A stretch of DNA of 64,000 bases, taken from Flavobacterium hydatis. Its GTDB lineage: Bacteria; Bacteroidota; Bacteroidia; Flavobacteriales; Flavobacteriaceae. The DNA lies in the NCBI RefSeq assembly GCF_000737695.1, contig NZ_JPRM01000002.1:62001-126000 (forward strand), in the 5' to 3' direction. A program made the translations under genes and the position numbers. The notes below the pieces were generated by a model. That model saw only the letters and a program-made list of their open reading frames with translations. It ran no database searches and had not been told where the DNA came from. Shown here in pieces: positions 1-64,000 of this stretch. Position 1 is the stretch's first letter; each line of letters starts with the position of its first letter.

Positions 1-237
1 TTTTTAATGGATGAGGTAGAGTTTACAATTACTGATGAAGCTTTAGATTTTATTGTAGATAAAGCGTTAGAGTATAAATTAGGAGCACGTGGATTACGTT
101 CGTTATGCGAAGCAATCTTAACCGATGCCATGTACGATTTACCAAGTTCAGATGTAAAAACATTAGAAATTGATAAAGATTACGCTAAAGAGACATTGAA
201 TAAAAATTTATTGAAACGATTAGAAATCGCTTCATAA
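1..237 (+). CDS. clpX: ATP-dependent Clp protease ATP-binding subunit ClpX, 3' end
   Basis: This is the C-terminal end (about 78 residues) of ClpX, the AAA+ unfoldase that delivers substrates to ClpP. The reading frame is already open at base 1, so the gene is cut by the window edge and the ATG at position 7 is not its start. The segment KLGARGLRS is the sensor-2 signature of ClpX, whose Arg contacts nucleotide; the stretch before it (DEALDFIVDKALEY) also fits the small AAA+ subdomain. The gene ends at TAA and is followed by a hairpin terminator shared with the convergent gene. Family identity is secure; only the end is visible. Confidence 0.9.
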   Translation, partial: FLMDEVEFTITDEALDFIVDKALEYKLGARGLRSLCEAILTDAMYDLPSSDVKTLEIDKDYAKETLNKNLLKRLEIAS

Positions 238-290
238 ATCTTGAAATATCTTTGACAAAATTTAAACTTTGTCTAAGATTAAAAATTAAA

Positions 291-318
291 AATCCCAGCA
301 ATGCTGGGATTTTTTTTA
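291..318. terminator. Bidirectional terminator between clpX and the GlxA-type regulator
   Basis: An 8-bp stem (ATCCCAGC/GCTGGGAT) with a 3-nt loop is followed by a T-run on the + strand and preceded by an A-rich stretch. It sits between two convergent genes, so it can end both transcripts. Confidence 0.8.
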
Positions 319-1281
319 TCTCACTCTAAACTTCTCCCGATATTCTATCGGTTTCATTCCGACCATTTTATAAAAAACTTTTCTAAAAGATTTAGGGTCA
401 TTATAACCAGTTTTTTCAATAATTTCAGATATAGAAAGTTGCGTTTGCTCAAGATACTTCTTAGAACTCTCTACACGAATGTTCTGCAAATACTCTATAG
501 GAGGAATTCCAACAACTTGCTTAAACCTTCGAGTCATATTACGATTACTAGTAGGGATATCTTTAGTAACCTCTTCTAGTTTTTCTATCGTACTGTATTC
601 GTTTTCTATCTTGTGTTGCAATTGAGCAACGAGAGTATCATTATGTAAATGATTAGGGCGAAAAGTGCTAAAATAACTTTGTTTATGACGATTTAAATCA
701 ATGGCAAAAATCTTAGCAATTTGCACAGCAACCTCATTTCCGCAATACTTCTGAACCAAAAGAATCAGTAAATGAAAAGAAGAAGTAGATCCGCCACTAG
801 TATAAAGCGTTCCGTCTGCAGTTAATGTTTCTTCGGGTTTTAAATTTACCAAAGGAAACGATTGGTTAAAAGCGCTACAGGCATCAACATGCGTCGTGGC
901 CGATTTTTCATCCAGTAATCCCGAAGCACCAAGCAAGAAAGCACCCGTACAAAAACTAGCTATTTCGGCTCCAAACAAATGTTGTTTTTTTAGCCAAGGA
1001 ATAAAATGGTTGTTTTTTGCAATCATTCCCCTCATATCATCTGTGGTAAATGCAGGAATTAAAACTAATCCCAGTTTTTCTTCAGACGCTTGAATCGAAT
1101 TAACGGTATAATTAAATAATTTTTCTTGCTCCATTTGTTCAGAAGACTGAAAAATAAATATTTCAAACGGTTTTTCGCCGTCAGGATGTAATTTATTAGC
1201 AGTTTCAAAAACTTCTAGAATAGCTGCAATACTCAATAATTTATAGTCATGCGGAACGATTAACCCAACTTTTTTACTCAT
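316..1281 (-). CDS. GlxA-family transcriptional regulator (DJ-1/PfpI domain plus AraC HTH)
   Basis: A 321-residue cytoplasmic regulator of the GlxA/FtrA type. Residues 1 to about 195 form a DJ-1/PfpI-like domain with the elbow motif ASFCTGAFLLGASG (Cys at about 111). Residues about 225-320 hold an AraC-type double helix-turn-helix ending in the usual form (YNDPKSFRKVFYKMVGMKP). In this family the first domain is thought to sense a ligand, often nitrogen-related, and usually does not act as an amidase. The gene is divergent from the VOC/SRPBCC run that begins at 1423, which makes that run a plausible target. The ligand cannot be told from sequence. The ATG at 1281 leaves a 141-nt divergent promoter region. 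Confidence 0.88.
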   Translation of the reverse strand: MSKKVGLIVPHDYKLLSIAAILEVFETANKLHPDGEKPFEIFIFQSSEQMEQEKLFNYTVNSIQASEEKLGLVLIPAFTTDDMRGMIAKNNHFIPWLKKQHLFGAEIASFCTGAFLLGASGLLDEKSATTHVDACSAFNQSFPLVNLKPEETLTADGTLYTSGGSTSSFHLLILLVQKYCGNEVAVQIAKIFAIDLNRHKQSYFSTFRPNHLHNDTLVAQLQHKIENEYSTIEKLEEVTKDIPTSNRNMTRRFKQVVGIPPIEYLQNIRVESSKKYLEQTQLSISEIIEKTGYNDPKSFRKVFYKMVGMKPIEYREKFRVR

Positions 1282-1385
1282 TATTTCTCTTTTTTAATGA
1301 AAATGACCTATACAAAAATAGTTTTTTTGTCTTAAATGACCCCAAAAATGACGTTTATTGTGGTCTAAAGGCTAGATGATTACTT

Positions 1386-1393
1386 TAAATTTG
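1386..1393 (+). promoter_or_regulatory. Candidate -7 element (TAAATTTG) for the VOC/SRPBCC run
   Basis: TAAATTTG matches the Bacteroidota -7 consensus TAnnTTTG and lies 29 nt upstream of the ATG at 1423. No TTG is seen at the usual 19-nt distance upstream, so it may be weak or need an activator; the divergent GlxA-type regulator is a candidate. Confidence 0.4.
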
Positions 1394-1422
1394 CTATAAA
1401 TAATTTGTAAATTTATATAAAA

Positions 1423-1830
1423 ATGAAAACAGAAATTTTCTTAAATCTTCCAGTAAAAGATTTAAAACGCAGTATGGCTTTTTTTACAGAATTAGGGTTT
1501 ACATTCAATTTAAATTTCACAGATGATAAAGCAGCTTGTTTAGAAATCGGAGAAAATATTTATGCAATGCTTTTGGTAGAAGAGTTTTTTAAAACATTCA
1601 CACAAAAACAAATTTGCAATACAGCAACCACGACCGAAATCTTAATGGCATTATCTGTAGATAGCCGAGAAAAAGTAGATGAAATAATTACAGCAGTAGT
1701 AAAAGCTGGCGGAACCGAGTACATGGAAGCCAAAGATTACGGTTGGATGTATCAAAAAGCTTTTTTAGATATAGACGGACACCATTGGGAAATATTTTTC
1801 ATGGATGAGAGTCAAGCACCAAAAAAATAA
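1423..1830 (+). CDS. VOC (glyoxalase/bleomycin-resistance) family protein
   Basis: A 135-residue single-module member of the vicinal oxygen chelate superfamily. It opens with the typical strand and helix (FLNLPVKDLKRSMAFFTELGFTF) and closes with DGHHWEIFFMD, which holds the C-terminal metal-ligand region. Flavobacteria carry many such proteins, and few have known substrates; the fold serves lyases, dioxygenases and antibiotic-binding proteins. It is the first gene of a five-gene co-directional run alternating VOC and SRPBCC families, and it closely resembles the third gene (2364). The substrate is unknown. Confidence 0.82.
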   Translation: MKTEIFLNLPVKDLKRSMAFFTELGFTFNLNFTDDKAACLEIGENIYAMLLVEEFFKTFTQKQICNTATTTEILMALSVDSREKVDEIITAVVKAGGTEYMEAKDYGWMYQKAFLDIDGHHWEIFFMDESQAPKK

Positions 1831-1867
1831 AGAACAATTTATAAAGTATAATTTTAATCAATCAAAT

Positions 1868-2272
1868 ATGATAACAGTTCAAAGTACAGTAAAAGCTCCA
1901 ATAGCAAAAGTTTGGGAAATATGGACAACGCCAAAACACATACAAGAATGGAATAATGCATCGCCAGAATGGCATACACCATACGCCGAAAATGATTTAA
2001 AAACAGGAGGAAAGTTTAAATCGACAATGGCTGCCAGAGACGGAAGTATGAGTTTTGATTTTGAAGGAGAATACACCTTGGTAAAAGAAAAGGAAGCCAT
2101 TAAATATGTAATGGGCGATGGAAGAAAAGTCGAGATTAGTTTTAAAGAAACTCCAAATGGAGTAGAAGTAATAGAAAGTTTTGACCCAGAAACACAAAAT
2201 CCAGAAGACTTCCAACAACAAGGATGGCAAGCAATATTGGATAACTTTAAAAGTTATGTAGAGAAGAATTAA
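1868..2272 (+). CDS. SRPBCC (AHSA1/START-like) family protein
   Basis: About 134 residues with the AHSA1-type SRPBCC fold: an N-terminal strand ITVQSTVKAPIAKVWEIW followed by W-containing turns (EWNNASPEWHTP), and a C-terminal helix (GWQAILDNFKSYVEK). Family members bind hydrophobic ligands or act as Hsp90 co-chaperone-like proteins. I place the start at the ATG at 1868, which gives MITVQST. The frame is open back to 1805, but that region overlaps the previous gene and encodes no family sequence. It lies 37 nt after the upstream VOC gene, so co-transcription is likely. The ligand is unknown. Confidence 0.8.
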   Translation: MITVQSTVKAPIAKVWEIWTTPKHIQEWNNASPEWHTPYAENDLKTGGKFKSTMAARDGSMSFDFEGEYTLVKEKEAIKYVMGDGRKVEISFKETPNGVEVIESFDPETQNPEDFQQQGWQAILDNFKSYVEKN

Positions 2273-2363
2273 GGAAGGTTTAAAGGCACAAAGGTTCAGA
2301 TAAGCAAAGATTCTAAGTGTTTTCTAAAATATGATTTAAAAATAATAATTTAAAATATAAAGA

Positions 2364-2774
2364 ATGGCAAAACAAATATGGCTTAATCTACCAGTAAAAG
2401 ATGTAGCAAAATCGAAAGTCTTTTTCTCGAAAATAGGATTTTCATTTAATGAAGAACACGACACGCCAAACTCAACTTGCATGCTAGTTGGAGAAGGTAA
2501 ATTTGTAATAATGCTTTTTGAAGAGAATATGTTTACAGATTTTTCTCAAAATAAATTAACAGATACCAAAACAAGTTCAGAGGTTTTATTTTCGATAGAT
2601 GCCGAAAGTAAAGAAGAAGTAGATGCACTTGCGCAAAATGTTCAAGAAGCTGGAGGAACTGTTTTTGCTGCGCCTGCAGAGAGTCGAGGTTGGATGTACG
2701 GTTGTGGTTTTGCAGATTTAGATGGACACCGTTGGAATTCTTTATTTATGGATTTTAGCAAAATACCAAAATAA
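2364..2774 (+). CDS. VOC family protein (second copy)
   Basis: A 136-residue VOC protein of the same subfamily as the one at 1423: both start with IWLNLPVKD or FLNLPVKD, share the ELGF/KIGF turn, and end in DGH(H/R)W followed by a short tail. The gene is probably an old tandem duplicate. It is separated from the next gene, an SRPBCC protein, by only 6 nt, which indicates an operon. The reaction is unknown. Confidence 0.82.
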   Translation: MAKQIWLNLPVKDVAKSKVFFSKIGFSFNEEHDTPNSTCMLVGEGKFVIMLFEENMFTDFSQNKLTDTKTSSEVLFSIDAESKEEVDALAQNVQEAGGTVFAAPAESRGWMYGCGFADLDGHRWNSLFMDFSKIPK

Positions 2775-2780
2775 AACCTC

Positions 2781-3221
2781 ATGGAAGCGCTTGAGTTTAC
2801 CATCAGAATCAAAGCTCCTGTAGAAAAAATCTGGTCAGTTTTATGGGACGATGAAACCTACAGAAAATGGACAGCAGCTTTTGGCGAAGGTTCATACGCG
2901 ATAAGTAATTGGAATGAAGGAGATAAAATACATTTCATGGCTCCAAATGGAGAAGGGATGAATAGTATTATAGCAAATAAAATTCCAAATGAATACATGG
3001 CTTTTAAGCATATCGGAGAAATAAAAGATTTTAAAGAATTGCCCATCGATGAAGAAACACAAAAGTGGAGCGGAGCAATGGAAACCTATCGACTAACGCC
3101 AGATGGAGAGCTTGTTATAGTGGAAGCTCGAGTTGATGTAGTCGAGAAATATATAGATTATTTTAAAGATGTTTTTCCGAAAGGATTAGAAATAGTAAAA
3201 GAATTATCAGAAAAAAAATAA
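2781..3221 (+). CDS. SRPBCC domain-containing protein
   Basis: A 146-residue SRPBCC/AHSA1-like protein. It begins EFTIRIKAPVEKIWSVLWDD, the usual first strand and helix of the fold, and ends with an amphipathic helix. It starts 6 nt after the VOC gene at 2364, so the pair is likely transcribed together. It is distinct in sequence from the SRPBCC gene at 1868. The ligand or partner is unknown. Confidence 0.8.
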   Translation: MEALEFTIRIKAPVEKIWSVLWDDETYRKWTAAFGEGSYAISNWNEGDKIHFMAPNGEGMNSIIANKIPNEYMAFKHIGEIKDFKELPIDEETQKWSGAMETYRLTPDGELVIVEARVDVVEKYIDYFKDVFPKGLEIVKELSEKK

Positions 3222-3251
3222 TAGACAATAACAAAAAAAATATCAAACATC

Positions 3252-3695
3252 ATGGCAGCAGTAAATCCCTATTTAATTTTTAATGGAAATTGCGAAGAAG
3301 CATTTCTATTTTACAAGTCAGTTTTTGGAGGCGAATTTGCATACATTGGAAAATTCAAAGATATGCCAGCAGACGAAAATTGTTCACAAGTATCAAGCGA
3401 CAGCGAAGAAGCTGAAAAAATTATGCACGTTAGTTTGCCTATCGGACAAACTATTTTAATGGGAAGTGATAGTACCGAACAATCAGGTAAAGTAACTTTT
3501 GGAAGTAATTTTTCGGTTTCAATTAATGTCGAAAGTACAGAAGAAGGCGATAGAATCTTTAACGGACTTTCGGCAGGAGGAAATCCATTTATGCCAATGG
3601 GTAAAACCTTTTGGGGGGCTTATTTCGGAATGTTTACCGATAAGTTTGGAGTAAACTGGATGGTGAATTTTGATGAAAATATGCCAAGCAGCTAA
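3252..3695 (+). CDS. PhnB-like VOC family protein
   Basis: A 147-residue PhnB/YjdN-type glyoxalase-fold protein. Diagnostic features are the start VNPYLIFNGNCEEAFLFYKSVFGGEF, the central GQTILMGSD, and the end FWGAYFGMFTDKFGVNWMVNF. These proteins are often annotated as '3-demethylubiquinone methyltransferase-like', but this is a fold label and does not imply ubiquinone biosynthesis. It is the last gene of the VOC/SRPBCC run, 30 nt after the preceding gene. Confidence 0.83.
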   Translation: MAAVNPYLIFNGNCEEAFLFYKSVFGGEFAYIGKFKDMPADENCSQVSSDSEEAEKIMHVSLPIGQTILMGSDSTEQSGKVTFGSNFSVSINVESTEEGDRIFNGLSAGGNPFMPMGKTFWGAYFGMFTDKFGVNWMVNFDENMPSS

Positions 3696-3964
3696 ACTAA
3701 TAATTACCAATAGGTAATTAATTCAGGAGATTATTTAGAACAATTTAAGAGCAGAAATTAGATGTTTCTTCAGGTTGTTTTAAATAATCTTTTTTTGTTA
3801 AAAGAGACTTTCATACAAGTAGTTTTAAGCATTAGAACAGAACATTAAATTATTTAAATAAATCATATCGATTTGTGTTTTTTCTTTACAAGAAAACAAA
3901 GCATATTCTTTTTTATCAACAATAGATTGTCGATTTTTGTCACTTCTAAATCAATAAAGATAAA

Positions 3965-5194
3965 ATGACAACAGAAGATAAAGAGATTATTTTATTAAAA
4001 GTTTCAGGTCATGATAAACCAGGAGTTACAGCAGGATTAACAGCAGTATTGGCTACCTACGATGCCATTATTCTAGACATAGGACAAGCCGATATTCATG
4101 ATACACTCTCTCTGGGAATTTTATTCGAAATCGAAGCAGGTTCCACTTCAGGACCAGTATTAAAAGACTTGTTGTTTAAAGCTTATGAATTAGAAGTTAA
4201 GGTAAAGTTTATCCCAATCTCTATAGAAGATTACGAAAAATGGGTAAAAACACAATCCAAGCAACGCTATATAGTTAATATTCTAGGCGAAAAATTAGCT
4301 GCATCACAACTAGCTGCAGTTGCCAAATTACTATCCGACCAAAATTTAAATATAGTTTCCATAATACGATTAACAGGAAGAACATCTGTTGTAGAGCAAG
4401 AAGATTACCCTCGTTCATGTATACAATTATCCCTAACAGGAGATGTTGTCGACAAGATTGCAATGACGGCAAGTTTTATGGAAATTTCCAGAACCCTAAA
4501 TGTAGATATCTCATTTCAGGAAGATAATATCTATAGAAGAAACCGACGTTTGGTTTGTTTCGATATGGACTCAACACTAATCCAAACCGAAGTAATCGAC
4601 GAATTGGCAGAGCTTAATGGAGTAGGCGAGCAAGTAAGAGCAATTACAGAGTCGGCTATGAATGGCGAAATAGATTTCAACGAAAGCTTCAAGCAACGCA
4701 TGGCATTGTTAGAAGGTTTAAGCGAAGACGTTTTACAATCAGTTGCCGAAAAATTACCTATAACCAAAGGAGCACATCGCTTAATGAAAGCCTTAAAATA
4801 TTACGGATACAAAACCGCAATATTATCGGGAGGATTCACCTATTTTGGAGATTATTTACAAAAAGAATTAGGAATTGATTACGTTCATGCCAACCGATTA
4901 GAAATAAAAGACGGTAAATTAACCGGTAAATATTTAGGCGAAATTGTAGATGGCCAGAAGAAAGCCGAATACTTAAAAGCAATTGCCGAAAAAGAAGGAA
5001 TCCACATTAATCAAACCATAGCAGTAGGAGATGGAGCAAATGATTTACCAATGCTAAACTTAGCAGGACTAGGAATTGCTTTTCACGCAAAACCGACCGT
5101 AAAAGAAAGCGCATCAACCTCTATTTCCAGCTTAGGACTCGATGGTGTTTTATACCTATTAGGATATCATGACCGATATATCGACATGATGTAG
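3965..5194 (+). CDS. serB: Phosphoserine phosphatase SerB with N-terminal ACT domains
   Basis: A 409-residue HAD-superfamily enzyme for the last step of serine synthesis (phosphoserine to serine and phosphate). Residues about 8-180 form two ACT-like regulatory modules (LLKVSGHDKPGVTAGLTAVL first). The catalytic domain has motif I at FDMDSTLIQTEVIDE (Asp200 nucleophile, Asp202), motif II around AILSGGF, and motif IV at VGDGANDLPML. The two-ACT layout is usual in Bacteroidota SerB and suggests feedback by an amino acid, probably serine. It stands alone, with a 269-nt gap upstream in which I see no other gene and no clear promoter, and a hairpin terminator downstream. Confidence 0.93.
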   Translation: MTTEDKEIILLKVSGHDKPGVTAGLTAVLATYDAIILDIGQADIHDTLSLGILFEIEAGSTSGPVLKDLLFKAYELEVKVKFIPISIEDYEKWVKTQSKQRYIVNILGEKLAASQLAAVAKLLSDQNLNIVSIIRLTGRTSVVEQEDYPRSCIQLSLTGDVVDKIAMTASFMEISRTLNVDISFQEDNIYRRNRRLVCFDMDSTLIQTEVIDELAELNGVGEQVRAITESAMNGEIDFNESFKQRMALLEGLSEDVLQSVAEKLPITKGAHRLMKALKYYGYKTAILSGGFTYFGDYLQKELGIDYVHANRLEIKDGKLTGKYLGEIVDGQKKAEYLKAIAEKEGIHINQTIAVGDGANDLPMLNLAGLGIAFHAKPTVKESASTSISSLGLDGVLYLLGYHDRYIDMM

Positions 5195-5544
5195 AACATC
5201 AAATAACATAAAGTTTGTCATTCTGAGGAACGAAGAATCTCCGCAAGTAGCTCGACAATCAAAATAGAAACCTTAGCTTTAATTTAAGCTGAGGTTTTTT
5301 TATGGGCATGCCCCGCAGAAAAAGCGGGTCGGGCTATACATTCCAATCTTTTTATTTTTTAAAGAAAAAATAAAAAGGATTTCCATTGCTATCCCTCATG
5401 CGACTCAGTGGATTTTAAGCAATTTAGAATTTGAGGTTTCTAAATTCACAGCGCTAGTGCGAGCGTCTCGCTCGTACCCGCAAAGAATATATTTTAAAAT
5501 TGATTGTGTTCACGAGCGGGACGCTCGCGCCAGCAACGGGTTTT
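5195..5544. repeat. Gene-free region of dispersed palindromic repeats
   Basis: This 350-nt gap has no credible gene. It contains, in order, a copy of the short dispersed repeat GTCATTCTGAGGAACGAAG near 5217-5236, the serB terminator, an imperfect element with a 'cgggctat...gctatccct' layout (about 5300-5400) related to those near 45.1 and 50.3 kb, and an inverted repeat of 17-nt arms at 5459-5475 and 5512-5528 (GCGAGCGT core, one mismatch and good pairing otherwise). Such elements are frequent in Flavobacterium intergenic DNA. Confidence 0.7.
5269..5301 (+). terminator. Terminator after serB
   Basis: Stem AACCTTAGCTT/AAGCTGAGGTT (one mismatch) followed by seven T residues, 74 nt after the serB stop. 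Confidence 0.75.
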
Positions 5545-5955
5545 TTATTTTGAAATTTCTTTTGAACGTTTTATTTTTTCTAAAAGCTCATCTTCAGTTA
5601 AAGCAAATTTCATTGCTCTTTTGTTACTAATAAGTCCATAATCTTCAAACATTATCTCGCAACCATCTTCAATGTTTTCATCATATATTGGAATTAAATC
5701 TGCTATACCAACAAAAATCCATTCCATTTCTAAATTCTCAGAATTTACAAATTTGTATTCTCCAGATTTACCAATTCTAATGGCTTTTTCATATGCGATT
5801 TTTGAGTTTTCAGCTTTTATCAAATGGAAATTCCCCCAAGTTGTTACTCTTCGTAACTCTTGTTCTTCATTTCGTTTAACGGGTTCGCATTTTTCAATTA
5901 TTTCGACGATATACCAATTCTTATTTTCATTCGATATTTTGTCTTGATTATTCAT
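5545..5955 (-). CDS. DUF4288 domain-containing protein
   Basis: A 136-residue soluble acidic protein. The start NWYIVEIIEKCEP, the central WGNFHLIKAENSKIAYEKAIRIG and the following Y-rich strand fit the small DUF4288 family, whose members are often found near toxin/immunity or polymorphic regions but have no established function. There is no signal peptide or membrane segment. It lies 37 nt upstream of, and on the same strand as, the GH3-like gene. Assignment to DUF4288 is from motif memory and moderately sure. Confidence 0.6.
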   Translation of the reverse strand: MNNQDKISNENKNWYIVEIIEKCEPVKRNEEQELRRVTTWGNFHLIKAENSKIAYEKAIRIGKSGEYKFVNSENLEMEWIFVGIADLIPIYDENIEDGCEIMFEDYGLISNKRAMKFALTEDELLEKIKRSKEISK

Positions 5956-5992
5956 TTTTCAGGAAGTATTACTAACTAATTCGTATTTAAAC

Positions 5993-7501
5993 CTACATAG
6001 CCTTCAATTGCTCCAAATAATCTCTTTGGTTTGAAAGTCTAGGTATTTTATGCTGACCGCCTAATTTGTCTTTTTCTTTTAACCAATCATAGAATAAATT
6101 CTCTCTGGCAACATTAATTACCAAAGGATTTAGCGTCATATTATTATAACGTTTGGCTTCGTAATCGGAGTTTAGAGATTGTAAGGTTTCGTCAAGAGCT
6201 TTTTGGAAAAGTCCCACATCAGCAGGTTTTTTCTTAAACTCAATCATCCATTCGTGAGCACCTTTTTCCTTGTCTTGCATAAATATCGGAGCTACAGTAT
6301 AATCTATAACTTCAGTATTTGTTAGCTGACACGCTTTGGCTATAGCCTGATCTGTATTTTCGACCATAAGCTCTTCACCAAAAACATTAATATGGTGTTT
6401 TGTTCTTCCGGTAACTCTAATTCTGTATGGGTTCAAAGAAGTAAAACGAACCGTATCACCAATTAAATAACGCCATAAACCAGAATTGGTCGTAATAACG
6501 ATTGCATAATTTTTATCCAATTCGACATCAGCCAATCGGATAACTTTTTGTTCTGGTTTCCCAAAAGTCTCCATCGGAATAAACTCGTAGAAAATTCCGT
6601 AATCTAGCATTAGTAATAAATCACTAGAATTATTTAAATCCTGAATGGCAAAGAAACCTTCAGAAGCATTATATATCTCGTAGTATTTAAAATCTTTTTT
6701 AGGTAATATGTTTTTGTATTGTTCTCTGTAAGGAGAAAAACTTACACCACCATGAAAATAAACTTCCAGGTTTGGCCATATTTCAAATAAATTCCTTTTT
6801 CCAGAATCTTCCAGAACACGATTCATTAAAACCAACATCCATGAAGGAACACCAGCAAAACTGGTTACATTTTCATTTTTTGTTTCATTAATAATAGCAG
6901 CAATTTTTGTTTCCCATTCGCTCATAAGCGAAGTTTTATTACTAGGTGTGCTACTAAATTCTGCCCAAATAGGCATATTCTCAATCAAGATAGCCGACAA
7001 ATCTCCGAAGAAAGTATTGTTGTTTTCGTAAATCTGAGAACTTCCGCCTAAGCGAAGACTCTTGCCTAGAAACAATTCAGAATCTTCATTATTATTCAAG
7101 TATAAACACAATAAATCTTTACTTCCTTTATAATGGCAATCCTCTAAAGCTTCATTACTTACAGGGATAAATTTACTTTTAGCATTTGTAGTTCCGCTAG
7201 ATTTTGCAAACCATTTTATCGGAGTTTCCCAAAAAACATTTTGTTCACCTTGGCGAGTACGCTCAATCAAAGGTTGCAATTCTTCATAAGTTGCAATAGG
7301 TAATCTTTCAGAAAAAGTTTTATAAGAATTTATCGAGGCAAAATCGTATTGTTTTCCAACAATTGTATTTTCGGCAGCGAGTAATAAATTATGAAGAAGC
7401 TCTTCCTGAACTTCATTTGGATATTTAAGAAAAAGCTCTATTTGATGAATTCTTTGTTTAAGAACCCAAGAGGCAAATGAATTGATTATTGATAGAGGCA
7501 T
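5993..7501 (-). CDS. GH3 auxin-responsive promoter family protein
   Basis: A 502-residue member of the GH3 family of acyl-adenylating enzymes. Visible motifs are the ATP-binding loop KSSGTTNAKSKFIPVS (residues about 104-120), the YNASEGFFAIQD segment, and RVTGRTKHHINVFGEE near 360. Plant GH3 enzymes conjugate amino acids to acyl hormones; bacterial homologues are common in Bacteroidota, and their substrates are unknown. The length matches the bacterial group. There is no signal peptide. The start ATG at 7501 is supported by the conserved opening with LKQRIHQIELFLKYP. Confidence 0.88.
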   Translation of the reverse strand: MPLSIINSFASWVLKQRIHQIELFLKYPNEVQEELLHNLLLAAENTIVGKQYDFASINSYKTFSERLPIATYEELQPLIERTRQGEQNVFWETPIKWFAKSSGTTNAKSKFIPVSNEALEDCHYKGSKDLLCLYLNNNEDSELFLGKSLRLGGSSQIYENNNTFFGDLSAILIENMPIWAEFSSTPSNKTSLMSEWETKIAAIINETKNENVTSFAGVPSWMLVLMNRVLEDSGKRNLFEIWPNLEVYFHGGVSFSPYREQYKNILPKKDFKYYEIYNASEGFFAIQDLNNSSDLLLMLDYGIFYEFIPMETFGKPEQKVIRLADVELDKNYAIVITTNSGLWRYLIGDTVRFTSLNPYRIRVTGRTKHHINVFGEELMVENTDQAIAKACQLTNTEVIDYTVAPIFMQDKEKGAHEWMIEFKKKPADVGLFQKALDETLQSLNSDYEAKRYNNMTLNPLVINVARENLFYDWLKEKDKLGGQHKIPRLSNQRDYLEQLKAM

Positions 7502-7563
7502 GAATGAATTTAGATTTTAGATTGCTGATTTTCCTAGTAACGCAAAAAGTCAGGAATTTAAGA

Positions 7564-7594
7564 TTTGAATATCGATAGACAAATACTAACTTTG
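7564..7594 (+). promoter_or_regulatory. Bacteroidota-type promoter upstream of the DUF2797 gene
   Basis: TTTG at 7564-7567, a 19-nt spacer, and TAACTTTG at 7587-7594 match the -33/-7 consensus for this phylum. Transcription would begin near 7600, leaving a leader of about 160 nt before the ATG at 7761. Confidence 0.6.
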
Positions 7595-7760
7595 TCGTTG
7601 TATCAAAAATAGTGTTTTTTTATAAACGACAATTCTATTTATGGCAAAGATTCCACTTCAAAAATGGAGTTTTAACAGTATCGGGATTTGAATTCTTAGG
7701 AACGAATCTAAAATCTAAAAACAACTCCGAATAGCTATCGGGACTAAAAAATAAAATATA

Positions 7761-8555
7761 ATGCAATATCAAGGTGTACTTACAAAGATGCAAACCGAAA
7801 TGGGGAATCCAATTCAATATTATTTGGTTTTTGAGGACAGTTTTATCAACGTTAATCAATTATTGAATAAAGAAATTGAGCTTAATTTTGTGGGGTATCA
7901 ATGTTTGAATTGTGGTAAAAAGAAAAAAATATTCCGTCAGGGATTTTGCTATGATTGTTTCTACTCAAGTCCAGCAGTTGGAGATTGGATTATGAAACCA
8001 GAATTAAGTACGGCACATTTAGGAATTCAGGATCGAGATTTGGCTTACGAAGAAAAAGTACAATTACAACCACATATAGTATATCTAGCTTTATCTAGCG
8101 AAGTAAAAGTAGGAGTAACCAGAAAGACACAAGTACCTACAAGATGGATAGATCAAGGAGCAACACAAGCTTTATCGATTGTAGAAGTTCCGAATCGTTA
8201 CTTAGCAGGAATTACTGAGGTAGCGTTAAAAAGTCATTACGCCGATAAAACAAATTGGAGAAAGATGCTTCAGAATAATATCGAAAGCGTTGATTTGATT
8301 CTAGAGAAATCTAAAGTCGAAAACTTGATTCCAGATGAGGTACGCGAATATTTTTACCCAGAAAAAAATGATTTGTACGAATTACATTATCCAGTTCTCG
8401 AATATCCAAAAAAAGTAGCGAGTTTAAGTCTTGATAAAACACCAACTTTTCAAGGAAAGCTTACAGGAATTAAAGGACAATATTTATTGTTTGAAGACGG
8501 AACAGTTTTTAATATCCGTGGTTCTGAAGGATATGTAGTAACAATAAATGTGTAA
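7761..8555 (+). CDS. DUF2797 domain-containing protein
   Basis: A 264-residue cytoplasmic protein of the DUF2797 family. A Cys4 zinc-ribbon-like cluster is visible near residues 49-71 (CLNCGKKK ... GFCYDCFY), followed by conserved segments LSTAHLGIQDRDLAYEE and VGVTRKTQVPTRWIDQGA. The latter resembles a GIY-YIG-like core, as noted for this family, but no activity is established. It has its own promoter and a strong terminator at 8641-8677, so it is probably monocistronic. Confidence 0.82.
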   Translation: MQYQGVLTKMQTEMGNPIQYYLVFEDSFINVNQLLNKEIELNFVGYQCLNCGKKKKIFRQGFCYDCFYSSPAVGDWIMKPELSTAHLGIQDRDLAYEEKVQLQPHIVYLALSSEVKVGVTRKTQVPTRWIDQGATQALSIVEVPNRYLAGITEVALKSHYADKTNWRKMLQNNIESVDLILEKSKVENLIPDEVREYFYPEKNDLYELHYPVLEYPKKVASLSLDKTPTFQGKLTGIKGQYLLFEDGTVFNIRGSEGYVVTINV

Positions 8556-8640
8556 TTCTTAAAAAAGATATATTCTTATATGTTGAATTAAAAATTGATT
8601 AATTATCCTAAACAGATTATTCAACGATTTGTAAATGAAA

Positions 8641-8677
8641 AAGCCTAAGCAGTTTAAATTGCTTAGGCTTTTTTTTA
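8641..8677. terminator. Terminator after the DUF2797 gene
   Basis: A perfect 10-bp stem (AAGCCTAAGC/GCTTAGGCTT) with a 10-nt loop and a T-run. It lies between convergent genes, and A-richness on the left side lets it serve the asmA-like gene too. Confidence 0.8.
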
Positions 8678-8691
8678 TGTATGATGCGATT

Positions 8692-11331
8692 TTATGGAGT
8701 CGTTGCAGGCTCCTCTTTTTTCTTTTTCTTAAACAAACCGTTTAATAATTCGCTCGCTTTATTAGTTACTTCCTGAGTGGTTTTTTCTTTATTTGCAGCA
8801 CCCGCTTTAGTCGTATCTTTTGATTTGGTGTTTTTATTAATCAAATCGGTTAAAGCACTTGTTCCTTGTTTCGTAAGTTTATCTTTTTGCTGATTTACTA
8901 ATTGCGTAGTTAAACTCGTAATGGCACTTTTCATATCTGTAGAAACTTTTGGGTTAGAGAAATTTCCGCTAATTAATGCGTTAATTGGGATGTTCTCTAA
9001 TTTAGCTGCATCAGCAGGAGACATTTTTGCAATAAAAGCATTAGCTTCAGATCCAAGATATTTAGCAGGAACATCTAATTTTAAGTTATAATTCATCGTT
9101 TGGTCAAAACCGTGAGTTCCTCCAACAGTAATTTTAATATCTTGATATTTAATATCAAACGGTTTCACGTTTACTTTTCCGTTGTCAAAAGTCAAGGCTG
9201 CTTTAATATCATTCAAATTTACTTTATTCATATCAATGAATTTAATGTTTGAAGTTAAAGCATTTAATACCGTCGAATTTTTAGCATTTACAGTAGTCGA
9301 AAGTAATTGTCCTATTAAATCTCCCGAAATTGATTTTAAATCTGGAGTTAACTCAGTAGCATTAAGATTTCCGTTAAGTTTAATAGTCGAATTTAATTTA
9401 CCATTGATAATCCCTGCTATCGGAGCAATTTTTTTCATCATGTCTAATTGCGTAAAAGTTTGCGCAATATCAACTTGATTAAAACCTAAATCCATATTAA
9501 AAGTAGGTACTTTTTCTTTTGTAGAAACTGTTCCGTTTACGCCAATTGTACCTCCGAAAATAGATGTTTTAAAGTTCTCTAAAGTTGCTTTTTCGTCTTT
9601 TACAATGATCTTTCCAGCAACATTTGTTAGTTTTAAATTATCATACAGAACCGTATTTGCTTTTGCAGTTAATGTACAATTTAAGAAAGCTGGAATTTTC
9701 ATTGCTTCAGCTGGTTTACCCTTAGCTTTAGAATCTGTTTCTGTTTTAGCTGGTGCAGGTTCTCCTGTAGTCATAAAATCATCTACAGCAAGTTGGTTCG
9801 AACTCATGTTGAAGTTTCCTCTTAGCTCTTGTTTCTTAAACATAAAACCATAGAAGTTTTCGAGAACTCCATTAATGCTAATATCACTTTTTCCGGTTGT
9901 AGCATCAAATTGTTTTAAGTTGATCGTACTTGGATTAAATTGAACCAATGCAGTGCTAATATTCATCGATTTGTTGTTCTCATCTGTATATTTAAATCCA
10001 GATAAGCTCATTGTACCAGCATTTTTTATGTTTTGATATTGACTTTTTTCAACCGAAGCCATGTCAAAATTGGTAGTTACATCGGCTTTTAAAATTCCAG
10101 CCAATGGTTTGTCCATTTTTATAGGATAAGCTTTAGAAAGGTTAGCTAAGTTAATAGTTCCTTTCAATGCTGCATCTATAATAGGGTTAACAGTAATGTT
10201 TTTGATATTTGCTTTAGCATTAAAAACATCCTGATCAATCTTAAACGAAAGTTTATCTAAATTTACATAAGTATCATTTAATACTCCTGTTTCATTTATA
10301 ATCTTAGTATCGATTACAATGTTTTGAACCGATTTTGGTAAGTTCGGATATTTAAACGAAGCATTGTTAGATGCAATTTCGATATTAAATTTAGGAACTG
10401 AATTGTCTGAATATAACCCTTTGGCAAATCCAGCAACAGTAAAATCTCCTGTAGTTTTTACACCATCTAATCCAGATGCATAAGCAGAAGGAATTAAACC
10501 CAAGAAGTTTGTAAATGATGAGGTTGGAGTTTTAAATTTCAAGTCATATTGTTGACCATCTTTAACCATTTGGATAAAACCATCAAACTCTAATGGTAAT
10601 TGATTAATAAGTGCTTTGTTTTCTTTAAAGGTATATTTGCTTTTTTCTAAATCGATACCTAAAACTGCATCAAGAGTTAAGGATACATTTTTCATGTAAT
10701 TTAACTTGTCCATATCCAAAGATACTTTGGCAGTCGATTTTGTAGTTAAGTCTAATTGCGAAGCAGTAAAGTCTCCTTTACCTTCATGGTTTAAACTATC
10801 GATAACCATTTTGATTTTAGATCTTTGGTCAAAATATCTAAAAGTAAAGTTTTCGATTTTATACCCTTGAATTTTTAAAGAAAGAGGTTTGCTAGCTGAT
10901 GTGTCTTCTTTTTTAGAATTGTCTTTAATAGCAATGTCAAAATTTCCAACACCGTTTTTGTCGAATATAATATTGATTAATCCGTTTTTAGTATCAATTC
11001 CCTGAATACTCAAAGGTTCATCTTTTCCTTTAAAAAGTTCTTTGATGCTCATTTTTAAATTCAATTCGCCTAAAGAAACTAATGTATCTCCCTCAAAAGG
11101 AGCTTTGTTTATAATCACCAATTTTTCTATAGAAACGTTGGCATTCGGGAAGTTTTTAAATAAGCTCAAATCAGCATCTACAAAACTAACTTTAGCATCA
11201 ACACTTTCGTTGATAGCTTCAGATATTTTGGCTTTTATCTGATCTTTAAAAAAATACGGAATGGCAAATAATGTTGCAATCAGTAAAACAATTACTATTC
11301 CTGCGATTTTTAAAATTTTCTTTACATTCAT
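8692..11331 (-). CDS. AsmA-like family protein
   Basis: An 879-residue envelope protein with one N-terminal membrane segment (residues about 5-28) followed by a long beta-rich region and a C-terminal AsmA_2-like part (GVNGTVSTKEKVPTFNMDLGFNQVDIAQTF onward, given here in outline). AsmA/TamB-like proteins span the periplasm and are thought to help move lipids between the membranes or to aid outer-membrane protein assembly. The last 90 residues are Lys/Thr/Ala-rich and probably disordered (KKKKKEEPATTP at the end). The size fits the Bacteroidota AsmA group. Confidence 0.83.
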   Translation of the reverse strand: MNVKKILKIAGIVIVLLIATLFAIPYFFKDQIKAKISEAINESVDAKVSFVDADLSLFKNFPNANVSIEKLVIINKAPFEGDTLVSLGELNLKMSIKELFKGKDEPLSIQGIDTKNGLINIIFDKNGVGNFDIAIKDNSKKEDTSASKPLSLKIQGYKIENFTFRYFDQRSKIKMVIDSLNHEGKGDFTASQLDLTTKSTAKVSLDMDKLNYMKNVSLTLDAVLGIDLEKSKYTFKENKALINQLPLEFDGFIQMVKDGQQYDLKFKTPTSSFTNFLGLIPSAYASGLDGVKTTGDFTVAGFAKGLYSDNSVPKFNIEIASNNASFKYPNLPKSVQNIVIDTKIINETGVLNDTYVNLDKLSFKIDQDVFNAKANIKNITVNPIIDAALKGTINLANLSKAYPIKMDKPLAGILKADVTTNFDMASVEKSQYQNIKNAGTMSLSGFKYTDENNKSMNISTALVQFNPSTINLKQFDATTGKSDISINGVLENFYGFMFKKQELRGNFNMSSNQLAVDDFMTTGEPAPAKTETDSKAKGKPAEAMKIPAFLNCTLTAKANTVLYDNLKLTNVAGKIIVKDEKATLENFKTSIFGGTIGVNGTVSTKEKVPTFNMDLGFNQVDIAQTFTQLDMMKKIAPIAGIINGKLNSTIKLNGNLNATELTPDLKSISGDLIGQLLSTTVNAKNSTVLNALTSNIKFIDMNKVNLNDIKAALTFDNGKVNVKPFDIKYQDIKITVGGTHGFDQTMNYNLKLDVPAKYLGSEANAFIAKMSPADAAKLENIPINALISGNFSNPKVSTDMKSAITSLTTQLVNQQKDKLTKQGTSALTDLINKNTKSKDTTKAGAANKEKTTQEVTNKASELLNGLFKKKKKEEPATTP

Positions 11332-11479
11332 ATACTGAGTTGTTTACGTTCGATATTTCAGGTTATTCTTATGCCTGCTACTTGCAAAAATAGACTTTTA
11401 TGCGTGATTCCTTTTGTAATTTTTTCATAAAAAGAAATTTCAGTATAAATATTTGTGAGATTTATCTGTTTTTTAAATA

Positions 11480-11528
11480 CAAAAAAATAGCTTACTGCAT
11501 ATCGAGGGGCGACTATGAGTAAGCTATT
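11480..11528 (-). terminator. Orphan intrinsic terminator-like hairpin
   Basis: Perfect 11-bp arms AATAGCTTACT (11486-11496) and AGTAAGCTATT (11518-11528) enclose 21 nt. Read on the minus strand the hairpin is followed by T residues. No annotated gene ends here, as sppA has its own terminator 160 nt upstream on the same strand. Confidence 0.45.
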
Positions 11529-11689
11529 CAAAAAAATAAACAGGGTTGTATTTGTTGAAAACTTTACATGTGTAAAGTGTCTTAAATACGGGTATAACTA
11601 TCCTTCTAATATTTCGCTAAAGTAGCTACAACATATAGTTACATGTGTTACCAGTAAATTAAACCTGAGTTAACTTTAATGAATTTTGT

Positions 11690-11728
11690 AAAATAAAAAA
11701 TCCGTTTAAGTTAAGACTCAAACGGATT
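11690..11728 (-). terminator. Terminator after sppA
   Basis: Arms AATCCGTTT/AAACGGATT with further partial pairing in the loop; on the minus strand the stem is followed by TTTTTTATTTT. It lies about 20 nt past the sppA stop codon. Confidence 0.75.
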
Positions 11729-11749
11729 ATATTTATAATGAAGTTGTGT

Positions 11750-13513
11750 TTATTGAATATTAATTTGAAAAGGAATCATGGCTTGCACCCCTTTTTTATT
11801 TTGTAACCTTTTTATTTGTTCAATAATAACATAATTGTCTTCGCCTATTTCTTCTTTAAGGAAAGCTTCTTTTGATTTTGCAAAAGGTAAATTTTGCAAC
11901 ATATCATTAAACTTCTTATCGTATTCAGGATAGTTTTGTGTGGTGAAGCTTTTTATTTTGGCAAGACTAGCTGCTTCGGTAATTGCATCATTTAAGCCAC
12001 CAATTTTATCTACAAGACCAATTTTTACAGCCTCAGAGCCTGCCCAAACTCTTCCTTGTGCAATAGCGTCAACTTGGTCAAAAGTCATTTTTCTTCCTTC
12101 GGCAACATGAGATACAAATGTTTTGTAAATATGTTCAACACTTTCCAGGGTTACAGCTTTAAAGTTTTCATCCATAGGTACAAACGGACTGTATCTAGCT
12201 GAGTTTTCATGAGTTTTAACTTGTTCAGTATTAATTCCTAGTTTAGTTGCCAAAGGAGTGAAGTTTGGTAACACACCAAAAACTCCGATAGAACCTGTTA
12301 TGGTATTACTTTCTGCAAATATTTTATTGGCATTACATGCAATATAATATCCTCCAGATGCTGCATAATTACCCATAGATACAACCACAGGTTTTACTTT
12401 TTTGGTTAATTCTATTTCTCTCCAAATCAAATCAGAAGTTAAAGCACTTCCTCCCGGACTGTCGATTCTTAATACAATTGCTTTTACATCTTTATTTTTG
12501 CGAGCTTCTTGCAAAGAACGACGCATAGATCCTTCACCAATAACGGTAACATCACCTTCGCCACTTTGTATTTCTCCTTGTGCATAAATAATCGCAATTT
12601 GATCACCAGAAGTATCAGAACTCATTGCAGTAGTAATAATGTTTTGAGTATAGTCAGAAATGGAGATTTTATTATAATCATCATCACCAGTTACTTTTAG
12701 TGCTTTTTTGATAGCATTATGATATACATCTTCGTAAGCAATAACATCTACAAGACGTTCTGCTTTTGCCATTTCTGGAGTTCTTGCTAAAAGTCCGTTA
12801 GCGATTTCATTTAATCGTGTAACAGGAATGTTTCTGCTTTTAGAGATATCAGCGACAACAGAAGCCCATATTGAGTTTAATAAGGCACCAGTTTGTTCTC
12901 TGTTTGCATCACTCATTTTATTTTCAAGAAATGGTTCAACTGCACTTTTGTATTTTCCATGACGAATTACTTCCATGTGGATACCTGATTTATCCTGAAA
13001 ATCTTTAAAGAACATAATCTCAGATGATAGTCCTTTAAAATCTAAATCTCCAACAGGATTTAAATAGATAGTATTCGCAACCGAGTTTAAATAGTATTCT
13101 TTTTGCGAATAACCATTAGAATAAGCCATTACAAATTTTCCTGATTTTTTAAAGCTTTCAAGAGCATTTCGTAATTCTTTACTTTGAGCCATTCCTAAAG
13201 ATGATGCATCATTAAGGATAGAGATTCCTTTAATGTTATCATCCGTTTTAGCAACTTCTATAGCGTTAATAATATCTGTTAAGCCAATGCTTTTTTGCTC
13301 TGAAAAGATAGTAACCCAAGGGTCTTTATATTTTCCTGCATAATCATTTTGTATTTTTCTTAAATCGAGCTCAATTACTGAGTCACTTTCTACTGTAACA
13401 GCACTACTGTCGCTACCAAAAACAGCGGCTAATAACATTATTCCAAAAAAGGATAGCATGAAAAAAACAAAAATACCGATTACGGTAGCTAGTACATTCC
13501 CTAAAAATTTCAT
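11750..13513 (-). CDS. sppA: Signal peptide peptidase SppA, long (67-kDa) type
   Basis: A 587-residue membrane-bound serine protease that degrades cleaved signal peptides. One N-terminal membrane helix (residues about 8-32) anchors it. Both halves of the tandem-repeat fold are present. The catalytic Lys is seen in GKYKSAVEPF (Lys189) and the catalytic Ser in NYAASGGYYIA (Ser386), matching the Lys/Ser dyad of the E. coli enzyme, whose length is similar. ITGSIGVFG follows as expected. It is monocistronic, with its own terminator. Confidence 0.93.
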   Translation of the reverse strand: MKFLGNVLATVIGIFVFFMLSFFGIMLLAAVFGSDSSAVTVESDSVIELDLRKIQNDYAGKYKDPWVTIFSEQKSIGLTDIINAIEVAKTDDNIKGISILNDASSLGMAQSKELRNALESFKKSGKFVMAYSNGYSQKEYYLNSVANTIYLNPVGDLDFKGLSSEIMFFKDFQDKSGIHMEVIRHGKYKSAVEPFLENKMSDANREQTGALLNSIWASVVADISKSRNIPVTRLNEIANGLLARTPEMAKAERLVDVIAYEDVYHNAIKKALKVTGDDDYNKISISDYTQNIITTAMSSDTSGDQIAIIYAQGEIQSGEGDVTVIGEGSMRRSLQEARKNKDVKAIVLRIDSPGGSALTSDLIWREIELTKKVKPVVVSMGNYAASGGYYIACNANKIFAESNTITGSIGVFGVLPNFTPLATKLGINTEQVKTHENSARYSPFVPMDENFKAVTLESVEHIYKTFVSHVAEGRKMTFDQVDAIAQGRVWAGSEAVKIGLVDKIGGLNDAITEAASLAKIKSFTTQNYPEYDKKFNDMLQNLPFAKSKEAFLKEEIGEDNYVIIEQIKRLQNKKGVQAMIPFQINIQ

Positions 13514-13602
13514 AATTACATTTTTTTAATAAGTAGCTTAAAGTGCTGAATTGTTACAAATCTTAAGATGAAATAGCCAATAATTGTATAGCTCTAGCCT
13601 GA

Positions 13603-14001
13603 TTAAGATGATTTATTTTTGTTTTGTTTTAAAAACAGAATAAGATCTTCCTTGTCCTTAAGACGTGATTCATAATTTTCTCTCACAAAGATAATTTTTT
13701 CTTTTAAAGTACTTACATGTTCTTTCAGTTCAAAAATTAATTGTTCAGAAAAATGTAACACTTGTACAAATTGATTTTTAAGCGCCTCATCGGGCTTGTT
13801 ATTAAATAAAGAGTTCTCATTTTTTAATTCGTCTTTCTCCACATCCAGTACTTTAGCAATAATTTCCCATTCAGATTCTTTGATCTGACTTGTACCACGT
13901 TCCTTTCGATAATACTGAGGTTGAGATATGTTTAAATACTCAGCCATTTGCTCTTGCGAGAAGCCTTTACCTTCTCTTATTTGTCTTAATTTTATTTCCA
14001 T
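13603..14001 (-). CDS. XRE-family HTH regulator with C-terminal coiled coil, divergent from the peptide locus
   Basis: A 132-residue protein. Residues 1-60 form a Cro/C1-type helix-turn-helix (LRQIREGKGFSQEQMAEYLNI, then SQPQYYRKERG as the recognition helix). Residues about 75-128 are rich in Glu, Lys and Leu with heptad-like spacing, probably a dimerising coiled coil. It is transcribed away from the triple peptide cassettes across a 337-nt gap, and is the nearest regulator to them. This makes it a candidate controller of the cassettes' inverted repeats. That is inference; it may equally be an unrelated stress or housekeeping regulator. There is no partner toxin gene. Confidence 0.75.
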   Translation of the reverse strand: MEIKLRQIREGKGFSQEQMAEYLNISQPQYYRKERGTSQIKESEWEIIAKVLDVEKDELKNENSLFNNKPDEALKNQFVQVLHFSEQLIFELKEHVSTLKEKIIFVRENYESRLKDKEDLILFLKQNKNKSS

Positions 14002-14171
14002 ACTTATTCCATTAAAATCATTATTACTTAGACTACTTCATAATTTAGTGTTAAGACTAAGGTACTAAAACGATTCTCATAATAATAAAAATCTTACAAA
14101 AAAATTTGTTGTATTTTATGACGAAAATCATTTGAGATTAAAAAGGAAAGCTTTTTTCTTAAATCATTTTA

Positions 14172-14201
14172 TTATTCAAATATTATTCAGCTTTTGAATA
14201 A
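14172..14201. promoter_or_regulatory. Inverted repeat operator, cassette 1
   Basis: Perfect 9-nt arms TTATTCAAA (14172-14180) and TTTGAATAA (14193-14201) separated by 12 nt. The same element precedes all three peptide genes, each time 20 nt upstream of a -7 box, a position suited to an activator or repressor dimer. Confidence 0.7.
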
Positions 14202-14221
14202 GCAGTTATCAGGATAAATAA

Positions 14222-14229
14222 TATTTTTG
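14222..14229 (+). promoter_or_regulatory. -7 element (TATTTTTG) of peptide cassette 1
   Basis: TATTTTTG fits TAnnTTTG. It lies exactly 20 nt past the inverted repeat and about 110 nt before the ATG. There is no TTG at the usual -33 distance, which suggests that the promoter depends on the protein bound to the repeat. Confidence 0.55.
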
Positions 14230-14338
14230 AAAAAATAGAATTATTCTTACAATTAAATATGTTTTCGCGTACGAAGGATATATACAAGTAAGGGTGTCTT
14301 TAAAAAATGTAGGATAAAAAAAATTAAAGTCAATTATT

Positions 14339-14473
14339 ATGAATGTAGGAAATCAATTGCCAGAAGAAGTTTTAGTAATAGAAAATCAATTATTAGAAAA
14401 ATTTCAAGTTGAAGAATTAGAAAAACGATATGAATTCGGTTGGATGCTAAGTATTCTTGATGCAGTAATATAG
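14339..14473 (+). CDS. Candidate modified-peptide precursor 1 (44 aa)
   Basis: The ORF is 44 residues long and was found by comparing the three repeats. It starts MNVGNQLPEEVLV and shares EKFQVEELEKRYEFGW with the other two peptides, then ends FGWMLSILDAVI. The acidic, helical N-terminal part looks like a leader peptide; the Trp at residue 35 and the hydrophobic tail look like a core. There is no signal peptide, no double-Gly and no Cys. The gene sits between its own promoter and terminator. Function is inferred from the neighbouring prenyl-synthase-like enzyme and protease. It is the most diverged copy, lacking the terminal Lys of copies 2 and 3. Confidence 0.8.
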   Translation: MNVGNQLPEEVLVIENQLLEKFQVEELEKRYEFGWMLSILDAVI

Positions 14474-14499
14474 TAGTAAGTAAATTATCTGCTTTTCTT

Positions 14500-14533
14500 A
14501 GAAGCATGCATTATTGTGTGCTTCTTTTTTTTT
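14500..14533 (+). terminator. Terminator of peptide cassette 1
   Basis: AGAAGCA (14500-14506) pairs with TGCTTCT (14519-14525), followed by a run of T residues. It lies 26 nt past the stop codon, so peptide 1 is probably made from a short monocistronic transcript. Confidence 0.75.
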
Positions 14534-14598
14534 ACATATCCTAAGATAAAAGGCAATGGGGGTTGGTGTAATTTGAGGATTATGACAACAATATTTTA

Positions 14599-14628
14599 TT
14601 ATTCAAATATTATTCGGTTTTTGAATAA
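14599..14628. promoter_or_regulatory. Inverted repeat operator, cassette 2
   Basis: Arms TTATTCAAA (14599-14607) and TTTGAATAA (14620-14628) with a 12-nt spacer, identical in arms to cassette 1. Conservation of arms and spacing across copies argues for protein binding. Confidence 0.7.
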
Positions 14629-14648
14629 GCAGCAATAAGGATAAGTGA

Positions 14649-14656
14649 TACTTTTG
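14649..14656 (+). promoter_or_regulatory. -7 element (TACTTTTG) of peptide cassette 2
   Basis: A match to TAnnTTTG, 20 nt after the inverted repeat. The expected leader is about 107 nt and contains the conserved block TTTTTTGCGTACGAAGAATG. Confidence 0.6.
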
Positions 14657-14769
14657 AAATATAAAACTAATCTTACAATTTAAGTATTTTTTTGCGTACG
14701 AAGAATGTATTCGGATTTAAGAGTGTTTTAAAAAAAATTGTAGTATTAAAAATTTTAAAAAAATTCACC

Positions 14770-14901
14770 ATGAATCAAGAAAATCAATTACCAGTAGAAG
14801 TATTAGTAGAAAATCAATTAGTTGAAAAATTTCAAGTTGAAGAACTAGAAAAAAGATACGAATTTGGTTGGGTTACTTCTGTTATTGATGCATTAAAATA
14901 A
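14770..14901 (+). CDS. Candidate modified-peptide precursor 2 (43 aa)
   Basis: A 43-residue peptide beginning MNQENQLPVEVLV, with the shared EKFQVEELEKRYEFGW and a tail reading FGWVTSVIDALK. The frame is open further upstream to 14692, but I choose the ATG at 14770: it aligns with the starts of copies 1 and 3, and the upstream stretch is the conserved untranslated leader. The Trp at residue 34 is invariant. Leader-like and core-like parts are as in copy 1. It is closer to copy 3 than to copy 1, both in protein and in flanking DNA. Confidence 0.85.
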   Translation: MNQENQLPVEVLVENQLVEKFQVEELEKRYEFGWVTSVIDALK

Positions 14902-14927
14902 TTGTAAGTAAATTATCTGCTTTTCTT

Positions 14928-14961
14928 AGAAGTATACATTTATTGCATATTTCTTTTTTTT
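14928..14961 (+). terminator. Terminator of peptide cassette 2
   Basis: AGAAGTAT (14928-14935) pairs with ATATTTCT (14947-14954, one G-T pair), followed by T residues. Its position relative to the stop matches cassettes 1 and 3. Confidence 0.65.
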
Positions 14962-14981
14962 AAAGTGAGTGGATATTTTTA

Positions 14982-15011
14982 TTATGCAAATATTATTCGG
15001 TTTTTGAATAA
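14982..15011. promoter_or_regulatory. Inverted repeat operator, cassette 3
   Basis: Arms TTATGCAAA (14982-14990, one change from the other copies) and TTTGAATAA (15003-15011), again with a 12-nt spacer identical to that of cassette 2. Confidence 0.68.
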
Positions 15012-15031
15012 GCAGCAATAAGGATAAAAAA

Positions 15032-15039
15032 TACTTTTG
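15032..15039 (+). promoter_or_regulatory. -7 element (TACTTTTG) of peptide cassette 3
   Basis: TACTTTTG, again exactly 20 nt past the inverted repeat. This is the nearest promoter upstream of the modifying-enzyme genes and may drive them by read-through. Confidence 0.6.
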
Positions 15040-15152
15040 AAACATAGAATTAGTCTTACAATTTAAGTGTGTTTTTGCGTACGAAGAATGTATTCGGATT
15101 TAAGAGTGTTTTAAAAAAAATGTAGTATTAAAAATTTTTAAAAAAAATTATC

Positions 15153-15287
15153 ATGAATTTACAAAATCAATTAACAGAAGAAATTTTAGTATTAGAGAAC
15201 CAATTAGTTGAAAAATTTCAAGTTGAAGAACTAGAAAAAAGATACGAATTTGGTTGGGGTACTGATATCATTGATGCATTTAAATAA
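15153..15287 (+). CDS. Candidate modified-peptide precursor 3 (44 aa)
   Basis: A 44-residue ORF starting MNLQNQLTEEILVLE, with the same EKFQVEELEKRYEFGW segment and the tail FGWGTDIIDAFK. The changes from copy 2 after the Trp are nearly all in the tail, as expected if the tail is the mature, diversified product and the rest a conserved recognition leader. It is the copy next to the enzyme gene (94 nt away), with a strong hairpin between. No transporter gene is adjacent. Confidence 0.82.
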   Translation: MNLQNQLTEEILVLENQLVEKFQVEELEKRYEFGWGTDIIDAFK

Positions 15288-15314
15288 TATCTAATATTAT
15301 TATTTGCTTTTCTT

Positions 15315-15350
15315 AGAAGTATGCATTTTTAATGCATACTTCTGTTTTTT
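15315..15350 (+). terminator. Strong hairpin between peptide 3 and the enzyme gene (possible attenuator)
   Basis: A perfect 13-bp stem, AGAAGTATGCATT (15315-15327) with AATGCATACTTCT (15331-15343), a 3-nt loop, then GTTTTTT. Only 31 nt separate it from the enzyme ATG and no new promoter is seen, so partial read-through would give much more peptide than enzyme. Confidence 0.78.
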
Positions 15351-15381
15351 ATAAGATGTTTAGTTTAAAAAAAGATCAAGT

Positions 15382-17274
15382 ATGAGATTGAAGTTTACGA
15401 GTTATATTCAAAATCTGTCTATACCGGATAATTTCAAATCGGTAGTTTTAGATGCCAATTTCACCGCTGGTAATCCGATTTATTATCAAAAATATCCTGA
15501 ACTTTTTGCACAGGTTTTCCTTGTAGAGAGTAAAAATTTGGAACTGCTTAATATTGCGGGCTATTTATATTATCAGGCAACATTATTTACAGATACTTTG
15601 ATAGATGAAAAAGATTTATCGAAATTTCCTTTAGTCACCGTTTGTCAGGAGGAAAGCATTAAAATTCTAACCAGTATTTATGGTTTAGAAAATAGTTTTT
15701 GGCAACTATGGAATACTCGTAGAAACGAATATTTTGAAGCCATTTATTTAGAAAAATCTTTTCTTGAAAAAGAGGTTATTGCCATTGAAGAGTATGAAAT
15801 ACTAGCAGACAAAAAATCGGCATTTGGTAAAGTTGCTATCGATTGTTTGTTTAGCATCGACAACTCTAAAGACAATGATTTATACGAGCAATTATTACTT
15901 TCACATAAATATTTTTCGGTTGCATTTCAATTAAATGATGATATCCAGGATTTAAAAGCAGACGTAAAGAAAGGACAGTTTAACTGGGCTTTTTATTTAT
16001 TGAAACAAAATAAGATGTCTGATCATGCACCTGAAAAACTGGAAAAATACATTCATATTCGAGGCATTTCTAAACAAATGTATCAACTTGGAATTTCCTA
16101 TTGCGACAAAGCATTAGAATTGGTTAAGGACATAGATGTTCCCGAATGGAAAAAGGTTCTGTATGATACGAAAAAGGCTTTTGTAACTTTTATTATTGAA
16201 ATAGATAATTATCTGGAAATTTTGACAGCAGATATTACTCTAATTAGTCAAAAGATTGCAGAAAATAATAATCAGAATAGTATATCGTCGGCCATAACGT
16301 ATATAAAGAACAAACAACAAGAAAACGGAAGTTGGAGAGAATATGTAAATCAGGGTGGAATTAGTACTACTTGGGCAAGTGCTTTTATCCTTTCTAAAAT
16401 TTCAGAAAATAAAATTCTTCAGCGCTCTTTTGAAAATGAAATTCCAAAAGCGATTTCTTTTTTAGAAAACAATCATAAAGATGTTTTATGGAGTTACAAC
16501 GGTACTTGGATTGAAGATTCTGATTCGGCCAATTTTGCATTACTTTCTTATTTTCTAAACAATAAAGAAATTGATACTGATATTCAGGAATACTGGCTTA
16601 ATTTTCAGAATAGTGATGGAGGTTTCTCCACCTATTATGATGAGAATAAATTATTGACTTCATTAGACGATAGGGTTATCTCAAAAGTTTCCGGATGGAT
16701 ACATTCGCATGATTGTGTGAGTGCGGTAAGTTTTTACTTTTTGGCAAAAACAAATCAACAACCAGAAGCTTTTATTAAACTGAAAAAATATTTTGAAGCA
16801 AAAACAGAGCAGGAATTAAATTCATATTGGTGGACTAGTAATATTTATGTTTTTTACTATCTGGCAAAGACATATCATTTACTGGGTGAGAAACAACAAT
16901 TATCATTAATTATAGATAAGGTAAAAAGGGAACAAGCTGAAAATGGAAGTTTTGGTGATAAATATGGAGAAAATTTATTTTATACCGGATTAGCACTTGA
17001 AATTTTGCTTTTAGAAAATAATGAAAATGAAGCCGAGATAGAAAAAACAATCGAATATTTATTTAAAAATCAGTATCAGGATGGTTCGTGGGATAACTCA
17101 CACGCTCTGCAGGTTCCGGACTCTTCCAAAATAAAACCTGAAAATACTCCTTATCCTGTTGCTACTTTTGGTATGAATGTGAGAGCCAAAGAGTTTAACC
17201 GTTTATTTACAACTACTGTAATTTTACAAGCACTTAGTATATATGAACAAAAATATAGTACCGCAACTGTCTGA
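15382..17274 (+). CDS. Isoprenyl diphosphate synthase-like domain fused to a terpene cyclase-like barrel
   Basis: A 630-residue soluble protein with two parts. Residues 1 to about 290 resemble the class I isoprenyl synthase fold: an Asp motif DTLID (71-75) and a clear second motif FQLNDDIQDLKAD (DDxxD at 186-190). Residues about 300-625 form a squalene-cyclase/prenyltransferase-type alpha-barrel with QW-like repeats QQENGSW (312), QNSDGGF (409), EQAENGSF (517) and QYQDGSW (564). IEDSDSANFALL near 377 resembles the class II DxDD site with the last Asp replaced by Ser; the middle Asp, the usual proton donor, is kept. The barrel is about half the size of a full hopene cyclase. Next to the Trp-containing peptides, a ComQ-like role in prenylating the peptide is inferred. 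A plain terpene synthase is the alternative. Confidence 0.8.
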   Translation: MRLKFTSYIQNLSIPDNFKSVVLDANFTAGNPIYYQKYPELFAQVFLVESKNLELLNIAGYLYYQATLFTDTLIDEKDLSKFPLVTVCQEESIKILTSIYGLENSFWQLWNTRRNEYFEAIYLEKSFLEKEVIAIEEYEILADKKSAFGKVAIDCLFSIDNSKDNDLYEQLLLSHKYFSVAFQLNDDIQDLKADVKKGQFNWAFYLLKQNKMSDHAPEKLEKYIHIRGISKQMYQLGISYCDKALELVKDIDVPEWKKVLYDTKKAFVTFIIEIDNYLEILTADITLISQKIAENNNQNSISSAITYIKNKQQENGSWREYVNQGGISTTWASAFILSKISENKILQRSFENEIPKAISFLENNHKDVLWSYNGTWIEDSDSANFALLSYFLNNKEIDTDIQEYWLNFQNSDGGFSTYYDENKLLTSLDDRVISKVSGWIHSHDCVSAVSFYFLAKTNQQPEAFIKLKKYFEAKTEQELNSYWWTSNIYVFYYLAKTYHLLGEKQQLSLIIDKVKREQAENGSFGDKYGENLFYTGLALEILLLENNENEAEIEKTIEYLFKNQYQDGSWDNSHALQVPDSSKIKPENTPYPVATFGMNVRAKEFNRLFTTTVILQALSIYEQKYSTATV

Positions 17275-18421
17275 AGACATTAGTTATCATCCGTTTGGTA
17301 AAACTGATTTTTTTATTCATCAACTAACTTTTGATCACAGGATAAAAATTTCTTCTGATTTGTATCGTTTTCTAGAGTTAATCGACGGAAAGAAAAGCCT
17401 TCAGATTCTGGTAGACGAGTATAATTTGAAGTTTGAATCGATTTTGACAATCGATTTTGCAAATGATTTTTTGTTTACCAAATTAGCCAAATATGGTATA
17501 ATTCAAAGTGATGAAATTGAGGTAAAACCAAATCAAAAGCCTGATTATTTAAAGCTAAGTTTTATTTTAATAGATGTAAAGATCGTTTCAAAGTTTACAA
17601 AATACCTGAAGTATTTATTCCTGAATAATGTGCTTAAAATCAATTTGGCAATAATTTTTTTAATTTTAAGTATTTGTTTTTACGTGTTTTATAATCAAAT
17701 TTTTTATACCAATATTGCAAAATCAGAGTGGTTGATTTTCTTTCTCATGAGCTTTGTTGGAGTTACTTTTCATGAATTCGGACATGCATCTGCAGCACAT
17801 TATTACGGAGCAAAACACGGAGGAATTGGAGGAGGATTTTATCTGGTTGTACCTGTGTATTTTGCAGATGTAACTGATATCTGGAAATTGCCAAAGACGC
17901 AAAGAATTGTGGTCAATTTAGCAGGAATATATTTTGAATTTGTGTATGCTATTTTTCTAATAACTATTGGGGTTATTTTTCAATATAATTTACTGATTTT
18001 ATTAGCTTGTATTTATTCGTTGTCAATTTTAAGAAACCTAAATCCGTTTGCAAGAAGCGATGGGTATTGGGTACTTTCTGACGCGATTGAAAAGCCAAAT
18101 TTAATGCACCATGGATTTCAAAAAATAAAACAAATTTTCACATCTGGCAATACTATCAAAACATGGAAAGCAATAGATTATTTTCTGTTATTTTATGGTT
18201 TAGTAAATTATAGCTTTATATCATTTTTTGTCTATATCGTTTTAATTAAAAACCCTGATTCTATTATATATTTTCCTCAAAATCTGTGGCGTTTTATCAC
18301 AACGATTATGGAACCTGATTCTCAATTTTCAGTAGCACAGGTTGGAAAACTTTTCCTACCACTATTGTTTTTTTATTTAGTTTTTAAATGGTTGAGAATC
18401 ATATTAATTAAAGCGAAATAG
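17243..18421 (+). CDS. Membrane M50-type metalloprotease with PqqD-like N-terminal domain
   Basis: A 392-residue integral membrane protein. Residues about 13-95 look like a PqqD-type peptide-recognition (RRE) domain: HPFGKTDFFIHQL, then SSDLYRFLELIDGKKSLQIL, close to the PqqD pattern of a segment ending in a DG turn. Hydrophobic helices follow from about 130. The zinc site is HEFGH (His177-His181), and NLNPFARSDGYW (265-276) is the third-ligand segment of the M50 group found in peptide-modification clusters. The gene overlaps the fusion-enzyme gene by 32 nt, implying translational coupling. It probably cleaves the modified peptide or releases it at the membrane. No dedicated ABC transporter is nearby. 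Confidence 0.82.
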   Translation: MNKNIVPQLSEDISYHPFGKTDFFIHQLTFDHRIKISSDLYRFLELIDGKKSLQILVDEYNLKFESILTIDFANDFLFTKLAKYGIIQSDEIEVKPNQKPDYLKLSFILIDVKIVSKFTKYLKYLFLNNVLKINLAIIFLILSICFYVFYNQIFYTNIAKSEWLIFFLMSFVGVTFHEFGHASAAHYYGAKHGGIGGGFYLVVPVYFADVTDIWKLPKTQRIVVNLAGIYFEFVYAIFLITIGVIFQYNLLILLACIYSLSILRNLNPFARSDGYWVLSDAIEKPNLMHHGFQKIKQIFTSGNTIKTWKAIDYFLLFYGLVNYSFISFFVYIVLIKNPDSIIYFPQNLWRFITTIMEPDSQFSVAQVGKLFLPLLFFYLVFKWLRIILIKAK

Positions 18422-18482
18422 GAATAACAGTTTTAAAAGATTCTTATTTTCTAAAATACTTTTAGTTAATTTGCATCTAATT

Positions 18483-19616
18483 ATGAAATCACAGCATCAG
18501 GTCGTTTTATCACTAGGAAGTAACCAAGGAAACAGGTTAGAAAATATCGAAAACTGCATTAATTTGATACATCAGGAAATTGGAACTGTTGTTCAGGTTT
18601 CGAGATTATATGAAACACCTGCCTGGGGGTTTGAGAGTGATGCGTTCTATAATTGTGCCTTGATTTTGCATACCAATGCATCGGCACAAAAAATATTAAA
18701 TCAAGTTTTAAAAGTCGAAAAACAATTAGGACGTATCCGTTCTGAACAAGAAGGATACCAATCCAGGCTTATAGATGTTGATGTGATTATTTATGAAGAT
18801 GAAATTATCGATACCGATAAACTTCAGATTCCTCATCCTTTGATGCAAAACCGGAATTTTGTTTTGTTACCTATTCAGGATTTAAACTTAAATTGGAAAC
18901 ACCCGATTTTTCAAAAAACAATATCAGAATTAATCGCAATAACGCCAGATGATAGTGTTTGTACAGTTGTTCAGCATTTAAAAAATCCGTTGCAGGAAAT
19001 CCCGATGCAGCGATTTAATTATATTGCTTTTGAAGGAAATATTGGTGCTGGAAAAACAACTTTGGTTCATAAAATAGCCGACGATTTTAATGCAAAAACA
19101 GTATTAGAACGTTTTGCAGATAATCCTTTTTTGCCTAAATTTTATAAAGATCAAAACCGATATGCTTTCCCGCTCGAAATGTCTTTTCTTGCCGATCGTT
19201 ACCAGCAATTATCAGATGATTTAGCTCAGTTTGATTTGTTTAAGGATTTTATCGTAGCCGATTATCATATCTTTAAATCATTGATTTTTGCCAAAATCAC
19301 ACTTGCAGAAGATGAATATCGCTTGTATCGTAACTTGTTTGATATTATCTATAAGGAAATGCCAAAACCAGATTTGTATGTTTATTTATATCAAAATACA
19401 GAACGGTTATTGCAGAACATAAAAAAGCGTGGCAGAAGCTACGAGCAAAATATTGAGGCAGAGTATTTGGATAAAATCAACAATGGATATTTAGAGTATA
19501 TCAAATCACAACCAGATCTGAATGTTCTTATTATTGATGTTTCAGATCGTGATTTTGTGAAAAAACATGAAGACTACCTTTTTGTTTTAGAGGAAATCCA
19601 GAAAAAAATAGGATAG
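18483..19616 (+). CDS. folK: FolK-deoxynucleoside kinase fusion
   Basis: A bifunctional protein of 377 residues. The first about 160 residues are HPPK (FolK), which transfers pyrophosphate from ATP to 6-hydroxymethyl-dihydropterin in folate synthesis: LSLGSNQGNR, RLIDVDVIIYED and PHPLMQNRNFVLLP. From about residue 180 a deoxynucleoside kinase follows, with P-loop FEGNIGAGKTTLV and a lid-type Arg motif (KKRGRSYEQ), which phosphorylates deoxynucleosides in salvage. The fusion is typical of Flavobacteriia. I start at the ATG at 18483 (MKSQHQVVLSLGSN), not at the in-frame ATG 12 nt upstream, as it fits the family start. Confidence 0.9.
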   Translation: MKSQHQVVLSLGSNQGNRLENIENCINLIHQEIGTVVQVSRLYETPAWGFESDAFYNCALILHTNASAQKILNQVLKVEKQLGRIRSEQEGYQSRLIDVDVIIYEDEIIDTDKLQIPHPLMQNRNFVLLPIQDLNLNWKHPIFQKTISELIAITPDDSVCTVVQHLKNPLQEIPMQRFNYIAFEGNIGAGKTTLVHKIADDFNAKTVLERFADNPFLPKFYKDQNRYAFPLEMSFLADRYQQLSDDLAQFDLFKDFIVADYHIFKSLIFAKITLAEDEYRLYRNLFDIIYKEMPKPDLYVYLYQNTERLLQNIKKRGRSYEQNIEAEYLDKINNGYLEYIKSQPDLNVLIIDVSDRDFVKKHEDYLFVLEEIQKKIG

Positions 19617-20210
19617 TTATTCTTTTCTTAACCAGCCCAAAATTCGGTCATTGCCAATTATCCATTTGCCTTCTTTTTCGATTAAAGAAAAAACTTCTCT
19701 CGATTTGCTAAACGGACCAGGATTTTGCTGAATTATTTCAATTTCATTATCGGTCACATTTGAAACAATGGCAACGTGCCCAAATCGGTTAAAAATGGTT
19801 CCGCTATAAATTAATAAATCATCAGCTTTTGGTTTGCTCACACTAGGATTGGTATATTGTACTAAATCCCTTTTTTCGTTTCTCTGACCATCTTTAAGAT
19901 CAGCGTTAAAAAAGTCTTTGGCATGACCATAACTATCAGGCATTTTATGATTAAAATGTTCGTAGTAATATCTTTTTACAAATTCTACACACTGATATTT
20001 TAAACCAAGATTATAATTGTCTGCCGTAAGATTTCTATTAGTAACATTGTTTACTCCACCATTGTAGTAAACGAGAACACCATTTAAGCTGTCCAGAGGT
20101 TGCCCTATGGTATGTTCTGTATTAAAATTGAATTTTTTAAAAGTCCATATTCCTGAGAAAAGAAATATAGATAGCCCAATTAAGATATAAGTCCCGCGTT
20201 TGAATTTCAT
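19617..20210 (-). CDS. CHAP-domain amidase-like protein, membrane-anchored
   Basis: A 197-residue protein with one N-terminal hydrophobic helix (residues about 8-22), so exported or anchored. The CHAP/NlpC-like peptidase fold is shown by LKYQCVEFVKRYYYEHF (catalytic Cys) and RFGHVAIVSNV (catalytic His), followed by a strand with NPGPF. Such enzymes usually cut peptidoglycan peptides or amides, and some act on glutathionyl-spermidine. It ends next to the convergent folK fusion and lies 22 nt after the TrmH-like gene on the same strand. Confidence 0.8.
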   Translation of the reverse strand: MKFKRGTYILIGLSIFLFSGIWTFKKFNFNTEHTIGQPLDSLNGVLVYYNGGVNNVTNRNLTADNYNLGLKYQCVEFVKRYYYEHFNHKMPDSYGHAKDFFNADLKDGQRNEKRDLVQYTNPSVSKPKADDLLIYSGTIFNRFGHVAIVSNVTDNEIEIIQQNPGPFSKSREVFSLIEKEGKWIIGNDRILGWLRKE

Positions 20211-20232
20211 TGTAATAGCAATAAAGATATTT

Positions 20233-20769
20233 TTATTTAGGCCAATTCATTTTCTGGAATAAATCCCAAACAACAATCCCGGCACTTACAGATATATTAA
20301 GGGAATGTTTAGTTCCTAATTGCGGAATTTCGATACAGCCATCGCAAATAGCAACAGCTTCCTGAGCTACGCCATATACTTCGTTTCCAAAAACCAGTGC
20401 ATACTTTTTGCCTTTTTCGACTTCAAAATCTTGTAGAAAAATAGCACTTTCTACCTGTTCGATAGCCAGAGTTGTAACGCTTTCTTTTTTAAGATTTTCA
20501 ATTACTTCCAATACATTTTCATGATGCTCCCAAGTAACAGTTTCTGTAGCTCCAAGTGCAGTTTTATGAATTTCTTTGTTTGGTGGAGTAGCAGTAATAC
20601 CACACAAGATTATTTTTTCTATCAAAAAAGCATCTGCAGTACGAAAAACAGAACCTATATTGTGTAAGCTGCGAATATCGTCTAAGACTAATATAAGAGG
20701 TGTTTTGTCTGAATTTTTAAAGTCGGCAATAGTTTTTCTTTCGAGTTCGCTGTTTTCGAGTTTTCTCAT
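20233..20769 (-). CDS. TrmH/SpoU-family RNA 2'-O-methyltransferase
   Basis: A 178-residue SPOUT methyltransferase. Motif 1 appears as LVLDDIRSLHNIGSVFRTADAF, motif 2 as YALVFGNEVYGV and motif 3 as LNISVSAGIVVWDLF; together these form the SAM-binding trefoil knot. It is shorter than E. coli TrmH and RlmB and lacks extra RNA-binding domains, as is common for Bacteroidota SpoU-type proteins. The exact RNA target cannot be fixed; tRNA is likely. It probably shares an operon with the CHAP gene. Confidence 0.87.
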   Translation of the reverse strand: MRKLENSELERKTIADFKNSDKTPLILVLDDIRSLHNIGSVFRTADAFLIEKIILCGITATPPNKEIHKTALGATETVTWEHHENVLEVIENLKKESVTTLAIEQVESAIFLQDFEVEKGKKYALVFGNEVYGVAQEAVAICDGCIEIPQLGTKHSLNISVSAGIVVWDLFQKMNWPK

Positions 20770-20790
20770 AATTGTTTTAAATTCTAGTAA

Positions 20791-20822
20791 TAAAAAAAGC
20801 TTCCAAATATAAGGAAGCTTTT
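20791..20822 (-). terminator. Terminator of the DUF1573 gene
   Basis: Stem AAGCTTCC/GGAAGCTT with an 8-nt loop; on the minus strand it is followed by a run of seven T residues. It ends the transcript of the gene at 20849-21268. Confidence 0.75.
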
Positions 20823-20848
20823 CGTTTATTTTGTTGTTGTTTTACGAT

Positions 20849-21268
20849 TTAGCTTTTTGGAGCTTCATCTGCTAAAACAGTACCTTTAATAGTAAGTATT
20901 TTTGTAGGTTGTCCAGCTGCATTAGATGTAACTGTTACGGTTTTTGTAAAAGCACCAACTCTGTCAGTAGCATATTTTACACCAATAATACCTTTAGCTC
21001 CTGGAGCGATTGGCTCTTTTGGAGAAGTTGGTACTGTACAACCACAAGAACCTTGTGTGTTAGTAATGATTAATGGTTTGTTACCGTTGTTAGTAAATAC
21101 AAATTCACGTTTTCCATCTGCATTGTGTGCAATTGTACCGTAATCTATAACTTCATTCACGAAAACCATTCCAGCACCGTCAACTTTAGCAGCTTTAGCT
21201 TTAGCCTGTGCATTTGATGTTGCAACGCTTAGTACTGTAAACATTACAAATAAGATTATTTTTTTCAT
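20849..21268 (-). CDS. DUF1573 domain-containing exported protein
   Basis: A 139-residue secreted protein with an N-terminal signal peptide (KKIILFVMFTVLSVATSNAQA). The DUF1573 domain is marked by VIDYGTIAHNADGKREFVFT and NTQGSCGCTVP, whose CxC lies in an Ig-like beta-sandwich found across Bacteroidota. The function is unknown. It has its own promoter region opposite mutS and its own terminator. Confidence 0.85.
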   Translation of the reverse strand: MKKIILFVMFTVLSVATSNAQAKAKAAKVDGAGMVFVNEVIDYGTIAHNADGKREFVFTNNGNKPLIITNTQGSCGCTVPTSPKEPIAPGAKGIIGVKYATDRVGAFTKTVTVTSNAAGQPTKILTIKGTVLADEAPKS

Positions 21269-21426
21269 TTTCAGTTTAATTTTTTAATTATTAACAAATC
21301 TATGTAAAATAATGAAAACGAAACTTAAAATTGGCTTAAAAATATTTTAATTTTTCAGGGATTCTTTATTCGCTTTAAAATTTTATAAATTCGCTGTCAT
21401 AAAATTTCATTTAAAAACATAGTAAT

Positions 21427-24036
21427 TTGGCAGCGAAAGAGAAAGTGGTGAAAGAAACACCCTTAATGAAACAGTACAACGAAATCAAGAGAAAATATCC
21501 TGATGCATGTCTGCTTTTTAGAGTTGGTGATTTTTACGAAACCTTTGGAGAAGACGCCATTAGAGCTTCTAAAATTCTAGGAATAACATTAACAAAACGT
21601 GGTGCAGGTTCAGAAACCGAAACGGCTTTGGCTGGTTTTCCGCATCATTCTATTAATACATATTTACCAAAACTGGTAAAAGCAGGACTTCGTGTAGCGA
21701 TTTGCGATCAGTTAGAAGATCCTAAAATGACGAAAACTATCGTAAAAAGAGGGGTAACAGAACTAGTAACTCCGGGAGTTTCTCTTAACGATGAGGTTTT
21801 GCAGTCAAAAACAAATAACTTTTTGGCATCGGTTTATTTTACGAATAAAAATATCGGTGTTTCGTTTCTAGATGTTTCTACAGGAGAATTTCTTACTGCG
21901 CAAGGAAATGCAGAATATATAGATAAGTTATTGCAAAACTTCAATCCAAGTGAAGTTTTGGTTCCAAAGCATAATAAGAATGATTTTAAAGATGCTTTTG
22001 GAGAAGATTTTCATAGTTTTTATTTAGAAGATTGGATATATAAAGAAGACTACGCTTTTGAAATTTTGACAAAACATTTCCAGACCGCTTCCTTAAAAGG
22101 TTTTGGGATAGAAGAGTTAAAAGAAGGAATTATTGCTTCGGGAGCAATCTTATATTATTTGTCCGAAACACAACATAATAGAGTACAACATATAACCGCC
22201 ATTCAGCGTATTGCCGAAGATGCTTATGTGTGGATGGATCGTTTTACAATTCGTAATCTGGAATTGTACCATAGTTATAACCCAAATGCAGTTACGCTTC
22301 TTGATGTTATCGATAGAACGCTTTCGCCAATGGGAGGGCGTTTATTAAAACGTTGGTTGGCATTACCTCTTAAGGATAGTAATAAGATAAAAAGCCGTCA
22401 TGAAGTAGTAACATATCTGAAAGAAAATCAAGAAGTACTACACGATATTCAGTATCAAATTAAACAAATATCCGATTTAGAACGTTTAATTTCTAAAATT
22501 GCCGCTGGGAAAGTTTCTCCTCGTGAAATTGTTTATTTAAAAGAATCTCTGGATGCTATAATTCCGATAAAAGAACTTGCGCTTAAAAGTCCGCAAGAAG
22601 CTGTAAAAGTAATAGGAGATAGCTTGCATAGTTGTGATTTATTGCGTGAGAAAATTAAAACGACTTTAAATCAGGATTCAGCACCAGTATCTATTAATAA
22701 AGGTAACGCTATTGCGAAAGGAATTAGCGAAGAACTAGATGATTTAAGAGCAATATCGACTTCAGGGAAAGAATATTTAGAAGGAATTGAAACCAGAGAA
22801 TCACAAAGAACAGGAATCACCTCCTTGAAGATATCATTCAATAATGTTTTTGGATATTATATAGAAGTTCGAAATACGCATAAAGATAAAGTGCCTGCGG
22901 AATGGATTCGTAAGCAAACCTTGGTTAATGCGGAACGTTATATTACTGAGGAATTAAAAGAATACGAAACTAAAATTCTAGGAGCCGAAGAAAAGATTCA
23001 TAAAATAGAGTTGGAGCTTTTTGAACAATTGGTTTCTTGGATTACAACATATATCAAGCCTGTGCAAATGAATGCAAGCTTGGTGGCACAATTAGATTGT
23101 TTGTGCTCGTTTACGCAGCTAGCAATCGAGAATAAATACGTTTGCCCGGAAATAGATGATACTTTCGAATTAGAAATTAAAAACGGAAGACACCCTGTTA
23201 TCGAAAAACAATTACCAGTTGGAGTGCCTTATATTGCCAATGATGTTTTCTTAGATAGAGAAACACAGCAGATAATAATGATTACTGGTCCCAATATGTC
23301 GGGTAAGTCGGCTATTTTGCGTCAAACAGCTTTAATTGTATTGCTGGCTCAAATGGGAAGTTTTGTTCCTGCAGATAGCGTTAGGATGGGAATGGTAGAT
23401 AAGATATTTACCAGAGTGGGAGCTTCGGATAATATTTCGATGGGAGAATCGACTTTTATGGTCGAGATGAACGAAACGGCGTCTATCTTGAATAATATCT
23501 CAGACAGAAGTTTAGTATTACTAGATGAAATAGGAAGAGGAACGAGTACCTATGATGGAATTTCGATTGCGTGGGCAATTGCAGAGTTTTTACACGAACA
23601 TCCATCAAGACCTAAGACATTATTTGCAACGCATTATCATGAGTTAAATGAAATGACCGATTCGTTACCGAGAATCCAGAATTATAACGTTGCTGTAAAA
23701 GAATTAAAAGATACTGTTCTTTTTATCCGAAAACTGGTAAAAGGAGGTAGCGCACATAGTTTTGGTATTCATGTAGCAAAAATGGCGGGAATGCCTCAAA
23801 TTGTAATCTTGAAAGCACAGAAGCTTTTAAAGAAATTAGAGAAAGACCATTCAAGCGATGCATTAAACGGAGTTAAATCTGATAATGACGAAATGCAAAT
23901 GAGTTTCTTTAATCTAGATGATCCATTATTAGAAGAGATTAAAGAAGAGATTTTAAATCTTGATATAAATGCGATAACCCCAGTAGAAGCGCTGATGAAG
24001 CTTAATGAAATAAAAAGAATGATTACTAGGAAATAA
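21427..24036 (+). CDS. mutS: DNA mismatch repair protein MutS
   Basis: An 869-residue ATPase that recognises mismatches. The N-terminal Phe-x-Glu mismatch motif is present ([14 protein letters not shown]), as are Walker [12 protein letters not shown], Walker [15 protein letters not shown] and the ATPase signature FATHYHELN. The gene appears to start at a TTG (21427), giving [19 protein letters not shown]; the first in-frame ATG is 39 nt downstream and would trim residues that are conserved in flavobacterial MutS. The length matches the family. No mutL is nearby. Confidence 0.93.
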
Positions 24037-24103
24037 TTTCAATTTTTAAAGAATACGTTATCAGAATGTTATGTTTTTTGTGTGATTTTTTTTGAAAAAA
24101 GGC

Positions 24104-24133
24104 TTGTTTAATTCAATAAATGTCCTAAATTTG
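24104..24133 (+). promoter_or_regulatory. Bacteroidota-type promoter of the tRNA operon
   Basis: TTG at 24104-24106, a 19-nt spacer, and TAAATTTG at 24126-24133 match the -33/-7 consensus. It lies 54 nt upstream of tRNA-Gly. Confidence 0.75.
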
Positions 24134-24186
24134 CACTCGCAATACAGAACAAATCAAGTGTTGCGGTTCTTTAATAAAAATGAAAT

Positions 24187-24259
24187 GCGAAAATAGCTCA
24201 GTTGGTAGAGCGCGACCTTGCCAAGGTCGAGGTCGCGGGTTCGAGCCCCGTTTTTCGCT
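24187..24259 (+). tRNA. tRNA-Gly (anticodon GCC)
   Basis: A 73-nt cloverleaf. Acceptor GCGAAAA pairs with TTTTCGC; D-loop AGCTCAGTTGGTAGAGC; anticodon stem CGACC/GGTCG with loop TTGCCAA; T-arm GCGGGTTCGAGCCCCGT. The CCA end is not encoded. Confidence 0.95.
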
Positions 24260-24273
24260 CAACACTACATAAT

Positions 24274-24359
24274 GCTCGGATGGTGAAATTGGTAGACACG
24301 CTGGACTTAAAATCCAGTGAACAGCAATGTTCGTGCGGGTTCAAGTCCCGCTCTGAGTA
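24274..24359 (+). tRNA. tRNA-Leu (anticodon TAA)
   Basis: An 86-nt class II tRNA. Acceptor GCTCGGA/TCTGAGT; anticodon stem CTGGA/TCCAG with loop CTTAAAA (UAA); a long variable arm (GAACAGCAATGTTC); T-arm GCGGGTTCAAGTCCCGC. It lies 14 nt after tRNA-Gly, so the two are co-transcribed. Confidence 0.94.
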
Positions 24360-24362
24360 CTA

Positions 24363-24391
24363 AAAACCTCTTCTTTTGAAGAGGTTTTTTT
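24363..24391 (+). terminator. Terminator of the tRNA operon
   Basis: Stem AACCTCTTC/GAAGAGGTT with TTTT as loop and a following T-run, immediately after tRNA-Leu. Confidence 0.85.
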
Positions 24392-24532
24392 ATTTTACAA
24401 AAGTTTGTAATCTTAAAAGTAGACTTAATGATACTTGATTTCAGGCTTTGAATAAATCTTCGTTGGTTTTTAAATCAGTTATCTGAGGAGTTTAGGGTTT
24501 TGAAATCGATAATCTAAAAATTTAAAATATAA

Positions 24533-24880
24533 ATGGGTGCTTTCGTGATAAGTAAGAGGTTTAATGATGAGTATAAATTTGTGTTTACTTCCAGAAAAGG
24601 GAAGGTCATCTTTACAAGTCTTAGTTATGAGCTTAAATTTGAATGTGAGGAAGAGATTGAGAAATTTAAGGGAAGTATAGATACGGCTAAGTTTTTGAAG
24701 TTTAAATCGTCTGGTGGGAAGTATTTCTTTAAGTTGGTTTTTGATGATAATCATTTTGCAACAAGTAGAAAATATACGACCGAGTTGCTTCTTCAAAAAG
24801 GAATAAAGGAAATTGTTACTTATGGATCTAGATCTGAAATTTTAGATTTCTCGGTTAATGATTTTGTTTTTGAGGATTAG
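24533..24880 (+). CDS. DUF1508 (YegP-like) family protein
   Basis: A 115-residue protein with two DUF1508-like repeats: MGAFVISKRFNDEYKFVFTS and SSGGKYFFKLVFDDN (second repeat near residue 60). YegP-family proteins are small beta-rich domains, usually two per chain, of unknown function; some respond to stress. There is no signal peptide. The gene stands alone between the tRNA terminator and a strong hairpin. Confidence 0.8.
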   Translation: MGAFVISKRFNDEYKFVFTSRKGKVIFTSLSYELKFECEEEIEKFKGSIDTAKFLKFKSSGGKYFFKLVFDDNHFATSRKYTTELLLQKGIKEIVTYGSRSEILDFSVNDFVFED

Positions 24881-24900
24881 CTTATAAGGTTGAAATAAAA

Positions 24901-24947
24901 AAGAGAGCGCGTTTTGATAATTTATCAAAACGCGCTCTCTTTTTTTT
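24901..24947. terminator. Strong terminator after the DUF1508 gene
   Basis: A near-perfect stem of about 20 bp (AAGAGAGCGCGTTTTGATAA with its complement at 24922-24941) and a T-run of eight. A-rich DNA upstream makes it bidirectional. Confidence 0.85.
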
Positions 24948-24980
24948 GGCTTAAAAAATAATGCTAAACTTTATTCCAAT

Positions 24981-25014
24981 AAAAAAGCCATCTCGCTCTT
25001 AGCGGATGGCTTTA
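24981..25014 (-). terminator. Terminator of the repeat lipoprotein gene
   Basis: AAAGCCATC pairs with GATGGCTTT; the loop is 12 nt. Read on the minus strand the stem is followed by TTTTATTGG, and it lies about 25 nt past the gene's stop. Confidence 0.7.
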
Positions 25015-25038
25015 AAAATTTTAGAATCTAGGTTCTAA

Positions 25039-25266
25039 TTATTTTTTTGCAGCTTCAGTTGCAGTTTTAGCAGCATCAGTAGCAGTAGCAGCAGCAGAAT
25101 CAACTACAACAGCAGCAGAATCAACTACAGCAGCAGCAGAATCAACAACAACAGCAGCAGAATCAACTACAGCAGCAGCGTCGTCAGCAGGAGCAGCGTC
25201 AGCTTTTTTACAAGATACAACAGTTAAAACAGCAACAACAGCTAAACTTAAAAATACTTTTTTCAT
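25039..25266 (-). CDS. Small lipoprotein with VDSAA repeats
   Basis: A 75-residue protein with a lipoprotein signal (KVFLSLAVVAVLTVVSC, Cys at 19) followed by a low-complexity region made of Ala, Val, Asp and Ser. The unit VDSAAVV/VDSAAAV occurs four times in a row, then a tail of Ala, Thr and Lys (TATDAAKTATEAAKK). The pattern suggests an extended or helical surface or periplasmic chain; the function is unknown. The DNA repeats (near 'gcagcagaatcaac') would allow slippage and copy change. A -7 element TATCTTTG lies 38 nt upstream of the start. Confidence 0.7.
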   Translation of the reverse strand: MKKVFLSLAVVAVLTVVSCKKADAAPADDAAAVVDSAAVVVDSAAAVVDSAAVVVDSAAATATDAAKTATEAAKK

Positions 25267-25636
25267 CTTACTTTATTATAAAAGGTTAATTATTAATTCG
25301 TGGCAAAGATATAAATTTTTTAATATGTAAAATATTTTTTTATTTTTTTTTAAAATATTCTTCGTTGCTCACGTTTATCTTATTATCAATTAACGTGCCA
25401 AAAACGTTAAAAAGCTTTTAGAAGTAATCAATTAATGTTTAATGGAGTGTTTTTTAGTCAAATGCACTCGCTAAGGCTAGTAAACACGTTGTTTCTCCGT
25501 TCTTAATTAGGCTAATTGTAATAAAAAATGAATCAGTATTAGCTATGAAAGTTTGAATTACTAATTCATTTTATCTGAAAACGGCCAAAAAATTATGATT
25601 TGGATAACATGTTTTATGATAAATTAGGGAGAGAGA
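25267..25636. other. Gene-free gap upstream of the lipoprotein gene
   Basis: I see only the lipoprotein promoter (-7 element TATCTTTG on the minus strand at 25304-25311) and AT-rich sequence. I find no further gene, tRNA or strong hairpin. Confidence 0.4.
25304..25311 (-). promoter_or_regulatory. -7 element of the lipoprotein gene
   Basis: TATCTTTG on the minus strand matches TAnnTTTG and lies 38 nt upstream of the ATG. No TTG appears at the expected -33 distance. Confidence 0.5.
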
Positions 25637-26863
25637 TTAAATAATGCTCATGATTTTATTGGTGGCTCCCTTCTTATTTTGAACGTACGACTTGCAAATT
25701 AAGCCTTTCTCATTAAGATAGTCTTTATCTGTGATAAGATGGTTGAATTCGGTTTCTAGTTGCTTTGCGTCGGTAATAGATATGCAACCTCCCAAATGAA
25801 CAAGTTCTGTGGCTTCGGCAAAATGAGAATAATTCGGTCCAATTATAATAGGAAGACCAAAAGTTGCTGGTTCTAGTATATTATGAACGCCAGGATTTCC
25901 GAAGCCACCACCTACATAAGCAATCGTTGCGTAACTGTATATCTTGGTTAATATCCCCACAGTATCAATGATAAAAACATCGTAATCAGCTAGGTTCTTG
26001 CCCTCTTTCTCAGAAAACAGAATTGTCTTTTTAGTAATAGATTGTTGTAGCGCTGTAATTTGTTCGGGTTTGATATTATGAGGAGCGATAATAAACTTTA
26101 CACGCTCTTGAGTAGTGTTAATATATTCGGTTAATAAAACTTCGTCCTTAGGCCATGAACTACCAATAACAATAGTAGTGGTGTTGTTTTTAAATTCAGC
26201 AATAAAATCTAAAGTATTATCACGTTCCAAAATAGCAACAACACGATCAAATCTAGTGTCTCCCGAAATGATTACGTTCTTATATCCAATAGATTCGATT
26301 TTGTTTTTGGAACTTTCGTTTTGAACAAAAAAGTAAGTAAAAGCATCAAGTGCTTTTTTGTAAAAACCACCATACCATTTAAAGAATATCTGATTGTCTC
26401 TAAAAATTCCCGAAACTAAATAAGTAGGTGTATTGTTTTTCTTTAATTCATTAAGGTAGTTTAGCCAAAACTCATATTTGATAAAAAAGACCATTTCTGG
26501 ATGAGCAAGTTTTAAAAATTGCTTAGCATTTTGTTTAGTATCCAGAGGAAGATAAAGTGTTGCATCTGCAACGGTATTGTTTTTTCGAACTTCATAACCA
26601 GAAGGAGAAAAGAAAGTAACAATGATTTTGTGAGAGGGATATTTTTCTTTTATTTTTTCGATAACTGGTAATCCTTGCTCGTACTCGCCTAGAGAAGCTG
26701 CGTGAAACCAAATCGTTTTGTCAGAGGGTTTTATCTTTTCTTTAAGGATGGCAAAAACATCTTTTCTTCCGTTTACAAATAGTCTGATTTTAGGACTAAA
26801 AAGGGCTACTATTTTTAATAAAAAGGCTACAATAAAAACGATTAGATTGTATAGAAAAAGCAT
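25637..26863 (-). CDS. waaA: 3-deoxy-D-manno-octulosonic acid transferase
   Basis: A glycosyltransferase of 408 residues that adds KDO to lipid A precursor at the inner membrane. The N-terminal hydrophobic stretch (FLYNLIVFIVAFLLKIVALF) is the usual membrane anchor. Motifs include WFHAASLGEYEQGLP, and GDTRFDRV and YVGGGFGNPGVHNILEPATFGLPIIIG (the last given in outline) in the GT-B fold. I place the start at 26863, not 26899: the ATG at 26863 gives the family start MLFLYNLIV, and the 12 extra residues upstream look unrelated. Confidence 0.9.
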   Translation of the reverse strand: MLFLYNLIVFIVAFLLKIVALFSPKIRLFVNGRKDVFAILKEKIKPSDKTIWFHAASLGEYEQGLPVIEKIKEKYPSHKIIVTFFSPSGYEVRKNNTVADATLYLPLDTKQNAKQFLKLAHPEMVFFIKYEFWLNYLNELKKNNTPTYLVSGIFRDNQIFFKWYGGFYKKALDAFTYFFVQNESSKNKIESIGYKNVIISGDTRFDRVVAILERDNTLDFIAEFKNNTTTIVIGSSWPKDEVLLTEYINTTQERVKFIIAPHNIKPEQITALQQSITKKTILFSEKEGKNLADYDVFIIDTVGILTKIYSYATIAYVGGGFGNPGVHNILEPATFGLPIIIGPNYSHFAEATELVHLGGCISITDAKQLETEFNHLITDKDYLNEKGLICKSYVQNKKGATNKIMSII

Positions 26864-27028
26864 AGTTGAATATTTGGGGCTAAAATACGTTTCTTTCAAT
26901 TATTTTCATTGGTTTAAACTCATTAAATAACTATTTTTGTTGCTCGTTTTCGGAAGTATTATTTTGAAAGTCAATAGAAATGTGGCTTAGTCCATTCGGG
27001 AGCGCAAACTTTAAATTAGAATATCGAA

Positions 27029-28159
27029 ATGAAAAAAATTCAAATGGTTGACTTAAAAAGTCAATATGATAAAATAAAAGTAGCTGTAAATGCTTCGATT
27101 CAAGACGTTTTAGATACAAATACATATATTAATGGACCATTGGTTCATCAATTCCAAAAAAATCTCGAAACTTATTTAGGGGCAAAACATGTTATTCCTT
27201 GTGCAAACGGAACAGATGCGTTGCAAATTGCAATGATGGGTCTGGATTTAAAACCAGGAGATGAGGTTATTACTGCCGATTTTACTTTTGCAGCAACTGT
27301 AGAGGTAATCGCTTTGTTGCAATTAACTCCTGTTTTAGTAGATGTTGAGATGGATAGTATGAATATTTCTATCGATGCTATTAAAAAAGCAATTACGCCA
27401 AAAACTAAAGCAATTGTTCCAGTACATTTATTCGGACGTGCTGCTAATATGGATGCAATTATGGAGCTTGCTGCAGCACATAATTTATATGTAATCGAAG
27501 ATAATGCGCAAGCAATTGGAGCTGATTATGTTTCTAAATCTGGTGCAAAAACCAAAGTAGGGGTTATGGGACATGTAGCTGCAACTTCTTTCTTTCCATC
27601 TAAAAACTTAGGTTGTTATGGAGATGGTGGAGCTATTTTTACTAATGATGATGCTTTGGCACATATTATTCGCGGAATTGTAAATCACGGAATGTACGAG
27701 CGTTATCATCATGATGTTGTAGGTGTAAATTCACGTTTAGATAGTATTCAGGCAGGAGTTTTAAATGTAAAACTTCCGTTATTAGATGAGTATAATAAAG
27801 CACGTCGTGAGGCTGCAACTAAATATAATGCTGCATTAGCAGGACATGCTAATATTATTACGCCTTCATTTAATCCTAAAGAAAATGATCACGTTTTTCA
27901 TCAATATACTTTACGAATTATAAATGCTGATAGAAACGGATTGTTGCAACATTTACAAGATAAAGGAATTCCTTGTGCGATTTATTATCCAATTCCGTTG
28001 CATTCTCAAAAAGCATATCTTGATGTACGTTATAAAGAAGAATATTTCCCAGTGACCAATCAATTGGTACAAGAAGTATTGTCTTTGCCTATGCATACTG
28101 AGCTTGATGATGAGCAAATTAAATTTATTACCGATAGTGTAATTGAATTTTTGAAATAA
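27029..28159 (+). CDS. DegT/DnrJ/EryC1/StrS-family aminotransferase
   Basis: A 376-residue PLP-dependent sugar aminotransferase. It starts IQMVDLKSQYDKIK and has NGTDALQIAMMGLDLKPGDEV, VPVHLFGR and the PLP-Lys region FFPSKNLGCYGDGGAIFTND (Lys in SKNLG). The family makes amino sugars for surface polysaccharides. The neighbours fit: waaA upstream (divergent) and galE 36 nt downstream, together suggesting envelope sugar supply. The exact nucleotide-sugar substrate is not decidable; WlbE/WecE-like enzymes are closest in form. Confidence 0.88.
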   Translation: MKKIQMVDLKSQYDKIKVAVNASIQDVLDTNTYINGPLVHQFQKNLETYLGAKHVIPCANGTDALQIAMMGLDLKPGDEVITADFTFAATVEVIALLQLTPVLVDVEMDSMNISIDAIKKAITPKTKAIVPVHLFGRAANMDAIMELAAAHNLYVIEDNAQAIGADYVSKSGAKTKVGVMGHVAATSFFPSKNLGCYGDGGAIFTNDDALAHIIRGIVNHGMYERYHHDVVGVNSRLDSIQAGVLNVKLPLLDEYNKARREAATKYNAALAGHANIITPSFNPKENDHVFHQYTLRIINADRNGLLQHLQDKGIPCAIYYPIPLHSQKAYLDVRYKEEYFPVTNQLVQEVLSLPMHTELDDEQIKFITDSVIEFLK

Positions 28160-28195
28160 ACCAAAACAAGTAAATAGCCAAAAAACAACCAAGAA

Positions 28196-29218
28196 ATGAA
28201 AGTATTAGTAACAGGGGGATTAGGATTTATCGGTTCGCATACCGTAGTCGAATTGCAAAATGAAGGCTTTGAAGTTGTAATAATTGATAATCTTTCTAAT
28301 TCTTCAGAAGATGTTTTAAAAGGAATTGTAGCCATTACAGGTAAAACGCCTTTGTTCGAAAAATTAGATTTAAGAGAAAAGGCTGCAGTGCAAAACTTTT
28401 TTAAGAAGCATAATGATGTTACTGGGGTAATTCATTTTGCGGCATCAAAAGCGGTTGGAGAAAGTGTTGAAAATCCACTTTTATACTACGAAAACAACAT
28501 TAGTAGTTTAGTGTATCTTTTGCAGGAACTACAGCAAAAGCCAGAGGCTAGTTTTATTTTTAGTTCATCTTGTACGGTTTACGGTCAAGCCGAAAAAATG
28601 CCGATTACAGAAGATGCTCCTGTGCAGCAACCAATATCTCCTTACGGAAATACTAAGAAAATAGGTGAAGAAATTATTAGAGATACTGCAAAAGCTACTA
28701 ATATCAACGCTATTTTATTGCGTTATTTTAACCCGATTGGAGCGCATCCATCTACAGAAATTGGTGAATTGCCAATTGGAGTTCCTCAGAATTTAGTTCC
28801 TTTTATTACACAAACCGGAATCGGATTGCGTCAGGAATTATCAGTTTACGGAGATGATTATCCTACAACCGATGGTACTTGCGTTCGGGATTATATTCAT
28901 GTGGTCGATTTAGCAAAAGCGCATGTCGTGGCACTACAGAGATTATTGAATAAAAAGAATCTGGAAAAAGTAGAAACATTTAATCTGGGTACAGGAAAAG
29001 GAAGTTCTGTTCTTGAAGTGATTACGAGTTTTGAAAAGGTAAGTGATAAAAAATTACCATATAAAATTGTAGCACGAAGAGAAGGTGATATTACCGAGGC
29101 TTATGCAAATACAGCAAAAGCTAATGATGTGCTGGGGTGGAAAGCCCAATCAACGCTTGATGAAGCGATGAAGAGCGCTTGGAAATGGGAAGAAAAGATA
29201 AGAAACAAAGTTTCTTAG
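28196..29218 (+). CDS. galE: UDP-glucose 4-epimerase
   Basis: A 340-residue extended SDR enzyme that interconverts UDP-glucose and UDP-galactose. It has GGLGFIGSHTVVELQ (NAD-binding Gly-rich loop), SSSCTVYGQ (catalytic Ser/Thr area), YGNTK (YxxxK) and RYFNPIGAHPSTEIGE. The C-terminal region VVARREGDITEAYANTAKA is typical of GalE. It is 36 nt downstream of the aminotransferase, so likely in one operon, and ends at a hairpin. Confidence 0.92.
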   Translation: MKVLVTGGLGFIGSHTVVELQNEGFEVVIIDNLSNSSEDVLKGIVAITGKTPLFEKLDLREKAAVQNFFKKHNDVTGVIHFAASKAVGESVENPLLYYENNISSLVYLLQELQQKPEASFIFSSSCTVYGQAEKMPITEDAPVQQPISPYGNTKKIGEEIIRDTAKATNINAILLRYFNPIGAHPSTEIGELPIGVPQNLVPFITQTGIGLRQELSVYGDDYPTTDGTCVRDYIHVVDLAKAHVVALQRLLNKKNLEKVETFNLGTGKGSSVLEVITSFEKVSDKKLPYKIVARREGDITEAYANTAKANDVLGWKAQSTLDEAMKSAWKWEEKIRNKVS

Positions 29219-29240
29219 TTTAAAATAGATAGTATTTTAA

Positions 29241-29279
29241 AAGTCCCAAATTATAGTATTATAATTTGGGGCTTTTTTA
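29241..29279 (+). terminator. Terminator after galE
   Basis: Stem GTCCCAAATTATA with TATAATTTGGGGC (one G-T pair), then seven T residues. Confidence 0.8.
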
Positions 29280-29302
29280 TTTAAAAAGATATAGTATTAG
29301 CG

Positions 29303-30208
29303 ATGCAACAAAAACCAGATTATAAATTATATCTCTGCATGGCAACAGTAGGGATCGTGTGGGGGACAACTTTTTTAGGAATCAGGGTTGCGGTAGAAAC
29401 AATTCCGCCATGGTTTGTAACTTCTATTCGTCAGGGTTTAGCAGGATTAATAGCAATGACTATTTTACTGTTTAAAAAAGAATTAAAATGGATTGGTTGG
29501 GAGAATTTTAAACACCAATTAATTCCAGCTTTATTAATGATTGTTATTGCAAATGGTTTTACCACCGTTGCTGAGCAAACTTTGCCAAGTGGACTAGCAT
29601 CTATAATGAGTGCTTTGTCGCCTGTACTTATCTTTATAGGTAGTGTTTTGTTTGGATTGCAAAAACCAAGTTTAAAAGGTATTATAGGAGTTATAATTGG
29701 TTTTACGGGAGTTGTTTTTATTTTTAAAGATGGACTAGGTTTATTTTTAGATTCTAATTATCAACACGGACTTATATTTATGAGTTTAGCAATTTTAGGT
29801 TGGGCAGCGGGAACAATTTATACAAAAACTCATGCACATAAATCGAATAATATTACACTGAATTTATTTTATCAGTTTACTATTGCTACTTTGGTTCAGT
29901 TGGTTTTGGCATTTATTTTTTCTCCAAATCCAGATGTAAGCTTGTGGAGTACGAGAAGTATTTTTGCAGCTTTATATTTGTCTATTTTTGGATCTATACT
30001 AGCTTTTTTCTCTTATCATTATGCTTTGAAGCGAGTAACGGCAATACAGGTTTCTATTTTGTCTTACTTCAATACTATAATTGCAGTTTTTCTTGGGTGG
30101 TTATTGTTAGACGAAGTAATTACTGTAGATTTTATTATCGCGACAGCACTTATTATATCAGGAGTTTTTATTATCAATTATAAAAAGAAAGAAAAAAAGA
30201 TTGCCTAA
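29303..30208 (+). CDS. EamA/DMT-superfamily transporter
   Basis: A 301-residue inner-membrane protein with about ten predicted helices and two EamA repeats. The first starts YLCMATVGIVWGTTFLGIRV; the second near residue 155 contains GWAAGTIYTKTHA. The C-terminus is Lys-rich (KKKEKKIA). Drug/metabolite transporters of this type commonly export amino acids or metabolites; the substrate is unknown. Confidence 0.88.
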   Translation: MQQKPDYKLYLCMATVGIVWGTTFLGIRVAVETIPPWFVTSIRQGLAGLIAMTILLFKKELKWIGWENFKHQLIPALLMIVIANGFTTVAEQTLPSGLASIMSALSPVLIFIGSVLFGLQKPSLKGIIGVIIGFTGVVFIFKDGLGLFLDSNYQHGLIFMSLAILGWAAGTIYTKTHAHKSNNITLNLFYQFTIATLVQLVLAFIFSPNPDVSLWSTRSIFAALYLSIFGSILAFFSYHYALKRVTAIQVSILSYFNTIIAVFLGWLLLDEVITVDFIIATALIISGVFIINYKKKEKKIA

Positions 30209-30231
30209 AATCTTGTTTCTAATTGTGTAGA

Positions 30232-30269
30232 AATCTCAAATTGTCATGTTGATAGTTTGGGATTTTTTG
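30232..30269 (+). terminator. Terminator after the EamA transporter gene
   Basis: AATCTCAAA and TTTGGGATT pair (one G-T), followed by six T residues. It is 24 nt past the stop. Confidence 0.6.
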
Positions 30270-30416
30270 TTTGGTGTAAAATGTTGTAAATTCGGATATT
30301 AAATAAAATCATCATGAATGCTAAAAAGGGAAAAACAAATAAAGTATAACTGATACTTAACTCAGTGCTAACGTTTATTGAATGAAAATGGCATTTATTT
30401 GCTAAAAATATAAACT

Positions 30417-31619
30417 ATGAATTCATTTCAAATTTTAAAAAGCACAATTTTCTTAAGTGCTGTAATTTTGTTATTGGCTTGTGATATGAATGACGATGAT
30501 AATCAAACGCCTGAAACTGGAAAATATCCAACTTTAACTGGAGCAAATCCTATTGTAGTCGCTCACCGAGGTGCATCAGGTTATTTGCCAGAGCATACTA
30601 TTGAGGGATATACTAAAGCTATCGAAATGGGAGCTGATTTTATAGAGCCAGATTTAGTAATGACAAAAGATGGACAACTTGTAGTACGCCATGAACCAAT
30701 GCTGTCTGGAACGACAAACGTATCAGAAATTCCAGCTTTTGCTTCTAAAAAAACAACCAAAAATATTGATGGTGCAATGGTATCCGATTGGTTTGTTTCT
30801 GATTTTACTTTAGCAGAAATTAAACAATTAAAAGCAAAACAAGCTTTTGCGGAGCGTTCACAACAATATAATAATCTGTATGCGATTCCAACATTTGCAG
30901 AAGTTATTGCTTTGGCAAAACAAAAATCAGCACAATTAGGACGTGTTATCGGGATTTATCCAGAAACAAAACATCCTTCTTTTCATGAGGCGTTAAATTT
31001 AAAGATTACCGATAAATTATTAGAAATGTTAACTGCCGAGGGATGGAATAATGCTTCGTCTCCAGTTTATGTTCAGTCGTTTGAGGTTTCTAATTTGCAA
31101 TACATAAGAACTAAATCAACAGTGAAAACAATACAGTTATTGAGCTGTTACGATGTAGCTCTAAATGGAGATTTGATTTTTACAGTTCCTCAAGGAGAAA
31201 TTATTTCTGATGGAAAACCATACGATTGGTATTTAAAAGGTGATACTAGAGATTATGGATTTTTTAGAACACAGGAAGGTTTAGATTTTGTAAAAACTTA
31301 CGCAACAGGAATTGGTCCGTGGAAACCTTTTATCATTTCGTATAAAGGAGTAGATGCAAATAATGATGGCAAAGCAGACGATATTAATGCAGACGGTAAA
31401 GTAGATGATGCTGATAAAGTTGCGCTACCACCAACAACTTTAATTTCTGATGCGCATAAAAAAGGATTACAAGTGCATGCTTACACGTTCAGAAATGAAG
31501 GGAAACGATTGTTGAGTAATTATAAAAATAACCCAACTTTAGAATATCAGGCTTTTTATAAATTAGGTTTAGATGGTGTGTTTTCTGATTTTACAGATAC
31601 AGCAGTTCAAGCGAGATAA
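30417..31619 (+). CDS. Glycerophosphodiester phosphodiesterase lipoprotein (GlpQ-like)
   Basis: A 400-residue lipoprotein (lipobox LLAC, Cys22, then DMNDDDN) with the GDPD TIM barrel that splits glycerophosphodiesters into glycerol-3-phosphate and an alcohol. Catalytic motifs are VVAHRGASGYLPEHT (His) and FIEPDLVMTKDGQLVVRHEP (Glu, Asp, His). Near residue 310-330 an Asp-rich insert, DANNDGKADDINADGKVDD, resembles EF-hand-like calcium loops. The acidic residues after the Cys fit a flavobacterial surface-lipoprotein export signal. The enzyme is probably on the cell surface or in the periplasm. Confidence 0.88.
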   Translation: MNSFQILKSTIFLSAVILLLACDMNDDDNQTPETGKYPTLTGANPIVVAHRGASGYLPEHTIEGYTKAIEMGADFIEPDLVMTKDGQLVVRHEPMLSGTTNVSEIPAFASKKTTKNIDGAMVSDWFVSDFTLAEIKQLKAKQAFAERSQQYNNLYAIPTFAEVIALAKQKSAQLGRVIGIYPETKHPSFHEALNLKITDKLLEMLTAEGWNNASSPVYVQSFEVSNLQYIRTKSTVKTIQLLSCYDVALNGDLIFTVPQGEIISDGKPYDWYLKGDTRDYGFFRTQEGLDFVKTYATGIGPWKPFIISYKGVDANNDGKADDINADGKVDDADKVALPPTTLISDAHKKGLQVHAYTFRNEGKRLLSNYKNNPTLEYQAFYKLGLDGVFSDFTDTAVQAR

Positions 31620-31637
31620 TTTTGCTTTAAGCAATAA

Positions 31638-31679
31638 AAATCCCATACTATCAAATCCGATAATATGGGATTTTTTTTG
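31638..31679 (+). terminator. Terminator after the GDPD gene
   Basis: TCCCATA and TATGGGA pair across a 16-nt loop, followed by a T-run of eight. It can also end the convergent gene on the minus strand. Confidence 0.75.
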
Positions 31680-31693
31680 TTTTAAAGCTTTTG

Positions 31694-32215
31694 TTATTGT
31701 GGGTCGAAAGATTGAGGGATTTTTCTGTCCTCTTTCTCTTTGTCAAAAGTCCAAGATATAATCCACCATCTCCCTTCGTTGTAATAGAGCTGTATACTAT
31801 TAATTCCTCTTCGGGCAACAGGGCCATTTTTTACTAATCGAGTTTCATAAGTGCTCCAAACGTGTGCGATATTCCCAAATATACGAACTTCACGGTTTAT
31901 TTCTTTTTCATAAAAGGCTGTTTTTGCAACCATAGTATCGGTTTCTTTATGAAAATCTTTAAGGGACATTGTAGTTTGTTGTGTTTTTCCATTGGCATTT
32001 TCCACCGGAAAAGAATAAATAGCATTTGGGTCATGAAGCGAAAGGTCGCGTTCCCATTGTCGTTTTTCTCCGGCTTCTCCCGAAACGGCTTCGTAAGTAG
32101 CTTTTATAATTCCGTTAATAGTAGCGACATCTTCCTTTAGAGGATATTTTTGTGCATTCGAAATTTGTGTAGACATAATAATAGTTAATAAGATTTTTAA
32201 AATTGCTTTTATCAT
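31694..32215 (-). CDS. SnoaL/NTF2-like exported protein
   Basis: A 173-residue protein with an N-terminal signal (AILKILLTIIMSTQISNAQ) and an NTF2-like alpha+beta barrel domain. The end matches the family (VRIFGNIAHVWSTYETRLVKNGP and INSIQLYYNEGRWWIISWTFDKE, given in outline). NTF2-like proteins bind or turn over small ligands; the function here is unknown. It lies next to, and on the same strand as, the stand-alone LytTR gene. Confidence 0.75.
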   Translation of the reverse strand: MIKAILKILLTIIMSTQISNAQKYPLKEDVATINGIIKATYEAVSGEAGEKRQWERDLSLHDPNAIYSFPVENANGKTQQTTMSLKDFHKETDTMVAKTAFYEKEINREVRIFGNIAHVWSTYETRLVKNGPVARRGINSIQLYYNEGRWWIISWTFDKEKEDRKIPQSFDPQ

Positions 32216-32328
32216 TGCTGAATTGTTTAATGTTCAGGCAAATGAAAACAAAGTATAAAGCACATGGAACTATTTTATACAAACGTGTGTAAATACTATA
32301 CACACTGCTTGTTTTTTTATGTGGACGA

Positions 32329-32655
32329 TTATAGCATAAACTTATCGAGAGCGGTAGTAAGGCATTCTTTGTAGGTTTTACCAATGGTGATTTTATTTCC
32401 TTTGGCTATAATATGATTGTCTTCGATACTATCTATATTGGTTAAATTAACAATTGAAGAATTGTGAACTCTCATAAATTCATTGGGCAATACATCAATT
32501 AAATCTTTTAGGGATTTGTAATAAGTGTATTTTGTATTGTCTATAGTTATTATTTGTACATAATTACCTAAACCAGTAATGACAGCGATAGTATCAAAGT
32601 ATAATTTGATTATCTTTTTATCGGTTTTTATGAAGGTGAATTTTTCAGATGTCAT
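32329..32655 (-). CDS. Stand-alone LytTR DNA-binding protein
   Basis: A 108-residue protein made of only a LytTR domain (ETH-type beta fold): FIKTDKKIIKLYFDTIAVITG, YYKSLKDLIDVLPNEFMRVHNSSIVNLTNIDSI in outline, and a C-terminal KITIGKTYKECL. There is no receiver domain, so it cannot be a standard response regulator. It is upstream of, and on the same strand as, the SnoaL-like gene. Proteins of this kind may bind promoters constitutively or use a partner. Confidence 0.85.
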   Translation of the reverse strand: MTSEKFTFIKTDKKIIKLYFDTIAVITGLGNYVQIITIDNTKYTYYKSLKDLIDVLPNEFMRVHNSSIVNLTNIDSIEDNHIIAKGNKITIGKTYKECLTTALDKFML

Positions 32656-32723
32656 TGCTGGTTTTTAGTTTGTGTGGTTTTTCGAAATTACATAAATATT
32701 ACTTATGTAGAGTTTGAAATATT

Positions 32724-32758
32724 AAAAAAATCCCCACAAACATATGCTTGTGAGGATT
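32724..32758 (-). terminator. Terminator of fabD
   Basis: AATCCCCACAA pairs with TTGTGAGGATT (one G-T), with a T-run on the minus strand. Confidence 0.75.
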
Positions 32759-32817
32759 CTATTTTTGTTGACAATTTTTAGACTGACTTCTTAAAACTGT
32801 AACTGAATACCGAAAAA

Positions 32818-33693
32818 TTATGCATTTGCAGTAACAGCTTCTTTATCAATTTTACCGATTAATCCAGCTAAAACTTTTCCAGGACCTACTTCTGTAAATA
32901 AAGTAGCGCCATCAGCAATCATTTGTTGTACAGATTGAGTCCATTTTACAGGAGCTGTAAGCTGAATGATTAAATTCTTTTTTATTTCATTTGGATCAGA
33001 AACCGCACTTGCAGTTACGTTTTGATATACAGGACAAATAGGAGTAGAGAAAGTTGTTGCTTCAATCGCAGCAGCTAATTCTTCTCTTGCAGGTTCCATC
33101 ATTGGTGAGTGAAAAGCGCCACCAACAGGTAATATCAAAGCACGTTTTGCACCAGCAGCTTTCATTGCTTCACAAGCTTTTTCAACAGCAGTTGTTTCTC
33201 CAGAAATTACTAATTGCCCAGGACAGTTGTAATTTGCAGCAACTACAATTCCGTCTATCGAAGCACAAACTTCTTCTACAACATTATCTGCTAATCCTAA
33301 AACTGCAGCCATTGTAGATGGAGTAATTTCGCAAGCTTTTTGCATTGCCAAAGCACGTTGAGAAACTAATTTTAATCCGTCTTCAAAAGACAAAGTGCCG
33401 TTTGCAACCAGAGCAGAAAATTCTCCTAAAGAGTGACCTGCTACCATTTCTGGTTTAAAATCTTCTCCCAAAGTTTTGGCTAAAATAACCGAATGCAAGA
33501 ATACTGCTGGTTGGGTTACTTTAGTTTCTTTTAGTTCTTCGGCAGTACCTTCAAACATGATATCAGTAATTCTAAAACCTAATATTTCGTTAGCTTTCTC
33601 GAATAATTCTTTGGCTAAAGCCGAATTTTCATATAAGTCTTTGCCCATTCCTGTAAATTGCGCACCTTGACCTGGAAATACGTATGCTTTCAT
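32818..33693 (-). CDS. fabD: Malonyl-CoA:ACP transacylase
   Basis: A 291-residue enzyme that transfers malonyl groups to ACP, feeding fatty-acid elongation. The start is FPGQGAQFTGMGKDLYE; the nucleophile is Ser88 in AGHSLGEFSALVA; GGAFHSPMM holds the catalytic His; and GPGKVLAGLI is at the C-terminus. It is on its own, away from other fab genes, with its own terminator. A -7 box TATTTTTG lies at 33753-33760 on the minus strand. Confidence 0.95.
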   Translation of the reverse strand: MKAYVFPGQGAQFTGMGKDLYENSALAKELFEKANEILGFRITDIMFEGTAEELKETKVTQPAVFLHSVILAKTLGEDFKPEMVAGHSLGEFSALVANGTLSFEDGLKLVSQRALAMQKACEITPSTMAAVLGLADNVVEEVCASIDGIVVAANYNCPGQLVISGETTAVEKACEAMKAAGAKRALILPVGGAFHSPMMEPAREELAAAIEATTFSTPICPVYQNVTASAVSDPNEIKKNLIIQLTAPVKWTQSVQQMIADGATLFTEVGPGKVLAGLIGKIDKEAVTANA

Positions 33694-33752
33694 TTCTTTT
33701 AATTTAAAAATTTAGTGATTCTAAAATTGAAAAATTAGTTTCAATTGAAAGG

Positions 33753-33760
33753 CAAAAATA
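33753..33760 (-). promoter_or_regulatory. -7 element upstream of fabD
   Basis: TATTTTTG on the minus strand fits TAnnTTTG, 60 nt upstream of the fabD ATG. I found no -33 match. Confidence 0.45.
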
Positions 33761-33768
33761 CTATTTTT

Positions 33769-34131
33769 TTAGCTTGAATAATTCTTAAACATATAAATCC
33801 ATAACAATCTCGATAGACGGATGTTAAAGAAAGAAAATAAAACTATCACTACGGCAATAATAGGGATAATCCTTAAATCGAAATTTTTTTCGAAGAAAAA
33901 TTGAGCAATACAATAAGTAGCAATACCTTGTGCTACAGTTAGTCCGTAACTCATGTACATGGCACCAAAAAAGAAACCAGGTTCTTTCTCGAATTTAAAA
34001 CCACATTCACTACATTCTTTGTGCATTTTTGGAAATTTGAAGGTAAGAAATATATTTTTCTCATCTAGAATTTTTCCTTTGTGACAATTAGGACATTCAT
34101 TTCTTAAAACATGGGTGATCATATATGACAT
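33769..34131 (-). CDS. DUF983 family membrane protein
   Basis: About 120 residues, with a Cys4 zinc ribbon (CPNCHKGKI ... CSECGFKFE) and two transmembrane helices in the second half. The line EPGFFFGAMYMSYGLTVAQG is characteristic of DUF983. The frame is open to 34317, but I choose the ATG at 34131 (MSYMITHVLRNECP): this fits the family, and a TATCTTTG promoter box lies just upstream (34156-34163, minus strand). The function is unknown. Confidence 0.85.
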   Translation of the reverse strand: MSYMITHVLRNECPNCHKGKILDEKNIFLTFKFPKMHKECSECGFKFEKEPGFFFGAMYMSYGLTVAQGIATYCIAQFFFEKNFDLRIIPIIAVVIVLFSFFNIRLSRLLWIYMFKNYSS

Positions 34132-34155
34132 AATTGGTTCATTTTTTATTATATA

Positions 34156-34163
34156 CAAAGATA
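34156..34163 (-). promoter_or_regulatory. -7 element of the DUF983 gene
   Basis: TATCTTTG on the minus strand, 24 nt upstream of the chosen start. It helps reject the longer ORF, whose start would lie upstream of this element. Confidence 0.5.
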
Positions 34164-34230
34164 CTTCGCTCGTTTTCAATTCTGTTTTTATATCTTCGCT
34201 TATTATAGCACAATAAAGACATTTGTAGCC

Positions 34231-35094
34231 ATGAAAAAATACCCAATTTATAGTGTTGCCAATTTTAGTTGCAATGATACAAGAAGTGATTTTTATGTAA
34301 ATTCTTTTACAGAACATTTAAAAACGCACAGTTTTGTCGAGAAACCACATCGTCATGATTCCTATTTAATGGTTTTGTTTACAGATGGTTCTGGAATTCA
34401 TGAGATTGATTTTGATAGATTTGATATAAAGAAAGGAAGTTTGTTTTTGCTTCAGCCTGGACAAATACATTTTTGGAATTTATCACAAGATGTTGAAGGG
34501 TACGTTGTAATCTTTTCTCAGGAAATGTACAACCTGTATTTTGGCCAAAAAAAAATCAATGATTATGCTTTTTACAGTTCAATAAATAATAAACCACAGG
34601 TTAATTTTGAAGCTGATTCTATAAAAGGAATTGAGCCTTATTTTGAGTTGTTAATGCGGGAAAGTAAGCAGAAGAATAAATATCAATTAGATAAAATGCT
34701 TAACCTATTAGATTCAATTCATATAGAAATTGCAAGAAAATATGATGATTCTGAGGTTCATGAAGTTCATCCGTACAATATAAAAATAAAGAAATTTGAA
34801 GAGCTTCTTGAACTTCATTTTAAGACAAATAAATCACCTTCGTTTTATGCTGAACAATTACATATTACCTTAAAACATCTCAATAGAATATGTAATGATA
34901 TTTTGAAAAAAACTGCGACAGAAGTAATTACAGATCGAGTTGTTCTGGAAATAAAAAGAATGCTAATCGATAAGCAATTAGCGGTTAATGAAATTGCAGA
35001 AGAAGTTGGATACGATGATTATTCATACTTTTCTCGGGTCTTTAAAAAATATACCAATTTATCGCCAACTGAGTTTAGGAATTTGAAGAAGTGA
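34231..35094 (+). CDS. AraC-family transcriptional regulator
   Basis: A 287-residue regulator: an N-terminal cupin-like sensor domain (HRHDSYLMVLFTDGSGIHEI, with LLQPGQIHFWNL) and a C-terminal pair of HTH motifs, the last reading EEVGYDDYSYFSRVFKKYTN. AraC proteins with a cupin domain respond to small organic effectors. It is divergent from DUF983, 99 nt away. Its target may be the pirin/yceI pair downstream, but nothing in the sequence proves it. Confidence 0.88.
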   Translation: MKKYPIYSVANFSCNDTRSDFYVNSFTEHLKTHSFVEKPHRHDSYLMVLFTDGSGIHEIDFDRFDIKKGSLFLLQPGQIHFWNLSQDVEGYVVIFSQEMYNLYFGQKKINDYAFYSSINNKPQVNFEADSIKGIEPYFELLMRESKQKNKYQLDKMLNLLDSIHIEIARKYDDSEVHEVHPYNIKIKKFEELLELHFKTNKSPSFYAEQLHITLKHLNRICNDILKKTATEVITDRVVLEIKRMLIDKQLAVNEIAEEVGYDDYSYFSRVFKKYTNLSPTEFRNLKK

Positions 35095-35450
35095 TTTTTT
35101 TGTGAGAAGTGAGAGGCGAGATGAGAGAAACAAAATTGGAGATGAAAAGAGGTTGTCAGGCTGAGCGGAGTCGAAGCCTCGCAATGTGAGTAATTAACGG
35201 AATTGTAATCGTAAATCTCATGCTAAATAGAACGCAGATTAAACGGATTCACAAAAGTGAAGACGCAGATAAAAACGGATTTTTCAAACAATGATAAACA
35301 ATAGTTATTAACGTGTTGTTTGTAGAGACGCACCGCAGTGCGTCTTCATAATATGATTTATGATCCTTATAATGGAAAAAACAAAACCCCATACTTTTTA
35401 CAAAGCATAGGGTTTTAACCAAATTAAATACTAAAATTTATAAGGGATAA
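35095..35450. repeat. Gene-free region with dispersed repeats
   Basis: It holds a copy of the CTGAGCGGAGTCGAAG repeat (35153-35186), GACGCACCGCAGTGCGTC (35327-35344, a perfect 7-bp stem with CGCA as loop) and the yceI terminator. I see no gene. Confidence 0.65.
35378..35416 (-). terminator. Terminator of yceI
   Basis: ACCCTATGCTTTG-like stem on the minus strand: AAACCC(C)AT pairs with AT(A)GGGTTT, followed on the minus strand by TTTTGTTTTTT. Confidence 0.65.
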
Positions 35451-35981
35451 TTATTGTTTTGCAAATTGCAATTCGATGTTTAAGCGAACATCGTCGCTTA
35501 CTAAAACACCTCCAGCTTCTAAAGCAGAATTCCAATTTAATCCCCAATCTTTACGGTTGATTTTACCAGAAATGTTTAAACCCACTTTTGTGTTTCCCCA
35601 TGGATCAGTCATGATTCCGCTAAATTCTACCGGAAGTTTAACTTGTTTTTCAACGCCTCTGATGTTTAAATTACCAATAAGTTCATAATTACCATCGTCT
35701 ATTTTTGTGAAAGAGGTAGATTTAAAAGTCATTTTTGGACTATTTTCTACATCAAAGAAATCGGCACTTCTTAAGTGATTGTCTCTATCTAGATTTCCTG
35801 TGTCGATAGATTTGATGTCTGCAGAAAATTCAATTGCTGCATTCTCAAAGTTGTTTTCATTACTTGTAATCGTTGCTTCGTAGTTGTTAAACTTACCTGA
35901 AACATTAGTAAACATCATGTGTTTTACTTTAAATCCAATTTCTGAGTGTGTTGGGTCAATAGCCCATTTTGTAGTTGCCAT
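35451..35981 (-). CDS. YceI family protein
   Basis: A 176-residue lipocalin-like protein: WAIDPTHSEIGFKVKHMMFTNVSG start and GNLNIRGVEKQVKLPVEF in the middle. YceI domains bind amphiphilic lipids such as polyisoprenoids in other species. No signal peptide is evident, unlike the periplasmic E. coli protein, so it may be cytoplasmic. It follows the pirin gene by 47 nt and is probably in its operon. Confidence 0.88.
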   Translation of the reverse strand: MATTKWAIDPTHSEIGFKVKHMMFTNVSGKFNNYEATITSNENNFENAAIEFSADIKSIDTGNLDRDNHLRSADFFDVENSPKMTFKSTSFTKIDDGNYELIGNLNIRGVEKQVKLPVEFSGIMTDPWGNTKVGLNISGKINRKDWGLNWNSALEAGGVLVSDDVRLNIELQFAKQ

Positions 35982-36028
35982 AATTTTTTGTTTTATTATA
36001 ATAGTTAATATTGTTATATAATGTTGAA

Positions 36029-36751
36029 TTAATAATTTACTTGCATCGGAATCTCCATTATTAGAAACTCAGCGTCAGTATTTGCTGTAATAGTTGCTGT
36101 TTTAAAATCTCTGATTCCAATCGCATCACGAGTATTTAATTCTTGTCCGTTGATAGTTACGTTTCCTTTTAGGATAAAAACATACAAACCATTTCCTTCT
36201 TTTTTAATTGAATATTCGGTTGTAGTACCAGCATCAAAATTCCCCATATGAAACCAAGCATCTTGATGAATCCAAACTCCAGCATCATCAGGATTTGGAG
36301 ATAATACTTGTTGTAATTTGTTATGTCTGTCCTCAGTTTTTAACGAAATTTGTTGGTAACGAGGAGTCACATTACGTTTGTTTGGGAATAACCAAATTTG
36401 TAATAACTTAGTTTGCTGATCCGCATTTGGATTAAACTCACTATGTTGGATTCCTGTTCCGGCACTCATTACCTGAATATCTCCATGTTTGATAATTTCG
36501 GTATTTCCCATGCTGTCTTTATGGGCCAAATCACCTTCAAGTGGAATGGTAATAATTTCCATATTATCGTGAGGATGTGTACCAAAACCCATTCCTGCAG
36601 CAATAGTATCGTCGTTTAAAACACGAAGTGCTCCAAATTGTATACGTTCTGAATCGTAATAGGTTGCGAAACTAAAACTGTGATATGCGTTAAGCCAGCC
36701 GTGGTTTGCATTTCCACGAGTTTCGGCTTTATGAATTACTATATTTTCCAT
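36029..36751 (-). CDS. Pirin family protein
   Basis: A 240-residue bicupin. Iron ligands are visible in FGTHPHDNMEIITIPLEG (His and Glu) and GTGIQHSEFN. Bacterial pirins include quercetin-dioxygenase-like enzymes and regulators of metabolism. The gene is the first of a two-gene unit with yceI, preceded by a repeat-rich gap. Confidence 0.9.
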   Translation of the reverse strand: MENIVIHKAETRGNANHGWLNAYHSFSFATYYDSERIQFGALRVLNDDTIAAGMGFGTHPHDNMEIITIPLEGDLAHKDSMGNTEIIKHGDIQVMSAGTGIQHSEFNPNADQQTKLLQIWLFPNKRNVTPRYQQISLKTEDRHNKLQQVLSPNPDDAGVWIHQDAWFHMGNFDAGTTTEYSIKKEGNGLYVFILKGNVTINGQELNTRDAIGIRDFKTATITANTDAEFLIMEIPMQVNY

Positions 36752-37243
36752 GATTGTTTGTGTTAATTGTTATTTGATAGGGCAAATTTACAACCAAAGG
36801 AAAGGGAGAGCACTTAACCTAGATTAAGAAATGTTTTTTTATAGGTTCAGAGGGATAGAGAGGCAAAGGTACAAAGGAGAATAGGTTCTGAGTTGCTGAG
36901 GTTCTAAGTTCCTAAGGTTGTGTTTTGAGATAATCATAGCGTAACCACAATCTTGTCCTTCTGAGCGGAGTCGAAGAATCACCGTCTGTAACTCAACAAT
37001 GTAGGAAGATTTTGTATTAGGAAATAAATAGAGTATTTACTCTATTTTATAGATAACATAACTACAAAATTGTTGTTTAGAGATATAATTTATTTTAAAA
37101 AATAATAACCTAACAAGTTATTGCGTCATGTTTGTAGAGGCGCACCGCAGTGCGTCTTCATGATATAATTCTGCAACGATAGAAAAGCGCTGCATTGTAT
37201 TTTAGCTGTCTAATTTTGAATAATCTAGTAATTCAAAAAAAAA
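36752..37243. repeat. Gene-free region with dispersed repeats
   Basis: Contains 'aggttctaagtt'-type short tandem units near 36880-36920, a CTGAGCGGAGTCGAAG copy (36952-36983) and a GCGCACCGCAGTGCGTC element at 37133-37160 (matching those at 35.3 and 44.8-45.0 kb). No gene is apparent. Confidence 0.6.
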
Positions 37244-38725
37244 TTAACTATACTTCGCGATATATTGCTGTACAACTAAATCCGTATTCTCGTGGCGTTT
37301 TTTGTTTTCTAGTTGCGTTGGAGGTGAGGCTCTTTCCATGCAGTTTTTTACAGCGCATGTTTCGCAAGTAACACCAACTATTTGTTTTACTACTGGTTTG
37401 GCTTCTATAAACTTGAATTTCTTTTTCATGGCTGGAGTAATCAGGATTCCAACCGAAATACTTCGGATGCAGTTTTCTACAAAAGGATCTTTGGTTGCCG
37501 ATGAAAAAACAAGATATTCGTTTCCACTATTCTCATAACTTGAAATCTGAGCGTCAAAAAAATGAGCTTTGTTTTGTTTAATTGCTTCGTCGATAGTTTT
37601 AATCGAAACCCATCGGCGGCAATAATGCTCATTCATTTCATTGGCATGAGGTTCTTGCTGATTGGTAATATGAAGCTCTTTTTTTATTTGGTACGTTCCC
37701 GAGCCTATGTGGTGGGACATTCTCAGAAAAAATAAATTCTTTAAATGAAAATCTTTTGGTAAAAGATTGGTTAATCTTTGATAAAATGATTCTGGCGAAA
37801 CATTAAATTTTTCGATTAAAGCAACAAACTCTTCTGGTCTTGGTTGCTCTTTGGTCAAGAAAAGATTAATGTCGTCTATTAATAATTTTCGAGGTAATAA
37901 TAATGCTCCAGCAAAATAAGAAGCATAGAAATTATGCAAGACTTGATCAAAATTATCAAACTTTATCCAGCTGAAAGTTAGTAATCTGTCGGTTATTTCT
38001 AAGTAGTTATATGCTATTTCTTTGGCTAATATAAAAGCTCTTTGTGGATCATCTATTTCTTTAGACAGTAATAATGTTTTGCTTTTAGGAACATAAATAG
38101 AACGTAAATCTCCCAAAGCTTCTTGATCTTTAAAAAGAAGTTCTTTAATCGTATAACCGTATTCTTCTTTTAGGATAGCACTTAACTCAAGAGTAGAAAT
38201 TTGATTTTCTAGATTAATCTGAAATGATTTTGAAAAAGAGACTACTTTATTTTCTAGATCTTCAAAGTAATTGGTATGTGCTTCTTGATACGAACGCAAT
38301 GACGCTAAGAAAAAACTTTCTCGGCTTAAATTATAATGCTGAGCAATTTCTATTATGGTACTAATAAAGGCATTGACTTTTGCAGGAGCATTAGCAATAA
38401 TATCAATTAAATCAGTTTCGTGGATTCCAAAAAGCTCTAACGGAATTTCTTTCAGAATACCAGATTTTAAGATTTCGCCTATCGGTGCCAAGTTGTTATC
38501 TAGTTTCAAAGAAACCATTTGATCATAACTTATGTCAAGATTTTCGCACAAGAGTAAAATCTTATCAGTCTTCGGATATTTTTTTCCTTTTTCTATTTCG
38601 TTCAAATAGGATTTAGAAAGGTTCGTGAGTTTGGCTAAGCCAAATAACGAAAGGTTTTTTTGCGTGCGAACCTGTCTTAATTTAAGTCCGAAAATTAGCT
38701 TGATATAGTCTTTTTCAATGTCCAT
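37244..38725 (-). CDS. ScfR/RamB-like XRE regulator next to the glyoxylate genes
   Basis: A 493-residue regulator. The N-terminal XRE HTH is at residues about 12-70 (RTQKNLSLFGLAKLTNLSKS). The middle is a degenerate ImmA/IrrE-type (DUF955) region in which the usual HExxH is not visible (FILAKEIAYNYLEI). The C-terminus is a DUF2083-like part with CETCAVKNCMERASPP, typical of the short-chain acyl-CoA regulators ScfR and RamB. In actinobacteria RamB controls acetate and glyoxylate genes. Here the gene is divergent from aceB and aceA, so the same role is likely. The Cys residues may bind a metal. Confidence 0.85.
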   Translation of the reverse strand: MDIEKDYIKLIFGLKLRQVRTQKNLSLFGLAKLTNLSKSYLNEIEKGKKYPKTDKILLLCENLDISYDQMVSLKLDNNLAPIGEILKSGILKEIPLELFGIHETDLIDIIANAPAKVNAFISTIIEIAQHYNLSRESFFLASLRSYQEAHTNYFEDLENKVVSFSKSFQINLENQISTLELSAILKEEYGYTIKELLFKDQEALGDLRSIYVPKSKTLLLSKEIDDPQRAFILAKEIAYNYLEITDRLLTFSWIKFDNFDQVLHNFYASYFAGALLLPRKLLIDDINLFLTKEQPRPEEFVALIEKFNVSPESFYQRLTNLLPKDFHLKNLFFLRMSHHIGSGTYQIKKELHITNQQEPHANEMNEHYCRRWVSIKTIDEAIKQNKAHFFDAQISSYENSGNEYLVFSSATKDPFVENCIRSISVGILITPAMKKKFKFIEAKPVVKQIVGVTCETCAVKNCMERASPPTQLENKKRHENTDLVVQQYIAKYS

Positions 38726-38779
38726 AACTCAAAAATACGCATTATAAAAATAATCGCCAAAAAAATATTTTTAACATTT

Positions 38780-38793
38780 AGCGAACGTTCGCT
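38780..38793. promoter_or_regulatory. Palindromic operator candidate upstream of aceB
   Basis: A perfect 14-bp palindrome AGCGAACGTTCGCT lies in the 118-nt divergent gap between the ScfR-like gene and aceB. It is well placed to let one regulator control both. Confidence 0.6.
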
Positions 38794-38843
38794 TGTTTTG
38801 TAATAATCTTTTTTATAACATTGTAGTATAAAATGTATTAGCT

Positions 38844-40445
38844 ATGAAAAACCAATTGGAAATTACAGAGTCGGCAATGGAATTTTTAGCCGAAAAAAAC
38901 AATTCTTATACTGCTATTTGGACAGATGAAGCAGTTACTTTTATAACAGAATTGCATCGAAAATTTGATTCTCAACGAAAACTATTATTGTTACAAAGAG
39001 AGCAGAAACAAGTTTTATTTGATCAAGGCGTCATGCCAACTTTTCCAGTTGAAACTAAATTGGTCAGAGAAGATAATTGGACAGCAGGTTCTATTCCTAA
39101 AGATTTATTGGATAGAAGAGTAGAGATTACAGGGCCAGTTGATAGAAAGATGATTATCAATGCTCTTAATTCTGGTGCGAAAACATTTATGGCCGATTTT
39201 GAGGATAGTACATCTCCAACATGGGAGAATTTAATGAATGGGCAAGTAAACTTAATTGATGCAGTAAATAAAACGATCAGCTTAACAGATGAGGTAAAAA
39301 ATAAAACATATCAGTTAAATGAAAATATAGCGACATTAATTGTTCGCCCAAGAGGATTGCATCTTAAGGAGAAACATGTTCTTGTAGAAGGTCAGGAAAT
39401 TTCGGGTTCTTTAGTAGATTTTGGTTTGTATGTTTTTCATAATCATAAAAAATTACTTGAAAACGGAACTGCTCCTTATTTCTATATTCCAAAATTAGAA
39501 CATTATCTAGAAGCGCGCTGGTGGAATAACGTTATCGAGTTTACTCAAAACTATTTAAGAATTCCACAGGGAACGATTAAAGTTACGGTTCTTATAGAAA
39601 CGATAACGGCAAGTTTTCATTTGGACGAAATTATATTCGAATTAAAAAATCACATTGTTGGATTAAACTGTGGTCGTTGGGATTATATTTTTTCATACAT
39701 AAAAAAATTCCACAAACATCCTGCGTTTTTAGTTCCAGATAGAGATCAGGTAAATATGACTTCGCCTTTTATGAAAGCTTATTCTAGTCTGGTAATTCAG
39801 AGATGTCATAAAAGAGGGATCCATGCAATTGGAGGAATGGCTGCTCAAATTCCGATTAAGAATAATGATGAGGCAAATGCTATCGCTTTCGCGAAAGTAA
39901 AAGCAGATAAAGAGCGTGAAGTGCGCAATGGACATGACGGAACATGGGTAGCACATCCGGATTTGGTTTCGTTAGCAAAAGAAATATTTGATGCAGGAAT
40001 GCCAACTCCAAATCAGATTCACGTACCAAGACCACATCTTATAATTACCGAACAAGATTTGCTAGAAGTGCCACAAGGTACTATAACGGAAGAAGGAGTT
40101 CGAAAAAATATTAATGTAGGGGTTTTGTATCTAGCTTCCTGGCTTAACGGACAAGGTGCAGCGGCTATACATAATTTAATGGAAGATGCGGCAACAGCAG
40201 AGATTTCGAGATCTCAATTGTGGCAATGGTTATATAATAAAGTGATTTTGGATAATGGAAAGCAGTTGAATCTGGCATATTATCACAAATTAGCTTTAGA
40301 TGAATTCGGTAAAATCAAAAAGGAATTGGGCGAAGAAGACTATGAAAAACGCTGGTTTCCATTGGCTGAAAAAGTATTAGAAAGATTGGTTGTAACGCTC
40401 GACTTTGAAAACTTTCTTACTATACCGTGCTATAAATATTTATAA
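38844..40445 (+). CDS. aceB: Malate synthase A
   Basis: A 533-residue enzyme that condenses glyoxylate and acetyl-CoA to malate. MADFEDSTSPTWENLMNGQ, RPRGLHLKEKHVLVEGQ, the NCGRWDYIFSYIK segment and HGGMAAQIP-like GGMAAQIPI identify the A type, and the length is as expected. It is followed by aceA in the same direction. Confidence 0.95.
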   Translation: MKNQLEITESAMEFLAEKNNSYTAIWTDEAVTFITELHRKFDSQRKLLLLQREQKQVLFDQGVMPTFPVETKLVREDNWTAGSIPKDLLDRRVEITGPVDRKMIINALNSGAKTFMADFEDSTSPTWENLMNGQVNLIDAVNKTISLTDEVKNKTYQLNENIATLIVRPRGLHLKEKHVLVEGQEISGSLVDFGLYVFHNHKKLLENGTAPYFYIPKLEHYLEARWWNNVIEFTQNYLRIPQGTIKVTVLIETITASFHLDEIIFELKNHIVGLNCGRWDYIFSYIKKFHKHPAFLVPDRDQVNMTSPFMKAYSSLVIQRCHKRGIHAIGGMAAQIPIKNNDEANAIAFAKVKADKEREVRNGHDGTWVAHPDLVSLAKEIFDAGMPTPNQIHVPRPHLIITEQDLLEVPQGTITEEGVRKNINVGVLYLASWLNGQGAAAIHNLMEDAATAEISRSQLWQWLYNKVILDNGKQLNLAYYHKLALDEFGKIKKELGEEDYEKRWFPLAEKVLERLVVTLDFENFLTIPCYKYL

Positions 40446-40454
40446 AGACTTAAC

Positions 40455-40535
40455 AATTAAAAATTGAGAATTAAAAATTAAAAATCTGTATTATCTGCTA
40501 TATCTGCGTGAAAAAAACATTCTCAATTTTTAATT
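40455..40535. repeat. Long inverted repeat between aceB and aceA
   Basis: Perfect 17-nt arms AATTAAAAATTGAGAAT (40455-40471) and its complement (40519-40535) with 47 nt between. The hairpin could set the relative levels of the two mRNAs, or be one of the AT-rich dispersed repeats common in the genus. Confidence 0.65.
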
Positions 40536-40582
40536 TAAAATTAACATAACAATTGCTTACTAACAACCCAAATAACTATACT

Positions 40583-41863
40583 ATGAAAACAACAGAAGAC
40601 AGAATTCAGGAATTGATCAACGATTGGTTAACAAACCCAAGATGGGCAGGAGTAGAACGACCTTACACAGCAACCGAGGTGGTTACGTTACAAGGGTCTT
40701 ACGAAATAGAACATTCTATTGCTAAAATGGGGGCTCAAAAATTATGGAGAAAACTTAAAAGTCAGGATTTTGTAGCAGGATTAGGTGCTTTAACCGGTAA
40801 TCAGGCGATACAAGAAGTTGATGCTGGCTTAGAAGCTATTTATTTGAGTGGATGGCAAGTCGCTGCAGATGCAAATTTGGCTGGCGAAATGTATCCTGAT
40901 CAATCTCTTTATCCTGTAAATAGTGTACCTATGGTGGTGAAGAAAATAAACAATGCTTTATTAAGAGCAGATCAAATTCAGGTTGTTAATGGAGTTCAGG
41001 ATAAAAAAGATTATTTAGTTCCAATTGTTGCTGATGCCGAAGCTGGTTTTGGAGGAAATTTAAATGCATTCGAACTAATGAAATCTATGATTGAATCTGG
41101 AGCTTCTGGAGTTCACTTTGAAGATCAGTTGAGTTCTGCTAAAAAATGTGGACATCTTGGAGGAAAAGTTTTAGTGCCAACTCAAGAAGCTATTAATAAA
41201 TTGGTAGCAGCAAGATTAGCAGCAGATGTTATGGGAACACCAACGCTTATTGTAGCAAGAACTGATGCTGATGCAGCAAATTTATTAACGAGTGATGTAG
41301 ATCCTAGAGACGCTCCGTTTATTACTGGCGAAAAAACTAACGAAGGTTTCTTTTATGTAAATAGCGGAATTGATCAAGGAATTGCAAGGGGATTAAGTTA
41401 TGCACCTTATGCTGATTTAATCTGGATGGAAACCAGTAATCCAGATTTGGTATATGCTAAAAAGTTTGCGGATGCTATGCGCGAACAATTTCCTGATAAA
41501 ATGCTTGCTTATAATTGTTCTCCATCTTTTAATTGGGCAGCTAAATTATCTGTTGCCGAAATGGAAACTTTTAGAGAAGACTTGGCTGCAATGGGATATA
41601 AATTCCAATTTATTACTTTGGCTGGTTTCCATGCTTTAAATACAAGTATGTTCGAATTGTCTAAAGCATATAAAGAAAGAGGAATGGCTGGATATTCTGA
41701 ATTGCAGGAAAAAGAATTTGCGTTACAAAATAGCGGATTCCGTGCTGTAAAACACCAGGCTTTTGTTGGAACTTCTTATTTTGATGCGGTGCAAAATACT
41801 GTAACAATAGGAAAATCAACAACTACAGCAATGAAACATTCTACTGAGGTTGAGCAATTTTAA
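40583..41863 (+). CDS. aceA: Isocitrate lyase
   Basis: An enzyme of 426 residues that splits isocitrate into succinate and glyoxylate. The catalytic KKCGH motif is seen ([11 protein letters not shown]), together with [20 protein letters not shown] and [10 protein letters not shown] take the ATG at 40583 ([11 protein letters not shown]) because the upstream in-frame TTG region (from 40553) lies inside the AT-rich repeat zone. It is the second gene of the glyoxylate operon. Confidence 0.95.
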
Positions 41864-41880
41864 TTTTTAATTCAAATAGA

Positions 41881-41915
41881 AACACGGTTTTTAGTTAAGC
41901 CGTGTTTTTTTTTTT
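41881..41915 (+). terminator. Terminator after aceA
   Basis: AACACGG pairs with CCGTGTT, followed by a T-run of about 11. Confidence 0.8.
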
Positions 41916-42074
41916 GCCACAGATTTCACAGATTAAAGTGATTTTAAAAAAAAGGTTGCCACAAATTTCACAAATTCACGCGAATTTTAATTCAATGTTT
42001 GGACCAATTTAATTTGTGAAAATTTGTGAAATTCGTGGCGAAAAAAAATCATTTTAATCTGTGAAATCGGTGGC
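41916..42074. repeat. Nested inverted repeat (GCCACAGATTTCACAGATT type)
   Basis: The block opens with GCCACAGATTTCACAGATT and ends with its imperfect complement ATCTGTGAAATCGGTGGC. Inside, a second pair (GCCACAAATTTCACAAATT and AATTTGTGAAATTCGTGGC) is nested. It folds as a long hairpin of about 159 nt with no ORF. This style of element is common between genes in Flavobacterium. Confidence 0.7.
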
Positions 42075-42080
42075 TAAATA

Positions 42081-42659
42081 TTATTTACTTTTCAAAAGTC
42101 TTGCTTTCATTTTGCTAAAAAACTCGGGTGTAACGCCAATGAAAGATGCAATTTGTTTTTGTGGTACTTTCTGGATTAGTGTTGGATATTTGGCACAAAA
42201 TTTCTCGAAGCGTTCTTCGGCAGATAAACTTAGATTATCCATTAAACGTTGCTGATTCGCAACCAATGAATTCTCGGTTAAAATCCTGAAAAAACGTTCT
42301 AATTTTGGAATATCAAAATACAATTGTTCTTGGTTTTCTTTGCTAAGAACAACAACTTCTGAATCTTCTAAAACTTCGATAAATAGTTGCCCTGGTTTTT
42401 GGGTAATAAGACTGTACATGTCGCTTATCCACCATCCTTGACAAGAAAAACTCAATACATGCTCTACAATATTATCATTGATATTAAAGCTTCGAATAAT
42501 ACCTGAGTTTATAAAATAAGATTCTTTGCAAACATTTCCTGCGTTTAATAAAATTGTTTTGGCTTTATAGAAACGGGTTTCGGTTTTGGATAAAAAATGA
42601 GCTTGCTCTTCGGGAGTTAACGAAACGTGTTTGGCAATGTTTTCTAGAATTAAATCCAT
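42081..42659 (-). CDS. Crp/Fnr-family transcriptional regulator
   Basis: A 192-residue regulator with an N-terminal cNMP-binding beta-roll (AGNVCKESYFINSGIIRSF) and a C-terminal HTH (QKQIASFIGVTPEFFSKMKA). It is of the short Bacteroidota type and lacks the Fnr-type Cys cluster. It is the last gene of a four-gene minus-strand operon; its ATG overlaps the DUF6370 stop (TAATG), so the two are translationally coupled. Confidence 0.87.
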   Translation of the reverse strand: MDLILENIAKHVSLTPEEQAHFLSKTETRFYKAKTILLNAGNVCKESYFINSGIIRSFNINDNIVEHVLSFSCQGWWISDMYSLITQKPGQLFIEVLEDSEVVVLSKENQEQLYFDIPKLERFFRILTENSLVANQQRLMDNLSLSAEERFEKFCAKYPTLIQKVPQKQIASFIGVTPEFFSKMKARLLKSK

Positions 42660-42976
42660 TATTTTTCTTTTACCAATGTAAACGTAGTTACTTTATAACG
42701 ATTATTTTCTATTTTTCCAGTTACTGCTGCTTTACGAATAGTATTGCAAAAACCATCTTTGGCATGTGCATCGCCATGTTCGTCTATAGTAGTTCCGTCT
42801 ACAAAATAAGATTTTCCGTCTATACGAACGGCTAAATCACAGCTATTGCCCTTCATCCCAAATTGACATTCTCCACAAGCTGTTTCTACAATTTGAGGTT
42901 TTTCGGTAGTTTTTTTGTCTTGTGCATTCATTGTGATGCTCAAGAATAGAAATGCTATGAATACTAATTTTTTCAT
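42659..42976 (-). CDS. DUF6370-like exported protein
   Basis: A 105-residue protein with a signal peptide (KLVFIAFLFLSITMNAQ) and a domain with four Cys: ACGECQFGMKGNSCDLAVRI and DGFCNTIRKAAVTG. The GECQFGMKG line fits DUF6370. The Cys residues may bind a metal or form disulfides. It sits 3 nt after purT and overlaps the Crp gene start. Confidence 0.7.
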   Translation of the reverse strand: MKKLVFIAFLFLSITMNAQDKKTTEKPQIVETACGECQFGMKGNSCDLAVRIDGKSYFVDGTTIDEHGDAHAKDGFCNTIRKAAVTGKIENNRYKVTTFTLVKEK

Positions 42977-42979
42977 CTT

Positions 42980-44140
42980 TTATAATTTTACGGTTATTAA
43001 TTGTGCGGTTTTTTTTGCTCTTTCAACTACTTCTTCAATAGGAGTTTCCAGAATATCATTTGATAAAACAACTCCCATACGACGGTAAGGTCTAGAGGTT
43101 GGTTTCCCAAAGATACGGAAGTCGGTTTTAGGTAATGCAGCAACTTTTTCGATTCCGGTATAAGTTGGATTATTAGATTCTCCTGAAGCTAGAATTACGG
43201 CACTTGCTCCGGCTTTTTCTAGGGTTATTTCGAAAATCGGTAAGCTTAAAATAGCGCGTAAATGCAATTCAAATTCGTTAAAATTTTGCGTTCCTGCTAA
43301 AGTTACCATTCCGGTATCGTGTGGGCGAGGAGAAAGTTCTGAGAAATAAACACCCTCGTTGGTTAGGAAAAATTCTACTCCAAAAAGTCCTGCGCCTCCC
43401 AAAGCTTCAGTTATTTTTTCGGCCATATCTTGGGCTTCGTATAAATCTTTGTCGGATACTCTTGCAGGTTGCCAACTTTCTTGATAATCGCCACGTTCTT
43501 GTCGGTGACCTATTGGTGCGCAAAATAAGGTTGGATTATTATTTTGAGTAATTGTTAAAAGTGTAATCTCAGAATGGAAGTTTACAAATGCTTCTACAAT
43601 TACTTCGATAACATCTCCGCGCGAACCTGCTACGGCATAATCCCAAGCTTTTAGGATATCCTCTTGAGTTTTTATAGTCGATTGTCCTTTTCCTGAAGAG
43701 GACATTAATGGTTTTACAACGCATGGCATCCCTACCTCCTGAACGGCTTTTTGTAGCTCTTCGGCTGAGGTTGCATATTGGTATTTGGCAGTTTTAAGGC
43801 CAAGTTCTTTGGCTGCCAAATCACGAATTGCTTTGCGGTTCATTGTGTAGTTTGCAGCTTTAGCAGATGGAACTACAGTAATACCTTGTTTTTCGTAATC
43901 GTAAAATCGTTCGGTACGAATGGCTTCTATTTCTGGAACTATAAAATCGGGTTTGTGTTTGGCAACGATTCGGTCAAGAGCTTCGCCATCGAGCATATTG
44001 ATTACTTCAAAATCATGTGCAACTTGCATTGCAGGAGCATTCTCGTAACTATCTACAGCAATTATGGTTTGTCCGATTCGTTGTGCAGCGATGGTAAATT
44101 CTTTGCCTAATTCGCCTGAACCTAGAAGTAGTATTTTCAT
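42980..44140 (-). CDS. purT: Formate-dependent GAR transformylase
   Basis: A 386-residue ATP-grasp enzyme that uses formate and ATP to formylate glycinamide ribonucleotide in purine synthesis. [25 protein letters not shown] (ATP loop) and [22 protein letters not shown] are diagnostic. It overlaps the upstream membrane-protein gene by 4 nt and is followed closely by DUF6370 and Crp genes, an arrangement that suggests co-regulation. Confidence 0.94.
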
Positions 44141-44625
44141 TGTGTTTTATTTAATGTTTGAGGGTCTTGACTCAGTTTTATAATTATCAAACTACTAATA
44201 AAAGTCATTATCATTAATAAAAAGGATAAAAATAATATCATTAGTATCGAAAAAACAATTTGATCATAGATCTGGGATTGTAATACAACCGAAATTCCAT
44301 TAACAAACTGTCCGATTATGTAAAGTGTAAAAAGTGCTATTATAATTTTTGAGCTTACAGCAAATGAGAATTGTGAGCAAGCCTGAAAATATGTTATTTG
44401 ATTTAATGAATGGCTAATTTTTTTACCAGAATTCCAAAATAGAAAAACTTGGAATAACGGAAATAATACTCCCCAAAAGATAGGATTCCAAAAAACACCA
44501 AAATCTGATATTTTGATACAGAGATCAACAAAATAGCTTTCCGAAAATATTAGTAACGGAAATATGGCACACACAAAAAATCCCGCAATGATTGAATGTT
44601 TTGTTATGCTATTATTTAATGCCAT
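44137..44625 (-). CDS. Unrecognised four-helix membrane protein
   Basis: A 162-residue protein with about four transmembrane helices (near residues 14-33, 45-65, 88-110, 127-153). I do not recognise the family. Its stop overlaps the purT ATG by 4 nt, so it is the first gene of the operon. The end is basic and polar. Confidence 0.7.
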
Positions 44626-45290
44626 TTGGATTTAGTTTTGAGAGTAAAGATAAAAAAATGAAATTTATTCTCATGTAGATTTTGCAGATTCGGCAGATTT
44701 AATTGTTGGTTGTGTCGTAATACTGTATGTAGATAGATTTGTTTTGTATGTGTTTTAATTATTGACAATCGATCGCTGTAGAGATGCACCGCAGTGCGTC
44801 TACGCAATCTGCATCTATAATTTATTTTTTAGGTTGTGTTGATTTAATCGCAAAGGTTTCACGCAGATGTTGCAGATTCGGTTGTTGACTGTATTGTAAT
44901 ACTGTGTGTAGACGCACTGCGGTGCGTCTCTACAATTGGGACGTGTAGGTAGATATGTTTTAATTATTGACAATCGATCGCTGTAGAGACGCACCGCAGT
45001 GCGTCTACGTAATCTGCATCTATAATCTGTTTTTGGGATTGTAGGGAATTGTAAACGTGAAATTTCTTGTTTACTGGTTTGCGTGAGAGATAGGAGCGGA
45101 TAGCCCACAGCCTGACGAAGGAAGTGCGAGGACTTGTAGCGAATAGCCCGACCCTTGTGGTCACGCCCAAATTAAAAGTTTTTATGGTGTAATTTTTTGT
45201 TAATAATTATATTTGTAACTGATTTAAAACTTGTTTTAAAGCGATACTATATTTATATATTTGTCGGCTTACAAATAATAATTTAAAATA
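44626..45290. repeat. Gene-free region with 78-nt direct repeats and palindromes
   Basis: A unit at 44751-44828 recurs at 44956-45033 with few changes; each contains TGACAATCGATCGCTGTAGA and a GACGCACCGCAGTGCGTC-type palindrome. A third palindrome copy in reverse order is at about 44909-44935. A 'gggatagg...tagcccgac' element lies near 45085-45172. ORFs here are shadows. The gap precedes the exported protein gene at 45291. Confidence 0.7.
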
Positions 45291-46073
45291 ATGAAAGTAA
45301 AATTTTACTTAATAGTAAGTGCCTTATTAATGACGGCATTAGTACATTCTCAGTCTGGGGGGATTACATTTAACTTAGGAATGGGTGAGCAAAAAGCTGA
45401 CGCAATTGTTTTTAAAAAAGACAAACAAAAAATTAGTGGAGTAGTTAAGTTCCCTAGTTCTGCTGATAAAAAGGTGAAAATTAAAGTAGGTGAAGACAAT
45501 GAAAAATATGCAAGTAAAGACATAGATTCAATTCAGATTTTTGACCAAAATAAAAAACTGTCTTATACTTTTGTATGGACAAAAACTAAAGTGTACAAAA
45601 AAAAGGGTACCGAATTTAAGATTATTGATGAAAGCTGGATATGTAAAACAATAAGTGGTAAGGTATCTTTATATTTAGGTGGTGAGGAATATGGTATAAA
45701 AGAAGTTAAGATAGAAGATGAAAAAACAAAAGAGAAGATAAAAGAAAATAAAATGAAAGTTGTCTCTAAAGATGTTAATCATTATATGAAAAGGAGTAAA
45801 GAAGATTATCCTGTGTTGGTTTCTCTGAGTTCAAATGCTCTTTCTGCAGGATACAATGCTTTTTTTAAAGAGTACGGAGTGTATTATTTTAGTGATGATT
45901 CTGAAATTGCTAAAAAAATAGAAGATAAAGAATATAAATATTATGATATTGAGGTAGTTGTGAATTTGTATAACAAAAAAAGAGAGCCGAAAGTTGAGCC
46001 AAAAGTTGAACCAAAACCGGAGCAAAAAACTACGAAACCAAAGACAACTAAAAAAACTACCAAGAAAAAATAA
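45291..46073 (+). CDS. Exported protein of unknown function with Lys-rich tail
   Basis: A 260-residue protein with a signal peptide (FYLIVSALLMTALVHSQ). The body is charged and beta-rich, with the segment ITFNLGMGEQKADAIVFKKD. The tail (from about residue 230) is low-complexity (KVEPKVEPKPEQKTTKPK then Lys/Thr) and probably disordered or nucleic-acid/peptidoglycan-associated. I do not recognise a family. A terminator follows directly. Confidence 0.7.
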   Translation: MKVKFYLIVSALLMTALVHSQSGGITFNLGMGEQKADAIVFKKDKQKISGVVKFPSSADKKVKIKVGEDNEKYASKDIDSIQIFDQNKKLSYTFVWTKTKVYKKKGTEFKIIDESWICKTISGKVSLYLGGEEYGIKEVKIEDEKTKEKIKENKMKVVSKDVNHYMKRSKEDYPVLVSLSSNALSAGYNAFFKEYGVYYFSDDSEIAKKIEDKEYKYYDIEVVVNLYNKKREPKVEPKVEPKPEQKTTKPKTTKKTTKKK

Positions 46074-46075
46074 GC

Positions 46076-46120
46076 AATAAAAAAAGCGATACTTTATTTA
46101 AAAAAGTATCGCTTTTGTAT
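46076..46120. terminator. Bidirectional terminator
   Basis: AAAAGCGATACTT (46082-46094) pairs with AAGTATCGCTTTT (46104-46116). T-rich sequence on each side serves both the exported protein gene and the convergent U32 peptidase gene. Confidence 0.8.
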
Positions 46121-46122
46121 TT

Positions 46123-47997
46123 TTAATGAAATTGATCTTCTTCGATTTCAAATTCGGCATCTTTCTCCCAAATTTCCATTTCGCAAGGTTTACAGTTGAA
46201 TTTTAGTTTGTATTCTAGTTCGCCTTGTTTTAATACCAATGGTTCTTTTACTTTAACACCCATTATGTCTTTTTGATGTATTGGGCATTTTTTCAATTCG
46301 TATTTAATGCAATATTTGGTTGTCATTACACGCGATTTTCCTGGATCCCATTGCAATTCAAATGCTTTTTCGATTTCTGTTACGCCATGACGTTCGTAGA
46401 ATTTACGTGCCGTTTTGTTCGAAACGTTGTACATGAAATCTAATTTGGTTTCAGGATACGGATGCGATGTTTTTACCAATTGGTGTTCTTCGCGTTTGTA
46501 ATTTGCTAAACGAATCTCGGTTAATTGATCATAAACAGTTCTTCGCATTTCGTTGATTTTTGAAATAGGAAGAAACCAGTTTTGTGTAAACATCACATTA
46601 ATTTCATCGGCTGTATAAGGTGTAAAACCAGTTTTTGCCAATTGTGTTTTGATATTTTCTTCTATAGATTCGCCAGTTTTAGTTTGTTCCTTAGCATGAT
46701 CTAAACTAACGGTGCTTACGTTTCCATCTTCGTCGGTTGCGATTAGTTCAAAACCAGTTTCGTTTTCAGTAAGTAATAAAGTGGTGCTTAGTTTACGAAC
46801 GGCGCTATCTTCTCTTTCTACAATTTTGATGAAAGCTGCGTCGTTATTACGGTAAATAAAAGTTCCGTCTTTTACCTCTTTTAAAACGTTTGGATATATT
46901 TTTCCGTTTTCGGCTTTGTTTACATAAATACCGTCGGCTTCGTTATTCTCGTTGATGAAGCAAAGTCCGTCTCCGTTGTTTAATAATTCGCCATTTTCTA
47001 TTTCGTAAGCGTTTCCGACAGTTCGGATTAGTTTACCAATATATTGTCCTTTTGATTTTGGGCTTTCCCAAGATCCAATACTATGATTTCTATCGTTTAC
47101 AAAATAGTCAGTGTAACCACGATTAAATGTTCTGTTTAGAGAAGAATCAAAAGTATAGGTACAAGTTCCAGAAGAAGCTTTCATGTATTTATCACTTCCT
47201 TCTGCTTCTAGAAAACTATCTAGTTTTTGGCGTAAAAAAGACACGTTGTTTTTTACGTAAACGACATCTTTTAACCTTCCTTCGATTTTAAAAGAAACAA
47301 TTCCCGCTTCAATTAAATTCGGAATTTGATCTGATATATCTAAATCTTTAATAGACAGTAAGTGACTGTTTTTGATTAATGTTTCTCCGTTTCCGTCGAT
47401 TAAGTTATAAGGCAAACGACAGTTTTGTGCGCATGAACCACGATTAGCACTACGTTCTCCGTTTGCTACACTCATATAACAGTTTCCGCTGAAGGATACA
47501 CATAAAGCTCCGGTTACGAAAAACTCTAGTTCAACATCGGCTTCGTCGTAAATCGTTTTAATTTGGTGCAAGTTTAATTCGCGTGCTAATACCACACGTT
47601 TTATTCCGGCATCTTTTAGGAATTTAATTTTATCAGCATCACGATTGTTGGCTTGTGTGCTGGCATGAAGTACGATAGGAGGTAGCTCCATCTCCATGAT
47701 AGCCATGTCCTGAATAATTAATGCATCTATACCAATATCGTATAACTCATAAATCATTTTGCGACAAGTCTCAAGTTCGTTATCGTACAAAATGGTATTC
47801 ATTACCACAAAAACCTGAGCGTTAAATAAGTGAGCATATTTTACTAATGCTGCAACATCTTCAAGAGAGTTATTTGCATTAGAACGTGCTCCAAATTGTG
47901 GTGCACCAATATAAACTGCATCGGCTCCACTATTTATAGCTGCCATTCCTCCGATTAAATCTTTAGCTGGAGCTAAAATTTCGATTTTCTTCTTCAT
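46123..47997 (-). CDS. U32-family peptidase (TrhP/RlhA-like)
   Basis: A 624-residue protein of the peptidase U32 family, long form. ILAPAKDLIGGMAAINSGADAVYIGA is the typical opening, and FFVTGALCVSFSGNCYMSV with NRGSCAQNCRLPY holds the Cys of the Fe-S/substrate region. Members such as RlhA and TrhP hydroxylate RNA bases rather than cut proteins. A C-terminal Cys-rich segment (CIKYELKKCPIH ... CKPCEM) is an extra zinc-like domain. Which RNA is modified is not certain. Confidence 0.87.
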   Translation of the reverse strand: MKKKIEILAPAKDLIGGMAAINSGADAVYIGAPQFGARSNANNSLEDVAALVKYAHLFNAQVFVVMNTILYDNELETCRKMIYELYDIGIDALIIQDMAIMEMELPPIVLHASTQANNRDADKIKFLKDAGIKRVVLARELNLHQIKTIYDEADVELEFFVTGALCVSFSGNCYMSVANGERSANRGSCAQNCRLPYNLIDGNGETLIKNSHLLSIKDLDISDQIPNLIEAGIVSFKIEGRLKDVVYVKNNVSFLRQKLDSFLEAEGSDKYMKASSGTCTYTFDSSLNRTFNRGYTDYFVNDRNHSIGSWESPKSKGQYIGKLIRTVGNAYEIENGELLNNGDGLCFINENNEADGIYVNKAENGKIYPNVLKEVKDGTFIYRNNDAAFIKIVEREDSAVRKLSTTLLLTENETGFELIATDEDGNVSTVSLDHAKEQTKTGESIEENIKTQLAKTGFTPYTADEINVMFTQNWFLPISKINEMRRTVYDQLTEIRLANYKREEHQLVKTSHPYPETKLDFMYNVSNKTARKFYERHGVTEIEKAFELQWDPGKSRVMTTKYCIKYELKKCPIHQKDIMGVKVKEPLVLKQGELEYKLKFNCKPCEMEIWEKDAEFEIEEDQFH

Positions 47998-48136
47998 TTT
48001 TAAGACTTTAACATTCTGTGGTATTCACGGAAAAAAGTTTGCAAAGTTCTTATAAATAATTCGAGTTTGCTAATACAGAAGTGACTTTTTTTGAAATAGT
48101 TAACTATTAGGGGTTGATAAGGTTTGGAGTTGTTTT

Positions 48137-48682
48137 TTATTTGTTTGATTCGTAAGTAAGTTGTACTACCCCAGATTTGAAAACATTGGTTTTAATTAGT
48201 TTTAGTTCTATTCGTTCTAGTAAGTTTTCAAACAATGGTTTTCCGCTACCTAAGGCTATTGGATGTACTGATATTCTGTAAGTATCAATAAGACCTAATT
48301 GAATAAATGTTTTAATAAGACTTGCTCCACCATATAACCAAATATCTTTTCCGCCTTGTTTTTTTATTTCTGTTACCTTATTAGTGATGTCTGTACTTAC
48401 AAAAGTTGCTTTATCATCGTGTTTGTTTTGGCTTGAAAAAACAAATTTTTCTTTTGAATGTACTGCGTCCCATAGCGCTTGTTCAGTTGGAGTAGCGTTT
48501 GTTTCTGGTTGATAATTCCCCCACATATCATAACTTACTCTACCGTAAAAAATAGTATCTATGCTTGATAAAAAACCATCAAAGTCCATGTCATCGTCCA
48601 TTATACACCAATCAACTTCTCCGTTTGGTCCTTCGATAAAGCCATCTAAGGTTACGGCTAAATCTAAAATTACTTTCTTCAT
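48137..48682 (-). CDS. RibD C-terminal/dihydrofolate reductase-like protein
   Basis: A 181-residue protein of the DHFR-like RibD_C fold: KVILDLAVTLDGFIEGPNGEVDW, FYGRVSYDMWG, and GGASLIKTFIQLGLIDTYRI with HPIALGSGKPLFE. Stand-alone members are putative NADPH reductases of unknown substrate and do not replace FolA. It is alone and not in a riboflavin operon. Confidence 0.85.
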   Translation of the reverse strand: MKKVILDLAVTLDGFIEGPNGEVDWCIMDDDMDFDGFLSSIDTIFYGRVSYDMWGNYQPETNATPTEQALWDAVHSKEKFVFSSQNKHDDKATFVSTDITNKVTEIKKQGGKDIWLYGGASLIKTFIQLGLIDTYRISVHPIALGSGKPLFENLLERIELKLIKTNVFKSGVVQLTYESNK

Positions 48683-48752
48683 CTGTAAAATATTTAATGT
48701 TTGTCTTGCTTTGGTTTTCGGATATAAAAATATCGTTTTTCAAGTTATATAA

Positions 48753-48790
48753 ATAAAAAAAACTACTTGGTTTATTACTAAGTAGTTTTG
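48753..48790 (-). terminator. Terminator of the beta-barrel protein gene
   Basis: AACTACTT (48761-48768) pairs with AAGTAGTT (48780-48787); on the minus strand a run of eight T follows. Confidence 0.75.
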
Positions 48791-48815
48791 AATTTTTGTT
48801 TAGCATGAAAGTTTA

Positions 48816-49394
48816 TTAATCTATAGGAAATGTATATCCTGCTGTAAATGCACCGAAACCTTGTTCGCCAGATAAATTTCCGTAAAAGGTAACTCCAATT
48901 TCTATGTTATTTTTTGGCCCCAATGCAAGTCCTAAGCTAATTGGAATATGTGGAACTATGCCACTTTTTTTCTCATTGACTTGATTTGTGTAGGTTTCAA
49001 ATGAACCGATAGCAGCTCCAACACCAGCTTCTATAAAAGGAGCAACCCAAGGTATTGGTGCGCAAAGACGAACTTTACCTCCTAGCAAAAACGCATTAGT
49101 TTCTACTTTGTAGTCTTTTGGGTTTTTAACGGGATCTTCGCTGGTTGAGGTAAAAATAACGCCGGCATAAGGTCTTACGCTAAACCATTTGGTAACTCCT
49201 ATTATATATTCTCCTTGGGCAAAAAAGCCAGTACCATCTATAATTTCCGGATTTTCTTCTTCGTAATTTGAAGAGCTTGATCCATAGCCTATTGAAACTT
49301 TAATAAAATTCCCTTCTGTTTGGGCTTTTGCCAGATGGGATGAGAATAGTGCAAAAATAGTAATGATAAAAATTTTCCGAAATACAGAATTCAT
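48816..49394 (-). CDS. Outer-membrane beta-barrel protein
   Basis: A 192-residue exported protein with a signal peptide ending near SSHLAKAQT. Alternating hydrophobic and aromatic strands (FSVRPYAGVIF, ... FGAFTAGYTF at the end) fit the OmpX/porin-like 8-stranded barrel. The final residues YTFPID are not the usual terminal Phe, but the last strand is aromatic. It is likely an outer-membrane protein without known function. Confidence 0.75.
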   Translation of the reverse strand: MNSVFRKIFIITIFALFSSHLAKAQTEGNFIKVSIGYGSSSSNYEEENPEIIDGTGFFAQGEYIIGVTKWFSVRPYAGVIFTSTSEDPVKNPKDYKVETNAFLLGGKVRLCAPIPWVAPFIEAGVGAAIGSFETYTNQVNEKKSGIVPHIPISLGLALGPKNNIEIGVTFYGNLSGEQGFGAFTAGYTFPID

Positions 49395-49443
49395 AATTAG
49401 TTGGTTATTTGGTTTGTAATGGTTTTTATAGTTTTATTTAAAT

Positions 49444-49944
49444 TTAATGTCCGTAACTAATTACTCTTGAAATTTTCCAGCCTGTAGGTGTGTTTTTCCA
49501 GATATGAGTAAATTTATAGGTGCCGCAATTTATAAGTTCTCCATTTTCTAGTCGGCAGAATTTATGCACTCCTGTTTGTATTGCTCCATAATCTTTAATT
49601 GGGTAAACTTCGATACTTCCTTCTACAAGAACTCTTTTGGTGTATCCGTAATTGGTGAAAATCCGCTGAAAGTTTTCCATTGTCTTTGCGTAATTGTCTA
49701 GTCCTCCTGTATCATGAAAGAATTCAAGGTCTTCGGCAAACAACGTTTTTAATTTTTCTAAATCACCTTTATTGGCGGCATCAAAAACGACTCTGTCCAT
49801 TTTTACAATTGTATCAAATAATTCCTTTGATACTGGTGTGTAGGGTTTTGATTCGGTTATTGTTGTGCTTTTTTGGGCATTACATGGTATTGCTACTATT
49901 CCTATTGTTAGTATTAGTAAAATTGTAGAAATTGTATTTTTCAT
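49444..49944 (-). CDS. DUF4440/NTF2-like exported protein
   Basis: A 166-residue protein with a signal peptide (STILLILTIGIVAIPCNAQ) and an NTF2-like/DUF4440 domain (NKGDLEKLKTLFAEDLEFFHDTGG and YGAIQTGVHKFCR, ending in YKFTHIWKNTPTGWKISRVISY). The fold carries many unrelated activities; the function is unknown. It lies 49 nt upstream of the beta-barrel gene, which may be co-transcribed. Confidence 0.8.
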   Translation of the reverse strand: MKNTISTILLILTIGIVAIPCNAQKSTTITESKPYTPVSKELFDTIVKMDRVVFDAANKGDLEKLKTLFAEDLEFFHDTGGLDNYAKTMENFQRIFTNYGYTKRVLVEGSIEVYPIKDYGAIQTGVHKFCRLENGELINCGTYKFTHIWKNTPTGWKISRVISYGH

Positions 49945-50521
49945 AGTTGTCGTTTTATGGGAATGTCACAAAAGTTTAGATGCTATAAAAGGGTTTTTAT
50001 TTGCGGGCTAAAAATACTAATAAAATGATTTGTAAAACAAGGTTTGTTTGTAGAGTAATAAAAAGGGGTAAGAAAGTTGGTTTCGTGTATTTAATATCTG
50101 CATGTAGACAGGAGTAGTAATAGAAAATAAAGCTCATTTTTTAAATTCTATCCTGTTTTAATTATAGCTCACGGTTTTAACCGTGTGATACGGATTGCGA
50201 TTATACATTGTGCTCCAACGGTTGAAACCGTTGGCTATGTTTGCAATATGTTATTTGTGTTTGTAATCCGTTGTTTATTAGTAAAGTTGATAGTAATTAG
50301 CTTTTGGGTTAGGGATAGGAGCGATATCCTTTTATTTTTTTCTTTAAAAAATAAAAGATATAGTCGGATAGCCCGACCAGAGGGAACCCCATAAAAACAG
50401 TTTAAAAGTTAAGGTGATGAAATTTTAAACTCTAAGCCGTTTTAGTATGTTGTTTTTTGTTTTGTAACCTAAAGGTTGTCGATGCCGTCCAAGCTTTTAT
50501 CAATCATTAATTAATCACAAA
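49945..50521. repeat. Gene-free region with several palindromic elements
   Basis: Includes CACGGTTTTAACCGTG (50170-50185), CCAACGGTTGAAACCGTTGG (50215-50234) and, at about 50308-50395, a hairpin-like element 'ggataggagcgatatcc...gatatagtcggatagcccgac' related to those near 5.3 and 45.1 kb. No gene is seen. Confidence 0.65.
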
Positions 50522-51580
50522 ATGAAAACAATCTTAAAATCTCTTGTTACACTATTTTTAATTTGGAATTCGGCATTGTCTGCTCAAAATCTAGAAAGGA
50601 AAATAGATAGTTTGATAACTTCAAAATTTAAACCTGAAAATCCCGGAGCAGTTTTTATGGCCGTTAAAAAAGGGAAAGTGATATATCGGAAGGCTTTTGG
50701 AATGGCAAATCTGGAATTTGATATTAAAATGAAACCTGAATTTGTTTTTGAAATTGGGTCGATGACTAAACAATTTACAGCTGTTTCTATATTGATGCTG
50801 GCTGAACAAGGAAAGCTTAAGCTTAATGATGATATTACAAAGTTTATTCCTGATTATCCGACTAATGGAAATAGGATTACAATTCATCATTTGTTAACGC
50901 ACACTTCGGGAATTAAAGATTTTACGAGTATGAAAGAGATAAAAGATATTGCCCGACGAGATTTATCACCAAAAGAATTAGTTGACTTTTTTAAGAATGA
51001 ACCAATTGATTTATTACCTGGGGAACAATATAAGTATTGCAATTCTGGATATGTGCTTTTGGGTTATATTATAGAAACGGTATCGGGGCAGTCGTATGAA
51101 GAATTTATAACCAAAAATATTTTTAAGAAAATAGGAATGGAAAATACCTATTATGCAAATCATGAAAAAATTATTAAAAACAGGGTTTCTGGTTATCGCG
51201 ATAAAGGGGGCTATATAAATGCAAATTATATAAGTTTTTCTATTCCGTATGCTTCTGGTTCGATAATGTCTAATGTAGATGATATGCTGAAATGGCAAAA
51301 TGCAATAAATGAGAATGTACTATTAAATGCTGCTTTTACAGAAAAAGCTTTTACTAATTATCAGTTAGATAATGGAATAAAAATAGATTATGGGTATGGT
51401 TGGCATTTAGAGAAAGTAAAAGATAAAATTGTTCGTGAACATGGCGGAAGTATTTTTGGCTTTAAATCGATGGGAGTTTATGAGCCAAGTGAGCAGATTT
51501 ATGTAATTGGTTTGAGTAATTGCGATTGTAATTCTCCAACTTCTATTACTAGAGATATTGCTTCACTTTTAATGAACTAG
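50522..51580 (+). CDS. Serine hydrolase of the class C beta-lactamase-like family
   Basis: A 352-residue exported hydrolase with a signal peptide (LKSLVTLFLIWNSALSAQ). The active-site SxxK is in EIGSMTKQFTAVSI, YxN as YKYCNSGYVLLG, and the third motif as HGGSIFGF. Family members include penicillin-binding esterases and D-amino-acid peptidases; an actual beta-lactamase is not shown. It is shorter than, but similar in layout to, the protein at 58835. Confidence 0.85.
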   Translation: MKTILKSLVTLFLIWNSALSAQNLERKIDSLITSKFKPENPGAVFMAVKKGKVIYRKAFGMANLEFDIKMKPEFVFEIGSMTKQFTAVSILMLAEQGKLKLNDDITKFIPDYPTNGNRITIHHLLTHTSGIKDFTSMKEIKDIARRDLSPKELVDFFKNEPIDLLPGEQYKYCNSGYVLLGYIIETVSGQSYEEFITKNIFKKIGMENTYYANHEKIIKNRVSGYRDKGGYINANYISFSIPYASGSIMSNVDDMLKWQNAINENVLLNAAFTEKAFTNYQLDNGIKIDYGYGWHLEKVKDKIVREHGGSIFGFKSMGVYEPSEQIYVIGLSNCDCNSPTSITRDIASLLMN

Positions 51581-51584
51581 ATAA

Positions 51585-51620
51585 AAAAAAGGGTGTTTTC
51601 GGAAGAAAACACCCTTTTAG
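51585..51620. terminator. Terminator between the serine hydrolase and aminotransferase genes
   Basis: A perfect 14-bp stem, AAAAGGGTGTTTTC with GAAAACACCCTTTT, and a 4-nt loop. Flanking A and T runs let it serve both convergent genes. Confidence 0.85.
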
Positions 51621-51636
51621 ATATTGTTTTATGTAA

Positions 51637-52827
51637 TTATGCAGCCAAAGCTTCTTTGATTCTGCGTAATGCTTCTTTTAAGATATCGTCGCTTGTAGCG
51701 TAAGAGAAACGGATACAATTTGGGTTTCCGAATGCATCTCCTGTTACTGTTGCAACATTTGCTTCTGCCAAAAGGTACATTGATAAATCGTTTGCATCTT
51801 TTATTTCTGTTCCTCTTAATGTTTTTCCGAAGAAAGATGAAACGTCTGGGAATACGTAAAAAGCTCCTTCTGGAATGTTGATTTTTACTCCTGGGATTTC
51901 TTTTAATAATCCAACTACTAAATCTCTACGTGTGTGGAAAGCTTTTACCATGTGGTTTAATACACTTGGATCAGCATCTACAGCTGTAATTGTAGCGCGT
52001 TGTGCTACAGAATTTGCTCCTGATGTTACTTGTCCTTGAATTTTTGTACACGCTTTTGCGATAAATTCTGGAGCTCCGATGTAACCAACTCTGTATCCTG
52101 TCATTGCAAATGCTTTTGCAACTCCGTTTACAGTGATTGTTTTTTCTAACATTCCTGGGATTGAACCGATACTGCAGAATGTTCCTGAGAAATTGATGTG
52201 CTCATAAATCTCATCGGCAACTACGTATATATTTGGGTGTTTTTCTAACACTTTTGCAAGTGCAGTTAACTCTTCTCTGCTGTAAACTGAACCTGAAGGG
52301 TTACAAGGTGAACTGAACCACATCATTTTTGTTTTTGGTGTGATAGCAGCTTCTAATTGTGCTGGTGTAATTTTAAAATCTGTATCTACAGATGTAGGAA
52401 CTTCAACTGGAACTCCACCTGAAAGTTTTACGATTTCGAAATAAGAAACCCAGTATGGTGCTGGTAAAATAACCTCGTCACCATCGTTTAACATTACTTG
52501 TGCAATGTTGTATAATGATTGTTTTGCTCCTGTAGAAACTACGATTTGTGTTGGTTTGTAGTCTAATCCGTTATCTCTTTTGAATTTTCTGCAAATTGCT
52601 TCTCTCAATTCTAAATAACCTTCTACTGGAGAATATGTGCTGTAATTTTCGTCTACTGCTTTTTTAACTGCTTCTTTAATAAAGTCTGGCGTGTTAAAAT
52701 CAGGCTCCCCTAAACTTAAACTGATAATGTCTTTTCCTTGTGCTTTTAGTTCGCGTGCCAAAGCAGCCATTGCTAGAGTTTGTGATGTCGCAAGGTTGTT
52801 GATTCTGTCTGAAAGAATATGGTTCAT
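51637..52827 (-). CDS. Aspartate/aromatic-type aminotransferase (fold type I)
   Basis: A 396-residue PLP enzyme of the AspC-like group I gamma family. SLGEPDFNTPDFI, STGAKQSLYN, PYWVSYFEIVKLSGG, FSSPCNPSGSVYS and VNGVAKAFAMTGYRVGY (PLP Lys) are typical. Such enzymes usually transfer amino groups between aspartate and 2-oxoglutarate. I choose the ATG at 52827 (MNHILSDRINNL); the 10-residue extension to 52857 is not family sequence. Confidence 0.9.
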   Translation of the reverse strand: MNHILSDRINNLATSQTLAMAALARELKAQGKDIISLSLGEPDFNTPDFIKEAVKKAVDENYSTYSPVEGYLELREAICRKFKRDNGLDYKPTQIVVSTGAKQSLYNIAQVMLNDGDEVILPAPYWVSYFEIVKLSGGVPVEVPTSVDTDFKITPAQLEAAITPKTKMMWFSSPCNPSGSVYSREELTALAKVLEKHPNIYVVADEIYEHINFSGTFCSIGSIPGMLEKTITVNGVAKAFAMTGYRVGYIGAPEFIAKACTKIQGQVTSGANSVAQRATITAVDADPSVLNHMVKAFHTRRDLVVGLLKEIPGVKINIPEGAFYVFPDVSSFFGKTLRGTEIKDANDLSMYLLAEANVATVTGDAFGNPNCIRFSYATSDDILKEALRRIKEALAA

Positions 52828-52899
52828 TATAAAATTTTTGAATGTCCTTAATTTCAACTTTAATTAAGGATGGTTAATTATTAATAGATTTTTTTTAGT

Positions 52900-53997
52900 T
52901 TAAACTGATAATCCAGGTTTCATCCCTAATTCACGTAAATGTTTGAAGTGAGCAATAATTGCACTTCCCATTGTTTTGTATTCGTAATATGGCAAATTAC
53001 ACTCTCTTGCAGTTTCTTTTACGATTTTTGCAATTTTACCATAATGAATGTGGCTTATGTTTGGGAAAATATGGTGTTCGATTTGGTGATTTAATCCTCC
53101 AGTATACCAGTTTACAATTGCATTTTTTGGTGCAAAATTAGTTGTAGTAAATAATTGGTGAATAGCCCATGTATTGTCCATTTCGCCTAATTCGTTAGGA
53201 GATGGATTTGTAGTTTCTTCTACAACGTGCGCTAACTGAAACACAACGCTTAGGATTAATCCTGCTGTGTAGTGCATTACGAAGAATCCGATTAATACTT
53301 TCCACCATGCAATTCCTATTACGATTGGTAAAACAATCCAGATAGAAACGTATATAATTTTTGTTATGATAAGTGTTGTCCAAAGAATTTTTGGGCTTTT
53401 TGGTTCACCATAAGATAATTTTCTTTTTAGGTAGTTTCGCATTTGCTTAAAATCGGTTGTAATAGCCCAATTGAAAGTTAATAATCCGTATAAGAATACA
53501 GAATAATAATGCTGAAAACGGTGAAAACTATGCCATTCTGCATGTTTTGTAAAACGAATAATTCTTCCTGCATCAAGATCTTCATCATGTCCAGGAATAT
53601 TAGTATAAGTATGGTGTAAAACATTATGTTGTACTTGCCAGTTGTAAACGTTTCCTGCCAGAACATAAATAGTTCCTCCCATGAATTTGTTAATCCAGTT
53701 TTTAGTCGAATATGAACCATGATTTCCATCGTGCATTACATTCATTCCAACACCTGCCATACCAATACCAATTACGATTGATAAAAGTAACATTACCCAA
53801 AAAGGCATATTAAGTGTAAGGATTAAAAAATATGGGGTTAGAAAAACTGCAAAAAGAATAACGGCTTTTAAGTGTAACTTCCAGTTTCCGGTTTTCTGAA
53901 TATTATTTTCTTTAAAGTAATTGTTTACTCGAGAGTTAAGTGTTCTGAAAAACTTCAGATTGTCTTGCCTTGCAAATGTGGGAGCAGTGTTATTCAT
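52900..53997 (-). CDS. Fatty acid desaturase (front-end type)
   Basis: A 365-residue membrane enzyme with His boxes HDGNH, HNVLHH and the QxxHH box in HQIEHHIFPN, and about four membrane helices. The Q in the third box suggests a front-end (delta-5/6-type) or linoleoyl-CoA-like desaturase, but no cytochrome b5 domain is fused. It is convergent with nothing and divergent from rsmG. It probably adjusts membrane fluidity at low temperature. Confidence 0.9.
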   Translation of the reverse strand: MNNTAPTFARQDNLKFFRTLNSRVNNYFKENNIQKTGNWKLHLKAVILFAVFLTPYFLILTLNMPFWVMLLLSIVIGIGMAGVGMNVMHDGNHGSYSTKNWINKFMGGTIYVLAGNVYNWQVQHNVLHHTYTNIPGHDEDLDAGRIIRFTKHAEWHSFHRFQHYYSVFLYGLLTFNWAITTDFKQMRNYLKRKLSYGEPKSPKILWTTLIITKIIYVSIWIVLPIVIGIAWWKVLIGFFVMHYTAGLILSVVFQLAHVVEETTNPSPNELGEMDNTWAIHQLFTTTNFAPKNAIVNWYTGGLNHQIEHHIFPNISHIHYGKIAKIVKETARECNLPYYEYKTMGSAIIAHFKHLRELGMKPGLSV

Positions 53998-54080
53998 AAT
54001 TAATTTAAATAGTTTTCAAAGGTAATTATTATAAATTTTCAATTTGCAAAATTGAGTTAAATATTTCAATCGTAAAGTAG

Positions 54081-54088
54081 TACTTTTG
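54081..54088 (+). promoter_or_regulatory. -7 element of rsmG
   Basis: TACTTTTG fits TAnnTTTG and lies 16 nt before the ATG at 54105. No TTG lies at the usual spacing upstream. Confidence 0.45.
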
Positions 54089-54104
54089 TTAAAAATTTAG
54101 AGCA

Positions 54105-54734
54105 ATGGATGAGATATTGAAATATTTTCCTGATTTGACCGATCTTCAAATCGAACAATTTCAAAAATTAGACTTTTTATACCACGATTGGAACGAAAAA
54201 ATTAATGTTATTTCTAGAAAAGACATTGATTCCTTATACACAAAACATATTTTACATTCGTTAGGAATTGCAAAAATCATGAAATTTGAACCTGGAGCAA
54301 CTGTTTTGGATGTTGGAACCGGAGGAGGTTTTCCTGGAATTCCGTTAGCGATTCTTTTTCCGGAAACACGATTTTATCTAATTGATGTAATTGCCAAGAA
54401 AATAAAAGTGGTTCAAGGTGTTGTTGATGCATTAGAATTAAAGAATGTAAAAGCAGAGCAAAAGCGTGCCGAATTGGTAAAAGGTGATTTTGACTTTATT
54501 GTAAGTCGCGCCGTAACCAATATGCCTGATTTTGTTTCGTGGGTAAAAGAGAAAATCAAGAAACAACACAAGCATACTTTAAAAAATGGAATCTTATATC
54601 TTAAAGGTGGAGATTTGGCAGAGGAATTAAAAGATTTTCCTAAAGCTACGTTGTACGATTTAGCAGAGATATTTGATGATGAGTTTTTTGAAACTAAAAA
54701 AGTGGTTCATCTGCCTTTAAAGTTTACGGTTTAA
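54105..54734 (+). CDS. rsmG: 16S rRNA (guanine-N7) methyltransferase RsmG
   Basis: A 209-residue Rossmann methyltransferase acting on G527 of 16S rRNA. The opening FYHDWNEKINVISRKD-like segment (YHDWNEKINVISRKD) and motif VLDVGTGGGFPGIPLAILFP, with RAVTNM further on, are diagnostic. It is of ordinary length and is preceded by a promoter box and followed by a hairpin. Confidence 0.94.
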   Translation: MDEILKYFPDLTDLQIEQFQKLDFLYHDWNEKINVISRKDIDSLYTKHILHSLGIAKIMKFEPGATVLDVGTGGGFPGIPLAILFPETRFYLIDVIAKKIKVVQGVVDALELKNVKAEQKRAELVKGDFDFIVSRAVTNMPDFVSWVKEKIKKQHKHTLKNGILYLKGGDLAEELKDFPKATLYDLAEIFDDEFFETKKVVHLPLKFTV

Positions 54735-54758
54735 AACATATCCGAATACAAATTATAA

Positions 54759-54788
54759 AGCCCTGTCTAGATTAGACGGGGTTTTTGC
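54759..54788 (+). terminator. Terminator after rsmG
   Basis: GCCCTGTCTA and AGACGGGG pair with one G-T, followed by TTTTTGCTTTT. Confidence 0.7.
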
Positions 54789-54820
54789 TTTTAGTTTAGT
54801 ATCATAACAGAAAGATAATT

Positions 54821-54849
54821 TTGTTAGTTGGTGTATTTTTTTATCTTTG
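54821..54849 (+). promoter_or_regulatory. Promoter of the alkaline phosphatase gene
   Basis: TTG (54821-54823), an 18-nt spacer and TATCTTTG (54842-54849) give a good match to the Bacteroidota consensus, 22 nt upstream of the ATG. Confidence 0.65.
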
Positions 54850-54871
54850 AAATACTTACATAAACAAAGTA

Positions 54872-56290
54872 ATGATGGATAGAAGGAAGTTTTTTAGAAA
54901 TGGCTCTTTATTTACAATTGGAGCTGCTGTAATGAATCCTTTTCAGGGTTCTGCAAATATTTTAGACTTAGAATCGGTTAATAAAAATAAGAAAGCTAAG
55001 AATATTATTCTTTTAGTTAGTGACGGAATGAGTACTGGAACTCTAAACATGACGGATTTGTTCCTAAACAGAAAAACAGGAAAAGGTACCAATTGGATTC
55101 AGTTATATAAAGACAATAGGGTTTCGAGAGCATTGATGGATACGGCTTCGGCAAATTCTATAGTAACCGATTCGTCGGCCGCAAGTTCTTCTTGGGGTGG
55201 AGGTTTTAGGGTAAATAATGGCGTGCTAAATGTAAGTCCTCAAGGGGAACCACATTTACCTATTTGGCAAAAATTCAAGAAATCAGGCAAGATGGCTGGT
55301 TGCGTAACTACTGTTCCTATTACTCATGCAACTCCAGCGGGTTTTTGTGTAAATAGCAAAAGCCGAAATGCTCAGGATGATATTGCCGAACAATATTTAG
55401 ATCTTGGTTTTGATGTTATGATGGGCGGAGGTTCAAATTATTTTAACGCTGAGGTAAGAAAAGATAAAAAGGATATGTATGCTGCTTTTAAAGCAAAAGG
55501 ATATCAGGTGGTAAAAACACGTTCGGAGATGGATTTAGCATCTAATTCACAACCTATTTTAGGAGTGTTTTCAGAGGACGCTCTTCCGTATTATGTAGAT
55601 AGAAATAGTGATGATAATTTAAAGCAAACGGTTCCAAGTCTTGCCGAAATGGCACAGAAAGCTATTGATAGAATGAAAGGTCATAAAAACGGTTTTGTTT
55701 TACAAATAGAAAGTGGGAAAGTAGATTGGGCTGCACACGGAAATGATATTGCGGGTTTAATTAATGACCAAATTGAGTTTGACGAAGCAGTAAAAATTGC
55801 CATAGATTTTGCCGAGAAAGACAAAGAAACTTTAGTAATAATTACTACGGATCACGGTAATGCGAATCCTGGGATTATTTATGGTAAATATGCTAATGAG
55901 AATTTTGATAGTATCCAGAAATACACGCAGACTAACGAGTGGATTTTAAATCAGATTAAACCTGATTCTTCGATTGCTCAGGTAAAGGAGATTATCGAAA
56001 AAGCCAACGGACATTCGGTTTCGGAGGAAGATGCTAAAACGGTTTTGAGTTATTATGATGGTTTGCATAAGGAAGACGGATTGTATAACTACAAGAAATT
56101 ACCTTATAAAGCTTTTGCTGATATGCAAGGAAAAATAAATTCGGTAGGTTGGATTAGTATGGATCACTCTGCCGATTATGTTGAGTTGGCAATGTTTGGT
56201 CCCGGAAGTGAACTTTTAAAACCTTTTGTAAAAAATACCGATTTGCACTATTTGATGTTACAAGCTGCTGAAGTAGAAAATAAGTTTTAA
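54872..56290 (+). CDS. Alkaline phosphatase (PhoA-type fold)
   Basis: A 472-residue exported enzyme with a twin-Arg-like start (MMDRRKFFRNGSLFTIGAAV), so the Tat route is possible. LLVSDGMSTGTLNMTD (metal Asp), the nucleophile region ASANSIVTDSSAASSSWGGG, THATPAG and TTDHGNANPG (metal ligands) fit the alkaline phosphatase family. The start could be either of two adjacent ATGs. It probably releases phosphate from organic esters in the periplasm. No Pho box can be assigned. Confidence 0.9.
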   Translation: MMDRRKFFRNGSLFTIGAAVMNPFQGSANILDLESVNKNKKAKNIILLVSDGMSTGTLNMTDLFLNRKTGKGTNWIQLYKDNRVSRALMDTASANSIVTDSSAASSSWGGGFRVNNGVLNVSPQGEPHLPIWQKFKKSGKMAGCVTTVPITHATPAGFCVNSKSRNAQDDIAEQYLDLGFDVMMGGGSNYFNAEVRKDKKDMYAAFKAKGYQVVKTRSEMDLASNSQPILGVFSEDALPYYVDRNSDDNLKQTVPSLAEMAQKAIDRMKGHKNGFVLQIESGKVDWAAHGNDIAGLINDQIEFDEAVKIAIDFAEKDKETLVIITTDHGNANPGIIYGKYANENFDSIQKYTQTNEWILNQIKPDSSIAQVKEIIEKANGHSVSEEDAKTVLSYYDGLHKEDGLYNYKKLPYKAFADMQGKINSVGWISMDHSADYVELAMFGPGSELLKPFVKNTDLHYLMLQAAEVENKF

Positions 56291-56326
56291 TTTATTTTAA
56301 GTGAAGAATTAGTTATTTGCGTGATT

Positions 56327-56752
56327 ATGATGAAGATTGAACAAATGTTGGAGAAGCATAATTTTTTAAAAAGAACTGAAAATTCGATTCATAGTATTGA
56401 TGAAGTTGAAAATATTATACAGTTTAAATTACCACAGGATTATAAACTTTATATTTCAAATTATTCGGGAAATGAAAATTTCATAGGGGAACATTTTGTT
56501 GTACTTTGGGATTTGGATGAAATTTTAGAAATGAATAATAATTATGAAATTTTACATAATCTAGACAATACAATTGGAATTGGTTCAAATGGAAGTTCAG
56601 AGTTTATAGCAATAGAATTTATTGAAAAAGAAAAGTATAGAATAGTTTTATCTCCTTTTATTGATTTGGATAAAGATTGTCACATTGATATAGGAGATTC
56701 TTTTACTGATTTTTTTGATCGTTTAGAGAATGGTAAAAATTGGTTTGAATAA
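56327..56752 (+). CDS. SMI1/KNR4 family protein
   Basis: A roughly 141-residue protein. The SMI1/KNR4 (SUKH) fold is suggested by FKLPQDYKLYISNYSG and NFIGEHFVVLWDLDEI, with a final DFFDRLENG. SUKH proteins often serve as immunity proteins for contact-dependent toxins in bacteria, but no toxin lies here. The frame also has a GTG at 56321 and a second ATG at 56330; I take the ATG at 56327. It is 36 nt after the alkaline phosphatase gene. Confidence 0.82.
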   Translation: MMKIEQMLEKHNFLKRTENSIHSIDEVENIIQFKLPQDYKLYISNYSGNENFIGEHFVVLWDLDEILEMNNNYEILHNLDNTIGIGSNGSSEFIAIEFIEKEKYRIVLSPFIDLDKDCHIDIGDSFTDFFDRLENGKNWFE

Positions 56753-56757
56753 AAAAC

Positions 56758-56800
56758 AAACCCCACAAGTTTCAGATTTATTCTGAGTTTGTGGGGTTTT
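56758..56800. terminator. Bidirectional terminator
   Basis: CCCCACAA pairs with TTGTGGGG, with T-rich sequence after and A-rich sequence before. It separates convergent genes. Confidence 0.75.
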
Positions 56801-56801
56801 A

Positions 56802-57500
56802 TTATTTAATTGTTTTTAAATAAGCCAGCCAGTTTTCTTTATAACTGCTTCCTATCGGGATTTCTATTGCGTTTATTTCGACTTCATTTTTAGAATAAGC
56901 GGTCAGTTTTTTTGTCTGAATAATAAAAGAGCGATGAACTCGAACAAAATTTGAATCTAATAACTTTTCGAAGCTTGAAATACTCTGTTTAAGATGATGA
57001 GATTTTCCGTTTTCCAGATGTATCGTGATATAATCTTTTAGACTTTCGATGTATATGATTTCTTCAAAAATTATTTTGATATTTCTATTCCCACTAGATA
57101 CAAAAATATGATTTTCAGGAATTGGTTTATCTTCTTTTTTGGGCGCTTGCAATTGTTTGAATTTTTCTATTGAAACAAAAAAACGATCAAAAGTAATTGG
57201 TTTTAAAAGGTAATCTATAACATTGAGTTCATATCCTTCGATGGCATATTCGCGATAAGCGGTTGTGAAAATTACTTTAGGAGGATTTTTTAATTTCTTC
57301 AAAAAGTCATTCCCTTTTAGTAAAGGCATTTCTATATCAAGAAATAGTAAATCGACTGTATTTGTTTCTAAAAAAGTATATGCCTTTAATGCATTCTCAA
57401 ATGAATCGACTAGTTCGAAATTATCAAAATTAGCCAGATGCGACGCAATTAATTCTCTTGCCAATGGTTCATCGTCGACGATAATGCATTTATATTTCAT
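56802..57500 (-). CDS. LytTR-type response regulator
   Basis: A 232-residue response regulator. The receiver has acidic residues at VDDEPLARE and phospho-acceptor Asp55 in LLFLDIEMPLLKG, with TAYREYAIEGYE and KPI. The C-terminal LytTR domain starts near residue 130 (IFVSSGNRNIKIIFEEIIYI). Its probable kinase is the YehU/LytS-like protein at 60645, from which it is separated by two hydrolase genes on the same strand. Confidence 0.92.
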   Translation of the reverse strand: MKYKCIIVDDEPLARELIASHLANFDNFELVDSFENALKAYTFLETNTVDLLFLDIEMPLLKGNDFLKKLKNPPKVIFTTAYREYAIEGYELNVIDYLLKPITFDRFFVSIEKFKQLQAPKKEDKPIPENHIFVSSGNRNIKIIFEEIIYIESLKDYITIHLENGKSHHLKQSISSFEKLLDSNFVRVHRSFIIQTKKLTAYSKNEVEINAIEIPIGSSYKENWLAYLKTIK

Positions 57501-57566
57501 TTGAAAATTTTATATTTAATAGATACAATTTTAACCTTTTTGAGGTTTGTTTGCAATCTAATCTAG

Positions 57567-58733
57567 TTATTTTGTAGTTTCTTTTGCTATACGTTCTAAA
57601 ACTTCTATTGCATTTTTGTTCTCAGGATTAAGAGCAACAGATTTTTTATACATTGCAATAGCTTCTTCTTTTTTATTAATTTTTAGCAAAGCCTCACCAT
57701 AACTGTCATATGCATTTGCGCTTTTTGGATTTAAAAGCATATTTAATTTAAAAACTTCGGCTGCTTTTTCATTTTCATTTTTGCGTAATAATTCATATCC
57801 CCAATTGTTTAAATCGTCTTCGGAATTATTGTATGCCAATTGTTCTTTTTTATCCTCGTTAAATGCTTGCATTGTATATTGTAAAGCACGTTCTTGAATT
57901 TCAGTTTTTTGTTTAGAACCATTTGCATACATTTTGGTAATTGCTGTAATTACCAATGGCGGATTGTCTAACCAAATAGCATGACCACAACCATAAGCGG
58001 TAATATCGGTAACATTGGGATTGTTTGCGACATATTTATTATGACCATTTTTCCATCGTTCTATTTCTTCGGGTGCTTTATAAAAAGGGATTCCGTTTAT
58101 AAAATCTACAACAGGAATGGTTTGCGGAATAGACAACTTGCTCATTATTTTTACAGTTTCGGCAATAGTTGCCGACATATAATAAATGCCTTTATTGTTT
58201 TTTTTCCATTGTGGTATTAGTTTATCTTGTGTGGCTAACATTTTTTCGATGTAGCCGTCTTCAAAATAGCTATGGTTAACATCAATTAATACAACCGCTT
58301 TTACAAGTTTAGGATGTCTGGTCGCATAAAGAGTTGATAAATAACCCCCAAAAGAATGTGAAACTAACATGATTTCTTTATCGAATCCTAGTTTTTTTAA
58401 GCCTATTTCTAAATCTTCAATATTACTTATGATTCCGTGTTTAGAGTCATCGGTTTGTAAAGTATCAATTGTACTTGTGCCAAAACCAGCTCTGTCGTAT
58501 GTTATTAAAGTAGCGTTTGTAATTTCGGAAATTGGTTTTAAAATAGAATTCCAAACCGAACCATCATTTCCTCCACCAGCTTCAAAAAGAATTGGCGTTC
58601 CTTTTCCTTTTACAATCTTAAAATGAATCTTGTGATTACCAACATCTACCAACGTATCGATTGTTTTAGATTGGCTATTTGCAGTAATAAAGCAGAAAAC
58701 AGATAATAGACTAATTAAGAGGTGTTTTTTCAT
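57567..58733 (-). CDS. Exported alpha/beta hydrolase with C-terminal TPR repeats
   Basis: A 388-residue protein with a signal peptide (LLISLLSVFCFITANSQ). The nucleophile elbow is LVSHSFGGYLSTLYA; GGGNDGSVW is the oxyanion-hole area; a final catalytic His is in YGCGHAIWLDNP. From about residue 300, two or more TPRs (NPKSANAYDSYGEALLKINK) are fused. The pairing of hydrolase and TPR resembles the protein at 58835. It is on the same strand as the two-component genes. Confidence 0.85.
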   Translation of the reverse strand: MKKHLLISLLSVFCFITANSQSKTIDTLVDVGNHKIHFKIVKGKGTPILFEAGGGNDGSVWNSILKPISEITNATLITYDRAGFGTSTIDTLQTDDSKHGIISNIEDLEIGLKKLGFDKEIMLVSHSFGGYLSTLYATRHPKLVKAVVLIDVNHSYFEDGYIEKMLATQDKLIPQWKKNNKGIYYMSATIAETVKIMSKLSIPQTIPVVDFINGIPFYKAPEEIERWKNGHNKYVANNPNVTDITAYGCGHAIWLDNPPLVITAITKMYANGSKQKTEIQERALQYTMQAFNEDKKEQLAYNNSEDDLNNWGYELLRKNENEKAAEVFKLNMLLNPKSANAYDSYGEALLKINKKEEAIAMYKKSVALNPENKNAIEVLERIAKETTK

Positions 58734-58834
58734 AAAAGTTGGGAGGGTTAGTTTTTTGTAGAAAATTGATTTTTTTGTTTTTCTTTATATATTACAACGG
58801 TAGTCAGGTGTTCATTTTTTATAAACGGTTAATT

Positions 58835-60559
58835 TTAGTTCACTTTTTGGGCAACCACATCACTTCCCATATTTAATGTAAGGCTATCAATTTCTCCGTT
58901 TGCGTTTTTATTAAATGTAAATTGAGCTGTTATTATTTTACTATAAAATCTATTTTCTGATATAGGAAATACTGTTGTTATAGCTTCTCCAGTTCCCTGA
59001 ATAAACAGTTGTTCTTCTTTTGAAGTAACAGTGAAGAAATAATTTTTATTCAACTGATATTTGCCTTCATAAGTTTTAAGAATTCCTGACGGAACTGTGA
59101 TTTCTCGAGTCAGTTTATCAGTAGCAATTCCTAATTTAGTTAGAACTTTAATGGCATTAGAATTATTTGGATCCAGTTCGGCTGATTTTTTATAATTTTC
59201 TACAGCATTTATCGTATCGTTCATAGCTAGGTAAACTTCACCTAAACTATCGTACGTATTTGAAGATTTTGGATTTAATTCGAGATTGAATTTAAAAAGA
59301 GATAATGCATCGTTTGTTTTCTTCTCCCTTAAATATTTATATCCTAATTCATTAATACCATCACCGTTAATAGCAAATTCATTAGGTTTTTCTTTTATTG
59401 CTTTTCTTGTGATTTCTATAGCTGTTTCGACAGAATTATTATCTATGGCTTCTTTAAGTTTAGAAAAAACAGGAATTTTTGGAAGCATATAGGGACTTGA
59501 AGATAAAATGTTATCGATAGCAAGATTTATTTCATTAAATGCAATCGCATCACCATAATTAGTAAGTAAAATATAAGAATTATTTTTAGTTAAATCTCTC
59601 TTTATAAAAGTACGGTATCCAAACTGCCTTCCTGAATGTTCTACTGATTTTTGTTGTTTATCTTTGCTTATTCGCCATCCAAATCCATAATTTGATACAG
59701 AACCATTCTTTAAAGTTGCTGGGGTAAAAGCCTCGTCCATTGTTTTCTTTGATACGAGCTTTTCAGTATACAGTGATTGTTCCCACAAAAATAAATCATC
59801 TACATTTGAAAATATACTAGTAGAACCTGTGTGCGAAATTTTATAATCATCTATTTCGCCAATCCTGTTATAACCAATGGCTCTGTTTTTTATTTTAAAT
59901 CCCGGATCATTACATACAGATGTATTTTTCATCTTCAACGGATCAAAGATGTTTTTTTTCATAAATGTAGTAAAAGATACACCTGAAACTTTTTCTATAA
60001 TTAATGCCAACATTACATAACCTCCGTTATTGTAAGCATATTTTTCGCCTGGCTTAAAATTTAATTGATTTCTATTTATTAATATTTTAAATATCTCAAA
60101 ATTTGTCAAATTGTCTTTATCAGAGAACTCATAATAGTTCAGTAAACCCGATGTGTGGTTCAATAAATTTCGTATAGTAATATCATTTGCATAAGCAGGA
60201 AATTCCGGAAAATACTTTATGAGTTTGTCATCATAAGAAAGTTTGTTCTTCTCTTTTAAAATCATAATTCCCATTGCAGTAAATTGCTTAGAAACCGAAG
60301 CAAGATCAAAACATGATTCGGGTGTTAATAGCTGTTTGGTTTCATTATTTGCGTAACCAAAAGCATTGCGATAAATCACTTTTCCATTTTCAGAAACTAG
60401 AATAGTTCCGTTAAAAACACCATTTGCATGGTAATGTTTCATTAACTTGTCTAGCTCTGCTGATTTATTCTGTGCTCCGATATTGCACAAAGTAATCATT
60501 TGAAGGATAATGCTTAAAACGATTCCTTTTAATAAAGAATGATTTGACTTTTTTTTCAT
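58835..60559 (-). CDS. Exported beta-lactamase-like serine hydrolase with TPR repeats
   Basis: A 574-residue protein. The signal peptide is followed by a class C beta-lactamase-like domain with SVSKQFTAMGI (SxxK), YAYNNGGYVMLAL (YxN) and HSGRQFGYR, and then TPRs (NPKSSNTYDSLGEVYLAMND) before a final beta-rich segment. The catalytic triad set matches D-aminopeptidase/esterase-type relatives; real beta-lactam hydrolysis is unknown. It lies between the kinase and regulator genes, so all may be co-expressed. Confidence 0.86.
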   Translation of the reverse strand: MKKKSNHSLLKGIVLSIILQMITLCNIGAQNKSAELDKLMKHYHANGVFNGTILVSENGKVIYRNAFGYANNETKQLLTPESCFDLASVSKQFTAMGIMILKEKNKLSYDDKLIKYFPEFPAYANDITIRNLLNHTSGLLNYYEFSDKDNLTNFEIFKILINRNQLNFKPGEKYAYNNGGYVMLALIIEKVSGVSFTTFMKKNIFDPLKMKNTSVCNDPGFKIKNRAIGYNRIGEIDDYKISHTGSTSIFSNVDDLFLWEQSLYTEKLVSKKTMDEAFTPATLKNGSVSNYGFGWRISKDKQQKSVEHSGRQFGYRTFIKRDLTKNNSYILLTNYGDAIAFNEINLAIDNILSSSPYMLPKIPVFSKLKEAIDNNSVETAIEITRKAIKEKPNEFAINGDGINELGYKYLREKKTNDALSLFKFNLELNPKSSNTYDSLGEVYLAMNDTINAVENYKKSAELDPNNSNAIKVLTKLGIATDKLTREITVPSGILKTYEGKYQLNKNYFFTVTSKEEQLFIQGTGEAITTVFPISENRFYSKIITAQFTFNKNANGEIDSLTLNMGSDVVAQKVN

Positions 60560-60644
60560 AAAGGGTTTTTGAATTTTAATTTTTTAGCTAGAATGAAGGA
60601 AAACAATATTATTTGTGCAGTTTTAATATAATCAAAATAGATCT

Positions 60645-61697
60645 TTAAGGATTAAGATAAAGTTTAACCTTATAAAAGGATTGTGTTTCTTCTATTTCTA
60701 ATTGATGTTTTTTAGGATATAATAAGTCCAATTGTTTACGAACATTTTCTAGTCCAATTTTCGATTTAGTTGTAATTGCTGTAATCCCATTTTGAGGTTT
60801 TGTATTCTCGATACTAAAGATGATTTGTCCTTTTTTACTCTCTAAATTCATCTTGATAGAGGCTTTCTTAGTCTCATTAATTACACCATGTTTAAAAGAA
60901 TTTTCTATAAAGGTTAATATAATAAGAGGCGAAATTTTGTTGCTTTCCTGTATGTCTTTGGCAAACGAAATTTCTAATCTGCTTTCGCTATAGCGAAGTT
61001 TTTCCAGAGCAATATAATTCTCAATTAAGGCAATTTCTTTTTCTATAGAAACATAATCTTCATTACAACGGTATAATACAAAGTCCAGGATTTCGGATAA
61101 TTTGGCAATTACTTCGGGTGCTTTATCATCTTTTTTAAGGGTTAAAGTGTATAAATTATTCAGCGTATTAAAAAGAAAATGAGGATTTAATTGATTCTTC
61201 AGAACTTTTAATTCCATCGATTTTTTCTCTTCTTCTAATTTTAAAAAGCGTTGCTGCTTGCGATTAAAGCTGATAAAACCCAATATGATTATTGGATAAG
61301 TGATAAAAGAAAACTCTCTGAATATTAATTTAAAAGAAGTTAATCTTTCTGGAACAGACATTTTATGCCCAAGCCAATCATCAAAGAATCCAGGGAATTT
61401 AGGTTCTAGATAATAGTATTTAAAAATCATTAAAAAAGCAAAAACAAGATAGAGCCAGCTTGTCGCAAAAACGATAAAAAGTAAATATTTCTTTTTATCC
61501 AGAGTTTGAGGAATAATCCAATAAATCAATCCGTAAGCAGCAGTTGCTTGTGCTATAACTTTCCAGGTATAAATAAAAGTAAAGTCGTAAGTACTAGTAT
61601 TATCAGACTTGCTTGAGAGGTATAATAATAAAAAGGAAATCCAATAGATACAATGGAAAAGGATTCTTTTTAGGTCGATGTTTTTTAAAAAACTCAT
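60645..61697 (-). CDS. Sensor histidine kinase (LytS/YehU-like, PF06580)
   Basis: A 350-residue kinase with about four membrane helices in the first 150 residues and a C-terminal kinase part. LKNQLNPHFLFNTLNNLYTL carries the phospho-acceptor His. The ATPase segment reads SPLIILTFIENSFKHGVI. The short N-terminal sensor gives no ligand clue. Its regulator is probably the LytTR protein at 56802. Confidence 0.9.
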   Translation of the reverse strand: MSFLKNIDLKRILFHCIYWISFLLLYLSSKSDNTSTYDFTFIYTWKVIAQATAAYGLIYWIIPQTLDKKKYLLFIVFATSWLYLVFAFLMIFKYYYLEPKFPGFFDDWLGHKMSVPERLTSFKLIFREFSFITYPIIILGFISFNRKQQRFLKLEEEKKSMELKVLKNQLNPHFLFNTLNNLYTLTLKKDDKAPEVIAKLSEILDFVLYRCNEDYVSIEKEIALIENYIALEKLRYSESRLEISFAKDIQESNKISPLIILTFIENSFKHGVINETKKASIKMNLESKKGQIIFSIENTKPQNGITAITTKSKIGLENVRKQLDLLYPKKHQLEIEETQSFYKVKLYLNP

Positions 61698-62010
61698 TAT
61701 AATGGTTTAAGAGGGAACAAGATAATAAAATATCGAAGTATGCTTTATTTACAGATATAAATAAAAGCTTTTTGCATCTAAAAAATGTATTTGAGCATAC
61801 GAATGCATTATTCTTTTAAAATCTATTATTCGAATGCTAAAGTTGTGTTTTTGATTGCGCATAAAATAGGGGATTGGCTCTGTGATTATATTCGCTTTCA
61901 AATATATAAATCATGATAAAACTGATTCTTCTATTCGCATTATTTTTAGTAAATGAGCTAAAAAGTATTCTTTTTTAAACAATCCAAAAAAACACTTAAA
62001 CCTAAACAAA
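61698..62010. other. Divergent intergenic region
   Basis: Two copies of CGAATGC (61800-61806, 61831-61837) lie 31 nt apart as a direct repeat, near three helical turns. LytTR regulators often bind direct repeats, so this is a possible site, with low confidence. No gene is seen here. Confidence 0.3.
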
Positions 62011-63099
62011 ATGAAGACAATGATTAAAAACGTACTAGGTATTCTGATTTTCATGAATACTATAAATTTATTTTCACAAGAAAGCAAACAAGAAATTACT
62101 TATAGTGAAGTTTCAAAAACAATTAAACCAACTTTGTTTGCCGATTTAGGCGAAACGTGTCAAACTCCCGATGGAATGGCTCTGGATAAAAAAGGCAATC
62201 TGTATTTGTCTATTACTAATCCGATGACTTTTGAAAAGCATGGAAGTAAAATTTTGACTTTTGACGAAAATGATAAACCTGTAACATGGTTTGATAAACT
62301 GCCAGTACATCCTGAAACAAAGAAGGTACATCCTATGGGAATGGAATTTGGCCCTGATGGGAATTTATATATAATGGACAATCAGTTTTTTGCTGATAAA
62401 GAAAATTTCTCTAGATTGTTAAGGGTTGTTGTTGAGAATGGAAAACCTAAATATGCCGAGGTTTTAGCAGAAGGTTTCAATTTTGGCGAAGCAGTAAGAT
62501 GGTATAAAGATAGAGTTTATATAACCGATGCTCTTTTTGAGAATAGGAGAGAAAGTGGAATTTATAGCTTCTCGCTGAAGGAATTAAATTCGGGTAAAAT
62601 AACTTTGGATAAAAATACGAAACCTAATTATTTAGTAACAACATTTACTCTTAAACCCGAAGTAACAAAACGAACTATTGGTATTGATGGTATTGCTTTT
62701 GATAAAAAAGGAAATCTGTATGCGGGAAATTTTGGAGATGGAGTAATTACAAAACTTGAATTTACAAAAGAAGGTAAGCTTAAATCTAAAAAAGTAGTTT
62801 TTAACTCGGATAAATTAAAATGTTGTGATGGCTTTTTTTATGATGAGAAAAGGAACTCTATTTTTATTGCCAATTATGATAATAATAGCGTTCACCAGCT
62901 AGATTTAAATACAAATACAATACACTTAATATGGGAGAATGGTAATGCAGATGGTTCTGATGGACAATTAGATAATCCTTGTGAAACGATAATTTATAAA
63001 GGAAAATTGTTGGTTGTAAACTACGATACTTTTAAAGGGGAGAAGAATACTGAGATCGATTCTTTTCATACTATTTCTAGTTTTGAGTTAAGTAAATAG
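62011..63099 (+). CDS. SMP-30/gluconolactonase-like exported protein
   Basis: A 362-residue protein with a signal peptide (VLGILIFMNTINLFSQ). Beta-propeller signatures are PDGMALDKKGNLYLSI, GMEFGPDGNLYIMDNQFF and GIDGIAFDKKGNLYAGNFGDG. SMP-30-type proteins bind divalent metal and hydrolyse lactones; some only bind. The substrate is unknown. It is divergent from the kinase gene. Confidence 0.8.
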   Translation: MKTMIKNVLGILIFMNTINLFSQESKQEITYSEVSKTIKPTLFADLGETCQTPDGMALDKKGNLYLSITNPMTFEKHGSKILTFDENDKPVTWFDKLPVHPETKKVHPMGMEFGPDGNLYIMDNQFFADKENFSRLLRVVVENGKPKYAEVLAEGFNFGEAVRWYKDRVYITDALFENRRESGIYSFSLKELNSGKITLDKNTKPNYLVTTFTLKPEVTKRTIGIDGIAFDKKGNLYAGNFGDGVITKLEFTKEGKLKSKKVVFNSDKLKCCDGFFYDEKRNSIFIANYDNNSVHQLDLNTNTIHLIWENGNADGSDGQLDNPCETIIYKGKLLVVNYDTFKGEKNTEIDSFHTISSFELSK

Positions 63100-63122
63100 A
63101 CTTAGTTTGTAATAAAAAAGAA

Positions 63123-63165
63123 TCCCCACAAGTTTTAAAATATTTTAAACTTGTGGGTATTTCTA
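63123..63165. terminator. Bidirectional terminator
   Basis: CCCACAAGTTT and AAACTTGTGGG with an AAAATATTTT centre form a near-perfect hairpin between convergent genes. Confidence 0.75.
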
Positions 63166-63180
63166 TAAAAATATATTGAT

Positions 63181-63912
63181 TTAACTAGCCTCTTTAGGGA
63201 AACATAAAAAAGGATTTGTTTCGTAGTTTAAACTTGCAACAAAATCTTTAATGGCAGTTTCTGAAGATTTTGCACTGTATTTATAAAAAGGATCGAAGAA
63301 AAAATCACGACTGATTACGGGTTCTGCCGATGGATTATAAACTTCTTCATCTGTTGCTTTTATATTGTCATACGTATATTGACAAGGAAAGATATGTTTA
63401 AGTTCTTTTAAAGTACTTTTAAGCCATTTATTAAATATTTTTTTCTTTGGGGAAACGTGGCGTGCAAGTAATGCTAAACCTACGATTTCACTTTGTAAAT
63501 AATAAGAACCTTTTCTGCGTAACACATCTACCATTCTTACATTCATAAGAGCAACCCATAATGGTCCATCTATAGGACCAGTTGCCGGAGCATCCATATT
63601 AAGGTCAAAAACTAGAGGTTTTGTGTATTCAGGATTTGATATAGAACACCAAAGCGCTTCGATACGCAGTTTCATTTCTAGAGATGATTCAGTGTGGCTT
63701 TTATAACGCCAGTAAATCCATTCTAGTAAAGCTGCTGTTAATCCTAAAGAAGCCTTATAACTAATACCTGCTAAAGCATTCTCTAGTTTATTATGGTTCT
63801 CAGCAGGATCAATAAGTTTCTCCATGATTTTCTCATTCCATTTAAAATCAATAGCGTGACCAACACTTTTTGCTTCACGGATTATTTCGGGTACTTTCTC
63901 TAAACTTTTCAT
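63181..63912 (-). CDS. Unrecognised 243-aa protein
   Basis: A 243-residue soluble protein rich in aromatic residues, with no signal peptide or membrane segment. It is mostly helical by composition, with stretches such as GLTAALLEWIYWRYKSH and GPIDGPLWVALMNVRMVDVL. I do not recognise its family. A short ORF end lies immediately upstream on the same strand, so it is probably the second gene of a pair. Confidence 0.65.
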   Translation of the reverse strand: MKSLEKVPEIIREAKSVGHAIDFKWNEKIMEKLIDPAENHNKLENALAGISYKASLGLTAALLEWIYWRYKSHTESSLEMKLRIEALWCSISNPEYTKPLVFDLNMDAPATGPIDGPLWVALMNVRMVDVLRRKGSYYLQSEIVGLALLARHVSPKKKIFNKWLKSTLKELKHIFPCQYTYDNIKATDEEVYNPSAEPVISRDFFFDPFYKYSAKSSETAIKDFVASLNYETNPFLCFPKEAS

Positions 63913-63951
63913 AAGTCATTTAATTTAATTCCATATTTATGTGCGAACATT

Positions 63952-63999
63952 TTATTCTTTTTCCTTGAGTTTATTTGCTAGGTTAAGAAAGTTCAAATT
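63952..63999 (-). CDS. Possible 3' end of a gene cut by the window edge
   Basis: On the minus strand a frame is open from the window edge for 15 codons (NLNFLNLANKLKEKE) to TAA. The charged ending and its 39-nt distance from the 243-aa gene suggest the tail of an upstream operon gene, but 15 codons can be open by chance. Confidence 0.3.
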   Translation of the reverse strand, partial: NLNFLNLANKLKEKE

Positions 64000-64000
64000 T

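Follow-up and report, generated by a model that had tools for sequence, protein, structure and literature searches.

Our analysis identified a cassette in Flavobacterium hydatis that is predicted, with a probability of about 0.84, to produce a trio of short peptides, each with a tryptophan that would be capped by a ring-closed terpene, by means of a two-part enzyme of a kind that is already known. It lies in a 64,000-nt stretch of contig NZ_JPRM01000002.1, hereafter called the window. A first-pass annotation had proposed that a fused isoprenyl synthase and cyclase modifies the peptides and that a protease then cuts them; this mechanism is the best reading, but the accompanying claim that no system of this architecture had been described fails, since the fused P + C peptide maturase ChrPC was already published (Hubrich et al. 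2024, Chem 10:3224, per passages of the review PMC13290415). At the level of sequence, the leader recurs next to this pair of enzymes across many Bacteroidota.

The ORFs of the window agree with the anatomy described earlier, three short ORFs carrying FGW being followed by the 630-aa gene and an overlapping M50 gene (Table 1), with an overlap of 32 nt. The cassette contains no transporter gene. A ComQ/ComX system has a sensor kinase and a response regulator linked to it; the genes of the cassette include neither a kinase nor a receptor.

Table 1. Parts of the cassette, with positions counted along the window.
Feature	Position	Strand	Basis or remark
XRE-type HTH regulator, 132 aa	13603..14001	-	PF01381, 6.4e-12; divergent from precursors, within inserted cassette
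Palindrome copy 1, TTATTCAAA-N12-TTTGAATAA	14172..14201	.	0 mismatches; likely operator
Precursor peptide 1, 44 aa, core (FG)W-MLSILDAVI	14339..14473	+	ORF, leader family
Hairpin and T run 3' of precursor 1	14500..14525	+	z -3.9; likely terminator
Palindrome copy 2	14599..14628	.	Genome-wide palindrome scan
Precursor peptide 2, 43 aa from ATG, core (FG)W-VTSVIDALK	14770..14901	+	ORF, leader family
Weaker hairpin 3' of precursor 2	14928..14954	+	z -1.1, within chance
Palindrome copy 3, 1 mismatch	14982..15011	.	Genome-wide palindrome scan
Precursor peptide 3, 44 aa, core (FG)W-GTDIIDAFK	15153..15287	+	ORF, leader family
Hairpin and T run 3' of precursor 3	15314..15344	+	z -6.4; likely terminator
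Fused maturase, P + C domains, 630 aa	15382..17274	+	Domain matches, conserved residues, fold models
RRE-headed site-2 (M50) metalloprotease, 392 aa	17243..18421	+	Daptide HExxH model (below cut-off), motifs, fold model

The window precursors follow a pattern of fixed leader and changing core. The block EKFQVEELEKRYEFGW is identical in all three, with 0 amino-acid changes among copies, and the nine codons after the tryptophan carry 4 to 6 replacements and 0 to 1 silent changes between copies. Precursors 2 and 3, identical at 48/48 positions of the block and at 135/145 bases upstream, still differ by 4 replacements in the tail. Across the family, 90/90 distinct precursors (54 loci) contain a tryptophan, which lies within 10 residues of the leader in 88 and at offset 2 to 3 in 73; the precursor regular expression had been built on the leader with no tryptophan specified, and a random 10-residue stretch contains tryptophan in 13.5% of 6208 other short ORFs. 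A 22-row precursor profile matched 770 database proteins at E ≤ 0.001 (7993 candidates scored), with tryptophan at offset 2 to 4 in 120/120 of the matches listed, a figure biased toward tryptophan because the profile itself contains it. Searches of Pfam and NCBIfam gave no match better than E 0.019 for 22 precursors, and the leader strings had no match in a literature search whose texts did not include Hubrich et al. 2024, the likeliest place for one.

A protein search returned 218 relatives of the 630-aa protein among 7995 candidates scored. While an initial contig scan with the single protein gave no match, an alignment of 28 relatives led to 78 named loci (designated L), of which L093-L095, being short or distant matches, were excluded from the counts, leaving 75; these include near-identical members (L080-L084; L046-L048 and L054). 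As the first-pass annotation had anticipated, homologues are adjoined by a short peptide with this leader, at 62/75 loci and at 50 of the 56 whose flanks reach 2 kb or more upstream and 2.5 kb or more downstream, and are accompanied by an M50 gene at 66 of the 68 loci with room for it (directly downstream in 57/68). In Flavobacterium, Tenacibaculum, Allomuricauda and others, the precursor genes precede the enzyme gene; in Spirosoma, Pedobacter, Belliella and others, they follow the protease gene. Because the precursor side thus differs between clades, the link between precursor and enzyme survives rearrangement. Elsewhere in the family, up to 6 precursors are found per locus.

The suggested kinship of the three folds held up in structure comparison: a PqqD-like fold, a prenyl-synthase fold and a class II cyclase fold each fit a confident model, and these models match solved structures. 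In the predicted model of the maturase, the P domain (residues 1 to about 290) adopts a trans-prenyl-diphosphate-synthase fold with key residues D71/D75, K145, Q183 and D186/D187/D190/D194, and the C domain (about residues 293-625) an MstE-like class II terpene cyclase fold with D379-S-D381 and GWIHSHDCVSA. The P domain therefore has both Asp motifs as well as the Gln just ahead of the second, the C domain is of the terpene-cyclase type with its catalytic Asp, and the linked precursor has a leader and an internal tryptophan, as is expected of the ChrPC kind. D186, D187 and D190 are conserved in 78/78 rows of the P-domain alignment, for which, as for the tree, 10 loci were omitted because they were incomplete, interrupted or distant, and a further 9 because they were redundant or truncated copies. 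In the DDxxD-RRG motif of prenyl diphosphate synthases, the RRG serves in IPP binding. It follows the first Asp motif in 3/3 of the genome's own prenyl diphosphate synthases and in 0/78 P domains, which in this respect differ from ordinary trans-prenyl diphosphate synthases.

According to passages of the 2026 review PMC13290415, ChrPC and NctPC have P and C domains, prenylate a peptide tryptophan and cyclise the chain. Maturases of this kind move a C10-C20 chain onto tryptophan. The P domain of ChrPC is there trans-prenyl-synthase-like, with an internal tryptophan of the peptide as acceptor, and NctPC is a fused prenyltransferase and MstE-like cyclase that places C20 onto tryptophan before cyclisation; the window enzyme is predicted to resemble both in these respects. 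Its C domain shares with MstE the fold, the DADxT motif, GWxxHxCVSA and, by prediction, a substrate of the aryl-geranylgeranyl type, whereas MstE is free-standing, acts on a small molecule and is only about 19% identical. The proposed analogy to ComQ stands in part. ComQ/ComX and PalQ/PalX likewise employ enzymes of the isoprene synthase superfamily that prenylate a peptide tryptophan, and the spacing of Asp and Gln in PalQ matches that of the window enzyme, but ComQ, with a pseudo motif in its place, lacks the second Asp motif, which is intact here (passages of the PalQ paper, PMC10853753). Furthermore, the window enzyme has a cyclase domain, none being mentioned for ComQ or PalQ in those passages, and its gene is overlapped by that of the M50 protease. 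With the second Asp motif intact and no kinase in the cassette, membership in the ComQ-type pheromone systems was rejected. The literature consulted also included passages of PMC12715784 and PMC10885120.

The predicted model of the M50 protein places an RRE fold at residues 1-91, ahead of HEFGH (177-181) and DGYW (273-276). By this fold model, it is an RRE-headed intramembrane site-2 protease as in daptides, whose MpaP has the same fusion; the NCBIfam daptide HExxH model matches it at 6e-31, below cut-off (108 bits versus 300 required). The daptide leader motif is ELExMEAP, compared with ELEKRYEF in the window. Daptide clusters encode a decarboxylase, an aminotransferase and a methyltransferase, and their peptides end in an invariant Thr (passages of PMC10036551). 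The cassette is not a daptide cluster, as amine-forming genes are absent and the tails end in I or K.

Considering these data, we propose a model for the pathway. The XRE protein would control the three palindrome-headed precursor genes, and the leader, FQVEELEKRYE, would recruit each precursor to the enzymes. The P domain would then ionise a prenyl diphosphate that the cell makes outside this pathway (C15 or C20, with C20 preferred given the geranylgeranyl arene substrate of MstE) and bond it to the tryptophan of FGW, whereupon the C domain would protonate the chain via D381, the equivalent of MstE D109, and close the rings. Anchored at the membrane by its terpene, the peptide would then meet the M50 protein, whose RRE would grip the leader and whose site-2 active site would cut near EF-GW, a step modelled on daptides. 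With no transporter gene in the cassette, export of the product may fall to this protein too, similarly to the M50 protease EpeP of epipeptides, which is thought, in the passages available on it, to cut and export. Such a mechanism would name the likely protease for terpene-modified peptides, a step given as unknown for ComX in passages of PMC10853753.

Two alternatives concern the chemistry. In one scenario, the tryptophan is prenylated as in ComX and the C domain, inactive or lipid-holding, leaves the peptide-bound chain uncyclised. That P-only relatives occur beside a precursor and an M50 gene (L060 and the Tyr branch described below) implies that some products can be made without a C domain; for the window enzyme, we consider this outcome improbable. 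In the other, the product of the fused enzyme is a free cyclic terpene, and the adjacent short ORFs have nothing to do with it. Both halves do belong to families making free isoprenoids, and at one locus (L024:13594-15078) a CrtI-like ORF, recognized by eye, sits 2.6 kb beyond the M50 gene and belongs to a neighbour cluster of two members. However, precursor and M50 gene travel with the enzyme in most loci, their link outlasts rearrangement, and the RRG of the first Asp region is missing. Neighbouring cytochrome P450 genes or carotenoid clusters had been named in advance as signs of plain terpene synthesis. The former did not appear, 0/75 loci having a 300-1300 aa ORF with the P450 haem motif (regex), and the latter were hinted at solely by the ORF at L024, the one such sign noticed beside the family. 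A CrtI regex also gave 0 matches at the 75 loci, yet it missed the L024 ORF and is thus no evidence. Altogether, free terpene synthesis appears very improbable.

For a tryptophan carrying a cyclised terpene, the biological role is a separate matter, and with modest confidence we favour a secreted antagonist over a pheromone, because three differing tails are found and no kinase or receptor gene. The converse, a ComX-like pheromone whose receptor is encoded elsewhere in the genome, would have a precedent in ComX, a prenyl-Trp pheromone (passages of PMC10853753), and the cassette's own XRE regulator, with a palindrome before each precursor, could be a feedback switch. Moreover, two neighbour clusters, one of histidine kinases and one of response regulators, each recur in 5/76 neighbourhoods (the 75 loci and the window), together in 4 (L023, L038, L039 and L068). 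However, the cassette itself carries neither kinase nor receptor, and the three different tails here, like the up to 6 precursors at other loci, look like a set of antagonists, so that a pheromone seems unlikely, though well within reach.

At a tolerance of up to 1 mismatch, the palindrome occurs at 3 places in the whole genome, one about 140 nt ahead of each precursor. Upstream of the precursors of five close relatives, no palindrome with exact 8-base arms was detected, and the operator reading is therefore confined to one genome. XRE-like genes occupy the equivalent place in L018 and L020, and in relatives no XRE gene lies between sppA and folK. The hairpins after precursors 1 and 3 are strong and have T runs; that after precursor 2 is not beyond chance. 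A promoter scan showed no excess (31 versus 28.7 in shuffles).

The cassette is inserted between sppA and folK. folK sequence flanks sppA upstream in 27 of the 29 sppA loci fetched from other genomes, the exceptions being L135 (contig edge) and L139. In the closest relative (L116, sppA 97% identical), the gap between the two genes is about 125 nt; in the window, it holds the XRE gene, the three precursors, the fused enzyme and the protease, with no further ORF of at least 90 aa. A match to the fused enzyme is present in 15/398 sampled genomes of the genus, some matches being partial, and its alignment matches 11/395 sampled genomes of the order, F. hydatis itself being counted in both. One locus from a genome of the same genus (G392) is identical, letter by letter, to part of the F. 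gawalongense record. As to other origins or roles, no relative was confirmed in viral contigs, the only plasmid match was a weak one in Hymenobacter (39% coverage), and in PADLOC the enzyme, protease and precursor 1 had no match, the XRE protein weakly matching five HTH models; phage origin, plasmid origin and anti-phage defence were thus rejected.

Several features of individual neighbourhoods deserve mention. A CarbopepD_reg-like gene lies near 50/75 loci (for example L018:6776-7999 and L033:980-2167), often between precursor and enzyme, with two of four representatives scanned above the Pfam cut-off; it is absent from the window cassette. A radical SAM maturase-like gene near the fused enzyme at 6/75 loci (L035, L038, L051, L053, L076 and L092; one representative scanned, weak Pfam match) may add a further modification. 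Across Epilithonimonas and Chryseobacterium records, the L080-L084 clusters share at least 99.8% identity along stretches of up to 12 kb, which argues for a recent move of the cluster; in C. mucoviscidosis (L083), the enzyme gene contains an insertion. At L021 and L022, two systems with different precursor sets adjoin, and the first fused gene of L022 is split by a stop codon.

The leader, or one like it, also accompanies variants with different enzymes. In Flavobacterium araucananum (L060, 7980-8864), a natural P-only enzyme of 294 aa stands directly ahead of the M50 gene with precursor FQIEELEMRYEMGW, for which prenylation without cyclisation is expected. A P-only enzyme is also found in 13 genomes of Chryseobacterium, the genus that we take, from the name, to be the source of ChrPC (12/148 sampled plus L101, the genus being established by L098, which falls within the C. 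defluvii locus; L101 and L145-L156 correspond to G698, G701, G878, G850, G837, G840, G841, G846, G772, G623, G851, G860 and G835), with an M50 gene beside it in 12/13 by motif. The precursors here, KFSIEKLEERKE-FT[FCY]Y, have Tyr at offset 3 in 21/21 and tryptophan within 10 residues in 0/21. In the tree, these enzymes and L103, for which no precursor was found, are set apart by a long-stemmed branch with 100/100 support. An acceptor switch in this branch is possible, and the Trp and Tyr branches offer a concrete case for what sets acceptor choice. Finally, five loci (L027, L029, L032, L034 and L039) have an M50 protease of about 690 aa, with a MauE domain in that of L029, the sole one of the five scanned. 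All 13 distinct precursors of these loci have exactly two Cys, compared with any Cys in 33/77 elsewhere (Fisher 9e-5); paired-Cys cores next to an enlarged protease suggest disulfide-closed products.

Taken jointly, a single leader (FxVEELExRxE) together with a single RRE-headed site-2 protease might serve a Bacteroidota-wide class of lipidated peptides with swapped chemistry: a terpene-cyclised Trp, a Trp and paired-Cys tail with a MauE-fused protease, or the Chryseobacterium P-only Tyr. The protease would cut and export, and the terpene would provide the membrane handle. We offer this reading tentatively; were it true, the Chryseobacterium enzymes would be the first of prenyl-synthase fold to prenylate a peptide Tyr. 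A published enzyme architecture becomes a findable class, the leader motif and protease flagging precursor genes that are absent from curated libraries. A distinct substrate subgroup is formed by the precursors of L011/L097 and L158, which have the same leader with Trp near the C terminus.
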